A stretch of 42,843 bases of DNA from a virus. The stretch lies in the IMG/VR virus record IMGVR_UViG_3300026484_000012, positions 1 through 42,843 of that record. One strand, 5' to 3'. Numbering within the stretch: the stretch's first letter is position 1; the number at the start of each line of letters is the position of its first letter. The position numbers and the translations under genes were made by a program. Under the pieces are notes generated by a model. It was not told the origin of the DNA, made no database searches, and saw only the letters and a program-made list of their open reading frames with translations. Shown here piece after piece: positions 1-42,843 of this stretch.

Positions 1-123
1 TTCCAACGGATTATAATATAATAACAAATTCCAACGGATTATAATATAATAACAAATTCCAACGGATTATAATATAATAACAAATTCCAACGGATTATAA
101 TATAATAACAAATTCCAACGGAT
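1..123. repeat. Array of 28-bp tandem repeats, left copy of the terminal repeat
   Basis: Four full 28-bp units start at 1, 29, 57 and 85, and a fifth begins at 113. Each unit opens with the core TTCCAACGGA followed by an AT-rich stretch ending ATAACAAA. Units appear identical, with no spacers, so this is not CRISPR. All 123 bp recur at 42721-42843. Iteron-like arrays of this kind bind replication initiators, repressors or terminase; which applies here is not shown. An assembler may have collapsed the copy number. Confidence 0.95.
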
Positions 124-150
124 TATATTAAATTTCATAGGACACGTTTA

Positions 151-206
151 AAGGCCTCAAAATACTATATCTATATATTTGTATTAATTAAATATTTTGA
201 GGCCTT
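151..206. repeat. Perfect 14-bp inverted repeat with 28-nt loop
   Basis: Left arm AAGGCCTCAAAATA (151-164) and right arm TATTTTGAGGCCTT (193-206) are exact reverse complements around an AT-rich loop. It lies about 15 bp beyond the repeat array. There is no T-run after it, so a classical terminator is unlikely; a cruciform, operator or origin element is more plausible. Confidence 0.8.
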
Positions 207-256
207 CTAGGTATCTTAAAACGATTATTATGCCGATATACTATATATATCGCGTA

Positions 257-266
257 CGTGCGCACG
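257..266. repeat. GC-rich 10-bp palindrome in AT-rich DNA
   Basis: CGTGCGCACG is self-complementary and sits in CGCGTACGTGCGCACG, the only GC-rich island of this non-coding stretch. A protein-binding site is likely; the ligand is unknown. Confidence 0.6.
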
Positions 267-432
267 AATATCATAATAAATATTAATATAAAATAAATTA
301 TTAATATTAATTTAATAATTTAAGAAAAATTTAAATTCTATCTAAGCTAGTTTTAATATAGCTTGCTATATAATTTAAGTATCAAAAAGAAGTTAACTGA
401 TTGATTTTATTTAAAAATTTCTTTTTAAATTT

Positions 433-463
433 AATCTTCGTTTAATATTCTTTTTGATATAAT
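433..463 (+). promoter_or_regulatory. Early promoter P1
   Basis: Extended -10 TGATATAAT at 455-463, 27 bp before the first start codon. The upstream 14-mer AATCTTCGTTTAAT (433-446) recurs at 6495-6508 with the same 11-bp gap to its -10. A 12-bp inverted repeat (380-391/448-459) overlaps the -10 and could be an operator or RNA hairpin. Confidence 0.75.
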
Positions 464-489
464 TATATAAACTAAGTAAAGGCAGATAA

Positions 490-831
490 ATGAAACTGTA
501 TAAGATATACTATGAGAATTTAGTATATATTGGTATGACTAAGAATTCTTTAAGACAGCGGATGTATAAGCATAGAGCAGAAGCTAAGACCTCTGACAAG
601 CCCTTATATAAAGCTATGCGAAAATATGGGCCTAAAAATTTTAGGATAGAATTAATAGAAAAAATAGAGGATAGAGAACAAGCTAGAATAAAAGAAAGAC
701 AACTTATACTTAAATATGGTAATTTGAATATTCAAGAGGCTTATAGTAATACAACTATATTAAATGAAATAAAAGAGCTTGAAATTAAAATAAATAAGCT
801 TAAAAAGTTATTAGTAACTACTTCAGAATAG
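490..831 (+). CDS. GIY-YIG family endonuclease, small
   Basis: A 113-residue protein with the GIY-YIG catalytic signature near its N terminus: KIY at residues 5-7, YIG at 13-15, then arginines at 22 and 24 and His28. This family cuts DNA with a single metal ion; stand-alone phage members act as homing endonucleases or degrade host DNA. No DNA-binding module follows the catalytic domain, only a lysine-rich, probably helical C terminus (about 92-108), so it is at the short end for the family. It is the first gene of the early arm, read from promoter P1. Its TAG stop lies inside a perfect hairpin (820-851). Family call is good; the biological target is unknown. Confidence 0.8.
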   Translation: MKLYKIYYENLVYIGMTKNSLRQRMYKHRAEAKTSDKPLYKAMRKYGPKNFRIELIEKIEDREQARIKERQLILKYGNLNIQEAYSNTTILNEIKELEIKINKLKKLLVTTSE

Positions 832-866
832 TCCAAAGACTATTCTGAAGTGTCTATTGATACTAA
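820..866 (+). promoter_or_regulatory. Post-gene hairpin plus GTCTAT motif, copy A
   Basis: Perfect 14-bp hairpin: ACTTCAGAATAGTC (820-833), loop CAAA, GACTATTCTGAAGT (838-851), enclosing the stop codon. It is followed directly by GTCTATTGATACTAA (852-866). The same order (hairpin, then GTCTATnnAnnCTAA) occurs after two other early genes at 1378-1423 and 7127-7166. There is no clear T-tail; it may protect or process the 3' end, or attenuate transcription. Confidence 0.7.
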
Positions 867-888
867 ACTAACCAAATAGGAGTCAATT

Positions 889-1371
889 ATGGCTAAAGTA
901 ACTAAGCAACAAATGTGGGATAATGTCCAGAGTCAAGTGAGTGAACTGTTAGAAACTAATAAGGTTTCTAAGAAATTTAAAGATGCACTATTGCAAGTAT
1001 TAGAGGATAATCTAGCACCAAAGAGTGGTGGTGGAAGTAGTGCTAACCCTCCAATATTAAATGAAGATGGTACTATTAAAGAGGCCTATTGCCGTTTTCA
1101 TCAAAGATATGAGCCTGCGGAAGATATGGTTATATCTAAAAATAAGTCTAAAGGTTATTGTAAAGCTGCTATTAGTCTTTGGAACAAAACTAATAATGAG
1201 ATTAAGAAGCTAGAAAGCCAGGCGGTTGAGGCTATGAGTGCCGGGGACTTTGATAAAGCCCAAGAAATTGCGAAGAAAGCTAAAGAACTTAAAGATAACT
1301 TTAATAAGCCCGAATTCTATGACTATGATAGAGATTGGGTAGAATTTAGAGGCGTCGAAGACTCTAAATAG
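889..1371 (+). CDS. Early protein of unknown function, paralogue of the 6621 gene
   Basis: A 160-residue protein with an AGGAG ribosome site. Residues 4-47 form a helical region ending in DNLAPK, closely matching residues 3-44 of the protein at 6621-7118. A Gly/Ser linker (about 47-53) follows, then a segment resembling a decayed treble-clef zinc motif (CRFH at 68-71, later GYCKA), then a charged helical tail. The paralogue keeps the same order of parts but only the first cysteine. Function is not recognised; the duplicated design and early position suggest a DNA- or RNA-binding accessory protein. It is followed by the hairpin/GTCTAT element. Confidence 0.75.
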   Translation: MAKVTKQQMWDNVQSQVSELLETNKVSKKFKDALLQVLEDNLAPKSGGGSSANPPILNEDGTIKEAYCRFHQRYEPAEDMVISKNKSKGYCKAAISLWNKTNNEIKKLESQAVEAMSAGDFDKAQEIAKKAKELKDNFNKPEFYDYDRDWVEFRGVEDSK

Positions 1372-1377
1372 CCTTAT

Positions 1378-1423
1378 AGTATTCATCAGATTTGATGGGT
1401 ACTATTAAGTCTATTAAGACTAA
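1378..1423 (+). promoter_or_regulatory. Post-gene hairpin plus GTCTAT motif, copy B
   Basis: AGTATTCATCA (1378-1388) pairs with TGATGGGTACT (1393-1403) with two G-U pairs. Downstream GTCTATTAAGACTAA (1409-1423) itself contains AGTCT/AGACT pairing. This matches copies A and C in order and motif. Confidence 0.65.
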
Positions 1424-1446
1424 ATTAAGTAAATGAGGATTAACAA

Positions 1447-1674
1447 ATGACTATAACTATTGAAGGGTCTTATAAGACCACTAAGACTACTATAACTATA
1501 GAAACTATAACTATATATACGAGTCGGCTTATAGGCAATAGACTATATAAGCTAAATGTGAATATTAACGGGTCCGTTCAAGACTTGTTAACTAAGATAG
1601 AAAGGGTTAGTAAGCTAGATGATGAGAATTATATAGAATTTGATAGAATTCGTCAGGAGGTTAATAGTGATTGA
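1447..1674 (+). CDS. Small hypothetical early protein
   Basis: 75 residues with a GAGG ribosome site 8 bases before the ATG. The N-terminal half is rich in Thr and Ile (alternating TITIE/TTITIE runs, probably beta strand), and the C-terminal half is charged. No family recognised. It is last in the short first operon before the hairpin at 1736-1779, and its end overlaps a possible 19-residue peptide with a strong ribosome site. Confidence 0.65.
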   Translation: MTITIEGSYKTTKTTITIETITIYTSRLIGNRLYKLNVNINGSVQDLLTKIERVSKLDDENYIEFDRIRQEVNSD

Positions 1675-1726
1675 ACAAATACTAAGTAGAGCTATCAAAG
1701 AGCTTGTTAAACTATTAAAATCTTAA
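1667..1726 (+). CDS. Possible 19-residue amphipathic peptide
   Basis: GTG start preceded by AGGAGG (1655-1660) at good spacing, overlapping the end of the upstream gene. It reads MIEQILSRAIKELVKLLKS, a clear amphipathic helix with hydrophobic residues every three to four positions and lysines on the other face. The strong ribosome site would otherwise have no purpose here. Such peptides can be membrane-active or translational leaders. It is too short for confidence without comparison to relatives. Confidence 0.35.
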   Translation: MIEQILSRAIKELVKLLKS

Positions 1727-1735
1727 CTATTGTTG

Positions 1736-1779
1736 ATAACGATAAATAACGTGTTGGAATTGTTGTTATTTATCGTTAT
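1736..1779. repeat. Perfect 15-bp hairpin with repeat core in its loop
   Basis: ATAACGATAAATAAC (1736-1750) and GTTATTTATCGTTAT (1765-1779) are exact reverse complements. The 14-nt loop carries GTTGGAA, the reverse complement of the TTCCAAC core of the terminal repeats. The hairpin could end the first operon, but its stem is AT-rich and no T-run follows; a structured origin element is an alternative. Confidence 0.75.
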
Positions 1780-1937
1780 TTATATACTATATATACTTTT
1801 TAAAGATTAAATATATAATATATACAATAAATACGTTAAATATCTATTAAAATATTATATATCAATAAAGTTACGTTTTATAACTAATATATAAAGATGT
1901 AGGCCCCCCCCTATATATGGTATATCTGATATACAAT

Positions 1938-1986
1938 TTCCGATATTCCAGTATATTCCCGATGGCTTCCAACAAATTCCAACAAA
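1938..1986. repeat. Helically phased TTCC boxes
   Basis: TTCC occurs at 1938, 1946, 1956, 1967 and 1977 (steps 8, 10, 11, 10). The last two are exact TTCCAACAAA copies in tandem. The spacing puts all boxes on about one face of the helix, as expected for cooperative binding of the protein that reads the terminal 28-bp repeats. Confidence 0.65.
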
Positions 1987-2085
1987 ATAAATCGTCTAGA
2001 CCCAACTAAATTGCACACAGTTACACTAAATCTTAAAATTAAAAATTAGTTATGAAATTTAAGATTATTTTAAGATATATTAAGA

Positions 2086-2091
2086 TATAAT
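2086..2091 (+). promoter_or_regulatory. Promoter P2 (-10 box)
   Basis: TATAAT at 2086-2091, about 27 bp before the start codon at 2118, in AT-rich DNA with no clear -35. It probably drives the primase operon and lies about 100 bp after the TTCC boxes. Confidence 0.55.
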
Positions 2092-2117
2092 AAATATATT
2101 AAATATAAGGATATATT

Positions 2118-2483
2118 ATGGATTATACCAAAAAGGAAAGGCAAACAACACTTTCCAAGCTACCTAAGAGAATTCTTACAAGAGAAGCCTTAGTAGAAAA
2201 ACTAGGGGAAGCTAAGGTACAACAAGCAACTTACACACTCGCCAATGGTAATATAGTAATTAGATTAGTTAATCAGAATACTGACAACCGCATCGAGGCT
2301 TTGTATGGTACTAACACTCAGCTAGTGGATTACTTACAACAGTATAGTAATGTGGGACCTTTTAGTACTGAGTATGCTGGAGGACCTAGAAAACTTGACG
2401 TCTACCTGAGCAGAACTTTTGGGCAACTAGACTTAAACTTAGATGTTCTACCAGATATTGAAGAGGTGCCAATCAATGACTAA
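2118..2483 (+). CDS. Hypothetical protein preceding the primase-helicase
   Basis: 121 residues with AAGGA 8 bases before the ATG. It starts with a basic stretch (about 5-26) and ends with an acidic tail. No family recognised. Its last codons overlap the start of the primase-helicase by 8 bases, implying coupled translation and a possible replication-initiation or loading role; that role is inference from position next to the control region. Confidence 0.65.
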   Translation: MDYTKKERQTTLSKLPKRILTREALVEKLGEAKVQQATYTLANGNIVIRLVNQNTDNRIEALYGTNTQLVDYLQQYSNVGPFSTEYAGGPRKLDVYLSRTFGQLDLNLDVLPDIEEVPIND

Positions 2484-4692
2484 GCACTACTATACAATAT
2501 TATCTAGTACAGAAGTCCTAGGAAAGACTATAACTAAAAAGGAAGTCTCCGCGCTATACCGAACTACTAATTGGAAGACATCCACTAACCAAGCCACACT
2601 ACAAGAGATTATCGCGCGGAAAGAGCTTATAACAATACGCACTGATAACTTAATAGTTATTGACTTTGATGATACACCAACCTTCCACGAGGCGCTAAAG
2701 TATAACGAGACTCTAGCACCCAAATACCAATGCTCACTAATAGTTGCCTCGTCGCGGCATGGTGGACACTTGTACTTTAGTCCCAACCCTGATATAGAGC
2801 CTCCTATAGGGCACACAAAGCAGCAAATACTAGACTACTTATCAACAGAGAAACATAATGTTATAGCACCTACTGTGGGAGACTCAGGAAAGACTATAGT
2901 ACATAACACACTAAGTGACAACGACAATGGTGGAGACTTAACTCAGTATTCACAGCCTTGGGACATATTTGTGTCTCATATAGTAATGTCAAATATACCA
3001 GAGAATGCAAAGAACATAGTTTTAAGGAGTGACACTAGTCATAGCGACGACAACATAGACTTCATAAAGCAGTATCTTAGTAATATCATTACTGACTACC
3101 AGTTTAATGAGTTTTATAATGTGCCATACCCGATACCACAAGGTGGAAGTAATGAGATATATAAGCGGGTTAGTACTCGATTAGCTTGTGATGAGACAAT
3201 AAACTACGAGGACTATGTAGCTACGATGGTTAAGTTCAATAGTTTCCACGCTAGGAAAACTGATAGTGAGCTAGCCTCTGAGCACTTGAATAGGATGCGA
3301 CCAGACTCTAATGGTACAAGTAGTAATGGCCTGTGGAAATACGACCCGGACAAACAAGTAGCTACATTTAAGGTGCAGCATAAAATGTATAAGACTACTA
3401 TAAATTGCTTCTTTGATATGAACACTGGAGAGTACCTCGTTGCATACCCAGATACTGAGAGTACTCCGCACCTACATACACTAAAATCGAAGCAGATGTA
3501 TCTGGAACTCTTGGAGAAATTAGCGAAGCTTGGCCCGGTGCAACGGAAGACTGATAATGTACCTGCTATAACTACACAAACAGATTATAGTAAGAGCTAT
3601 GGTTATGATAAGAAATCTAATAGTTTTAACAAGGCGATAGTAGGTCCAACATTAGCTGCATTTTATGGTACTAAGCCAGAGAATTACAAGTACCCACAAA
3701 AACTCTTAGAATGTTGTAAGTATATGTGGGGAGATGAGTATGACTATTTACTAGCGAGTACAAAGTATAGATACACACACTTTAAGTTCTCTCCGGTGAT
3801 TACGTTTTTGCAAGGAGCTGAGGGGTCTGGTAAGGACTTAACGATATCACTACTTACTAAACCATTTCCTATAGAGCCTCAGCTCTTAGATGCACAACTA
3901 GTTAATGATAAGCACTCGAACTGGCAGACTGAGCCGAATGCTATAGTCTCTGAGGTTGGTGACTGGAGAGAAATGGATGCCAACACATTACTAGCGAAGC
4001 TTAAGAGTATCTCGGGGTCTAACGGTATAGTAACATATCGTGGGATGCAGAAGACAGCTATAACAGTGCCCTCACTTATTAAGGTGTGGGTTACTGGGAA
4101 TAAATGGGTGAAATTACATAGTGACCCAATGAGCCAGCGACGTATTCACATAGTTTATATGCCGAGACCACTGAATAGACTTTTGGGTGGTGAGTACACT
4201 GATAATGATATACACCACTTAATGAGTGAAGAGAGTCTACTAAACTTTTACTACTGGCTAGGAAATGAGTCTGAGTATAACATGACTTTAGATGACTATA
4301 AAGCTCCTATAAGTAGGCAGAAATCAGAGAGCTACAAAACATATATAGAAAATACACAAAGTGTTTCTGATACAGTTGCGCAGCTTTTGTATAGCAGAAC
4401 ATACAATAACTTGGTTAAGATATTTGAGATATATAATATGACTCTTGATGATTTAACTTGGAAATATAGTAGAGGAAATTTAGTACTTGCAACTGCTAGG
4501 CTTAAGGATGTGTTTGGTACCAAGAATGGTGGAGATATAATCAATAAGACTATAGATAGATTAACTAGTGAGAAAGAAGGCAACAAAAGACTCAAATTTG
4601 ACAGGTCTATAGTAGAGAAATTTATCACTATATTCGAGGCGCCTCAGGATTTAGAATATTCTGAAATTTCGTCGGAAGATTTAGATATTTAA
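2476..4692 (+). CDS. PrimPol-SF3 type primase-helicase
   Basis: A 738-residue replication protein. The N-terminal part carries archaeo-eukaryotic primase/PrimPol features: the metal-binding pair in VIDFDD (Asp63, Asp65) and SSRHGGH (His95). The C-terminal part is a superfamily 3-like helicase with Walker A GAEGSGKD near residue 446 and a Walker B-like segment IVSEVGDW. It would make primers and unwind DNA at the fork. The start is placed at 2476, preceded by AGAGG and overlapping the previous stop; an in-frame ATG at 2443 lies deep in the upstream gene and is less likely. Enzymes of this type often recognise origins, and two repeat-rich control regions lie upstream. Confidence 0.85.
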   Translation: MTKHYYTILSSTEVLGKTITKKEVSALYRTTNWKTSTNQATLQEIIARKELITIRTDNLIVIDFDDTPTFHEALKYNETLAPKYQCSLIVASSRHGGHLYFSPNPDIEPPIGHTKQQILDYLSTEKHNVIAPTVGDSGKTIVHNTLSDNDNGGDLTQYSQPWDIFVSHIVMSNIPENAKNIVLRSDTSHSDDNIDFIKQYLSNIITDYQFNEFYNVPYPIPQGGSNEIYKRVSTRLACDETINYEDYVATMVKFNSFHARKTDSELASEHLNRMRPDSNGTSSNGLWKYDPDKQVATFKVQHKMYKTTINCFFDMNTGEYLVAYPDTESTPHLHTLKSKQMYLELLEKLAKLGPVQRKTDNVPAITTQTDYSKSYGYDKKSNSFNKAIVGPTLAAFYGTKPENYKYPQKLLECCKYMWGDEYDYLLASTKYRYTHFKFSPVITFLQGAEGSGKDLTISLLTKPFPIEPQLLDAQLVNDKHSNWQTEPNAIVSEVGDWREMDANTLLAKLKSISGSNGIVTYRGMQKTAITVPSLIKVWVTGNKWVKLHSDPMSQRRIHIVYMPRPLNRLLGGEYTDNDIHHLMSEESLLNFYYWLGNESEYNMTLDDYKAPISRQKSESYKTYIENTQSVSDTVAQLLYSRTYNNLVKIFEIYNMTLDDLTWKYSRGNLVLATARLKDVFGTKNGGDIINKTIDRLTSEKEGNKRLKFDRSIVEKFITIFEAPQDLEYSEISSEDLDI

Positions 4693-4713
4693 TCTAATTT
4701 TAATAATTAATTC

Positions 4714-4731
4714 GTTATAATATATCATAAC
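4714..4731 (+). promoter_or_regulatory. Promoter P3 with dyad symmetry
   Basis: -10 TATAAT at 4716-4721, flanked by GTTAT (4714-4718) and ATAAC (4727-4731). The same GTTAT...ATAAC frame surrounds the -10 of the capsid promoter. It is followed by AAAGGAG and the start at 4745. Confidence 0.55.
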
Positions 4732-4744
4732 AAAGGAGATATAA

Positions 4745-4984
4745 ATGAAAATCGACGAAACAGTAAGAGCAATTTTAAATGCTGAGGTCATGAAAGAAGA
4801 TAGAGTCTTAGCTAAGGTAGAAGACCTAGTAAATTTAGTAGACTATCTTAATAATTTGAAGTTTAGTAATAATTCGCTACGACAAGATAAAGTAGAGCTT
4901 CAGAAAGCTATAAATAAGTTAGAAGATGACTTGGAACTAGCATTAGATAGTATTACGTATACTCCACTAGATACATTTGTATAA
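4745..4984 (+). CDS. Small coiled-coil protein
   Basis: 79 residues with a strong AAAGGAG site. It is mostly helical with heptad-like Leu/Val spacing (about 20-70) and is acidic overall. No family recognised. It lies between the primase-helicase and the Dda-like helicase, behind its own promoter, so a replication accessory or host-takeover role is possible but unproven. Confidence 0.6.
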   Translation: MKIDETVRAILNAEVMKEDRVLAKVEDLVNLVDYLNNLKFSNNSLRQDKVELQKAINKLEDDLELALDSITYTPLDTFV

Positions 4985-4995
4985 AGGATAATATA

Positions 4996-5214
4996 ATGAC
5001 AAAGGAAGAAGCAGAAGAAATAGTTAGAGACTGCTTACAGGGGCAAAGGTTTGAGTATGAGCAAGAGTTAAGGCTACGCAATGACTTTGACTATGCTCTA
5101 GACTATTTTAATATATCAAAAGACATGACAGTAGGAGAGTTTGCGAGAGCACTTAAAAAGCTAAAAAGCTACGGTTGGGGTATCTCAGCTGATGAGTTAT
5201 TAGAAAGTATTTAG
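4996..5214 (+). CDS. Small acidic hypothetical protein
   Basis: 72 residues with AAAGGA before the ATG, 11 bp after the previous gene and 1 bp before the helicase gene, so co-transcribed and probably co-translated. It is charged, helical and acidic, with many Glu and Asp. No recognised domain. Function unknown; its position suggests a partner of the helicase. Confidence 0.6.
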   Translation: MTKEEAEEIVRDCLQGQRFEYEQELRLRNDFDYALDYFNISKDMTVGEFARALKKLKSYGWGISADELLESI

Positions 5215-5215
5215 T

Positions 5216-6415
5216 ATGGCACTAAAAATTAAATATACAACAGGTTTCGCGGGTACTGGTAAGAGTCATAAGCTAATAGAATTAGTACATTCACTACCAT
5301 CTGATACTTTAATAGTACTAGCACCTACTCATAAAGCTTTGTATAGACTTAAGGAGCATCTTCCTGAGTCTACAGAGGTTAAGACTATACATGCTCTGCT
5401 AGGATGGATACCAAGTATTAATGAGAATGCTCAGCATATTAATCATATAGATACAACTATAAAGCTTGATAAAGAATTAAGTGAGTATGAGAATATAGTT
5501 ATAGATGAGGCTGGAATGATGTCAGAAGATATGTTCTTTGAGATAGTTGGTAAGGTTGAAGAGTATGCAGTATTTGCCGAAGACTTTGATAAGGAAGTAA
5601 CTATACATTGCTTTTTAGACCCTTATCAGTTACTACCTGTTAAGGGTCAGCAGATACAAACAGACCCAGAGACAACTGTGAATTTAACTACGCAATATCG
5701 TTCTGAAAGTCCTGATGTAGTTGCCTTATATACTAAGTTTGTAGAGTACTTAATAGGTACTAATACTAAAGACTTAAGCACTCCATACTCAGAAAATGTA
5801 AGGCCTTTAGACATTAGTAAATTTAAACGGGGTGATAGATTATTAGCTTATACTAATAAGGCTGTAGGGGAATGGAACCAGAAAATTGCTAAGCACTTAG
5901 GTATTAAAGGTTATATAGGGCAAGAAGTGCAGATAGGAAATATGCTAGATACAGTACTAGTAGTTGACTTTATCAGACCTTCAACTTTAGATTTAGTTGA
6001 GTGGTTTGAGAACGGTAAGTTGAAATTACAGAATGCTCAAATTTCTAAGCAATTTTTAGAGTCTTCTTTAAAAGCCTTAATAACTAATAAAAGCATACAA
6101 TTTATTGAGTGTATGAATGGTTATGTATACCCTGTTATAGTTGGTATAGATAAAGCTAATTTGGTGTTAAAAGCAGCTAAGGTAAAAGCCGTTAAAGATA
6201 AGAAGTACTTTAAAGATGTTTATGCCTTGGGTAGAGCTTTTATTATGGATTATACATTTGCAACTACAGTGCATAAGTCACAGGGAAGCGAATTTGACGT
6301 TGTTTTTATTGATAAGACAGATATTCAAAAATCGATTTTTAATCATTTCTATGAGACTTATGCACGCCTTATGTACGTTTCTATCAGTCGTGCAAAACGT
6401 ATAATCTATATATAA
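5216..6415 (+). CDS. Dda/RecD-like superfamily 1B DNA helicase
   Basis: 399 residues. Walker A is GFAGTGKS (10-17), followed by LAPTHKAL (motif Ia), a Walker B-like IDEAGM, a DPYQLLP segment (motif III), QYRS (motif IV) and the C-terminal VHKSQGSEFD and YVSISRAK motifs (V and VI). Order and length match T4 Dda, a 5'-to-3' helicase that helps start replication, strips proteins from DNA and aids recombination. The start follows the previous stop by one base and has only a weak ribosome site, so translational coupling is likely. Confidence 0.85.
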   Translation: MALKIKYTTGFAGTGKSHKLIELVHSLPSDTLIVLAPTHKALYRLKEHLPESTEVKTIHALLGWIPSINENAQHINHIDTTIKLDKELSEYENIVIDEAGMMSEDMFFEIVGKVEEYAVFAEDFDKEVTIHCFLDPYQLLPVKGQQIQTDPETTVNLTTQYRSESPDVVALYTKFVEYLIGTNTKDLSTPYSENVRPLDISKFKRGDRLLAYTNKAVGEWNQKIAKHLGIKGYIGQEVQIGNMLDTVLVVDFIRPSTLDLVEWFENGKLKLQNAQISKQFLESSLKALITNKSIQFIECMNGYVYPVIVGIDKANLVLKAAKVKAVKDKKYFKDVYALGRAFIMDYTFATTVHKSQGSEFDVVFIDKTDIQKSIFNHFYETYARLMYVSISRAKRIIYI

Positions 6416-6620
6416 TTTAATATAGATTTAATATTAAATTCGATATAATATATTTACATTTAAAGGATATTATATCTTTTAGATTAAATGGACTAATCTT
6501 CGTTTAATCTATATTATGATATAATATATTTACAATTAAGAGATACAAATCTCTTTGGCTTGCGAAGGCCATAAAACTATCTACATAAATTCGCCTGCCA
6601 AGGCACTTAAAGGATATAAT
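6416..6620 (+). promoter_or_regulatory. Tandem promoters P4 and P5 and structured leader
   Basis: P4 has TATAAT at 6444-6449; P5 has TGATATAAT at 6517-6525, preceded by AATCTTCGTTTAAT (6495-6508) exactly as in P1. After P5 the leader (about 6535-6610) contains small hairpins: GAGATACAAATCTC, TGGCTTGCGAAGGCCA, and GCC/GGC before the ribosome site. Two promoters plus a folded leader point to strong, possibly regulated expression of the next gene. Confidence 0.7.
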
Positions 6621-7118
6621 ATGGCAAGTAAAAAAGAAATTTTTGAAACAGTAACAAATGAGGTAACTGCATTATGTGATGAGCACAAAGTAGCAAACAA
6701 ATTCCGTGAAGCATTGATGAATGTTTTAACTGATAATTTAGCACCGAAAGCTGCTGGAGCATCAATTAACATTGATGAAGTAACAAAGAAAAATGCTGAT
6801 GGTAAAATCGCTGAAATTCAATGTTCAGTATCTGGTAAATTCTTACCTGCGACTAAAGAGTTCTTCTATGAAGATAAAGCCGGTAAAGGTATTGTTGGTC
6901 TTGATGGTTCACACCTTAAACGTCTTTCGCGTCAAGCTGAGAGCATTCGTAAACAGTATATCAAAACACTCGCTGCAACTGAAAAAGCAATTATGGCTGA
7001 TGTTCTTGATGGCGTTATGACACCTGAAGAAGGTAAAGCTAAACTTGAAAAAGCTAAAGCTATTAAACCAGACTACTCTAAAGTAACTGCTGAACTTCCT
7101 GCAAAAGAAGAAGAGTAG
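6621..7118 (+). CDS. Probably abundant early protein, paralogue of the 889 gene
   Basis: 165 residues from ATG 6621, which has AAAGGA 8 bases upstream; an in-frame ATG at 6555 lies in the structured leader and has no ribosome site. The N-terminal helical region ending DNLAPK (about residue 39) and the following segment match the protein at 889-1371, including a cysteine after the GKI motif. The C-terminal half is helical, rich in Lys and Ala. Arginine is mostly encoded by CGT, unlike the AGA seen in most neighbours, and two promoters precede it; both suggest high expression. Its place just before the single-stranded DNA-binding protein gene suggests a replication or recombination role. Family not recognised. 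Confidence 0.75.
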   Translation: MASKKEIFETVTNEVTALCDEHKVANKFREALMNVLTDNLAPKAAGASINIDEVTKKNADGKIAEIQCSVSGKFLPATKEFFYEDKAGKGIVGLDGSHLKRLSRQAESIRKQYIKTLAATEKAIMADVLDGVMTPEEGKAKLEKAKAIKPDYSKVTAELPAKEEE

Positions 7119-7126
7119 ATTTATAG

Positions 7127-7166
7127 GACTCTCTTTAGAGGGTCTTATTAAGTCTATCAAGGCTAA
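7127..7166 (+). promoter_or_regulatory. Post-gene hairpin plus GTCTAT motif, copy C
   Basis: GACTCTCT (7127-7134), TT, AGAGGGTC (7137-7144) forms a hairpin just after the stop. TTATTAA and GTCTATCAAGGCTAA (7152-7166) follow. It has the same composition as copies A and B. A further small stem CCTC/GAGG lies at about 7172-7187 before the next gene. Confidence 0.65.
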
Positions 7167-7224
7167 CATGACCTCGGTGCTCAGAGGAATAACAAAATCT
7201 AAAACACGCTATAAAGGATAAAAA

Positions 7225-7881
7225 ATGGCTGGAAGTAAAGTAAAAACAAAAGTATGTGATTTAAAGTATGTATTCATCACAGGTGAAGGTAAAAACCAAG
7301 CAATGCCAGGTGAGCCAGAACGTATGCAATATGTTGCAAGTGCAGTGATGCTTAAAGATGGTGAGGCTCATAAGTATTTACTAGAGCAAATCAATGCTGA
7401 GTGGGAAAAGTACAAAACACAGTATGGTGTTAAGGGTAAACCTAAAACTAATGGTATTAAAGATGAGTATCAGAAAGACCCTAGTGGTGAGATTGACCCA
7501 GAGACTGAAGAAGTTAGACGTATTCCTACAGGGAATGTCATAGCTACTTTTAAAACAAATACTAAGTGGCCTGATGGCAATGCTCAGGTTGTTAAGGTAA
7601 AAGATAGAAAAGGTAAAGACATTACTGCTGCTATCCAAGCTGCTGACTGGGCAATTGGCGAAGGTTCTAAAGGTATTATTCATGGTATTGCTATGGGTAA
7701 CAATGTTGGTGGAACACATAAAGTTACATTATATTTAGCTGCTGTTCAACTAGCTAAACTAGTTAAGTACGAAGGCAATGACGTTGAGTGTGATGAAATT
7801 GAGGGTGAAGATATTGACATTGGTGATGAAGTAGGGGCTATCGACTCTACAGATACTACTGAAAATACTCCAGACTTATAA
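7225..7881 (+). CDS. Single-stranded DNA-binding protein (phage Enc34-like)
   Basis: 218 residues with AAAGGA before the ATG. The protein has an early segment with positive charges, a long middle with alternating strands (KVTLYLAAVQLAKLVKY near 175-192) and a highly acidic C-terminal tail (from about 195: many Asp/Glu). This is the usual plan of phage single-stranded DNA-binding proteins such as T7 gp2.5 and the Enc34-like family, where the acidic tail contacts polymerase and helicase. It precedes the DNA polymerase gene and is closed by a clear terminator. The family call rests on overall pattern and context. Confidence 0.7.
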   Translation: MAGSKVKTKVCDLKYVFITGEGKNQAMPGEPERMQYVASAVMLKDGEAHKYLLEQINAEWEKYKTQYGVKGKPKTNGIKDEYQKDPSGEIDPETEEVRRIPTGNVIATFKTNTKWPDGNAQVVKVKDRKGKDITAAIQAADWAIGEGSKGIIHGIAMGNNVGGTHKVTLYLAAVQLAKLVKYEGNDVECDEIEGEDIDIGDEVGAIDSTDTTENTPDL

Positions 7882-7886
7882 AATTT

Positions 7887-7915
7887 AGGCAAGCTTAGGC
7901 TTGTCTTTATTTTTA
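7887..7915 (+). terminator. Rho-independent terminator after the SSB gene
   Basis: AGGCAAGC (7887-7894), loop TTAG, GCTTGTCT (7899-7906), then TTATTTTTA. The stem has one G-U pair. It ends the 6621-7881 unit and would reduce read-through into the polymerase gene. Confidence 0.8.
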
Positions 7916-7927
7916 TACCTTAGTTGC

Positions 7928-7941
7928 AATGCAATTGCATT
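7928..7941. repeat. 14-bp perfect palindrome between terminator and polymerase gene
   Basis: AATGCAATTGCATT is self-complementary, 44 bp before the DNA polymerase start. It could be an operator controlling polymerase expression. No good -10 box is seen between the terminator and the gene, except perhaps CTATAAA near 7963. Confidence 0.5.
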
Positions 7942-7984
7942 AAATAATGAGTGAGGAAACACTATAAAACCAAAGGAAACTAAA

Positions 7985-9664
7985 ATGTTTGATTACAAAG
8001 TAGTGGACTCATTAGATGAGATACACTTAAGAGAAGATTTACCTACATTTGGTGATATAGAAACTGATGGTTTATATATCAACACAAGACTTATACAACT
8101 TTATCAACCAGAAACAAATGATGAGATAGTCTATATCATAGATACAGATATTATAGACTTAGAAGATGCTAAAGAGTTCTTAAAGCCTCTCTGGACTATT
8201 TGGCATGGTGGAAGCTATGATTTTGGCACACTAAATATGACCACGGCAAGGTTTGATGATACACTTTATCTAGCTAGGACTGCATACCCTGAATGGCAAA
8301 AATTTGGCTTAGACGTTGTTGTTAGTAAGCTTGGCTGGGATAAACTATATGATGGCCTAGATAAAAAAGCTATGCAAAAAGGGGGATTTGTAAAGGGTGC
8401 TTATCTTAGCGCTAGGCAACTCAAATATGCTGCTACTGATGTTTATGCACTTGCACAAATCTGGAAGAATAAGCGGATACAAGTAACTCGTGAAGTCTTA
8501 GCATATAAAGTAGATATACTGAGTCTGAAATATAGTATTGAATACCAGCAAAACGGGTTAATAGTTGACCAACCTAGTGTTAGAAAAGAACTGGATGACT
8601 TAGTAGATATCATCGAAGCTAATTATGAGAAATTAAATGGGTTAAATCCTAATAGTCCTAAACAAGTTAAAGAGTATTTAGGTACTGAAAGTAGTAATAA
8701 AGAAACTTTAATTAAGCTTATCGCTGAAGGTAATGAGATGGCTAAAGTTGTGTTTGAACAACGCCGATTATTAAAACGCCGTACATTTTTAAATAGTTAT
8801 AATTATCCCAGAGTTATAACTAGATTTAATCCTGCAGGTGCCGCAACAGGTAGATTTACTAGTACTGGCGGAGACTTACCTAGGGGTATAAATGCTCAAC
8901 AAATTACGAGAAATCTCCAGTATCTTTTCAATAAAGATACAGAAGATACTGTAGTTGTACATGCTGACTATTCTACTGCTGAGCTTAGGGCTGGTTGTAG
9001 TATTATGAAAGATGAAGGAATGTATAAGCAGCTTAAAGCTGATATAGATTTACATAAAGTAGCAGCAACCTTGGCGCTAGGTGGAAGACCTGAAGATATA
9101 GATAAGGCAGGTAGACAAAAAGGTAAAGCAATTAGTTTTGGTTTTATTTTTGGAATGTCAGCACCATCATTTGTTGAATATGCTTATGTTAATTATGGTG
9201 TTATTTTTACACTAGACGAGGCTAAAGCTATTAAAATTGCTTATCAAAAACAATATCCTGGTATTACTAGATATGCTAAAGCTCGTTGGAATGATTATAA
9301 AACAGACTTTGTAACTACCCCATTAGGTCGTAGGAATAAAGCGAGACTTGGTACAGATGCTATTAACTATGCAACTCAAGGTTGTATAGCAGAAACAACA
9401 AAATTAGCTATACATTATTTATGTAAAGAGTTTCCAATAACTACTAAGTATATCTATAATGTAGTACATGATGCTATTTATATGAGAGTACCAAAAGGTG
9501 AAGAAAATATATGGGCTCCAAGATTAGTGAAAGCTATGAAAAAGGGGTGGACTGAAATGTGTAAGCGTCCTATGTTGTTCTATAAAGATATACCAATGCC
9601 AGTTGAAATTGAGTATAATGACTATAGTTCTGGTAAGCCAGTATACAAATGTATTGAGGAGTAA
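7985..9664 (+). CDS. DNA polymerase I family replicative polymerase with 3'-5' exonuclease
   Basis: 559 residues. The N-terminal 3'-5' exonuclease has DIE (Asp24, Glu26), FDDTLYLA near 90 and YAATDVYAL near 148-156. The polymerase domain has motif A HADYSTAELR (Asp328), motif B RQKGKAISFGFIFG (Arg377, Lys381, Phe385) and motif C VVHDAIY (His495, Asp496). It lacks a 5'-3' exonuclease domain; that function is encoded by the next gene. Unusual points: motif C has Ala497 where most family members have Glu, and motif A has Thr instead of Gln after DYS. Phe at the 762-equivalent position predicts discrimination against dideoxynucleotides. The catalytic aspartates are kept, so it should be active. 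Confidence 0.92.
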   Translation: MFDYKVVDSLDEIHLREDLPTFGDIETDGLYINTRLIQLYQPETNDEIVYIIDTDIIDLEDAKEFLKPLWTIWHGGSYDFGTLNMTTARFDDTLYLARTAYPEWQKFGLDVVVSKLGWDKLYDGLDKKAMQKGGFVKGAYLSARQLKYAATDVYALAQIWKNKRIQVTREVLAYKVDILSLKYSIEYQQNGLIVDQPSVRKELDDLVDIIEANYEKLNGLNPNSPKQVKEYLGTESSNKETLIKLIAEGNEMAKVVFEQRRLLKRRTFLNSYNYPRVITRFNPAGAATGRFTSTGGDLPRGINAQQITRNLQYLFNKDTEDTVVVHADYSTAELRAGCSIMKDEGMYKQLKADIDLHKVAATLALGGRPEDIDKAGRQKGKAISFGFIFGMSAPSFVEYAYVNYGVIFTLDEAKAIKIAYQKQYPGITRYAKARWNDYKTDFVTTPLGRRNKARLGTDAINYATQGCIAETTKLAIHYLCKEFPITTKYIYNVVHDAIYMRVPKGEENIWAPRLVKAMKKGWTEMCKRPMLFYKDIPMPVEIEYNDYSSGKPVYKCIEE

Positions 9665-9667
9665 AAG

Positions 9668-10606
9668 ATGAGTGATAGTTTAGATATGTTAACAGAAGAT
9701 GTTGACTTGGATGAGATAGTGGATATAGATTTAGATATTGATGGTAAAGTGATGCCTGCGAAGAATGATAAGATTGCATTAATTGATGCCGATACAATAG
9801 CATTTACTGCAGCTCTTAATTCACAAGAGGAGAGTGAGATATTACCTAGAGAGTTTTATTCTGATGATGAATGGGAAGAACTAAGTAATCTAAATAGTTT
9901 TAACGAGCTCGATGGTACTTACAGACAAGCTAATGTTGAGGCAGGTGTAGAAAATGCTAAAGCTAAACTTCAACGTATACTAGATAAGACTGGCTGTAGA
10001 GAGGTATACTTAGTCTTTAGTGGACCTAATAACTTTAGATATGAGGTATTTCCAGAGTATAAGGCTAATAGAGATAGAAGTCTTACACCTGAAGGGCTTT
10101 CTGAGATTAGAGAGGAACTACTCAACTTATATCCAGGTAGGGTTACTGACGGATATGAGGCGGATGATTTAGTTGTTTATCTTAAAGAAAAAGAACCTGA
10201 GAAGTACATACTATGTGCAATTGATAAGGATGTATTAAATAGTATTGAGGATAAACATTTTAATTACTATGAGTCTGCTATATATAATATAGAGATGAAG
10301 TGGGTTGAAGTAGATAGACATACTAGCTTAATTTGGAGATATTTACAAACTCTTACAGGTGATAAGACGGATAATATTATTGGCTTAAAAGGTATAGGAC
10401 CTAAGAAGGCTGAGAAGATTTTAGCTGGTTGCTTTAGTCATAGAGATTTATGGATAGCTGTTTGCGAGGCTTATGAGTCTAAAGGTAGAACAAGAGATGA
10501 AGCTTTAATGAACTTAAATCTAGTAGATATGAAGTTACTCTATGAATTAGAAGATGGTGGAGTTAAGATAGCTCTAAGAACACACGAAGAATTACTAGGA
10601 GAATAA
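9668..10606 (+). CDS. FEN-type 5'-3' exonuclease / flap endonuclease
   Basis: 312 residues, 3 bp after the polymerase stop, with GAGGAG before the ATG. After an acidic N-terminal extension (about 1-33) come the metal-binding aspartates in LIDADT (Asp40, Asp42), FPEYKANR, EADD near 163-166, AIDKDV, and the helix-hairpin-helix region GDKTDNIIGLKGIGPKKA near 231-248. It matches T4 RNase H, T7 gp6 and the Pol I exonuclease domain: primer removal and 5' resection. It effectively supplies the domain missing from the polymerase. The acidic extension is longer than usual and may contact a partner. Confidence 0.88.
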   Translation: MSDSLDMLTEDVDLDEIVDIDLDIDGKVMPAKNDKIALIDADTIAFTAALNSQEESEILPREFYSDDEWEELSNLNSFNELDGTYRQANVEAGVENAKAKLQRILDKTGCREVYLVFSGPNNFRYEVFPEYKANRDRSLTPEGLSEIREELLNLYPGRVTDGYEADDLVVYLKEKEPEKYILCAIDKDVLNSIEDKHFNYYESAIYNIEMKWVEVDRHTSLIWRYLQTLTGDKTDNIIGLKGIGPKKAEKILAGCFSHRDLWIAVCEAYESKGRTRDEALMNLNLVDMKLLYELEDGGVKIALRTHEELLGE

Positions 10607-10607
10607 G

Positions 10608-11093
10608 ATGAAAGCATTTATAGGAACAAAGAGAATTAACGCAAAGCCAATGACTAGATTGGAGTACAATGAGTTTAGAGGTTGGACATTACCTACTGAT
10701 GAAAATGGTGATGACGCTGGTATGCTAGTTGAGTATATAGACGGTGGAAAAGGTAATACTGAAGAGTTTAAAGGCTATGTATCTTGGTCCCCACTAGATG
10801 TATTTAACAGAGCTTATACACCAATTAAAGGTATGACTTTTGGAGAGGCTATTCAAGCAATGAAAGCAGGCCAGAGGGTTTGTAGAGCTGACTGGAATGG
10901 TAAGGGTATGTTTATATTTTTAGTTCCTGGGAGCACCTTCAAAGTCAATAGGGAACCACTACTTGGTATCTATAAAGAAGGTACTGAGGTTACTTATCAA
11001 CCTCATGTTGATATGAAAACAGCAGATGGTCAAGTTGTTCCTTGGTTAGCTAGTCAAAGTGACATACTAGATACTGACTGGGAGGTTATATAA
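10608..11093 (+). CDS. tad2: Tad2-like (DUF2829) anti-Thoeris protein with extra N-terminal domain
   Basis: 161 residues. Residues about 76-161 are a DUF2829/Tad2 domain: MTFGEAIQAMKAGQRVCRADW at its start, MFIFLVPGS in the middle, and the typical end VPWLASQSDILDTDWEVI. Tad2 proteins bind the cyclic ADP-ribose signal made by Thoeris and so block that defence. Residues 1-70 form a second domain (FIGTKRINAKPMTR, RGWTLP, GYVSWSPLDVF) that I believe also occurs in other phage proteins, with no function known to me. The gene lies in the replication operon, overlaps the next start by one base, and would be made early, when an anti-defence protein is needed. Domain call is strong; activity is inferred from the family. 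Confidence 0.82.
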   Translation: MKAFIGTKRINAKPMTRLEYNEFRGWTLPTDENGDDAGMLVEYIDGGKGNTEEFKGYVSWSPLDVFNRAYTPIKGMTFGEAIQAMKAGQRVCRADWNGKGMFIFLVPGSTFKVNREPLLGIYKEGTEVTYQPHVDMKTADGQVVPWLASQSDILDTDWEVI

Positions 11094-11797
11094 TGACTAG
11101 AGAATACAAAAAGCTAGTTAATCATATATTACAGTATGGTATAGACCAAGATTGCCGTAATGGCTCACAACGAATTATACCACACTATAGTTTTACATTA
11201 GATTTTAGTGATGAAACTAAAGATAATCACATTCTAAAGCTCAGAAAGATGTGGTATACGGGTGTGGATGGTGAATTTAAAACATTAGTATCAAGAGAGC
11301 CTCTAACTAATGTTTCTCAATTTGAGGCTAATGGTTGTAATTACTGGAAAGACTGGGCGGCTGAAGATGGCAGTTTAACTTTAGACTACTATAATGAATT
11401 ACATCCAGCACTAGATAATGTAATTGAGCAGATTAAGAGAGACCCTGAGAGTCGTAGGCATGTTATTAGTCTATGGAATAATGAACATGCTTTTGATGGT
11501 TCTTTATCTTTACATTGTTGCTGGCATAATCTAACATTTTCTGTAATAGCTGGAGTCTTGCATCTTACGTGGACTCAACGTAGTGTTGATACAATGATAG
11601 GTTTACCTGCGGATATTTATTTAGCAGCTATGTTTATGCACTTTGTAGCCTCGGCTTGTAATCTTAAAGTAGGCACTTGCATGTTTAGTTTATCCAATGT
11701 TCATATTTACAAAGAGCACTTAAAAGGTGCGGTAGAACTATTAAATAGAACTGAAGATGACTATGACAAAGTTTTAAAATTTGAATTGAAGGCTTGA
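11093..11797 (+). CDS. Thymidylate-synthase-fold enzyme, probably dCMP-specific (hydroxymethylase or methylase)
   Basis: 234 residues, close to T4 gp42 and shorter than typical ThyA (about 264). Conserved features: SRRHVISLWN (120-129), catalytic Cys143 in LHCCWHNLTF, TQRSVDTMIGLP (161-172) and NVHIY with His204 and Tyr206. The position that is Asn177 in E. coli ThyA (GLPFNI) is Asp174 here (GLPADI). In T4 dCMP hydroxymethylase the same Asn-to-Asp change gives specificity for dCMP rather than dUMP. The usual PCH around the catalytic cysteine is CCW. The likely product is hydroxymethyl- or methyl-dCMP for modified phage DNA. Plain ThyA is the alternative, but Asp174 argues against it. GGAGG precedes the start. 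Confidence 0.78.
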   Translation: MTREYKKLVNHILQYGIDQDCRNGSQRIIPHYSFTLDFSDETKDNHILKLRKMWYTGVDGEFKTLVSREPLTNVSQFEANGCNYWKDWAAEDGSLTLDYYNELHPALDNVIEQIKRDPESRRHVISLWNNEHAFDGSLSLHCCWHNLTFSVIAGVLHLTWTQRSVDTMIGLPADIYLAAMFMHFVASACNLKVGTCMFSLSNVHIYKEHLKGAVELLNRTEDDYDKVLKFELKA

Positions 11798-11798
11798 T

Positions 11799-12149
11799 AT
11801 GATAGTAGGAACTATATTACTGACAAAGAGTAACAAGTATGTTGATGATGAGGGTAAATTACCCAAACGTCCTAAATTTGATAAGGAATTACTAGCAGGG
11901 ATACTAGCAGGCAGACCTGTTAGTGAAGAAGGTTATAAACTATTACCTCAGTCTTTACAGGCTTTATGTTATACTTCTATAGCACCTCAAATGAGAGTAC
12001 CTATAACTATTAGGGAGCTAGCGAAGTCTGAGCTATTAATAGTTTCACGAAGTCAGGAAGATTTTGAGGGCGGTAAAGAATTTAGACTAAACAATTTTAA
12101 ATGTTTAGTAAAAGATAGAAAGGTAGAAATATGGATTACAATAAGTTAG
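11799..12149 (+). CDS. Small protein, possibly a reduced dihydrofolate-reductase-like fold
   Basis: 116 residues, 1 bp after the previous stop. The N-terminal half (VGTILLTKSNKYVDDEGKLP, then FDKELL, GRPVSEEGYKLLP) recalls the dihydrofolate reductase pattern, in which GKLPW, a helix, a GKPVIMGR-type loop and a LP segment follow in that order. The protein is much shorter than a normal reductase (about 160) and the cofactor motif is not clear. Being next to a folate-dependent enzyme gives the idea some weight, but it may be an unrelated small protein. It overlaps the following gene by 19 bases. Confidence 0.35.
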   Translation: MIVGTILLTKSNKYVDDEGKLPKRPKFDKELLAGILAGRPVSEEGYKLLPQSLQALCYTSIAPQMRVPITIRELAKSELLIVSRSQEDFEGGKEFRLNNFKCLVKDRKVEIWITIS

Positions 12150-12742
12150 CAATAGAAGAAGCTCAAAAATCAACATGTAAAAAGAGAAAAGTTGGTGCTG
12201 TTATAGTTGATGCAGTAGGTGGTGTAATGAGCAAGGGACACAATTTTCACCCAGACCCTATAGGATTATCAATAAATTCAAATATTTGTGAAGATGATGC
12301 AGGAAATACTAGGCCTGAAGTAATACATGCTGAGATGTCTGCGATACAGCAAATACCTGAAGAATATAGAACAGCAGCTAAGTATATTTATGTAACTCAT
12401 CAACCTTGCGAGAATTGTCAGAAAGCTATAGATGCTATAGGACTAGAGATAATCTTAGTAGAGCAGTTTATGAAGTTTGACTCTGGGAAATTGAGATATA
12501 GCCTAGTACCTCCAAGAGCTATGAAAGAGATGGCTAAGGTATTAACATACGGTGCTAAGAAGTATAAACCTAACAATTGGCAGCAAGTTAATGACACTGC
12601 TAGGTATATAGATGCTCTGTATAGACACTTAGAAGCTTGGCGAAGCGGTGAGAAATTAGATGGTGAGAGTGAGCTAAGTCACCTTAGTCATGCTCTCACA
12701 AATATCGCATTTTTGATACATTTTGAAGATATAAATGATTAA
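12131..12742 (+). CDS. dCMP deaminase fused to a DUF5664 (dATP/dGTP diphosphohydrolase N-terminal) domain
   Basis: 203 residues. Residues 1-112 are a cytidine/dCMP deaminase domain with zinc ligands His66 (in HAE, Glu68 catalytic) and Cys93/Cys96 (PCENC). Residues about 115-200 match DUF5664: KFDSGKLRYSLVPP, VLTYGAKKYKPNNW, YRHLEAWRSGE, then HLSHALTNIAFLI. The deaminase makes dUMP from dCMP; DUF5664 is known from phage purine dNTP diphosphohydrolases. The fusion is unusual and joins pyrimidine and purine pool control in one chain. It may compete for dCMP with the product of 11093-11797. AAAGG precedes the start; it is last in the operon before a strong inverted repeat. Confidence 0.8.
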   Translation: MDYNKLAIEEAQKSTCKKRKVGAVIVDAVGGVMSKGHNFHPDPIGLSINSNICEDDAGNTRPEVIHAEMSAIQQIPEEYRTAAKYIYVTHQPCENCQKAIDAIGLEIILVEQFMKFDSGKLRYSLVPPRAMKEMAKVLTYGAKKYKPNNWQQVNDTARYIDALYRHLEAWRSGEKLDGESELSHLSHALTNIAFLIHFEDIND

Positions 12743-12905
12743 AATAATCACATATCTCATCCAGGATTGATTAAAAATTTTCGCTAAGGTGTTTCATCAT
12801 CTTATGATTTTAATCAATCCTGGAGCGATAATAATTATCAATTGAGATTAAACTAAATCTAATTTACGTTATGATATAATATATTATATCAAGAAAGGAG
12901 AATAA
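12743..12905. promoter_or_regulatory. Long perfect inverted repeat and promoter P6
   Basis: A 17-bp perfect inverted repeat (12760-12776/12808-12824) surrounds a loop with its own 6-bp stem (AAGGTG...CATCTT), giving a two-tier hairpin. It has no T-tail. Promoter P6 follows: TGATATAAT at 12872-12880 within the perfect 20-bp palindrome TGATATAATATATTATATCA (12872-12891), then AAAGGAG and the start at 12906. It may be an end-of-operon structure, a small RNA or an operator region. Confidence 0.7.
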
Positions 12906-13118
12906 ATGGTAAAGATACAGGACTATATAAGTAGTCAGCTGGAAGAAATAACTAGTATAGAACTAAAAGCTAAACTAGGAGTTTCTTTAAGTATGCTTAG
13001 CTCATATAAAAAGAGCTATAATCCTAGCCTAGAGGTAGCTAAAAGAGTCTATGAAATAGATAAAGTTGTTTTGCATCCATATGCAGAAGAGTCACTAAAA
13101 TATGAATTGGAGAAATAA
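12906..13118 (+). CDS. Small helix-turn-helix-like protein, possible regulator
   Basis: 70 residues behind its own promoter with an AAAGGAG site. Residues about 17-47 (LKAKLGVSLSMLSSYKK...) look like a helix-turn-helix, as in small Cro-like or XRE-like repressors, followed by a helical tail. Promoter P6 has its -10 inside a 20-bp palindrome, suitable for self-repression by a dimer. It is the only clear small DNA-binding candidate in the early arm, so it is the best guess for the protein reading the palindromic promoters. Regulatory role is inferred. Confidence 0.55.
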   Translation: MVKIQDYISSQLEEITSIELKAKLGVSLSMLSSYKKSYNPSLEVAKRVYEIDKVVLHPYAEESLKYELEK

Positions 13119-13119
13119 A

Positions 13120-13626
13120 ATGACACTAAATGAATTACAAGCTAAGACATTACAATGGAGTGGTGATAGAGGTATCTTAGCAAATGGTAAGATTACAACA
13201 CAAGCACTAAAATTGGGTAGCGAGATGGGAGAGCTGATGGATAATGCAGCTAAAGATAATTTAGAAGCTATGAAAGACGATATTGGTGATTGCCTAGTTG
13301 TATTAACTAACTTAGCTAATCTTGCTGGAACTACATTAGAAGAGTGCTGGGAAGTTGCTTATAATGATATTAAAGATCGTAAAGGCTTTCTAAATGCTAA
13401 TGGTAATTTTATTAAGTCGACAGATAAAAATTATGAACAACTACTAAGGGATTTTGAGGGTACAAACCAAAGAGACCCTAAGTGTGTTAATATAGAGTAT
13501 ATAGATACCTTTACACAGAGCTTACTCTTTGATGACAATACGATTGAGATTATATCAGATAGAGAGTTCCCTATAAATTTCTTTGGTATGTCTAAGTCTT
13601 TTATTTTAAAGGCTTTAAATGATTAG
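13120..13626 (+). CDS. MazG-like NTP pyrophosphohydrolase
   Basis: 168 residues from ATG 13120, with GGAG upstream; the in-frame ATG at 13102 overlaps the HTH gene more and has no good site. The MazG fold signature is present: Glu35 and Glu38 in SEMGEL, and Asp54/Asp57 in DDIGDCLVVL. Enzymes of this all-alpha family remove pyrophosphate from NTPs or dNTPs; T4 gp56, which destroys dCTP, belongs to the same superfamily. Here it could clear unmodified dCTP so that modified cytosine is used. The C-terminal half (about 95-168) is an unrecognised extension. It overlaps the ligase start by 8 bases. Confidence 0.75.
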   Translation: MTLNELQAKTLQWSGDRGILANGKITTQALKLGSEMGELMDNAAKDNLEAMKDDIGDCLVVLTNLANLAGTTLEECWEVAYNDIKDRKGFLNANGNFIKSTDKNYEQLLRDFEGTNQRDPKCVNIEYIDTFTQSLLFDDNTIEIISDREFPINFFGMSKSFILKALND

Positions 13627-14464
13627 GCAGTGTAAAGGCAAGATGCTAGATAAAGTTCCAACAAGTAAACTTATTCAGGATGGCTATTATATGTCAATTA
13701 AATATGATGGTAACTATTGTCAGATACATAAGATAGGAGATGCTGTAACTATTTATAGCTCTGGTAATAAATCTATAAAATTAGATGACTTAGAAGAGTA
13801 TTTAGTTAGCCACAATCCTGATAATGATTTTATTCTGGAGGCCGAATTTATAGGTACTTCAGAAGGTAAACTAGGTGATAGAACTCAGTGCGGCATAATG
13901 ACTACCTGGAGAATTAATACAGCTAAAGGCTTGTCTTGTAATGCATCAAATAATAGATTTGTTATTTTTGATATTATAGTGGGAGGCCTAGCTATTTTTG
14001 AAGAGAGATTACAAATGCTACAACACATTAATCTGCCTTGTAATTTACAAATAGCCGATTTTAGTCTAACTAATTTAGATATAGTGCAAAGCACGGCTAA
14101 ACAACTATGTAAAGACGGGTGGGAAGGTGTTTTTCTTAAACATAAAGACCACACATATAGACCTGGTAAACGTGTTAATGATGCTATTAAAATTAAGATG
14201 AGGCCTACAGCAGACCTATTATGTATCGATATCGAGCCTGGAGAAGGCAAATATGTTGGTATGATTGGTTCATTAATACTTATGGATAGCAAAGGTAGAA
14301 AAGTTAGAGTGGGCAGCGGACTAAATGATGCCCAAAGAAGTAGCTTACATTCTAAGTTTTTAGATAAAGTTATTGAGGTAGAGTATGAACAAATTTTAGA
14401 TACTTATATTCAGCCTACTTTTATAGCAGTTAGAGCGGATAAAACCAAAAAGGAGATAGACTAA
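13619..14464 (+). CDS. ATP-dependent DNA ligase
   Basis: 281 residues. The nucleotidyltransferase motif KYDG holds the adenylated Lys28; motif III-like ILEAEFIG, motif IV-like EGVFLKHKD and motif V IKIKM follow, with an OB-fold C-terminal part (from about 200). It would seal nicks in phage DNA after the exonuclease removes primers. Its length is that of small viral ligases with no extra DNA-binding domain. AAAGG precedes the start. A tiny basic reading frame begins in its stop codon. Confidence 0.88.
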   Translation: MIRQCKGKMLDKVPTSKLIQDGYYMSIKYDGNYCQIHKIGDAVTIYSSGNKSIKLDDLEEYLVSHNPDNDFILEAEFIGTSEGKLGDRTQCGIMTTWRINTAKGLSCNASNNRFVIFDIIVGGLAIFEERLQMLQHINLPCNLQIADFSLTNLDIVQSTAKQLCKDGWEGVFLKHKDHTYRPGKRVNDAIKIKMRPTADLLCIDIEPGEGKYVGMIGSLILMDSKGRKVRVGSGLNDAQRSSLHSKFLDKVIEVEYEQILDTYIQPTFIAVRADKTKKEID

Positions 14465-14532
14465 TGACGACTAAAGAAAAACAGAAGCTTAGAAAGAAAA
14501 GAAAGGTAAGACAAAATGATAGTAATAGATAA
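14464..14532 (+). CDS. Possible 22-residue basic peptide
   Basis: The ATG overlaps the ligase stop (TAATG) and has AAGGAG at ideal distance. It reads MTTKEKQKLRKKRKVRQNDSNR, with half the residues Lys or Arg, and overlaps the start of the ribonucleotide reductase gene in another frame. Its ribosome site is stronger than that of the reductase gene itself. It could be a real peptide or a coupling leader for NrdA translation. Confidence 0.4.
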   Translation: MTTKEKQKLRKKRKVRQNDSNR

Positions 14533-16276
14533 TAGTAAAACAGTTGAAATGAATAATTTTAGTAGAAAATTATTAGAGTCTCATTACACTAGACCGAATG
14601 AAACTATACAACAGGCTTTTGCAAGAGCTGCAGTATGCTATTCTGATGGTGATGAGGCTTTAGCTCAGAGACTTTATGACTACGTTAGTAATGGCTGGTT
14701 TATGTTCGCCAGTCCAGTATTAAGTAATGCTATATTACCTGGTGAGAAACCTAAAGGTTTACCTATTAGTTGTTTTCTTACTTATGTACCTGATAGTATT
14801 GAAGGACTATGTGAGCATACAACTGAGCTAAGATGGTTATCAGTTAAAGGCGGAGGTGTTGGTGGACACTGGAGTGATGTTAGAAGTATGAATGAAATGA
14901 CACCAGGGCCTATAAGTTTCTTACATACAGTAGATGCTGATATGACTGCTTATAGACAAGGTAAAACTAGGAGAGGCAGTTATGCAGCATACATAGATAT
15001 TTCACATCCTGACATAATTGAGTTTATTAAAATGAGGTTACCAACAGGGGATATTAACAGAAAAAATTTGAACTTACATCATGCAGTAAACATTTCAGAT
15101 GCTTTTATTAATGCTGTAGAGTATGATTTAGACTGGCATTTAATAGACCCGCATACTAAACTAGTTACAGAAACTATAAAAGCTAGGGAATTGTGGGAAA
15201 CACTACTAGAGACTAGATATAGAACTGGGGAACCTTATATCAACTACTTGGATGAGGCTAACAGAAGATTACCTAAAAAGTTCAAAGATAAAGGGCTTAA
15301 AATACACGGTAGTAACCTATGTGGTGAAATACACTTGGTAACAGATGAGAAACGGACTGCAGTATGCTGTTTATCTAGCGTAAACTTAGCTAAGTATGAT
15401 GAATGGAAAGATACTCAGATGGTACAAGATTTAATAGTTATGTTAGATAATGTTCTGCAGTTTTATATAGATAATGCACCAGATGAACTGCACAAGTCAG
15501 TCTATGGGGCTAAGCAAGAAAGAAGCTTAGGTCTAGGCGCTATGGGATTTCACGACTATCTACAAAGTAAAGGTATTCCTTGGGAGTCCTCATTAGCTAT
15601 ATCTATTAATAGGCAAATCTTTAAACATATTAAATCTGAGGCAGTTAAAACTACTGAGAAATTATATGATACCAAGGGGGGCTGTAAATTAGCAGAGGTT
15701 GGTAGACGGAATGCACACTTATTATCTATAGCACCTAATGCTAATTCTAGTATTATTTTAGGCTGTTCAGCATCTATTGAACCAAGGGTATCTAATTGTT
15801 ATACTCATAAAACAAGAGTTGGTAGTCACCTAGTTAAAAATCCAGTACTTGAAAAACTAGTTAAGCACAAGTGCTCAGTTGAAGGTGTAGTAAGTGAAGA
15901 AGACATCTGGAATGACATACTAGCTAATGATGGTAGTATTCAAAGCTTAGACTATTTTACAGATGATGAGAAAGAACTATTTAAGACTGCTTATGAGTTA
16001 GACCAACGGTGGGTCGTAGACATGGCTAGGAGTAGACAAGAAGATATTTGTCAAGGTCAAAGTGTTAATTTGTTCTTCCCTGCTGGTACAGATAAAGAGT
16101 ATTTTAATGCTGTTCATTTAAGAGCATTTAGTTGGAAAGGTGATTTTAGACCACTTAAAAACTTGTATTATTTAAGAACTGAAAGTGGTAGAAAGACTGA
16201 AAAAGTTGCGTTGAAAGTGCAAAGAGATGCACTGCAAGACGGAGTTAATGAAACATGTTTAGCATGTGAAGGATGA
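14516..16276 (+). CDS. nrdA: Class Ia ribonucleotide reductase large subunit
   Basis: 586 residues, well short of E. coli NrdA (761). Catalytic features are present: redox cysteine Cys86 in LPISCFL, NLCGE with Cys269 and Glu271, Cys284 in AVCCLSSVNL, the phosphate-binding region IAPNANSS, and a C-terminal CLAC (581-584) for re-reduction. The N-terminal ATP-cone is absent, so the enzyme should escape dATP feedback inhibition, a useful trait when making DNA fast. It reduces ribonucleotides to deoxyribonucleotides with the product of the next gene, 3 bp away. Confidence 0.9.
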   Translation: MIVIDNSKTVEMNNFSRKLLESHYTRPNETIQQAFARAAVCYSDGDEALAQRLYDYVSNGWFMFASPVLSNAILPGEKPKGLPISCFLTYVPDSIEGLCEHTTELRWLSVKGGGVGGHWSDVRSMNEMTPGPISFLHTVDADMTAYRQGKTRRGSYAAYIDISHPDIIEFIKMRLPTGDINRKNLNLHHAVNISDAFINAVEYDLDWHLIDPHTKLVTETIKARELWETLLETRYRTGEPYINYLDEANRRLPKKFKDKGLKIHGSNLCGEIHLVTDEKRTAVCCLSSVNLAKYDEWKDTQMVQDLIVMLDNVLQFYIDNAPDELHKSVYGAKQERSLGLGAMGFHDYLQSKGIPWESSLAISINRQIFKHIKSEAVKTTEKLYDTKGGCKLAEVGRRNAHLLSIAPNANSSIILGCSASIEPRVSNCYTHKTRVGSHLVKNPVLEKLVKHKCSVEGVVSEEDIWNDILANDGSIQSLDYFTDDEKELFKTAYELDQRWVVDMARSRQEDICQGQSVNLFFPAGTDKEYFNAVHLRAFSWKGDFRPLKNLYYLRTESGRKTEKVALKVQRDALQDGVNETCLACEG

Positions 16277-16279
16277 TAA

Positions 16280-17242
16280 ATGAGTAATAAACTAAATATC
16301 TTTAAAGAGAGTAAAATCTATAAGCCTATGCAATACCAATGGGCTGAGGATTATAGACAAGAGTCTGAGCAAATGCACTGGGTTACTGATGAAATAGACT
16401 TTAATCAAGACTTAGTAGATTTTAGAGAGAAACTAAGTGCTGATGAGCAGGAGTTTGTTAAGTCTATATTGAGTATTTTTACTCAGTCAGACTTTGCTGT
16501 AGCTAATTACTACGTGGACTTCCTACTACCCAAGATTAAAAATAATGAAATTAGAGGTATGTTATCTAGTTTTAACTGTAGAGAGTGGGAGCATCAAAGA
16601 GGTTATGCTCAGTTAAATGAAAGCTTAGGTTTGCCTGAAAGTTATTATACAGACTTTTTAGAGCATGTTGCTACATTAGAAAAATGGAATTTCTATAAAG
16701 ATAATAAAGGGTATTCAGATAACTTTGGGTTATCTGTAGCTAAACAAGTTGGTACAGAAGGTATAGCATTATTTGGTGCTTTCATTATGCTAAAGAATTT
16801 TGAGAGGCATGGCTTACTGATGGGTACTTGTAAAGTTAATGAGTGGAGTTTAAAAGATGAAACATTACACGTTGAAGGTAATTCTAAACTCTTTAGAGTT
16901 TGGGCTAGCGAAAACTCTAAAGAAGTAGGGAATAGTTTTAAGAAGAAAATTTATGACATGATTAGGGAACTAGTCGAGTTGGAGTGTAACTTTATAGACT
17001 TTGCATTTAACAAGCATGAAGTTAGAGACTTAAACCCAGAAGATGTTAAGTTATATATTAAATATATAGCTGACAGAAGACTATTACAGCTTGGGCTTAA
17101 GTCTGAATATAAAATAGAGACTAATCCATTACCTTGGTTTGACGAGTTAACTAATGGTAGTAGTCTACAAAACTTCTTTGAGGGTCGCTCAGCTGATTAC
17201 GATATTGCTGGACTAACTGGGGAATATAAATATGGCAACTGA
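16280..17242 (+). CDS. nrdB: Class Ia ribonucleotide reductase small subunit
   Basis: 320 residues. The diiron/radical site is complete: Asp71, Glu102 and His105 in REWEHQRGY, the radical tyrosine Tyr109, a later Glu in GTEGIALFGAF, and DETLHVEG supplying the last Glu and His. It makes the tyrosyl radical used by NrdA and needs oxygen, so the phage grows in a host with at least some oxygen. The C terminus (residues about 305-320) would bind the large subunit. GAAGGA precedes the start. It overlaps the VRR-NUC gene by 11 bases. Confidence 0.9.
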   Translation: MSNKLNIFKESKIYKPMQYQWAEDYRQESEQMHWVTDEIDFNQDLVDFREKLSADEQEFVKSILSIFTQSDFAVANYYVDFLLPKIKNNEIRGMLSSFNCREWEHQRGYAQLNESLGLPESYYTDFLEHVATLEKWNFYKDNKGYSDNFGLSVAKQVGTEGIALFGAFIMLKNFERHGLLMGTCKVNEWSLKDETLHVEGNSKLFRVWASENSKEVGNSFKKKIYDMIRELVELECNFIDFAFNKHEVRDLNPEDVKLYIKYIADRRLLQLGLKSEYKIETNPLPWFDELTNGSSLQNFFEGRSADYDIAGLTGEYKYGN

Positions 17243-17519
17243 ACAACAAATACAAAAGAAAATCTTAACGATGCTAGAGCAGGATTATGATGCTTACACT
17301 ACTAAGGTAGTGACTGCATCTAAAGCTGGAGTGCCTGATATACTATGTTGTATTGAAGGTAGGTTTGTTGCTATAGAAGTTAAGAAACCTGAGAGTAAAA
17401 ATAATGTATCTAAATTGCAGGAGTATAATCTAACTAGGATAGAGCAAAGAGGCGGTATTGCTATGGTAGCTTGGAATACAGGAATGGTAAAAGAATTATT
17501 AATGGAGGCAGGATTATGA
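17232..17519 (+). CDS. VRR-NUC domain nuclease
   Basis: 95 residues consisting of one VRR-NUC domain: an early Glu, GVPD (33-36), then a hairpin and IEVKKP with Glu49 and Lys51, and Gln63. This is the PD-(D/E)XK layout of small phage nucleases that cut branched DNA such as Holliday junctions or flaps. It probably resolves replication intermediates before packaging. GGGGAA precedes the start, which overlaps nrdB. Confidence 0.82.
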   Translation: MATEQQIQKKILTMLEQDYDAYTTKVVTASKAGVPDILCCIEGRFVAIEVKKPESKNNVSKLQEYNLTRIEQRGGIAMVAWNTGMVKELLMEAGL

Positions 17520-17710
17520 GCAGAGAAACAGGCTTAATTCAGTTAGCTAGTTTACAATCATTGAGTACACTTAATGAAGCTATAAGTAAACTATGTGAAG
17601 AGATAGCTATACTAGAAGACGAGCGTGATGAGTATAGACGTAAGTGGCTAGAAGCTGCTAAATGTGAGAGTACTTATGAAAAACAAGATATCAAACAAAT
17701 ATCTAATTAG
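17516..17710 (+). CDS. Small coiled-coil protein
   Basis: 64 residues from ATG 17516, with GGAGG upstream and ATGA overlap with the VRR-NUC stop; a longer frame from 17471 would lie inside the nuclease gene. Residues about 14-55 are helical with regular Leu/Ile spacing and end in a charged stretch. Function is unknown; translational coupling suggests a partner for the nuclease. Confidence 0.6.
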   Translation: MSRETGLIQLASLQSLSTLNEAISKLCEEIAILEDERDEYRRKWLEAAKCESTYEKQDIKQISN

Positions 17711-17740
17711 GTTACTAATTATAAATACAGTTATATGTGA

Positions 17741-17768
17741 GCAGATTATCATCTGGTATGATATCTGC
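17741..17768 (+). other. Hairpin before the SNF2-like gene
   Basis: GCAGATTATCAT (17741-17752), loop CTGGT, ATGATATCTGC (17758-17768); one bulged T. It is 21 bp before the start at 17790 and has no T-tail. It could affect translation or mark an RNA processing site. Confidence 0.5.
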
Positions 17769-17789
17769 CACTGGTAAGAAGGAAAATAA

Positions 17790-19064
17790 ATGATTACACC
17801 ATATCCCCACCAAATTGAAAAGGCAGAGCAATGTTGGAATATATTAAGAAAAACTGGTTACGTTTATTTAGCAGGAAAACCAAGAAGTGGAAAGACTCTA
17901 ACAGCACTTTTAATTTCAGAGACCTCTACAAATATAGAGAGTGTTCTGATTTTAACAAAGAAAGCGGCAATACCTGGATGGGAGAAGTTTCTAATGGGAA
18001 TGACCCTCAAACACAAATATCACGTCACAAACTATGAACAAGTAGGTAAATGGGATAATGCAAAGAGAAAGGCAAACCTAAAGTTAAATCCTGAAGATTA
18101 CCAACTAGTTATTATAGATGAGTCACATAATCTAGGTACTATAGGTAAACCTTCAGGCAGATATAAAGCTATTAAATCGTTATGCTATAATATACCACAT
18201 ATACATTTAAGTGGTACAGCTATAGTTGAGTCACCTAATAGCATATATCATCAAATGAGTATATCCAAATATAATCCATTTAAGTTTAAGAACTTCTATG
18301 AATTCTTTAGAAAATATGGTAAGCCTTACTATATTAAAGCAGCAGGCAGAGAGATAGCACAATATGACAGATTTAAGCCGGAATTACTAGATGAGATTAA
18401 TAAATTTACTATTTATATGACTCAAGAAGATGCTGGGATATCTAAAGATTGTATGGCTGCGGATAAGGTGCATTATGTTGAGCTAGATGATAAGACCAAG
18501 AGATTATATAATGTTTTACAAGAGGATAACATAGCCGAAGTATATAAAGGTTGTACTATACACAATGAACCTAGTATATGGAATAATTCTCAGGAAGTTT
18601 ATGATTTAGTCTGTGATACAACTATGAAGCTAAGAACTTCTTTACATATGTTAGAGTCAGGTATAGCTAAAATAGAAGATAAATATATAGATTTAGGTAA
18701 TAATGAGAAAATAGACTATATCTATAGTACTTTTGGGGATACTGAAGATGTTGGTATTATGTGTCACTTTGTAGGTGAGAGAATTAAATTAGAAAAAAGG
18801 TTTAAAAATGCAAAAATTTATAGCAGTTCGTCACATGCTGAAGGTGTTGACCTTTCTCATCTTAAGCACTTTATTATACTTAGTTCTGATTATTCAGGCA
18901 GCAAGTTTATACAGCGCCGTGACCGGATCGTCAATATCAATGGTAGTAACACCACAACAGTTAACCATATCTTGGTAAAAAATGCTATATCAGAACAAGT
19001 ATATAAAAAGGTGAGTAAGAAGGAGGACTTTAATAACTCGACATATAAGAGGGAGACTATCTAG
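17790..19064 (+). CDS. SNF2/superfamily 2 DNA helicase
   Basis: 424 residues. Walker A GKPRSGKT (29-36), DESH box (110-113), SGTA (141-144) and, near residue 380, QRRDR (motif VI) identify a compact superfamily 2 ATPase of the SNF2-like type often found in phages. It would translocate on double-stranded DNA; proposed roles are replication restart, recombination or removal of bound proteins. It is the last gene of the early arm and runs head-on into the last late gene, with 8 bp of shared coding sequence at the ends. AAGGA precedes the start. Confidence 0.83.
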   Translation: MITPYPHQIEKAEQCWNILRKTGYVYLAGKPRSGKTLTALLISETSTNIESVLILTKKAAIPGWEKFLMGMTLKHKYHVTNYEQVGKWDNAKRKANLKLNPEDYQLVIIDESHNLGTIGKPSGRYKAIKSLCYNIPHIHLSGTAIVESPNSIYHQMSISKYNPFKFKNFYEFFRKYGKPYYIKAAGREIAQYDRFKPELLDEINKFTIYMTQEDAGISKDCMAADKVHYVELDDKTKRLYNVLQEDNIAEVYKGCTIHNEPSIWNNSQEVYDLVCDTTMKLRTSLHMLESGIAKIEDKYIDLGNNEKIDYIYSTFGDTEDVGIMCHFVGERIKLEKRFKNAKIYSSSSHAEGVDLSHLKHFIILSSDYSGSKFIQRRDRIVNINGSNTTTVNHILVKNAISEQVYKKVSKKEDFNNSTYKRETI

Positions 19065-19068
19065 TCTC
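19053..19068. terminator. Hairpin at the convergent junction
   Basis: GAGACTA (19053-19059), TC, TAGTCTC (19062-19068), followed on the + strand by TGTCTTTTGCTT. It lies in the overlap of the last + and last - gene, so it could stop both transcripts. The T-tail is modest, so confidence is limited. Confidence 0.5.
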
Positions 19069-19776
19069 TGTCTTTTGCTTGTTTATTGAAGTCATTAATC
19101 CAATAACGCCAAGCGCTGGTACAGCACCCTTTATAGTTTTTAGATATATTAATTTAGTATTATGGTATTTATTATACTGAGTTTTAAACATTCTTATAAT
19201 ATCCTCGTCGTCAAGTATCCCGGCATCTCTTTGCCGTCTAAAACTATCAGATAATCTATATCTAAGTATAGCCTCATCGATTGTTTTATACTTATATTCT
19301 TTTGGAGTATAATTAAAATTATAAGGTTCTATAGAAAATACTTCTAAGGCCTGACTAGGTTTTAAAAGCACTTCATCTTCAAAATCAGAAAACTCGGTAA
19401 TATCTCTTAAGCCATCACCTCTACTATCTAAGATTTTAAATAATACAGGATTATCATTATTAGTAAGACCTCTATCTATTATAAAATCTTCAGCCATACC
19501 TTTATCTTTACTAGTAGAACCTATAAAGTTTAACTTAAATCTTCCACCAGGCTTTAACTTACTAAATTGCTCATTAGTTAAAGCAGTACCTCTGTAAACA
19601 AAGCCTTTATACTTTGGCAACCTTTCTAAATTTTGTTCTACAATTTTGTGTAATTCTTTATCATTAGAATACAAAGCTTGGTTTATTTCTTTTGAAGACA
19701 TCACATAATTTTCCAGGAAATTATCTAATTCTTTATATCTCTCTAAAGCTTCTTTCATTAATTTACTGCATTTCAT
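19057..19776 (-). CDS. ADP-ribosyltransferase-like protein 1 (R-S-E motif intact)
   Basis: 239 residues. The order of motifs fits the arginine-type (R-S-E) ADP-ribosyltransferases: Arg62 in VYRGT, GSTS at 86-89, and Glu133/Glu135 in DFEDEVLL (ExE). Such enzymes attach ADP-ribose from NAD+ to host proteins; T4 packages the related activity Alt. The first 12 residues (MKCSKLMKEALE) match the next protein upstream. A hydrophobic stretch near 217-231 may touch membranes. It is the last late gene, after ejection proteins, so an injected effector is plausible. AAGGA precedes the start. Family call is good; target unknown. Confidence 0.72.
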   Translation of the reverse strand: MKCSKLMKEALERYKELDNFLENYVMSSKEINQALYSNDKELHKIVEQNLERLPKYKGFVYRGTALTNEQFSKLKPGGRFKLNFIGSTSKDKGMAEDFIIDRGLTNNDNPVLFKILDSRGDGLRDITEFSDFEDEVLLKPSQALEVFSIEPYNFNYTPKEYKYKTIDEAILRYRLSDSFRRQRDAGILDDEDIIRMFKTQYNKYHNTKLIYLKTIKGAVPALGVIGLMTSINKQKTETR

Positions 19777-19806
19777 TATTCACAATCCTTACTCAATTCT
19801 TTAATT

Positions 19807-20424
19807 TTATTTTTTAACCTCTTGATGTATTTCAAGCTTATTAGCTAATGGCAGTAATATGGCTGCAGATAACAAAGAAATAGTTGCTTTATTACGTCTA
19901 TTTCTTGTAGCTGTTAGCTTGATTATTACTAAATCATCATTACTTCTATTTATACTATCTACTATAAAAGCTGTATCAGGTTTTATTAAAACTTCTGTTT
20001 CTGCTGGATTAACATGAGTTAAATCATATTGTGGCACATTAGAATTATCTATCTCATATCTAACCTTTATCTTATCTGGGTGTTTAAGTAGTCTCTTAGC
20101 TACTATCGAAGAGAAAATATCGTTCTCTTCTGAATTCACACTAGTTGCAAAAGGAAAAGTATTAGTTGTATAGTCTCCAGCTTTCAGTCTATTAACTAAA
20201 TCTTTATCTATCATACCTATTCTAGAGGTAGTACCTTTATAGCTAGGTGTAACAGATTTGAAAAACTCATCTAACTCTTTATGCTTACCAGTTTTTAAAT
20301 ATGCTTTAACTATAGCTCCACTGTGTTTAATCCAATTATATACTGCCTGTAACCCATAGTCTTTATCCGAAACTTTATCTTCTATACCCTCTAAAGCCTC
20401 TTTTAGCAATTTACTACATTTCAT
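19807..20424 (-). CDS. ADP-ribosyltransferase-like protein 2 (diverged)
   Basis: 205 residues, tandem partner of the preceding entry, starting with MKCSKLLKEALE. The same three motifs can be placed: SYKGT (61-65) with Lys63 where Arg is expected, FATS (92-95), and ExE at Glu142/Glu144 in AETEVLI. Loss of the arginine may weaken NAD+ binding or shift chemistry. A hydrophobic segment (about 181-195) is near the C terminus. After an A6 run close to the stop, another frame reads on to IKELSKDCE, echoing the end of the 769-residue protein upstream. The start overlaps the stop of that gene (TAATG) and has AAAGGA. Confidence 0.58.
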   Translation of the reverse strand: MKCSKLLKEALEGIEDKVSDKDYGLQAVYNWIKHSGAIVKAYLKTGKHKELDEFFKSVTPSYKGTTSRIGMIDKDLVNRLKAGDYTTNTFPFATSVNSEENDIFSSIVAKRLLKHPDKIKVRYEIDNSNVPQYDLTHVNPAETEVLIKPDTAFIVDSINRSNDDLVIIKLTATRNRRNKATISLLSAAILLPLANKLEIHQEVKK

Positions 20425-22733
20425 TATTTACAGTCCTTTAGCATTTCTTGTACTTTTAGCTTATAAATTTTTTCTACTTCTTTAGGAGGTAGTTTAACTC
20501 CATAGTCTTTATTAATACGTTTAACTATTTGATCTACTTCAGACTTAATAGTTTTTTTCAACATAGTCATATTACTTGATAGCTCATCAGCTTTCATTCT
20601 ATCAGATGTTGATTTAATAACATTATTAAATCGTTTACTATTTAATAATTTCGAAGTTTGATTAATTATATCATTACTATAGTCTTTGCCTAGAGCTTCT
20701 TTAACCATTTTAGTTTGAGCATCATGTAAAGTAACTTTAGTAGCATCTGTACCTACTGTGCCCTCAGGTGTACTATAAAGAGGTTTAACATTAGTATCTC
20801 CTGTAATCTTAGCTTCAGGTTTATAGTCTATATGCTTTATCGCTTGTTCTTTTTTCATCTCCTCTTGAAGTTTTGCCACATATGCTGTACCTATGTCATC
20901 TTTAACACTCTGAGGTAATTTCTCAAAAGTTTCACTAAGCTTAGCTGATAGTGTAGGGCTTCTAAGAACTTCTTCTAAAGTATCTAATTTTCTTAAATGT
21001 TTTGCTTCAGCACTAAAAGGTACATGCTTTCTAATCATATTAGCCAGTTTATTTATAACCCATACTGCTGCTTTACCTTCAGCAGTAGTTGCAATAGATG
21101 CTCCTTCGTGGCCAATATTAGTATTTAATACTCTCATAGCATCATCAGTTTTAAAAACAGTTTGAAACTCATTAACTATATTTTGTAATCGTTTACCTTC
21201 AGCAGTAACAAAACCTTTATTTCTAAGGTTTTTACTTATAGTCTTCCAGGCTTTGTCCTCTTTAAGTGCAGAACTAATAATACCTTTTTCAAGCTCTTCG
21301 GTTTTATCTTTACCAACTAAAGTAACTATATTAGTAAAAGTGTCATCACCAGCATTTACTTTAGATAATTTAGCCATTACTTCTTCAGGAGTACTCTTAG
21401 GGTTACCTTTAAAGGACTTACCCTTAGCAGTAGCAATTAAGTTACCTAATTTTGACTCTCTTACTGAAGCCATTTTACTATACAGAGTATTAGTTTCTTT
21501 CCATAATTTGTACTGGCTTTCAGTAAGCACATCTCTTAATTGTGTATCAACAGCTTTAGACACTTCAGACCATTTATGTAGTGTTTTACCTTTACTACGT
21601 CTTATTAACTTATTAATAATAGGCATAGCCTCTACTAAATCTTTAGAGTTAATATAGGGGTTATCTTCACCAATTAAATTTCTAAGCTCTTTGACATCTC
21701 CCGCTGTAGCTTCATCCAAAGCTTCCCAAGGCTCCATTTCAAATCTCTTATCTACAGGCACGGAACTAATCTGTTCTTTTACTTCCCCGTATTTTTTACT
21801 TACATCAGTATAGGCATTGTCTAAGTCATCTGCAAAATTTTCTACATTAAAATTGCTTTTAGCTAATTCTTCAACAGACTTTTTAGTTTCTTTAACTCTC
21901 CTATTCAAGTTTTTAACAGCCATAGGGTCATGAGCAATTTCTCTTTTTAAAGTAGCTCCCTCATCCCCTAAGCCATCAACTAGTGATTTGACTTTGTTCT
22001 CTATACTATTAGACTCACCAGTAGCCTTTCTCCATTCGACAAAGTTTTTCTCTGCTGTAATAGGGTCTACATTATACTGCTCTAACATATAGTCATAAAG
22101 TTTCTTTACTTGGGTCTTATCTAGTTTATTTAAAACTGCTTGGACTCCGCCACCAATGCCGCCACCTAGCATCATAGCTATACCAGTATCTAAACTATCT
22201 CTATCTGCTCCTATACTAGATGCTCCAGCTATAGAAGCTTCTCTAACTGCTACGCCAGCTGCTGAAGAACCAGCAGATATTCCACTAAGTAAAATATTAC
22301 TAGCTATTTCTCCTACTAAGGCTGGGCCTTCTAAGCCTTTGTCTTTAATAATAGCTTCATTTTCTTTAATCCAGTCATCAGTAATTTTAGATTGCTCATT
22401 TGTTAATTTGTTATAAACACCTTCACCTAAGTAAGCTACACCTAAAACTGGCCTTATAGCACCTCTAGCAAGTCCTGCTTCACCCATAGCTGTAAGCTCA
22501 CTGACATCAGCTACAGCATGTGGATTAAGGGTCTCTCCTTGAACTATAGTTTGAGCATTGTCTTTACTGTCAGTAAACTGTGTACTATCTATAACAGAAG
22601 GACCAGGAGTAAATAGATCTTCTTGTATTTCGCTATGTACCTCTTGATAATCATCTGGCTTTAAATCATTGATATTAAGTGGTTTACTATCAACCACCTC
22701 ATAGTCTTCAGGTTTTAAATCATTGATATTCAT
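20424..22733 (-). CDS. Large ejection-type virion protein
   Basis: 769 residues. It begins with two copies of a short motif (NINDLKPEDYEVV at 2-14 and NINDLKPDDYQEV at 20-32). A Gly/Ala-rich, weakly hydrophobic region (about 80-200) follows, then long charged helices to the end. This composition and position after the portal and two other virion proteins fit internal or ejection proteins of P22- and T7-type podoviruses, which form a path for DNA through the cell envelope. It has no lysozyme domain that I can see. Strong AAGGAGG precedes the start. Its C terminus, LKVQEMLKDCK, is echoed at the junction between the two ADP-ribosyltransferase genes. Confidence 0.6.
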   Translation of the reverse strand: MNINDLKPEDYEVVDSKPLNINDLKPDDYQEVHSEIQEDLFTPGPSVIDSTQFTDSKDNAQTIVQGETLNPHAVADVSELTAMGEAGLARGAIRPVLGVAYLGEGVYNKLTNEQSKITDDWIKENEAIIKDKGLEGPALVGEIASNILLSGISAGSSAAGVAVREASIAGASSIGADRDSLDTGIAMMLGGGIGGGVQAVLNKLDKTQVKKLYDYMLEQYNVDPITAEKNFVEWRKATGESNSIENKVKSLVDGLGDEGATLKREIAHDPMAVKNLNRRVKETKKSVEELAKSNFNVENFADDLDNAYTDVSKKYGEVKEQISSVPVDKRFEMEPWEALDEATAGDVKELRNLIGEDNPYINSKDLVEAMPIINKLIRRSKGKTLHKWSEVSKAVDTQLRDVLTESQYKLWKETNTLYSKMASVRESKLGNLIATAKGKSFKGNPKSTPEEVMAKLSKVNAGDDTFTNIVTLVGKDKTEELEKGIISSALKEDKAWKTISKNLRNKGFVTAEGKRLQNIVNEFQTVFKTDDAMRVLNTNIGHEGASIATTAEGKAAVWVINKLANMIRKHVPFSAEAKHLRKLDTLEEVLRSPTLSAKLSETFEKLPQSVKDDIGTAYVAKLQEEMKKEQAIKHIDYKPEAKITGDTNVKPLYSTPEGTVGTDATKVTLHDAQTKMVKEALGKDYSNDIINQTSKLLNSKRFNNVIKSTSDRMKADELSSNMTMLKKTIKSEVDQIVKRINKDYGVKLPPKEVEKIYKLKVQEMLKDCK

Positions 22734-24559
22734 TATCTACCTCCTTGGCTAGGTCTACCAGCTAATTGGTTCATTACTTGGCCTTGTTGCATTTGCCCAT
22801 CTAGTTCACCTTGTTGCATAGCTTGTTGCTGGTGTGGCTGTAGCATCTGAGCAGTTTGCTCTAATATACTAGCTAACTCAGGACTATATTTAGATTTAGT
22901 ATTCTTAATACTTAGTCCAGCAGCTTGGAAGTAACCTTGTGGATTAACTTGACTAAGTAAGTTACCAACAGGTCCATTCATAAACTGCTCAAATAGTTGT
23001 CTATTCTGTTCTTCACTATCATTAAAACTAACAGTATCGATAGCTATATCAGCTTTAGAAAAAGCTATATCAGTATCTAACGTTGGAATAGGTGCCATAA
23101 CGATATTACCATATTCATCTTTGAGTTGTTTACCACTTGCTGGGTCTTTAACTTCTTCAAAGACTAACCTAGTTTGAGGCTGACCTGTCTGTGGGTCAAT
23201 CTGTCCTGTAGGTAATTCTAGTGGCTTATTTAACTCTACCCATTTATTACCTTCATAGTTATCACTAACTCTAATAATTTCATGGGCAGTAAAGTATTGC
23301 TTAATAAGGTTAACTATATCCCAACCTAGTAATCGGTAGAAATTTTCTATTTTACTAGTACTATATCTTTGTGCAACAGCTGAAGCATTTTGTTGTAACT
23401 TAACCTTAGTACCACTATCACTAGCGTAAGCCATGCCTAAGAAAGCATCATTAATACTAAGTACTCTTTGTATTCTATCAAGTCCCTTGTCAATAACAGT
23501 ATATTGGTCAATTACCTCTCTAGTTAATGACTCAACTCTAATACCTGCTAAATCTTTAACAGGGATAATAGCATTAACTCTATTAAACTGGTCAGTAAAA
23601 TCAGCCAGGTTTTCTACCGCACCATCTTCAACAAAGGCTTTCTGTGTATTTACCATTAACTGGATTTTAAGTAGAGCTTGATTAATAGCTTTTTGAGTCT
23701 CAATAACTTCTCTAAATAAACCATAAAATTCAGCTCTATTACTAGTGTTTAGTTTCTGAACTCTATAAGGCATTTTAACTTCTTTGTAAGTTATTTCTTC
23801 CTTACTAAGTATTTCATCTTGACACCAATGGACACTCCAGGTTTTATCTCCATCTTTAACTATAGAATGTACTATTAAATAGTTATCAAAGCGTTTATAC
23901 ATACCTTGAAATTCAGTAGTATAAGTATAGCTAAACTCTGCTTCATCTATATTCAGGTGGTTATAATAAGCATCAATACTATTACGCTTAGCTTTACCAT
24001 ATAACCTATCAACATCTTCTTGAGCTACCCATTTAAATCTATGAATATACTTAGCATCAGAATAATCATCTAATCTACTCATAGGGTCTAAAGCTATTTC
24101 TAAACTAGGTATATGACTAATGTTAATCTTATAGAGTGGTCTACCAAACTCATCTTGCTCACCAGTTTTCTCAACATCAACATAACTACACATAAGACCT
24201 GTTAAGATATTATCTAGTTTAATCTTATCACCCTCAGCACTAAAGTTATTAGTTCTAAAGACATAATCAACAGTATCTTGTATCACTGCAGCCGTCTCTA
24301 TACTGCTCTCTTTCTCCGGATTAATCTTAATATTACTAACTATAGTAGAATAGTAGCCTACTAGCATTCTAGCAAAGAGTTTTATAATATTAAAGGTTTC
24401 TGCTGGCTGCCCTCTATTAGCTAATACATTTAATTGCTCTTTAGTATATTGTCTATTATGATATAAGTCTAGTACATTTAAAGCTTCATTACGAGAATCT
24501 TCAAAGACCTCATAACTTATTTTAAAAGAGTCTTTAAGATTTTCTATTGTTGGCTTCAT
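22733..24559 (-). CDS. Portal protein, P22-like
   Basis: 608 residues. The N-terminal half has the pattern of the P22-type portal: a helical start, YHNRQYTKEQL, RGQPAETFNIIK, then alternating strands, and a Gln-rich C-terminal tail (about 580-608) as in other podovirus portals. It forms the ring through which DNA enters and leaves the head. It is placed 15.9 kb away from the large terminase, and near the end of the late arm, although portals usually follow the terminase directly. GGAGGT precedes the start. Confidence 0.78.
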   Translation of the reverse strand: MKPTIENLKDSFKISYEVFEDSRNEALNVLDLYHNRQYTKEQLNVLANRGQPAETFNIIKLFARMLVGYYSTIVSNIKINPEKESSIETAAVIQDTVDYVFRTNNFSAEGDKIKLDNILTGLMCSYVDVEKTGEQDEFGRPLYKINISHIPSLEIALDPMSRLDDYSDAKYIHRFKWVAQEDVDRLYGKAKRNSIDAYYNHLNIDEAEFSYTYTTEFQGMYKRFDNYLIVHSIVKDGDKTWSVHWCQDEILSKEEITYKEVKMPYRVQKLNTSNRAEFYGLFREVIETQKAINQALLKIQLMVNTQKAFVEDGAVENLADFTDQFNRVNAIIPVKDLAGIRVESLTREVIDQYTVIDKGLDRIQRVLSINDAFLGMAYASDSGTKVKLQQNASAVAQRYSTSKIENFYRLLGWDIVNLIKQYFTAHEIIRVSDNYEGNKWVELNKPLELPTGQIDPQTGQPQTRLVFEEVKDPASGKQLKDEYGNIVMAPIPTLDTDIAFSKADIAIDTVSFNDSEEQNRQLFEQFMNGPVGNLLSQVNPQGYFQAAGLSIKNTKSKYSPELASILEQTAQMLQPHQQQAMQQGELDGQMQQGQVMNQLAGRPSQGGR

Positions 24560-26073
24560 TATTCAGTTACCTCCGTCATATTGCCATCAGCATCTACATT
24601 ATAAGTTTTGCCTTGGTAAATTACTTGTTTTACTACCTCTGATTTAGTAGTAGCCTGTGCTTCTTGCTGAGATAAGCTATATTTTTTAGCAGAATAAGGA
24701 GCGTACTCTTGTATAGCTTTGGCAGCTGTTTGGTTTTGTTCTGCTAAACTTTCTTCAAAAGCTTTAAGAGAATTTCTTACATACTTCTCATCATCTAAAT
24801 TTCCACTCATCATTAAATCTTGCAAGAAGGCTCTTTCATTATCTGATGCTGCTGTACCAGAACGACTAAGAATATATGTAGCTAGAAGTGCACCGCCCTT
24901 AGTTTTAAAAATCGCATTATCTACAGTCGTCTCATCCTTAATACCAAACCACTTATGAAGTTTGTCTTTTGCAGCTTGTATAGCATTTGTATTTATTTTC
25001 TGTGCTGGTCCTTTAAGAACTTTATCTATGTTAGTAGCTAGCTGATAGTTAACATCCATAGTTTTAATGTTTCTATTAACTAAATCATATTTAGTCTTAT
25101 CAGTTTGTTTAAGGGATGTTAAAATATCTATCTCAGCATTAAAAGCTTCTTTTTCTTTTGGCTCTTTTATATTAGCTTTAGCTTTAACAGTAGATACATC
25201 AGCATTTTCTCTATTTGAACCTACACCCTCACCCTTAGCATTTACAAATTTTGCCATAGCTTCTTGGAATTGCTCAGGAGTAGCATTAGGATGTGCTTGT
25301 TTAAATGCCGTTGTATATTGTTCTAAGGCGTCTCTTCGTGAATTACTTACAGGAGGCTTTTTTATATTTAGATAATCCATATAAGTTTTATCTGGATTTT
25401 TAACTAACCAGTTTTTAGCATCTTCAGCTTGTACTTCATTAATGGAGAGCTTTTTACCTATGTTAGCAAGTTGATTTTTCATATCAACATAGGCCTTAAA
25501 TTTATCTGATGTAGCTCTATTTATATAACCAGTATGCTGTATAAAGTCATCTAAACTAGTAAGATGCCCAGCATCTGTCATATAAAAAGCTCTATTTATA
25601 CCTTCTCTAGCCCCCTTATCCTCTTTAGCTAATTGGATACTTTGTTCATCTAAACCAGCTTTTTGGAGTTGCGCCAAGTCTTCTTTATTATCCCAATCAA
25701 TAGGTCTAATAGAGCTAACACCATAGTTTTTCTGCATTTTCTCTAGTATTACAGGATTAGTTTTTACAGTTTTATTAAATGCTTCATAGTTACCATTGGT
25801 AACCAATTCATCAGTAGCTAAGTCTAAATCTTTTGCAGCCATTTGATTTTGTATCATATGTAGTTGCATTTGACTTAAGCTATTCTGGTCTCTTAAGGCT
25901 CTAATTTCTTCCTCAGTTTTACTGGTTTTAGCATTATAGTCATTAATTTGTGCATTATTTAGACTAGTTTGTAGTTGCAATTGTCTACGTAGTACTTCTT
26001 TATCTTCTTTAGCTCTCCCACTCATACCATAACCTAATTGTGAGCCTATTTTAAACCCTTCACTTAAACTCAT
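24559..26073 (-). CDS. Probable internal/ejection virion protein
   Basis: 504 residues, mainly helical, with repeated Lys/Asn/Gln-rich segments and no membrane helix or enzyme motif. It overlaps its upstream neighbour by 4 bases and the portal by 1. In podoviruses the genes around here encode DNA-ejection proteins (P22 gp7, gp20, gp16; T7 gp14-16); size and composition agree. Specific function not recognised. Confidence 0.55.
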   Translation of the reverse strand: MSLSEGFKIGSQLGYGMSGRAKEDKEVLRRQLQLQTSLNNAQINDYNAKTSKTEEEIRALRDQNSLSQMQLHMIQNQMAAKDLDLATDELVTNGNYEAFNKTVKTNPVILEKMQKNYGVSSIRPIDWDNKEDLAQLQKAGLDEQSIQLAKEDKGAREGINRAFYMTDAGHLTSLDDFIQHTGYINRATSDKFKAYVDMKNQLANIGKKLSINEVQAEDAKNWLVKNPDKTYMDYLNIKKPPVSNSRRDALEQYTTAFKQAHPNATPEQFQEAMAKFVNAKGEGVGSNRENADVSTVKAKANIKEPKEKEAFNAEIDILTSLKQTDKTKYDLVNRNIKTMDVNYQLATNIDKVLKGPAQKINTNAIQAAKDKLHKWFGIKDETTVDNAIFKTKGGALLATYILSRSGTAASDNERAFLQDLMMSGNLDDEKYVRNSLKAFEESLAEQNQTAAKAIQEYAPYSAKKYSLSQQEAQATTKSEVVKQVIYQGKTYNVDADGNMTEVTE

Positions 26074-26741
26074 TTAGTCCATCCTTTATAACCAGAGTAC
26101 ATACCTGCTGCCATACCTACTACGCTACTAGTGTTTTTCATATTAGCTGCACTTAATTGACCTTGTAAAGCTGTTTGTTGTCCTGCTATTTGAGCATTTT
26201 GCCCTGCTAGATTAACTGCAGCATTAACTCCATTATTACTAACCTGTGCATTAGTTCCTAGCATTTGAGTTCCTTGTCCTAAGCCTAAGCCAAGAAATTG
26301 CATTCTTTTATTAATAGCCTCGTCTGCTGCACTATTTCTGACAGCACTTTTTTGAGCTGCTTCTCCTCTAGCTAATTGAGTCAAACCTTGAGCTTCTAGA
26401 CCACTAGTGCTTAAACCTCTTTGTGCTAAACTTCGAGTTAGCTGCTTTTCTTGCTGGCTATATTGCTGGTCTATTTGAGCTAGTTTATTAGCTATTACAT
26501 CTGAAGCATCATACTTCATATAGTAATCATTTATTTGTTCTTGCAGAGTACCATAGATATCTTTCCAGTCCTCATACTGAGCCCTCTGAAAAGCTAACTG
26601 GTCTTTAGACATAGCTAAACTTTCTTTACCTAGTGCAGCTTGATTTGCTGAGGCCCTAGCTGCATTTTCTGCTGCTTGCCTTTCGCCTTTATGGTTTGTT
26701 AGTCCTACTGCATCAGTAATACCACCTACTATACCACCCAT
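26070..26741 (-). CDS. Small internal virion / DNA-transfer protein
   Basis: 223 residues. It opens with a Gly-rich hydrophobic start (MGGIVGGITDAVG) and is very rich in Ala and Gln, with a segment typical of this group (QQEKQLTRSLAQRGLSTSG, about 96-114). A Gly/Met-rich hydrophobic stretch near the end (about 208-219) could contact membranes. This resembles T7 gp14-like and related transfer proteins. It is flanked by the GNAT-like gene and the 504-residue virion protein, with overlaps indicating one operon. Confidence 0.62.
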   Translation of the reverse strand: MGGIVGGITDAVGLTNHKGERQAAENAARASANQAALGKESLAMSKDQLAFQRAQYEDWKDIYGTLQEQINDYYMKYDASDVIANKLAQIDQQYSQQEKQLTRSLAQRGLSTSGLEAQGLTQLARGEAAQKSAVRNSAADEAINKRMQFLGLGLGQGTQMLGTNAQVSNNGVNAAVNLAGQNAQIAGQQTALQGQLSAANMKNTSSVVGMAAGMYSGYKGWTK

Positions 26742-27142
26742 TATAACTCCTTATAATATTTAATTTCTACCGGTTTAGCTTTATAATGTAAGAACATTTT
26801 ATTAGATTGCTCTGTAACACTGAGAGCTAGCCAACCCTTGTAACCAAGAGTTTTTATATACTTCTCAGTATCATTTAAAAACTGTTTTACATAGTATCTA
26901 TATTTTTTATCTACGTACATAGAATTAAAATTAAATAACTCATGCTCTCCGTAGCCTAATATAAAGCCAACTAAATTTTTATTTTTATATAAACCTAAAG
27001 CTAAACTATTAGGTTTCATAAGTTCTTCATTTAATAGTTTAGAAGATATAAAAGTACTATATCTAGTAGGCAATTCATTTTGATATAATACGTAGAATTC
27101 TAAAAGTTTTATATACTCAATGTCTTCAATTTGTTTAATCAT
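26741..27142 (-). CDS. GNAT-like acetyltransferase
   Basis: 133 residues with the outline of a GNAT domain: LALGLYKNKNLVGFILGYG (strands 2-3, about 47-65), FNSMYVDKKYRYYVKQFL (acetyl-CoA loop region, degenerate, about 71-88) and a C-terminal strand. Small GNAT-like proteins are often found beside virion genes in podoviruses; substrates are unknown. No ribosome site is present before the ATG, and a TGATATAAT box ends only 5 bases upstream, so the mRNA may be leaderless. Confidence 0.6.
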   Translation of the reverse strand: MIKQIEDIEYIKLLEFYVLYQNELPTRYSTFISSKLLNEELMKPNSLALGLYKNKNLVGFILGYGEHELFNFNSMYVDKKYRYYVKQFLNDTEKYIKTLGYKGWLALSVTEQSNKMFLHYKAKPVEIKYYKEL

Positions 27143-27147
27143 AATTA

Positions 27148-27156
27148 ATTATATCA
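27148..27156 (-). promoter_or_regulatory. Promoter P8 (minus strand)
   Basis: Reads TGATATAAT on the minus strand, in a 34-bp gap between two late genes. The predicted transcript would begin at or next to the ATG of the GNAT-like gene. Confidence 0.55.
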
Positions 27157-27176
27157 TAATTAATATTAAACTAAGT

Positions 27177-27725
27177 TTAAATTATATTAGCATTTTTTAG
27201 TGTATCTATCAAAGTATCTATTTTATCACTAATAGCTTGTACTTCCGCTTGAGTGGGGGGGTCGCTAATAGCTTGATTTAGTTTATCTATACTATCTTGT
27301 TTAGGATTATTAGTTGTTGTCCCACCCTCGGTAACAGTGCCCGAGGCGGTACCAAAGTTTTTATTGAAAGCTGTATTTTTAGTGATTGCTGGCTCTGCAA
27401 ATGCTTCAACATATTTAATATCGGGAATTTCATTACTACCTGAAGTAAATGTTTTATCATCATTATAACTAATTTTATTAGTATAATCTCGCGAACCATC
27501 CAATTTACTAAAGGTTAGATTTTCTTGGAACAACTCTTCTACTAGTCTTTGTAATTTAAGTGTATTATTTTCAATAATACTATTAGATACAAAAGCACTA
27601 TCTCCTCTATGACCAAAAGCAATATCTAATTGTAAAACTAATTTATCTAAAAATCTTCTTAGTTCTAAATTATTATCTATGTTTTGAGGCAGCTGTATAA
27701 AGCTACCTTGCTTATTACCTACCAT
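27177..27725 (-). CDS. Small structural-region protein of unknown function
   Basis: 182 residues. The N-terminal third is helical (LRRFLDKLVLQLDIAF), the middle is Asn/Thr/Gly-rich, and the end is a helix (IDKLNQAISD...). The coding strand has a C7 run (27255-27261 on the map) that encodes DPPT near the C terminus. It overlaps its upstream neighbour. The position between tail and ejection genes suggests a tail or head-completion role, perhaps a needle or plug; not recognised. Confidence 0.5.
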   Translation of the reverse strand: MVGNKQGSFIQLPQNIDNNLELRRFLDKLVLQLDIAFGHRGDSAFVSNSIIENNTLKLQRLVEELFQENLTFSKLDGSRDYTNKISYNDDKTFTSGSNEIPDIKYVEAFAEPAITKNTAFNKNFGTASGTVTEGGTTTNNPKQDSIDKLNQAISDPPTQAEVQAISDKIDTLIDTLKNANII

Positions 27726-29220
27726 TTTGTCTTCCTTCTACTATATATTCTAGTTCTAATAATTCTCCAGTACCAGAGAGCTTAAATTCTACATAATAAC
27801 CTCTTCGTAATTGTTGTGGTATAAGAACTTCTTTAGTATCAGTATTAATGTCTTTAACTAATACTAAGTCGCCATCTATATAAATACTTAATTGTAAATT
27901 ACCTATGCAATTTAAATAAAATACTTTATAATTTTTAAGGTTAGATATTTGTCCATCAGCAAATTTAGGGGATTTATATACTAAGGATTTATTTTCACTA
28001 CTTGTAGCTAGACTATATAAATTATTATTTTTAGAATAATATAAAATGTCATTATAAATGCATAACCCTTCAACTATAGTATCTATATGTCTAAAGATAG
28101 TACCAAATCTAAAATCTGCTAGTAAGATACCATCAGAGTATGCTAAATAATAGACATCATCATATACTATAGCATCATAAATGGTTGTAGGAACATAGTT
28201 TTTACCTAGTTTATCCCTGCTAATAACTTGTATTTCAGCACCATTAGATACACAAATACCGTCTGAGCTTATCCAAATTAAGCTATTGTTAGCATACTGG
28301 ATTGACTTATGGTCTAAACAACCTTGGTTATTATTTAATAAATATTTACTAAGAGTATCCGGTGTAGTCCCTGTAATTATATAAGTCTTAAATTCTGTAA
28401 AAACTAAAAGGCCATTAGGTACTGGGCCTATACCTGTAATTGTATAATCGAAGTCTATAAAATTAAATAAGCTCCAGCTATCTACATAAGCAACATCACT
28501 ATAGTATAACTTATCTTCTTTAGCCCCAAAAAACATAGCATTATTTTCTGTAAGGTACTTCAATCCCGTTGGAGCAGGGGCATTATTAAAGGTATCTAAT
28601 ACATGCCCACTAATGCTCAAGTCATCTATATTATCTGTGTAAGTTTGATTGCTGTTATCTAGTTCAGTGACTAATTGCATACTATTTAAATTACCACCAA
28701 GTCTATACAGCCTAATGTCAGTTACTTGTATATCTGTAGAAGCTTCTACAGATATATCAACTTGCTGGTCTACTACGATAATTTCTGCACTATATCTTGA
28801 CGGCTCAGACTCAGTACCATCATTAGCATTATAATAAGTATAGCAATATTGTAAGGTACCATTTAAAGTACCCTCTGTGGTATTTAACACTATGTCTGGA
28901 GCATGCTTAGGTTTTTGTATACCAAGATTATACCATGTTACTCCATCACTAGACTTCTTAGGCTGAGCTATACCATCAGAATAATATAGCTTAGCTTGAA
29001 ACTTTTGATAAGTCTTACTAGTACTAGAGCTAATCCAAGTATCGTTAAAATTAATCATATACCTATAAACTTCTTGCTGTTCGTCAGTATCCTGTTTTAT
29101 AGGTCTTAATGAAAGACTAGAATTATCTATATTAATATATTCTTGTGCTTCACTAATAGAGATTAAGTGTGGTGAAGTACGTATATTTAAACCTCCACTA
29201 AAATTATTTAATTGTGCCAT
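27715..29220 (-). CDS. Tail/head-stabilisation protein, P22 gp10-like
   Basis: 501 residues rich in beta strands. It opens with FSGGLNIRTSPHLISISEAQEYINI, a start typical of the gp10-like stabilisation proteins of podoviruses, and continues with repeated strand-turn units consistent with a beta-propeller. Such proteins seal the portal-adaptor stack and carry the tail needle or fibres. It lies right after the lysis genes in transcription order and overlaps the next gene by 11 bases. Confidence 0.58.
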   Translation of the reverse strand: MAQLNNFSGGLNIRTSPHLISISEAQEYINIDNSSLSLRPIKQDTDEQQEVYRYMINFNDTWISSSTSKTYQKFQAKLYYSDGIAQPKKSSDGVTWYNLGIQKPKHAPDIVLNTTEGTLNGTLQYCYTYYNANDGTESEPSRYSAEIIVVDQQVDISVEASTDIQVTDIRLYRLGGNLNSMQLVTELDNSNQTYTDNIDDLSISGHVLDTFNNAPAPTGLKYLTENNAMFFGAKEDKLYYSDVAYVDSWSLFNFIDFDYTITGIGPVPNGLLVFTEFKTYIITGTTPDTLSKYLLNNNQGCLDHKSIQYANNSLIWISSDGICVSNGAEIQVISRDKLGKNYVPTTIYDAIVYDDVYYLAYSDGILLADFRFGTIFRHIDTIVEGLCIYNDILYYSKNNNLYSLATSSENKSLVYKSPKFADGQISNLKNYKVFYLNCIGNLQLSIYIDGDLVLVKDINTDTKEVLIPQQLRRGYYVEFKLSGTGELLELEYIVEGRQNGR

Positions 29221-29223
29221 TAC

Positions 29224-29634
29224 TTATCCTTTATTAAATAGTATTATCTTATCTTCATTTCTCACATCAATATGCAACCAACTAACGCCTAGCTCAATAC
29301 CTTTAATGTAAGGAAACAAATCCTTATTGTCAATAATGTAGTTCCTGACTTCTTCTGCGCTGTAGTGACTAAACACTGCATCAATCGCATTTGCATAAGA
29401 GTGCTGGCTTCCGTATGAGTAGTATTTACTTTCAGGCGTTCTTATACCGCTCCACTCTCTGCTACCTCCCCAAAAGTAGTTATTGATAGTCATTGTTCCG
29501 AGATTGAAGTGTTCTTTTAGAGTATCGATGCTTTCTATAAGCCGAACATCGACATACCGCCATGCTTTCTCTCCGTACTTCTCAAACATCTTCTTAGGTA
29601 CTAATTCGTGGATTTTGAAATATTTAGACTTCAT
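29224..29634 (-). CDS. Endolysin, peptidase M15 family
   Basis: 136 residues. The zinc peptidase motifs are clear: SQHSYANAID with His78 and Asp85, and WLHIDVR with His121 and Asp123. M15 enzymes cut peptide cross-links (D-Ala-D-Ala or L-Ala-D-Glu type) in peptidoglycan. There is no signal peptide, so release depends on the holin 4 bp upstream. It is a single domain without a separate cell-wall-binding module, usual for phages of Gram-negative hosts. Confidence 0.85.
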   Translation of the reverse strand: MKSKYFKIHELVPKKMFEKYGEKAWRYVDVRLIESIDTLKEHFNLGTMTINNYFWGGSREWSGIRTPESKYYSYGSQHSYANAIDAVFSHYSAEEVRNYIIDNKDLFPYIKGIELGVSWLHIDVRNEDKIILFNKG

Positions 29635-29637
29635 CTC

Positions 29638-30075
29638 TTATTTTCCTTTATAAACTTTAATTGATTTTTCAATGCTTCTACCAACCACATAACCACCTAA
29701 TCCGAGCTTTAATAAACCCCACATATCAGGCGGAATAGTTAAAGTAATTGCTTTGCCACCAAATAATGTAATATAAGGGTATAGGATATAGTTATTAGCA
29801 ATAATAAAAACAAAAGTGAGCATTGTAATTGGTCTCCAGTTTCTTTGTAACCAGCCCTCACCGTTAGCTTCTGCTTGAATGATTTTGCTTTGTTCTTCAA
29901 TAATTGTTTTAGAGTACTCATTCAATTCCCTATTCATTTCAAGTTGATAAGCTTGAATACCCGCTTCTAGTTTAGCCTTTTGTTCAGGTGTCAAATCCGG
30001 TGGAAAATAGCTTTTAAACAAGCTTGTTCCTGCATCTACTACCTTACTAATTAAAGTTCCGACTACTGGTATCAT
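29638..30075 (-). CDS. Holin of the GTA-holin 3TM-like family
   Basis: 145 residues. After a start that may be a short hydrophobic helix and an amphipathic charged region (25-70), it has WRPITMLTFVF (TM helix about 83-105) and a second helix (about 117-133). The GWLQRNWRPIT motif before the first TM helix is typical of this holin group. It would form the membrane lesion that lets the endolysin through. It overlaps the upstream coiled-coil gene and lies 3 bp before the endolysin. AAAAGGA precedes the start. Confidence 0.78.
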   Translation of the reverse strand: MIPVVGTLISKVVDAGTSLFKSYFPPDLTPEQKAKLEAGIQAYQLEMNRELNEYSKTIIEEQSKIIQAEANGEGWLQRNWRPITMLTFVFIIANNYILYPYITLFGGKAITLTIPPDMWGLLKLGLGGYVVGRSIEKSIKVYKGK

Positions 30076-30686
30076 TGGTTAATCCTTTTATGCATAAGTT
30101 CTCTAACATCTCTAATATTTCTTTCTAATAAAACAGATATCTTAGAGTTTAGACTATTCATCTCATTAAAACCTTGTACTACATAAGTTCCAAATGTTAT
30201 AGAGTAAAGTATAGTTATTCCAGTAGCCCATCTAATAGTTGCAGGAGCTACAGCAGCAGCATCTTTCTTCTCTAATTGTTCAATACTCATTCTATGTTCT
30301 TCTACTAGTCCCACAAGTCTTGTAACATCTCTAGTAAGCGACTCTACATCTTTGTGCAATAGTCGGACACTATTACAACCGTTCTCATCTTTTTGTATTA
30401 TGTCTATTTCATCAACTCTTTGATGAAACCGCTTAATTTTTTCTACTAAGTCTTTATCCCGTCTAGCAAAAGCTTCTTTAATGTCTCTATCCATTGTTTC
30501 AAGTTTATTAGTAAATATTGCTTGTTTAGCTAAATATTTACTAATATCCTTTAATTGCTCATTAGTTTCAGTTTGTGCTACTATTAAATGCTCTACACTC
30601 ACTACTAATGATTTGATAGTAGCTTTTTGCTCTACTATATCTGTATCATGTCTAGCTAGTAAATCTCTCATTGCTTCATCTGTCAT
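30072..30686 (-). CDS. Coiled-coil protein with one membrane helix (lysis region)
   Basis: 204 residues. Residues about 1-140 are charged and helical with coiled-coil spacing; one membrane helix lies at about 151-171, and a basic tail follows. Proteins with this plan sit in lysis cassettes and may be antiholins, pinholin-like or spanin-like factors. No Cys lipobox is seen, so an outer-membrane spanin is unlikely. It overlaps both neighbours. Confidence 0.55.
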   Translation of the reverse strand: MTDEAMRDLLARHDTDIVEQKATIKSLVVSVEHLIVAQTETNEQLKDISKYLAKQAIFTNKLETMDRDIKEAFARRDKDLVEKIKRFHQRVDEIDIIQKDENGCNSVRLLHKDVESLTRDVTRLVGLVEEHRMSIEQLEKKDAAAVAPATIRWATGITILYSITFGTYVVQGFNEMNSLNSKISVLLERNIRDVRELMHKRINQ

Positions 30687-31002
30687 ATTTATACCTAATT
30701 TTGTGGTAAAGTCTTACAGCCTTAACTGCTAACTTTCTTCTTAATGTATAGCCAGCTTCTATAAACATTTGCTCAAACATATCATCCGCTAACCTGTACT
30801 CTTCTCTATCTGTCAGATAGTCATGTATAGCTACCATAGGTAGATTACTAGGTAAATATCTAGGTATTACTAAAGTAGCCAACCATGGCACATCCGCGCC
30901 ATTAGTTTCGTACCCAGTAGGTATAGTTATTCCTTTATATGTGTAATCTTCTAATAATATAAACTTATCATTAATAGTAGGTTTTAGCTGTATATTAAAC
31001 AT
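30676..31002 (-). CDS. DUF1353 protein
   Basis: 108 residues matching DUF1353: GITIPTGYETNGADVPW, then AIHDYLTDREEYRLADDMFEQM, and an end rich in Arg/Lys/Tyr. DUF1353 proteins occur in many phages near tail and lysis genes; their function is not established. It lies between the fibre chaperone gene and the lysis cassette, overlapping the latter by 11 bases. Confidence 0.75.
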   Translation of the reverse strand: MFNIQLKPTINDKFILLEDYTYKGITIPTGYETNGADVPWLATLVIPRYLPSNLPMVAIHDYLTDREEYRLADDMFEQMFIEAGYTLRRKLAVKAVRLYHKIRYKYDR

Positions 31003-31005
31003 ATG

Positions 31006-31476
31006 TTACACTACACCTTCATATGCAGGCAACATTGCTACAAACTCTTCATCGGTAGGTGCCTCTATATTTCCTGCTAAGATATCTAGTTGTACTGCTC
31101 TACTTACTTCCCACACCTGTGCGTTGAAGGCTAGTAAGTCTATACAGAATTGTTGGTGACTATATGTATCTATACCAACATACTTACTACAGCTATCTAC
31201 ACTCTCAAACTTAACATTATGTGCTAAGTTGTACGCATCTACTACACCTTGTATATACTTCTTTACAAGAAACTCCCCAGAAGCTATAAGCTCCTGAAGT
31301 TGTTTCTCCTGTACCCTTTGTAAGTCAGGTGTACCATCTTGATTGTAGAACTCATAGAAGTTGTCGTCTGAATTTAGTTCTATTAGACTAAAATCTGTTG
31401 TAAACCCCTCAGGTACTATCGTACCACTACCTCTTGCTACTGTTCCGTCTTCTTTAATTCTGTAAAATGTTTTCAT
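31006..31476 (-). CDS. Tail fibre chaperone-like protein (module 3)
   Basis: 156 residues, following the 789-residue fibre with a one-base overlap. Its C-terminal half (FNAQVWEVSRAVQLDILAG, then APTDEEFVAMLPAY) matches the same region of the protein at 34980-35411 (ASECWVVAGEIEADVKAG, then MPTVDEVLNELPKY). Pairs of this kind next to fibre genes are typical of assembly chaperones. The chaperone role is inferred from position and from the shared C-terminal part. Confidence 0.6.
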   Translation of the reverse strand: MKTFYRIKEDGTVARGSGTIVPEGFTTDFSLIELNSDDNFYEFYNQDGTPDLQRVQEKQLQELIASGEFLVKKYIQGVVDAYNLAHNVKFESVDSCSKYVGIDTYSHQQFCIDLLAFNAQVWEVSRAVQLDILAGNIEAPTDEEFVAMLPAYEGVV

Positions 31477-33845
31477 TAATTTCTACCTCCAAAAAATATA
31501 GCATTTACGAATTTATCGTCATTCAACGTATTACTATCAGTAAGTATTCTGACTCTAGCACTTGAGGTATTCCAGTGACGGGAGTCAGTCTGCCCTCTTC
31601 CATAAGAGCCCCCATCCTCAGAACACGTTACTGATGCAGTGTAGTTAACGCTATCCATCGCAGCATTAAATGTTACATCGTACTCACCTGCACCGTTCCT
31701 AACAACACTACTTACATTATAGCTATCTCTAATAGTTCCATCTGTTCCATCAAAATTAACCCAAGCAGTACAAGCATTTTTACCTCTGAATTCACCTTTA
31801 ACTTCGACATCTCTAGCTTTAACATCCTTAAATACTTCAAGACTCTCCATAACATTTGCAGGTAACTCTTGATTATAGTCAATATACATAGGAGTTTCGC
31901 TTGCTACCATTATAGGGTTAGGTAAGAAACTTAACGGTGTAGTAAGAGGTTGGTCTAGTGTTGCTTCTAGTTTGTAGACTGAGATGTTGTCGAAGTATGC
32001 TGTATCGTCATCTCCAGTACCGTTCATTTTAAGTATAACAGCATAGTTTCCGGTATAAGGTGCATAAAATGTTGCTTCTCCACTAACTGTCAGACTCACT
32101 AAAGTTTGAACCGTTCCGTTAGTAGTGTTAACATCAAATCTAGGATTTGTACCACTTAGTACTCCACTAATCTTGTTAATACCTTCAACTAGTTTTATTG
32201 TTTGTTTGGCTAAAGGGTAATCTGTATCAGTAGCGTTTACTGCTAACCTGCCACTATCAATAGATAGGTTTGCATTATTAATAGCTGCCCACCCATTTGT
32301 ATCAACATCAAATGTACCATTAGTAACCAGCTCTCCGCCAGTCATAGTATATACTTTACCATCATCAGGGTTAAATACTAACCTATTATCATCTGCGTAC
32401 TCTTTATTATAGAGTCCGTTTGATAAGCCTTTATAAAAACCGTAACCACCATCCTTAGTTTTAGCTACCCAATGTTTACCATCAGCTACGCCTGCAAAGT
32501 CAATAGTAGTCGTACCAGCTAAACTCTCTGTACTTCTAATATAGCCATTAGAGTCTTTACCGTCTGTATAACTAAACACACCATCAGTAAGGTTCAAGTT
32601 ACTATCATCTGTTGGCATATTGAAGTAACCGTCTCCACCATCTGCATTAGTATCAAATTCTACTAGAACTATGTATTGTCCGCCTGATGCATTAAAGTAA
32701 CTGTTGGTTGAACCTAATAATAAGCCGTTACTTACATATTGTATATCCCAATCAGAAGACTCTGCATTATTTGCGTTTAGGTAAAAAGCTAAATCACTTC
32801 CTCTTTTATTATCAGTACCAACCCAATTCCCTGTATCATCAACCCTCTTAATAATAGCTCTAGCAGGTTTCCTAGCTACTCCATAAACATCTCTAGTCTC
32901 TACAAAGTTACCTGCTGCTCCTGTACCTACATATTGCACTATTGTCCAGTTTTCTGATTTAGCTTTACCGTAGAGGATGTAAGAATCATCTGCCGCGTTT
33001 GTTCTTGCGTACTGATTTACTCCGAATGTACTTGAGTTATCTGAAGTACTAAAAAAATAGTCACTATTTGCTTCAAACGCTGAGTCACTACTCACGCCTT
33101 TTGAGTCTTTATAGTCACTTAGTGATGTTGTTGCTTCCCAAGCTAGGTCCTGACTTAAGTTTTTTACCATTAAGTAGTCAAGTTTAACCCCAAGACTATG
33201 TGGTATCTCATGTCCAGCATTACCAGTCCCCTCATACATAATCATAGTCTCTCTAGTAACAGGGTTAAATGCTTCTACATACTTTTTATCCTGGTTTGTA
33301 GTTCCCCATTTAATGTGGGTGTATAGTGTTTGATAGAGTACATAAGTTTCTGCGTCTCCATTTATAGTTGAGTTAGAGTTTATAGCTACTCCATCTACGT
33401 TAAAACTGGCTACTTTATCACTAAGAGCGGCTTCAGCATCTGTTGCGTTAGTGAAAATATAGCTATCTACCCCTCTTAAGCCATCAACTATATTATTATA
33501 AGCAGTCTGGCTTCTACTTTTTATATGCACCTTACTAGTATTAACAGCACAGCTACCATTAGCTACCGCATCACCAGCATCTGTTTTTACTTCAAATGTG
33601 TCTCTATCTAGCCAATAACCACTGCCATTACCACTTACTGTAAAATCAACTGAACTAATACCAGTCACAATGTCTTGTGTATCTCCATTACCTGTATATA
33701 GTACAGTAGCAAAATTCTTAGTAACTGCATAGTTCTCTAATGCTAAATTACCACTAAGCAACACATTGCTAGCTACTGTAGATAACCGACCTGTACCATG
33801 TATATCAGGTCTTTCATTCTCTATTAAATTTCTAATTAAACTCAT
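31476..33845 (-). CDS. Large tail fibre / receptor-binding protein
   Basis: 789 residues, beta-rich, with many Asn, Asp, Ser and Thr. Residues about 195-400 hold repeated YEGTGNAGHEIPHSLG- and YVGTGAAGNFVETRDVYG-like units found in other phage fibres. Around 510-635 is a carbohydrate-binding-like module (VTNGTFDVDTNGW ... YFDNISVYKLEA). The C terminus has the pattern VNFDGTDGTIRDSYNVSSVVR...YDVTFNAAMDSVNY common at fibre tips. This is the best candidate for host receptor binding. It is followed by its own chaperone-like gene. Confidence 0.72.
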   Translation of the reverse strand: MSLIRNLIENERPDIHGTGRLSTVASNVLLSGNLALENYAVTKNFATVLYTGNGDTQDIVTGISSVDFTVSGNGSGYWLDRDTFEVKTDAGDAVANGSCAVNTSKVHIKSRSQTAYNNIVDGLRGVDSYIFTNATDAEAALSDKVASFNVDGVAINSNSTINGDAETYVLYQTLYTHIKWGTTNQDKKYVEAFNPVTRETMIMYEGTGNAGHEIPHSLGVKLDYLMVKNLSQDLAWEATTSLSDYKDSKGVSSDSAFEANSDYFFSTSDNSSTFGVNQYARTNAADDSYILYGKAKSENWTIVQYVGTGAAGNFVETRDVYGVARKPARAIIKRVDDTGNWVGTDNKRGSDLAFYLNANNAESSDWDIQYVSNGLLLGSTNSYFNASGGQYIVLVEFDTNADGGDGYFNMPTDDSNLNLTDGVFSYTDGKDSNGYIRSTESLAGTTTIDFAGVADGKHWVAKTKDGGYGFYKGLSNGLYNKEYADDNRLVFNPDDGKVYTMTGGELVTNGTFDVDTNGWAAINNANLSIDSGRLAVNATDTDYPLAKQTIKLVEGINKISGVLSGTNPRFDVNTTNGTVQTLVSLTVSGEATFYAPYTGNYAVILKMNGTGDDDTAYFDNISVYKLEATLDQPLTTPLSFLPNPIMVASETPMYIDYNQELPANVMESLEVFKDVKARDVEVKGEFRGKNACTAWVNFDGTDGTIRDSYNVSSVVRNGAGEYDVTFNAAMDSVNYTASVTCSEDGGSYGRGQTDSRHWNTSSARVRILTDSNTLNDDKFVNAIFFGGRN

Positions 33846-33855
33846 TTATTATCCT

Positions 33856-34374
33856 TTACCAAATTATACTATCAAGGTCATCTTGAGTAGTAGCATCTTT
33901 TACTTGTTTCTTTAAGTCTTGTAGTTTTGTGAAGTTACCTTGACTTCTTTTTAATATAGTTCCACTTAAGCCTTGTAAATCTGCATAGCTCATACTTACT
34001 TGATTGTTATCTATATCTAGCCAATAGAAACCATCTGGTACACTTCCTGCACTGAGTACAGATACTATCAATGACTGGCTCTTACTATCTGCTTGAAATA
34101 TGGTATCCATATAAGCTATATTTTGTTGATTAGTAGTATTATAAGATACTTCTAACTCATTTAGCTTCCTAGCTTGTAATTGCTCGAATGTACTAAAATC
34201 TTTAAACGATAAAGTACTGGTAGATGCATCAACATAGTTGTAATTATTGTCAATAGCTGTTTGCCAGTCAGTTTCATTTACTTCGATGTTTGGTGTAGGT
34301 ATTGTTTTGTGAATGTCACTATCATACCAACCTAAAAGTTTTCCATTTGTTTCTTTGTAATATGCGTATTTCAT
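33856..34374 (-). CDS. DUF4376-like fibre assembly protein (module 2)
   Basis: 172 residues. The C-terminal half fits DUF4376: GFYWLDIDNNQVSMSYADLQ, then LKRSQGNFTKLQDLKKQV and a final ...TQDDLDSIIW. The N-terminal half has a fibre-assembly start (MKYAYYKETNGKLLGWYD). Proteins of this type lie next to fibre genes and are thought to aid folding or attachment. It follows the gp53-like fibre by 9 bp. Confidence 0.62.
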   Translation of the reverse strand: MKYAYYKETNGKLLGWYDSDIHKTIPTPNIEVNETDWQTAIDNNYNYVDASTSTLSFKDFSTFEQLQARKLNELEVSYNTTNQQNIAYMDTIFQADSKSQSLIVSVLSAGSVPDGFYWLDIDNNQVSMSYADLQGLSGTILKRSQGNFTKLQDLKKQVKDATTQDDLDSIIW

Positions 34375-34383
34375 TTTGTGTCC

Positions 34384-34980
34384 TTAATACCCTATTGCTA
34401 TATAACTGAAAGACCAATCATTAGCTAGGTTGTTATCTCTGTCACAATCGAATTGTGTAGCCGTTTTTCGTCTAGGTGTCCAATCTGCGTTCTCTTCTGT
34501 TGTGCTGTCTGTATCAATGTCACTTCCTTGTGAGGCTGCACCTCTTGAAATACTTGCACAGTAATTTGGAAATGCAATTGGAAATGTAACTGTATTAACT
34601 GTATCATCTGGCGATACAAACCATCCCCATTGAATAATTAATCCGCTAGGTAATTTTTGGTAACCATTTGCTGCTAAACTTGAAGTAAAGTCTGCTGGTA
34701 GCCCTCTTAGCAAGTCCGCATCTAAACCACTACCTTCTCCATCTACGGCTTTCATTTCTGTAAGTAAATCAGTAGTATCTAGTTTATTATTTTCTACAGT
34801 AGTGACTCTACCGTCAATACTGTCTATAGAACTTTCATTAGCAGAGACTCTGCTTTCTATCTCTTCTACAGCATTACCGTTAACTGTTCCTACTACATCC
34901 CAAGCAACTCCATTACACTCATATTGAGTATTACCAAGAGTATATCTATCACCTATATTAGGGTTTACTGGAAAACTCAT
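34384..34980 (-). CDS. Tail fibre with gp53-like C-terminal domain (module 2)
   Basis: 198 residues. It starts with NIGDRYTLGNTQYECNGVAW (an attachment domain), has a short helical region (VEEIESRVSANESSIDSIDGRV, coiled coil) and ends with a gp53-like tip: GYQKLPSGLIIQWGWFVSP, TVTFPIAFPNY and FSYIAIGY. This tip forms trimers in other fibres. It is short, so it is likely an accessory fibre on a larger stalk. Confidence 0.72.
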   Translation of the reverse strand: MSFPVNPNIGDRYTLGNTQYECNGVAWDVVGTVNGNAVEEIESRVSANESSIDSIDGRVTTVENNKLDTTDLLTEMKAVDGEGSGLDADLLRGLPADFTSSLAANGYQKLPSGLIIQWGWFVSPDDTVNTVTFPIAFPNYCASISRGAASQGSDIDTDSTTEENADWTPRRKTATQFDCDRDNNLANDWSFSYIAIGY

Positions 34981-35411
34981 TACTCACCTCCATCATATTT
35001 AGGTAATTCATTTAATACTTCATCAACTGTAGGCATATCTCTATTACCAGCTTTTACATCTGCTTCAATTTCTCCAGCCACTACCCAGCACTCACTTGCC
35101 CAAGTTGCTAAAGCTTGTGCTTCAGCTTGAAAAGCATTTATGTATCCAGTATAAGAACGGGCTGACATCATGTTGTCATACCTAAACTCTTGAGCTTTTG
35201 TGTCTAAGTAGTTTTGAATTGCACCATTGAAAGCTTTTTGTTGTGATAAAAGCTCTTCTCTTTGACTAAGTACAAGAAGTTCCTTGTCTATCAATGTTTG
35301 TTCATCTTGTGTTGGCTTTACTTCTTTACCATCTTTGATTAAAAATAAAGTATCCTCGCGAATTACTGAATTACAATTTAAAACATTTTTAACTGCTGTA
35401 TGTACTAACAT
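34980..35411 (-). CDS. Tail fibre chaperone-like protein (module 1)
   Basis: 143 residues, 1 bp after the 351-residue fibre. The central region is helical with RYDNMMSARSYTGYINAFQAEAQALATW; the C terminus PTVDEVLNELPKY matches the protein at 31006-31476. It has no membrane segment. It probably assists assembly of the preceding fibre. Confidence 0.6.
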   Translation of the reverse strand: MLVHTAVKNVLNCNSVIREDTLFLIKDGKEVKPTQDEQTLIDKELLVLSQREELLSQQKAFNGAIQNYLDTKAQEFRYDNMMSARSYTGYINAFQAEAQALATWASECWVVAGEIEADVKAGNRDMPTVDEVLNELPKYDGGE

Positions 35412-35412
35412 T

Positions 35413-36468
35413 TTATGCTCCTATTTCCATAAGAGTGATAGTAGAAATTGCGACACCGCTATCACCACCGCTATCCTCTTTTCTTTTATTTAAAAGGATT
35501 GGCGCATCAGCGCCAGTATCGCTTAAAGCAAATAGTTCATATAGAACTTCATCTGTTGTTGCTGGGTTATCCATATACATAAGGTTTGTTGTTGTTCCTC
35601 CCCAGCCATTATATCCAGATATAAACATTTGTGCTCGTCTATCTCCAGCCCCAGTACCGAGTAATAAATCAGCGCCATCTCTCATAACTTTTGCATACCC
35701 GTCATTAGACTGATTTACGACTAAAGAAGCTTGAACCATCACAAATATTTTACTATCTGCTTTAGTAGGTGTTATTTTTGCTTCAAAACATTTCCAGGTT
35801 CCAGTTCCTGAAGCAGTTGATTGCTCAATAACATGCACAACTTGTAAAACTTTACCAGCACTAGCAATAGCAGTGTCTAATTGCCCTTTATTAGTAGCTT
35901 CATCATCATTAACAGCATCAGCAACCTTAAACCTCTGAGCGGCACTACCACCAAGTAAAGCCTTACCTGCTATAACACTATCCTGCGCACTATTAACAGT
36001 ATCTACCTCACTCTTAGTATAATGATCTGCTATAGCAAATGTACCAAATGCTAGTACTTCAACTATATCTGTATTAGCAGCATCTGAAGATAATACAACT
36101 GTATATCCGTCAGTAGCTGTGAAGTCTCCTTTAGCTAACACCCTACCATTAAGAGTTACTAGTACGTATTCAGGGTAGTATCCTGCTTGTACAGGAAACG
36201 TATTTAATGACGTGCCATCATAATCACCACTTGCAGTACCCACTATAAATTCTTCACTCCGTTTAATAGCTGCATTAGCCCCGCTACTATTAGTATCTAC
36301 CCACACCTCACTAGTACCGTCACTTATTCTTTTATATAGTTTACCTGAACTTGGTACATACCATTCCTGACCTAGCACCGGTCTGTCAGGTTCTGTTTCA
36401 CTCACTACATTTAGTTTTTTAATAGTTTTAACAGCTTTAGCGGCTAAACCGTAACTTATTGCATCCAT
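35413..36468 (-). CDS. Tail fibre protein (module 1)
   Basis: 351 residues. An attachment region (TEPDRPVLGQEWYVPSSGKLYKR, about 25-47) leads to a beta-rich stretch, the heptad-like YTKSEVDTVNSAQDSVI common in trimeric fibres, and a compact C-terminal domain (from about 205) ending STITLMEIGA, as in many fibre tips. Cys/Trp content is low. It is followed by a chaperone-like gene, the first of three such pairs. Confidence 0.7.
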   Translation of the reverse strand: MDAISYGLAAKAVKTIKKLNVVSETEPDRPVLGQEWYVPSSGKLYKRISDGTSEVWVDTNSSGANAAIKRSEEFIVGTASGDYDGTSLNTFPVQAGYYPEYVLVTLNGRVLAKGDFTATDGYTVVLSSDAANTDIVEVLAFGTFAIADHYTKSEVDTVNSAQDSVIAGKALLGGSAAQRFKVADAVNDDEATNKGQLDTAIASAGKVLQVVHVIEQSTASGTGTWKCFEAKITPTKADSKIFVMVQASLVVNQSNDGYAKVMRDGADLLLGTGAGDRRAQMFISGYNGWGGTTTNLMYMDNPATTDEVLYELFALSDTGADAPILLNKRKEDSGGDSGVAISTITLMEIGA

Positions 36469-36479
36469 TTATTTACTCC

Positions 36480-37178
36480 TTATGCTACGGTAAACACTGA
36501 ACTTATCAGGTTATTGTCCGTATCGTAACTAAATTCTGTTGTGCCTGCCAGCACACCATCTTTTGTATGGTCTATACTTAATAGGCTACCTTCAGCAGTA
36601 TAGCTTAAATCTTCATAATTTCCTGCACCTTCATACTCTATTTTTATTAAGTTGTCATTATCTGCATCATATGACATATTAACTATATTCATTCTGCTAA
36701 GCAATAACGGAACGTTTACGTTGACTGCTTCATTTATATTAGCCTCATTAGCCGCTACAGCATCTATATTAGCCAAGTCGTCTGCTACTAAGTTCACATT
36801 ACTTATATCTACAGCTACTGTGTCTATACTGGTAATATTGTTAGCATTTGTATCCAAATTATCTATTGACTCATACACTCTGTCCAAATTATCTGCTGAA
36901 ATAACAACTCTAGCTATGTTATCTATTGACTCATACACCCTGTCCAAATTATCTTTATCTGCATATAAGCTGTCCAGTGTCATCTTATCAGCGAACAGTG
37001 AGTCTAGCACTACCTTATCAGCAAATAGACTGTCTAACGTTTCCTTGTCAGCGTACACGCTATCTAGTACCGCTTTATCATTATACAAACTATCTAAAAC
37101 AACTTTATCAGCATATAAACTATTCATTACATTAGAGTTTACTAAGCTTAATTTGTTAACATTTTCTATAAAACCCAT
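36480..37178 (-). CDS. Repeat-rich fibre or tail spike protein
   Basis: 232 residues. Residues about 16-75 are ten-residue repeats of the type LDSLYADK.., followed by a doubled NLDRVYESIDN unit, then NINEAV-like repeats; the end is beta-rich. Such short repeats form triple-stranded stalks in fibres. At DNA level there are six 30-bp repeats (36955-37134). It follows the small protein at 37178 with one base of overlap. It may be the stalk that carries the later fibre modules. Confidence 0.65.
   Translation of the reverse strand: MGFIENVNKLSLVNSNVMNSLYADKVVLDSLYNDKAVLDSVYADKETLDSLFADKVVLDSLFADKMTLDSLYADKDNLDRVYESIDNIARVVISADNLDRVYESIDNLDTNANNITSIDTVAVDISNVNLVADDLANIDAVAANEANINEAVNVNVPLLLSRMNIVNMSYDADNDNLIKIEYEGAGNYEDLSYTAEGSLLSIDHTKDGVLAGTTEFSYDTDNNLISSVFTVA
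36955..37134 (-). repeat. Six 30-bp repeats inside the fibre gene
   Basis: Units start at 36955, 36985, 37015, 37045, 37075 and 37105 with clear but diverged similarity, each encoding ten residues. Copy number can change by slippage or recombination, which would alter stalk length. A separate doubled 37-bp segment lies at about 36858-36955, 60 bp apart. Confidence 0.75.
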
Positions 37179-37453
37179 TATAATCCCTCTATTCGTTGGT
37201 TAAGAGCTATTATTTCTTGGCCCAAGCCAAGCTGTCCCATAGCCTCATTTAATTTAATATATTCTAAATCTACCGGTTTATTAGCTGTAATATCTTCAGC
37301 AATAGCTAAGAATTCCCCGAATATATGAGATATGCTATTAGTACTCTCATAGTCAAAAGTATTTATTAGTTCTTCGGGGAATTGTAAAGTATCAGCTACA
37401 GGATTATAGTCTGCTACAACTAAACCTGAGGTTTCAAAAGTAAAAACTTTCAT
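37178..37453 (-). CDS. Small structural-region protein
   Basis: 91 residues. The start is beta-like (VFTFETSGLVVADYNPVADTL) and the C-terminal half is helical. It lies between the head-tail adaptor and the repeat-rich fibre with overlaps on both sides. A tail-completion or joining role is plausible; not recognised. Confidence 0.55.
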   Translation of the reverse strand: MKVFTFETSGLVVADYNPVADTLQFPEELINTFDYESTNSISHIFGEFLAIAEDITANKPVDLEYIKLNEAMGQLGLGQEIIALNQRIEGL

Positions 37454-38118
37454 GTCATACTTCTATATTTAGTAGAATAACTAGTTTGAGCAGTAAAATC
37501 TTTTGATATATCAACTTCTATAGTTTTTAACCACTCATTAAATAGCATAAGCTCTTCATTACCAAAAGACCTATTTTGAGTATCCATGTCGTCTCTTAAA
37601 GAGAACCCACACACATATTTAATTAACATTACTTTATAGTCTTCATCCAATTCCATTACATCTGTTAAACTTGTAATAGTTTCTGGCTTTTTAATATAAA
37701 ATAAAGTAATTAAATTTGCAGTAGCTAAATTAAAATTTAAAGGTTCTGTGAAACTGGGTGTAGGTACTAGCAATATTGTACCTTTATTCATTTTATCTAC
37801 TACAGCATATTTAGGAGTGCCAACCTCTTGCATCCAAGTGTATCCAAGTTTAAAGTCTAAATTATCTCTTGTTGCAATTTCTAGAGGTTTACCGTTATAT
37901 TTTATCCTAGTTAATAAACTAAAATCTGTAGGTAAATTATAGTTAGACTGATTATTATGTGCTATAATATCTATAGTTTTTCTTAGGCACTTATTCTTTA
38001 AGCATATAACTTTTTGTGCTTCGTCTAACAGTCTTAATAATCTTGCATCATCCCAGCGGTCACCATCAGGGTCAGCTAAAGTGTCTCTAACTCTAAGTAT
38101 TACATCACTTGCTAGCAT
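37450..38118 (-). CDS. Head-tail adaptor, P22 gp4-like
   Basis: 222 residues. It opens with an adaptor-like helix pair (VILRVRDTLADPDGDRWDDARLLRLLDEAQ), then beta-rich sequence with NYNLPTDFSLLTRIKYNG and VPTPS, and ends in a helical region. P22 gp4-type adaptors bind beneath the portal ring and receive the tail machine. It is the first gene after the capsid-unit terminator, with AAAGGAG before its start. Confidence 0.68.
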   Translation of the reverse strand: MLASDVILRVRDTLADPDGDRWDDARLLRLLDEAQKVICLKNKCLRKTIDIIAHNNQSNYNLPTDFSLLTRIKYNGKPLEIATRDNLDFKLGYTWMQEVGTPKYAVVDKMNKGTILLVPTPSFTEPLNFNLATANLITLFYIKKPETITSLTDVMELDEDYKVMLIKYVCGFSLRDDMDTQNRSFGNEELMLFNEWLKTIEVDISKDFTAQTSYSTKYRSMT

Positions 38119-38144
38119 TTCTACTCCTTTATAATATTCAATAA

Positions 38145-38162
38145 AGCCTTCCTAAGAAGACT
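38145..38162 (-). terminator. Terminator after the capsid unit
   Basis: On the minus strand AGTCTTC, loop TTAG, GAAGGCT, followed by TTATTG. One G-U pair. The TTAG loop is the same as in the terminator at 7887-7915. It separates highly expressed head genes from the adaptor and fibre genes. Confidence 0.7.
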
Positions 38163-38171
38163 CTATGACTA

Positions 38172-38564
38172 TTAGTCTGTATATGTACCTGAAGTTAATT
38201 CAGTCTCAATGTACTCAACTACAACTTTAATACGTCCAGCATCATCTGGAGCATCCGCACCAGCAACAACAGTAACAGTTCCACCGGTTGGGAAGTATGT
38301 CATTGCTTGTGTACCTTCTTGGACACCAGCAACACCAACTTTTACTTCATCACCAACAACAGTTGAACCAACTTTAATATCTACTGTATCTGTATCTGTA
38401 CCAGATGCAGTCAATACTACAGCGTAAACTCTGGTAACAAGAGCAGCACTAGGAAGAGTGAATAGTGTATCATCCATAACAGCAGATGTAGAAACTACAC
38501 CTGATGCAAATACACTGATTGTTTTCTTCTGATTGTTTTTATCTTCAAATCTTAAATCAGCCAT
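38172..38564 (-). CDS. Head decoration or head-associated protein
   Basis: 130 residues, beta-rich, with strand-turn patterns such as TDTDTVDIKVGSTVVGDEVKVGVAGV and no Cys. It lies directly after the capsid gene (10 bp) and before the terminator, so it would be made in similar amounts to the capsid protein. This fits a decoration or head-stabilising protein, or a short head fibre. Family not certain. Confidence 0.55.
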   Translation of the reverse strand: MADLRFEDKNNQKKTISVFASGVVSTSAVMDDTLFTLPSAALVTRVYAVVLTASGTDTDTVDIKVGSTVVGDEVKVGVAGVQEGTQAMTYFPTGGTVTVVAGADAPDDAGRIKVVVEYIETELTSGTYTD

Positions 38565-38574
38565 TTATTTCTCC

Positions 38575-39699
38575 TTAAAGAGCTACATCTACGAATACAA
38601 TTCCGTAGTTATATCCAGCAACTTTACCATCTTTATAGTCATCATTTTCAGCAACTAATTTAGATGGTTTCGCAGCACACCATGTTTCAAGACAAGACTC
38701 AGAAAACTTACCAAAATCTGTTGCCTCATATTTATAATCAGGCATCATACCATTAGCTTTTTGGAATGCACCCGCGCCAAGAACTAAACATCTTGAAGTT
38801 TTAGCTGTACCATCAAAGTCTTCTGTACCTGACCAATTACCTTCATCATCCATTTGACGTAAACCAGCCATCTCAACACCAGTATTCTCGTAGTTATAAT
38901 AACCATTAGTTGTGATATCACCTTCAGTTTCACCAAAGAATGTACCAGCTTCAACGAATAAGAAGTTACCGATTTTACCAATAACGCCTTTAATAAGTCT
39001 ATTATCATTACCACGAACATCAGCATCTTTAAGAAGAGCCCCTGCTCCAGCTTGTTTTAAGAATGTACCTTTAGCTGCAACATCAAGAACTATAATCCAT
39101 ACTGGTTCGCCACCGGCTAATGCAAAAGGTTTCAGTGGAAGTCTCTTAGTAATATCTGAAGGTGCTGTATCAAAACCTGTACCTGTTTTAACAGCAGTTT
39201 CTATTTTAAGTACTGCATCTAAGTCAAACTCTCCGGCTGCAAACTCTAAACCAAATTCAGCTTCTTGCTGACCTAAGTCAAAGAATGCTTGGTCTTCAGA
39301 ACGTACCCATAAATCTGCCAGTTTTGAGCGAGAGTCAGAGTGTTCGTTGATTGATAAGTCTCCGATGTCTACTCCATCAAATTTTGTACCATTGTCAACT
39401 ACATATCTATAGTCAGCCACTGTAAGTTTATCTGAGAATTTCTTCTTCTGCTCACCTTTACCTTTTGCTGTTGTATTTCCTTTTACTGGACGACCACTAA
39501 GGTTACCATCAAAAGGAAATACTACTGTGTGCCCTTTTGAAGCACTGATGTCGTTCTCAACCATAATGATTGAGTCCATTGTTTTACCTTTGTAAGGTGC
39601 CCAGAATGAAGTTGCAGATTTCTGGATTAAGCCTTCACTCATCCAAGCTTTACGAACTAAATCTGAACCAATATCTACTTTGCCTGTACCTTCAGCCAT
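38575..39699 (-). CDS. Major capsid protein, N4 gp56-like (DUF4043)
   Basis: 374 residues. Matches the N4 gp56-type capsid family: the start SDLVRKAWMSEGLIQKS, GHTVVFPFDGNLSGRPVKG, the segment LADLWVRSEDQAFFDLGQ, and a beta-rich second half. It builds the icosahedral head on the scaffold encoded just upstream (18 bp). Arg is often encoded by CGT, a sign of high expression compared with AGA-rich neighbours. AAGGAAA precedes the start. Confidence 0.85.
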   Translation of the reverse strand: MAEGTGKVDIGSDLVRKAWMSEGLIQKSATSFWAPYKGKTMDSIIMVENDISASKGHTVVFPFDGNLSGRPVKGNTTAKGKGEQKKKFSDKLTVADYRYVVDNGTKFDGVDIGDLSINEHSDSRSKLADLWVRSEDQAFFDLGQQEAEFGLEFAAGEFDLDAVLKIETAVKTGTGFDTAPSDITKRLPLKPFALAGGEPVWIIVLDVAAKGTFLKQAGAGALLKDADVRGNDNRLIKGVIGKIGNFLFVEAGTFFGETEGDITTNGYYNYENTGVEMAGLRQMDDEGNWSGTEDFDGTAKTSRCLVLGAGAFQKANGMMPDYKYEATDFGKFSESCLETWCAAKPSKLVAENDDYKDGKVAGYNYGIVFVDVAL

Positions 39700-39717
39700 T
39701 TTATTTCCTTGTTTTTA

Positions 39718-40362
39718 TTAAAAGACTATATTTTTATAATCTTTAACTATGTCTGCTTTAACAGCACTGTCAGATGGTTTGTCATCTCCACCAACCTTAG
39801 TTAAATTAGGTTGATTAAGAGTCTTATTGCCATCACCTACAACCTTTGGAGTCTGTAAGTAGTCTTTCACTTCCTCGAGGTAAGCTTCAAAACTTACTTC
39901 TCCGTTCTCAAGCTTTTTAGTTATTCTAGGAGGAACATCATATTGTATAACCTCGTCAGTTAATGCAATATCTGGATGGCTTCTATTAAACTCTTCTAAT
40001 ACTTGAGCTCGTCTCTCCAGCTCTGCTTGTTGTGCAGCTAATCTACCTGCTTCATCAAGAGTTTCTTGGTGTTTTCTAACAGCTTCGCTCTCCAGCTGAT
40101 TAACCTTAGCACGCCAAGCATCTGGGTCTTCATACTTTAAAGTTTCTAACTCTGTTTTGGTAGCTTCGTCTACTTCAACTTGAGGAACCGTTAATTTTTC
40201 AAGAGCTTCTAATTTTGCTTGTGCTTCTCTTAGAGCTTGCTGTGACTTAGTATAGGCACCTTGTGTATCTTTAAACCGTTTCTCATAGTCTATTTTAGCC
40301 TTGGCTTCATCAACAGTGTTAGTTGAGGTAGCATCTGGCTTAGTTGCCTCTGGATTACCCAT
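39718..40362 (-). CDS. Scaffolding protein
   Basis: 214 residues, highly charged and nearly all helical with long coiled-coil stretches (about 15-125: AKAKIDYEKRFKDTQGAY, then LREAQAKLEALEK), low hydrophobicity, and located directly upstream of the capsid gene behind a strong promoter. This is the usual plan and place of phage scaffolds, which guide head assembly and then leave. AAGGAAA precedes the start. Confidence 0.78.
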   Translation of the reverse strand: MGNPEATKPDATSTNTVDEAKAKIDYEKRFKDTQGAYTKSQQALREAQAKLEALEKLTVPQVEVDEATKTELETLKYEDPDAWRAKVNQLESEAVRKHQETLDEAGRLAAQQAELERRAQVLEEFNRSHPDIALTDEVIQYDVPPRITKKLENGEVSFEAYLEEVKDYLQTPKVVGDGNKTLNQPNLTKVGGDDKPSDSAVKADIVKDYKNIVF

Positions 40363-40375
40363 TTTATTTCCTTTA

Positions 40376-40403
40376 GTTATGATATATTATATTATATCAT
40401 AAC
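40376..40403 (-). promoter_or_regulatory. Capsid-unit promoter P7 in a palindromic site
   Basis: The minus strand reads TGATATAAT (40399-40391), 29 bp before the scaffold start. The box is inside an 11-bp perfect inverted repeat (GTTATGATATA / TATATCATAAC) with a 6-bp centre. A similar dyad surrounds P6 and, partly, P3. It gives scaffold, capsid and head protein a dedicated promoter; the dyad may bind a phage regulator. Confidence 0.75.
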
Positions 40404-40423
40404 TAGTATTAAATTAACATTAG

Positions 40424-42001
40424 TTAAACATCAAAACCCCCAATAAGTAGGGTTGAAGATTTAATATTAGGAGTACTAATATAAATGTCTGATATACCTC
40501 GTTTTTTATCTCCCATAGCCATATATCTGAGCATGTCGGCAGCATGTGAGTGCTCGTCATGTACCGGAGTATCTAAATATACATCGTACTTACTATCATA
40601 CTTCTTTCTGTAATTTTGTATAGCTCTTATAATCTCTTCACAGTCCTCATGTATAACTACAGTTTTTAAGAATTGTCTTGTTGCTTCTATACCATCTGCT
40701 AAACTATGCTTTTTAACTAGTATAGGCTTAAATCCTAGTTCCCTCAGAGCATCCCATCGAGTTTTATCTGCTATCAACTCTCTAACCTTAGAGTCATGTG
40801 GTACATAAGTATTACCGTGAACCCAGCCAAATTTCTTAGATAAAGCATTGAAGATGTCTCTATAATGACTAAGGCCATAACCAGAGTTTAAATACTCACC
40901 AATTATCTCTATATGACCATCTGGATGTTTCTGAAAGAACCCTATAGCAAAGGTGTCATTCATACCTAAGTCAAATGCACTATGTACTTTCAAATTCTGG
41001 TCATAGTTACTAGGGTTTCCATCTTCTTTGGTGCCATTAGCATATTTTAATGTCTTAAACTCATGAGCATAGTAAGTACCTTCTACACTTTGCGCAAATG
41101 CCATCTCAGGTGTAGCTGGATATTCTTGGTTAAATCCTTCACCCAACTCTATTTTCTTAGCAGCATACCACCACTTCTGTGTCTGACTAAGTTTTATATC
41201 TAAAGTATCTTCTAAACCTTTTAAATATTTCTCATCATCTGAAGTTAATGGTGTTTCATGATCTAGATTACAGTCAAGGTCTTCCATCCAACTAAGGAAT
41301 ATTGGCTGAAAGTCGAAGGGCCCTAAATCTCTGCCTGTAGCTATATTAAGTTCTGCTTGTTTCCACATATCGTAAAACATACCGCTTTTACCTTCAGCTG
41401 TAGACTCAATAGTAATCTTATTATTCTTGCTTACTGACTGAAATGCTCCCTTTTTAAGCTCTTCTGCCTTATCTGGGTATTTCTTAGCTATTTTACCTAG
41501 CTCAGACACATGAAGGCTCTGTAGTGTATCTCCCCTAAAGTTACCAATCTTAAGTATTGACCTATTGCTAAATCCCATACCTTTAGAGTTATTAGTAACT
41601 AATTTTAAGCCTAATAAAGCCTTAAGGTTCTCTGGGAATTTCTCCCACATTAAATCTGCTCTTCTCTGTAACTTATTACTCTCATCTAATCCATAACTTT
41701 GTATACCTGCTGAGAATCCCTCACCAAAAATACAACTATCTAAATTATAAGCTAAGTATAGTGTTGAGATACCTTGCTGTCTAGATTTAAGAATAATTTT
41801 ACGAGTATGCTTAAACTTCTTAAGTACTTTCTCTTGAGAATTATTTAATTTCATTATCTGTTTAATACCATCTTTATCCTCAATGGTATAGAGATTATTT
41901 AACCTCCACAGTTTCGAAGATAACTTAGTTTTTATAAACTCCAGTAGTTCTGTTCGTTCCCTTACAGGTAAGCTGTCTATATACTCTTGATTAACAGTCA
42001 T
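40424..42001 (-). CDS. terL: Terminase large subunit
   Basis: 525 residues. ATPase part: Walker A-like KSRQQGIST (72-80), Walker B-like SLHVSELGK near 163-171, and the coupling motif IESTAEG. Nuclease part: HSAFDLG (near 330), then VPHDSK and a late HDEHSHAADMLRY. It pumps DNA into the head and cuts it at the end of packaging. It overlaps the small subunit gene by 11 bases. The packaging type (headful or fixed ends) cannot be assigned from sequence alone. Confidence 0.85.
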   Translation of the reverse strand: MTVNQEYIDSLPVRERTELLEFIKTKLSSKLWRLNNLYTIEDKDGIKQIMKLNNSQEKVLKKFKHTRKIILKSRQQGISTLYLAYNLDSCIFGEGFSAGIQSYGLDESNKLQRRADLMWEKFPENLKALLGLKLVTNNSKGMGFSNRSILKIGNFRGDTLQSLHVSELGKIAKKYPDKAEELKKGAFQSVSKNNKITIESTAEGKSGMFYDMWKQAELNIATGRDLGPFDFQPIFLSWMEDLDCNLDHETPLTSDDEKYLKGLEDTLDIKLSQTQKWWYAAKKIELGEGFNQEYPATPEMAFAQSVEGTYYAHEFKTLKYANGTKEDGNPSNYDQNLKVHSAFDLGMNDTFAIGFFQKHPDGHIEIIGEYLNSGYGLSHYRDIFNALSKKFGWVHGNTYVPHDSKVRELIADKTRWDALRELGFKPILVKKHSLADGIEATRQFLKTVVIHEDCEEIIRAIQNYRKKYDSKYDVYLDTPVHDEHSHAADMLRYMAMGDKKRGISDIYISTPNIKSSTLLIGGFDV

Positions 42002-42449
42002 CTTTAAAGTCTTTAACTATATTTTGTATCGCTATATTTATCGTATTCTCTGGCTTATTATCCTTCAAGCTATTCTCTATGGTACCTACTATTGAAACCA
42101 TATCCTTAAATTCCTTGACTTCCGCAAACTCAACATCATTTCTCATAAATTTTAGGGCATGGGTCATAGCTAGAGATTTAAAAGTATCTATATCTTTAAG
42201 CAAATCTTCTTCATTAACTATAACTATACTATTACTAGGTTTTGTAGTTTCCGGGAGTTTGTTAGTTTCAGTAGATTTCGGGAGTTTGCTAGTTTCAGTA
42301 GTTTCAGTGTTACGTTTCTGCCACTTAGTATATCCCTTAAGTTGTTTAGTTTCTATATTATATTTTTGGCATAGGTCAGATATGGTTAAGTCCGGTGTAG
42401 TTTCGTACTCTGCTTGGTATGTTAGAAGCAGTGAATTTGGTATATTCAT
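41991..42449 (-). CDS. terS: Probable terminase small subunit
   Basis: 152 residues, directly upstream of the large subunit with overlap. The N-terminal part has a helix-turn-helix-like stretch (LTISDLCQKYNIETKQLKGYT, about 21-41) fit for DNA recognition. A linker contains two copies of a nine-residue unit (ETSKLPKST, ETNKLPETT) encoded by 27-bp DNA repeats (42244-42297). The rest is helical (oligomerisation) and ends in FKDDC. It is the first late gene, adjacent to the terminal repeats, which could be its packaging site. AAGGA precedes the start. Confidence 0.7.
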   Translation of the reverse strand: MNIPNSLLLTYQAEYETTPDLTISDLCQKYNIETKQLKGYTKWQKRNTETTETSKLPKSTETNKLPETTKPSNSIVIVNEEDLLKDIDTFKSLAMTHALKFMRNDVEFAEVKEFKDMVSIVGTIENSLKDNKPENTINIAIQNIVKDFKDDC

Positions 42450-42720
42450 TGGAATTCCTTAGTTTATGTTATTATACCTTGTTTTAGTTTAAAATTTTAT
42501 TAGTTCTTATAATTTGGTAGGTCTCTTTAATGTGATTAAATTGTAAGGATGTTTCAAAATTTGGTAGATATTTAATGTGCTGATGTTTCAAAATTTGGTA
42601 GTTTTTAATGTGATTAAATTGTGTTGATGTTTCAAAATTTGGCAGATATTTACTGGCCTTATATTACCATACAAGTAGGCCAAGGACCTTATGGGGGGGG
42701 TGCTAACAAATACCAGCAAA
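42450..42720. other. Late promoter region and repeat cluster
   Basis: No gene. On the minus strand a -10 TATAAT (42476-42471) precedes the small terminase gene by about 22 bp, with no clear -35. Upstream of it lie three copies of a 20-bp direct repeat (42548-42645) and a partial fourth (42511-42520), an inverted repeat TGGCCT/AGGCCA (about 42654-42684), a G8 tract (42693-42700) and the start of the 28-bp array. The layout suits an activated late promoter and/or an origin. Confidence 0.65.
42548..42645. repeat. Three 20-bp direct repeats upstream of the late promoter
   Basis: GATGTTTCAAAATTTGGTAG at 42548-42567 and 42582-42601, and with one change (GGCAG) at 42626-42645; the last ten bases also occur at 42511-42520. 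Start-to-start distances are 34 and 44 bp, about three and four helical turns. TTTAATGTG follows two of them. They are binding sites in form; the protein is unknown. Confidence 0.85.
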
Positions 42721-42843
42721 TTCCAACGGATTATAATATAATAACAAATTCCAACGGATTATAATATAATAACAAATTCCAACGGATTATAATATAATAA
42801 CAAATTCCAACGGATTATAATATAATAACAAATTCCAACGGAT
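42721..42843. repeat. Right copy of the terminal repeat (28-bp array)
   Basis: Identical base for base to 1-123. Just before it, TACCAGCAAA (42711-42720) is a degenerate copy of TTCCAACAAA at 10-bp spacing. The end of the identity inside the array and the presence of both copies indicate circular closure of the contig or a physical direct terminal repeat. Confidence 0.95.

Follow-up and report, generated by a model that had tools for sequence, protein, structure and literature searches.

Introduction

Full replacement of DNA cytosine by 5-methylcytosine (5mC) is well documented for XP12 and a few others. In XP12, all cytosine of the DNA is present as 5mC, and a dCMP methyltransferase is produced in the cells it infects (PMC8543423). 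Exchange of a single Asn for Asp in thymidylate synthase (TS) shifts the preference of the enzyme from dUMP to dCMP, so that it becomes a methylase of dCMP (PMC8670742 and references therein); in E. coli ThyA (EcThyA) this residue is Asn177. The MetaGPA study found Asp177 mainly in modified contigs, and identified positions 177 and 147 as the best separators of TS from cytosine-modified and unmodified contigs (PMC8670742). In connection with modified contigs it names TS, dCMP deaminase, a MafB19-like deaminase domain and both ligase domains, and it reports an association of the OB_2 ligase domain with these contigs (PMC8670742). The sugar of the substrate is read separately, with Ser167 and Arg126 favouring deoxyribose (PMC5175136).

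The same fold also supports hydroxymethylation. In T4 gp42, published work has connected Asp179 with dCMP specificity, and Asp145, three residues before the catalytic Cys148, activates water, a D145N mutant being dead (PMC6400193). Another water is held by Ser94-x-Tyr96, Val85 replaces Trp83 of TS, and the C-terminal tail is missing (PMC6400193). The published signature of hydroxylation is Asp or Glu at position -3 of the catalytic Cys, and in tertiary structure T4 Ser94 corresponds to Val93 of the E. coli TS (PMC6400193).

Results

The window analysed here is the entire 42.8 kb (42,843 nt) virus record IMGVR_UViG_3300026484_000012, with a GC content of 34%. It is probably a complete genome, because a 123-bp direct repeat is found at both ends (1-123 and 42721-42843). 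Outside the region discussed below, the record encodes a free-standing GIY-YIG homing endonuclease (490-831, + strand) and a small protein family of unknown function that is present in two distant copies (889-1371 and 6555-7118, + strand; 37% identical over 75 aa, E 1e-15). Two adjacent related proteins with 29% identity lie among the virion genes on the - strand (19057-19776 and 19807-20424), the first of which weakly matches a phage RNA polymerase ADP-ribosylase (phrog_832, E 0.001).

The sole TS of the record is an intact, stop-free ORF of 234 aa (11093-11797, + strand), which matches the Pfam family Thymidylat_synt (PF00303) with an E-value of 9e-39 over positions 2-228. Its AF2 model has a pLDDT of 96.2, and in a Foldseek search it was nearest to TS structures, including L. 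casei N229D with dCMP; the T4 dCMP hydroxymethylase was not among the 50 best matches. In the MAFFT alignment, the catalytic Cys143 (codon 11519-11521, aligned with EcThyA Cys146) is the second cysteine of the motif LHCCWHN, where the relative L006 has HSCW. Arg22, Glu61, Arg121/122 and Arg163 correspond to EcThyA R21, E58, R126/127 and R166, and Ser164, Asp166, His204 and Tyr206 to S167, D169, H207 and Y209. The ORF thus belongs to the TS superfamily by its profile match over most of the domain, its catalytic Cys and its fold. Purifying selection acts on the gene (dN/dS about 0.16-0.29). A decayed TS was excluded, since the catalytic residues are all kept and dN/dS is well below 1, as was an assembly artefact, since five relatives that are 69-73% identical occur on other contigs.

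The window motif GLPADI aligned on GLPFNI of EcThyA, which places Asp174 (codon 11612-11614) on EcThyA Asn177 and T4 gp42 Asp179; the Asn177 of canonical dUMP TS is thus absent. The initial annotation had pointed out this TS fold with Asp in place of the dUMP-reading Asn, and the profile match, the alignment and a survey of relatives all bear it out. For this survey, two IMG/VR scans, one of which yielded 159 clade relatives, were combined with a phage collection to give 87 usable sequences, including those of Edwardsiella phage KF-1, Pseudoalteromonas phage PH1, VPMS1 and Dickeya phage Amaethon. Position 177 is occupied by Asp in 86 of these 87 clade members, many of which are only 32-40% identical to the window protein. 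Judging from this conservation and from the purifying selection, Asp174 is not there by chance, and the ORF is established at the sequence level as a TS homologue with the dCMP-reading residue. Position 147 is changed as well: in the window subclade, which comprises 13 short proteins of 231-236 aa, Trp replaces His147. Ser167 and Arg126 (Ser164 and Arg121 of the window enzyme) are kept in all 87 sequences. A ribo-CMP enzyme of the type of the CMP hydroxymethylase MilA was excluded, as the Ala and Lys of MilA are absent and Ser167 and Arg126 are retained. Specificity for dCMP is well supported because Asp177 is present in 86/87 clade members, and dCMP is very probably the substrate.

An ordinary dUMP thymidylate synthase that merely tolerates Asp and serves dTTP supply would be consistent with the TS fold and TS-like pocket, with an adjoining dCMP deaminase that would provide dUMP, with a DHFR-like neighbour typical of TS operons (as in the frd-td order of T4-like phages), and with a relative (L091) that has Asn at 177. 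We consider it improbable in view of the retention of Asp across a deep clade, the known switch from dUMP to dCMP on Asn-to-Asp exchange and the occurrence of Asp177 mainly in MetaGPA modified contigs (PMC8670742). The relative in question (L091, 9995-10810), the sole exception in the clade, carries the motif GLPSNI and has a mini-DHFR-like gene behind its TS; a reversion to dUMP use is possible in its case.

In a quick maximum-likelihood tree of 57 sequences, the 38 rows of the clade formed one group (SH-aLRT 99) beside canonical TS; the T4-type dCMP hydroxymethylases (SH-aLRT 99) and the XP12-like enzymes (99) each formed a clade separate from it. SPO1 and Eleri are of unsure placement because of their long branches, and no SPO1-type relatives were found in IMG/VR. 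The tree suggests that Asp177 arose more than once. Our search of the literature on base composition found nothing for the DNA of KF-1, PH1, VPMS1 or Amaethon.

The Asp in the substrate pocket had been taken as the mark of T4 dCMP hydroxymethylase, with the length of 234 residues as further support. T4 gp42 does share Asp at 177, the catalytic Cys and a similar length with the window enzyme, but it lacks the tail, has Asp at -3, Val at 83 and Thr at 147, and falls in a separate clade. At -3, Asp was found in 82/82 of the T4-type sequences compared, in contrast to Leu in all 85 clade members with an aligned Cys (window Leu140, codon 11510-11512; EcThyA Leu143). The T4-type label is therefore not supported. 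The agreement in length is a coincidence: window-type proteins are without about 35 internal residues before the tail and keep the tail, which gp42 lacks.

Canonical TS (E. coli ThyA and T4-type td) has in common with the window enzyme the fold, Leu at -3, Trp83, the tail and all catalytic residues; it differs in Asn177, Phe176, Val or Ile at 93 and about 35 more residues before the tail. Trp83 (window Trp88) is kept in 86/87 clade members, and the window tail LKFELKA (11774-11794) corresponds to IKAPVAI of EcThyA. The Ser or Thr found two residues before the catalytic Tyr in T4-type enzymes is absent from the window enzyme, which reads T-L-D-Y with Leu at this place. The window enzyme thus presents the residue pattern of a dCMP methylase, Asp177 with TS-like Leu143, Trp83 and tail. 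This pattern, together with the TS-nearest AF2 model, fits methylation. The XP12-like enzymes have Asn rather than Leu at -3, which counts against a methylase. Outside the T4 group, Asp at -3 is also present in the SPO1 gp29 dUMP hydroxymethylase (DRPC), in MilA (DVAC) and in a TS-like protein of Microbacterium phage Eleri, which has a glycosyltransferase near its gene; these are single sequences, so that beyond T4-type enzymes the -3 rule is supported by no more than one sequence of each kind.

One residue does not follow the TS pattern. Asp98 (codon 11384-11386), at the position of EcThyA Val93, is invariant in the clade (87/87), adjoins the catalytic Tyr99 and is not seen in TS. It could in principle activate water, and because its invariance at the Val93 position is unexplained, hydroxymethylation was kept as the main rival of methylation. 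Water would then attack the methylene to give 5-hydroxymethyl-dCMP, with Asp98 replacing T4 Asp145 as the water-activating acid. Such an enzyme would share Asp177 with T4 gp42, and would have its acid at the tertiary counterpart of T4 Ser94 (PMC6400193). MetaGPA moreover found a 5hmC carbamoyltransferase in the company of TS, pyrophosphohydrolase and deaminase. All the same, a dCMP hydroxymethylase appears unlikely: Asp or Glu at -3 is absent in 85/85 sequences, Trp83 and the tail are kept, and a DHFR-fold partner is present. The 5hmC-tailoring carbamoyltransferase (PF16861) was found in 0 of 50 clade genomes, and no glycosyltransferase was recognised among the window ORFs scanned, in keeping with the initial annotation. 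Among 80 loci from IMG/VR that carry a carbamoyltransferase-like motif, just three had a TS nearby, in each case with Asn177. The carbamoyltransferase is uninformative as a calibrator of the product, because of its absence from the 50 clade genomes and the Asn177 of every nearby TS.

Dihydrofolate is a product of TS-type methylation but not of hydroxymethylation, so that a DHFR-like partner would favour methylation. By Pfam, a complete DHFR is rare in the clade, with three matches in 50 records, two of which are miniature DHFR-fold proteins; this rarity speaks for a hydroxymethylase. Pfam detected no DHFR in the window and 13 relatives. This absence at first seemed to favour hydroxymethylation as well, but only until the structure of the protein encoded directly behind the TS was predicted. 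This ORF (11799-12149, + strand; 116 aa) starts one base past the TS stop, and a homologue follows TS in 19 loci, the window included. It has no Pfam or PHROG match. Its AF2 model (pLDDT 94.8) is predicted to have the DHFR fold: all 50 best PDB matches in Foldseek were DHFR (best E 7.8e-5, probability 1.00, TM-score by query length 0.46-0.66). With dN/dS values of 0.06-0.44, this gene too is under purifying selection, and the relative L043 has a full DHFR (E 9.7e-46) at this position.

Similarity at the sequence level was faint. Residues 2-56 run in register with several PDB DHFRs at E 0.06-1.5, values that an unrelated protein equals; 2 of the 19 family members reached DHFR_1 (best E 0.0033), the window protein reaching no Pfam family; and hhalign placed family columns 15-55 on DHFR 15-55 with a probability of only 11%. 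Besides the predicted fold, the miniature protein shares with DHFR the N-terminal strand-loop-helix and an Asp28 that is invariant in the family and stands in the place of E. coli Asp27. It differs from E. coli DHFR in length (116 versus 159 aa) and in that the NADPH motifs GRxT and GG, and Arg57, are not recognisable in the family alignment. With these motifs unrecognisable, a link of the protein to dihydrofolate recycling is weak, and cofactor binding by the small protein is doubtful; as evidence for methylation the neighbour is supportive, not decisive.

The next gene downstream (12131-12742, + strand) encodes a dCMP deaminase (PF00383, E 1.7e-18) fused to a dATP/dGTP-diphosphohydrolase-type domain (PF18909, E 2e-32), an unusual fusion of two nucleotide-pool enzymes. 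It is followed by a MazG-like nucleotide pyrophosphatase (13102-13626, + strand; PF03819, E 7e-6; phrog_1992, E 4e-37), a candidate dCTP-removing enzyme, by an ATP-dependent DNA ligase with an OB_2 domain (13619-14464, + strand; PF01068, PF14743) and, after the ligase gene, by NrdA/NrdB. In KF-1-type relatives a pyrophosphatase-like protein is encoded behind TS (36 loci by motif count); PRA-PH scored above the Pfam cut-off for this downstream protein in VPMS1 and more weakly in PH1 and KF-1. The window has no dNMP kinase, as the initial annotation had correctly noted; in a close relative from the window subclade, L025, the gene behind TS encodes a deoxynucleoside monophosphate kinase of the T4 gp1 type (PF21448, E 2e-8; phrog_139, E 1.6e-27). 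GKD-motif P-loop proteins weakly resembling the T4 gp1 kinase were observed downstream of TS in L041, L056, L081, L087, L089 and L094.

On the other side of the TS gene, and overlapping its start codon by one base, lies a gene for a Tad2-like (Thoeris anti-defence 2) protein (10608-11093, + strand; PF11195, E 9e-27). In the close relatives that we examined, no Tad2-like gene was seen directly upstream of TS.

Discussion

Our findings point to a TS-type dCMP C5-methylase giving 5-methyl-dCMP, to which we assign a probability of roughly 0.6. The residues, clade conservation and neighbours are observed and the folds predicted; we prefer a dCMP methylase because of Asp177, the TS-like Leu at -3, Trp83 and tail, the TS-nearest model, the DHFR-fold neighbour and the pathway neighbours. 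Asp98, a miniature DHFR-fold protein without recognisable NADPH motifs and with weak sequence-level similarity, a MazG-like enzyme that is no more than a candidate dCTPase, and the want of a dNMP kinase in the window count against it. The initial annotation had proposed hydroxymethyl- or methylcytosine with emphasis on the former. The cytosine substrate stands, in agreement with Asp177 in 86/87 clade members, with the neighbours and with published work (PMC8670742; PMC6400193). The emphasis on hydroxymethylation does not, the signature being absent and the TS-like Trp83, Leu143, tail and DHFR-fold gene speaking better for methyl.

In such a methylase, Asp174 would read the cytosine base, Cys143 would attack C6 and methylene-THF would donate the carbon, so that methylene-THF and dCMP would yield 5-methyl-dCMP and DHF. 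Leu140, Trp88 and the C-terminal tail would keep the pocket closed to water, and the methylene would consequently be reduced by the folate hydride rather than hydrated. Host kinases would phosphorylate the product in the window phage, as the gp1-type kinase would in L025, and the phage DNA polymerase would then incorporate it. Normal dCTP and dCMP may be drawn down by the MazG-like enzyme and the dCMP deaminase, and the DHFR-fold neighbour may recycle or handle dihydrofolate. The genome would then carry 5mC, probably as a protection against host restriction.

Alternatively, the product of a dCMP methylase or hydroxymethylase might be left in the nucleotide pool or only partly used, for instance in depriving the host of dCTP, leaving virion DNA not fully modified. 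The dCTPase role of the MazG-like enzyme is only a candidate one, and the window has no nucleotide kinase, as such a pool-only product would allow. MetaGPA, however, ties this residue class and the neighbour domains to cytosine modification at the level of DNA, and we regard this alternative as very improbable.

For the preferred methylase, the closest functional parallel is XP12. A search of the phage collection did not find XP12, so its relatives DLP4 and AXL1 were used in its stead, and the likeness to XP12 is through these relatives. They share with the window Asp177, a dCMP deaminase, a nucleotide pyrophosphohydrolase, a DNA ligase, NrdA (PRK09102 type), NrdB, PolA and a DHFR in the genome. 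Their enzymes belong to a separate clade, with an Asn-Val/Ile-Pro-Cys-Pro active site in contrast to Leu-His-Cys-Cys-Trp of the window and with Ala instead of Asp at position 93, and the DHFR of DLP4 is a conventional one, unlike the 116-aa protein of the window. The best reading is that the window enzyme works like the XP12 system and is of separate descent, not a member of it. The TS of cytosine-modified phage contigs in MetaGPA are alike in Asp177, in the changed position 147 and in their deaminase and ligase neighbours (PMC8670742). The kind of enzyme is thus already known from XP12 and MetaGPA; what is new is the separate clade, the residues it has at -3 and 93, and a DHFR-fold partner of miniature size. 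It is tempting to speculate, and only tentatively, that a lineage other than that of XP12 achieves whole-genome 5mC through a TS turned dCMP methylase and a 116-aa DHFR-fold partner that either reduces DHF with a rebuilt cofactor site or acts as a folate-binding subunit. If active, this partner would fall far short of E. coli DHFR in length.

The clade offers a natural test of methyl versus hydroxymethyl transfer in the TS fold, through the residue at -3 and Asp at 93. Should its members make 5-methyl-dCMP, methylation of cytosine ahead of replication would be common among small podophages whose enzyme is annotated just as "thymidylate synthase". Such podophages would escape many restriction enzymes, yet they would become targets of 5mC-dependent nucleases.
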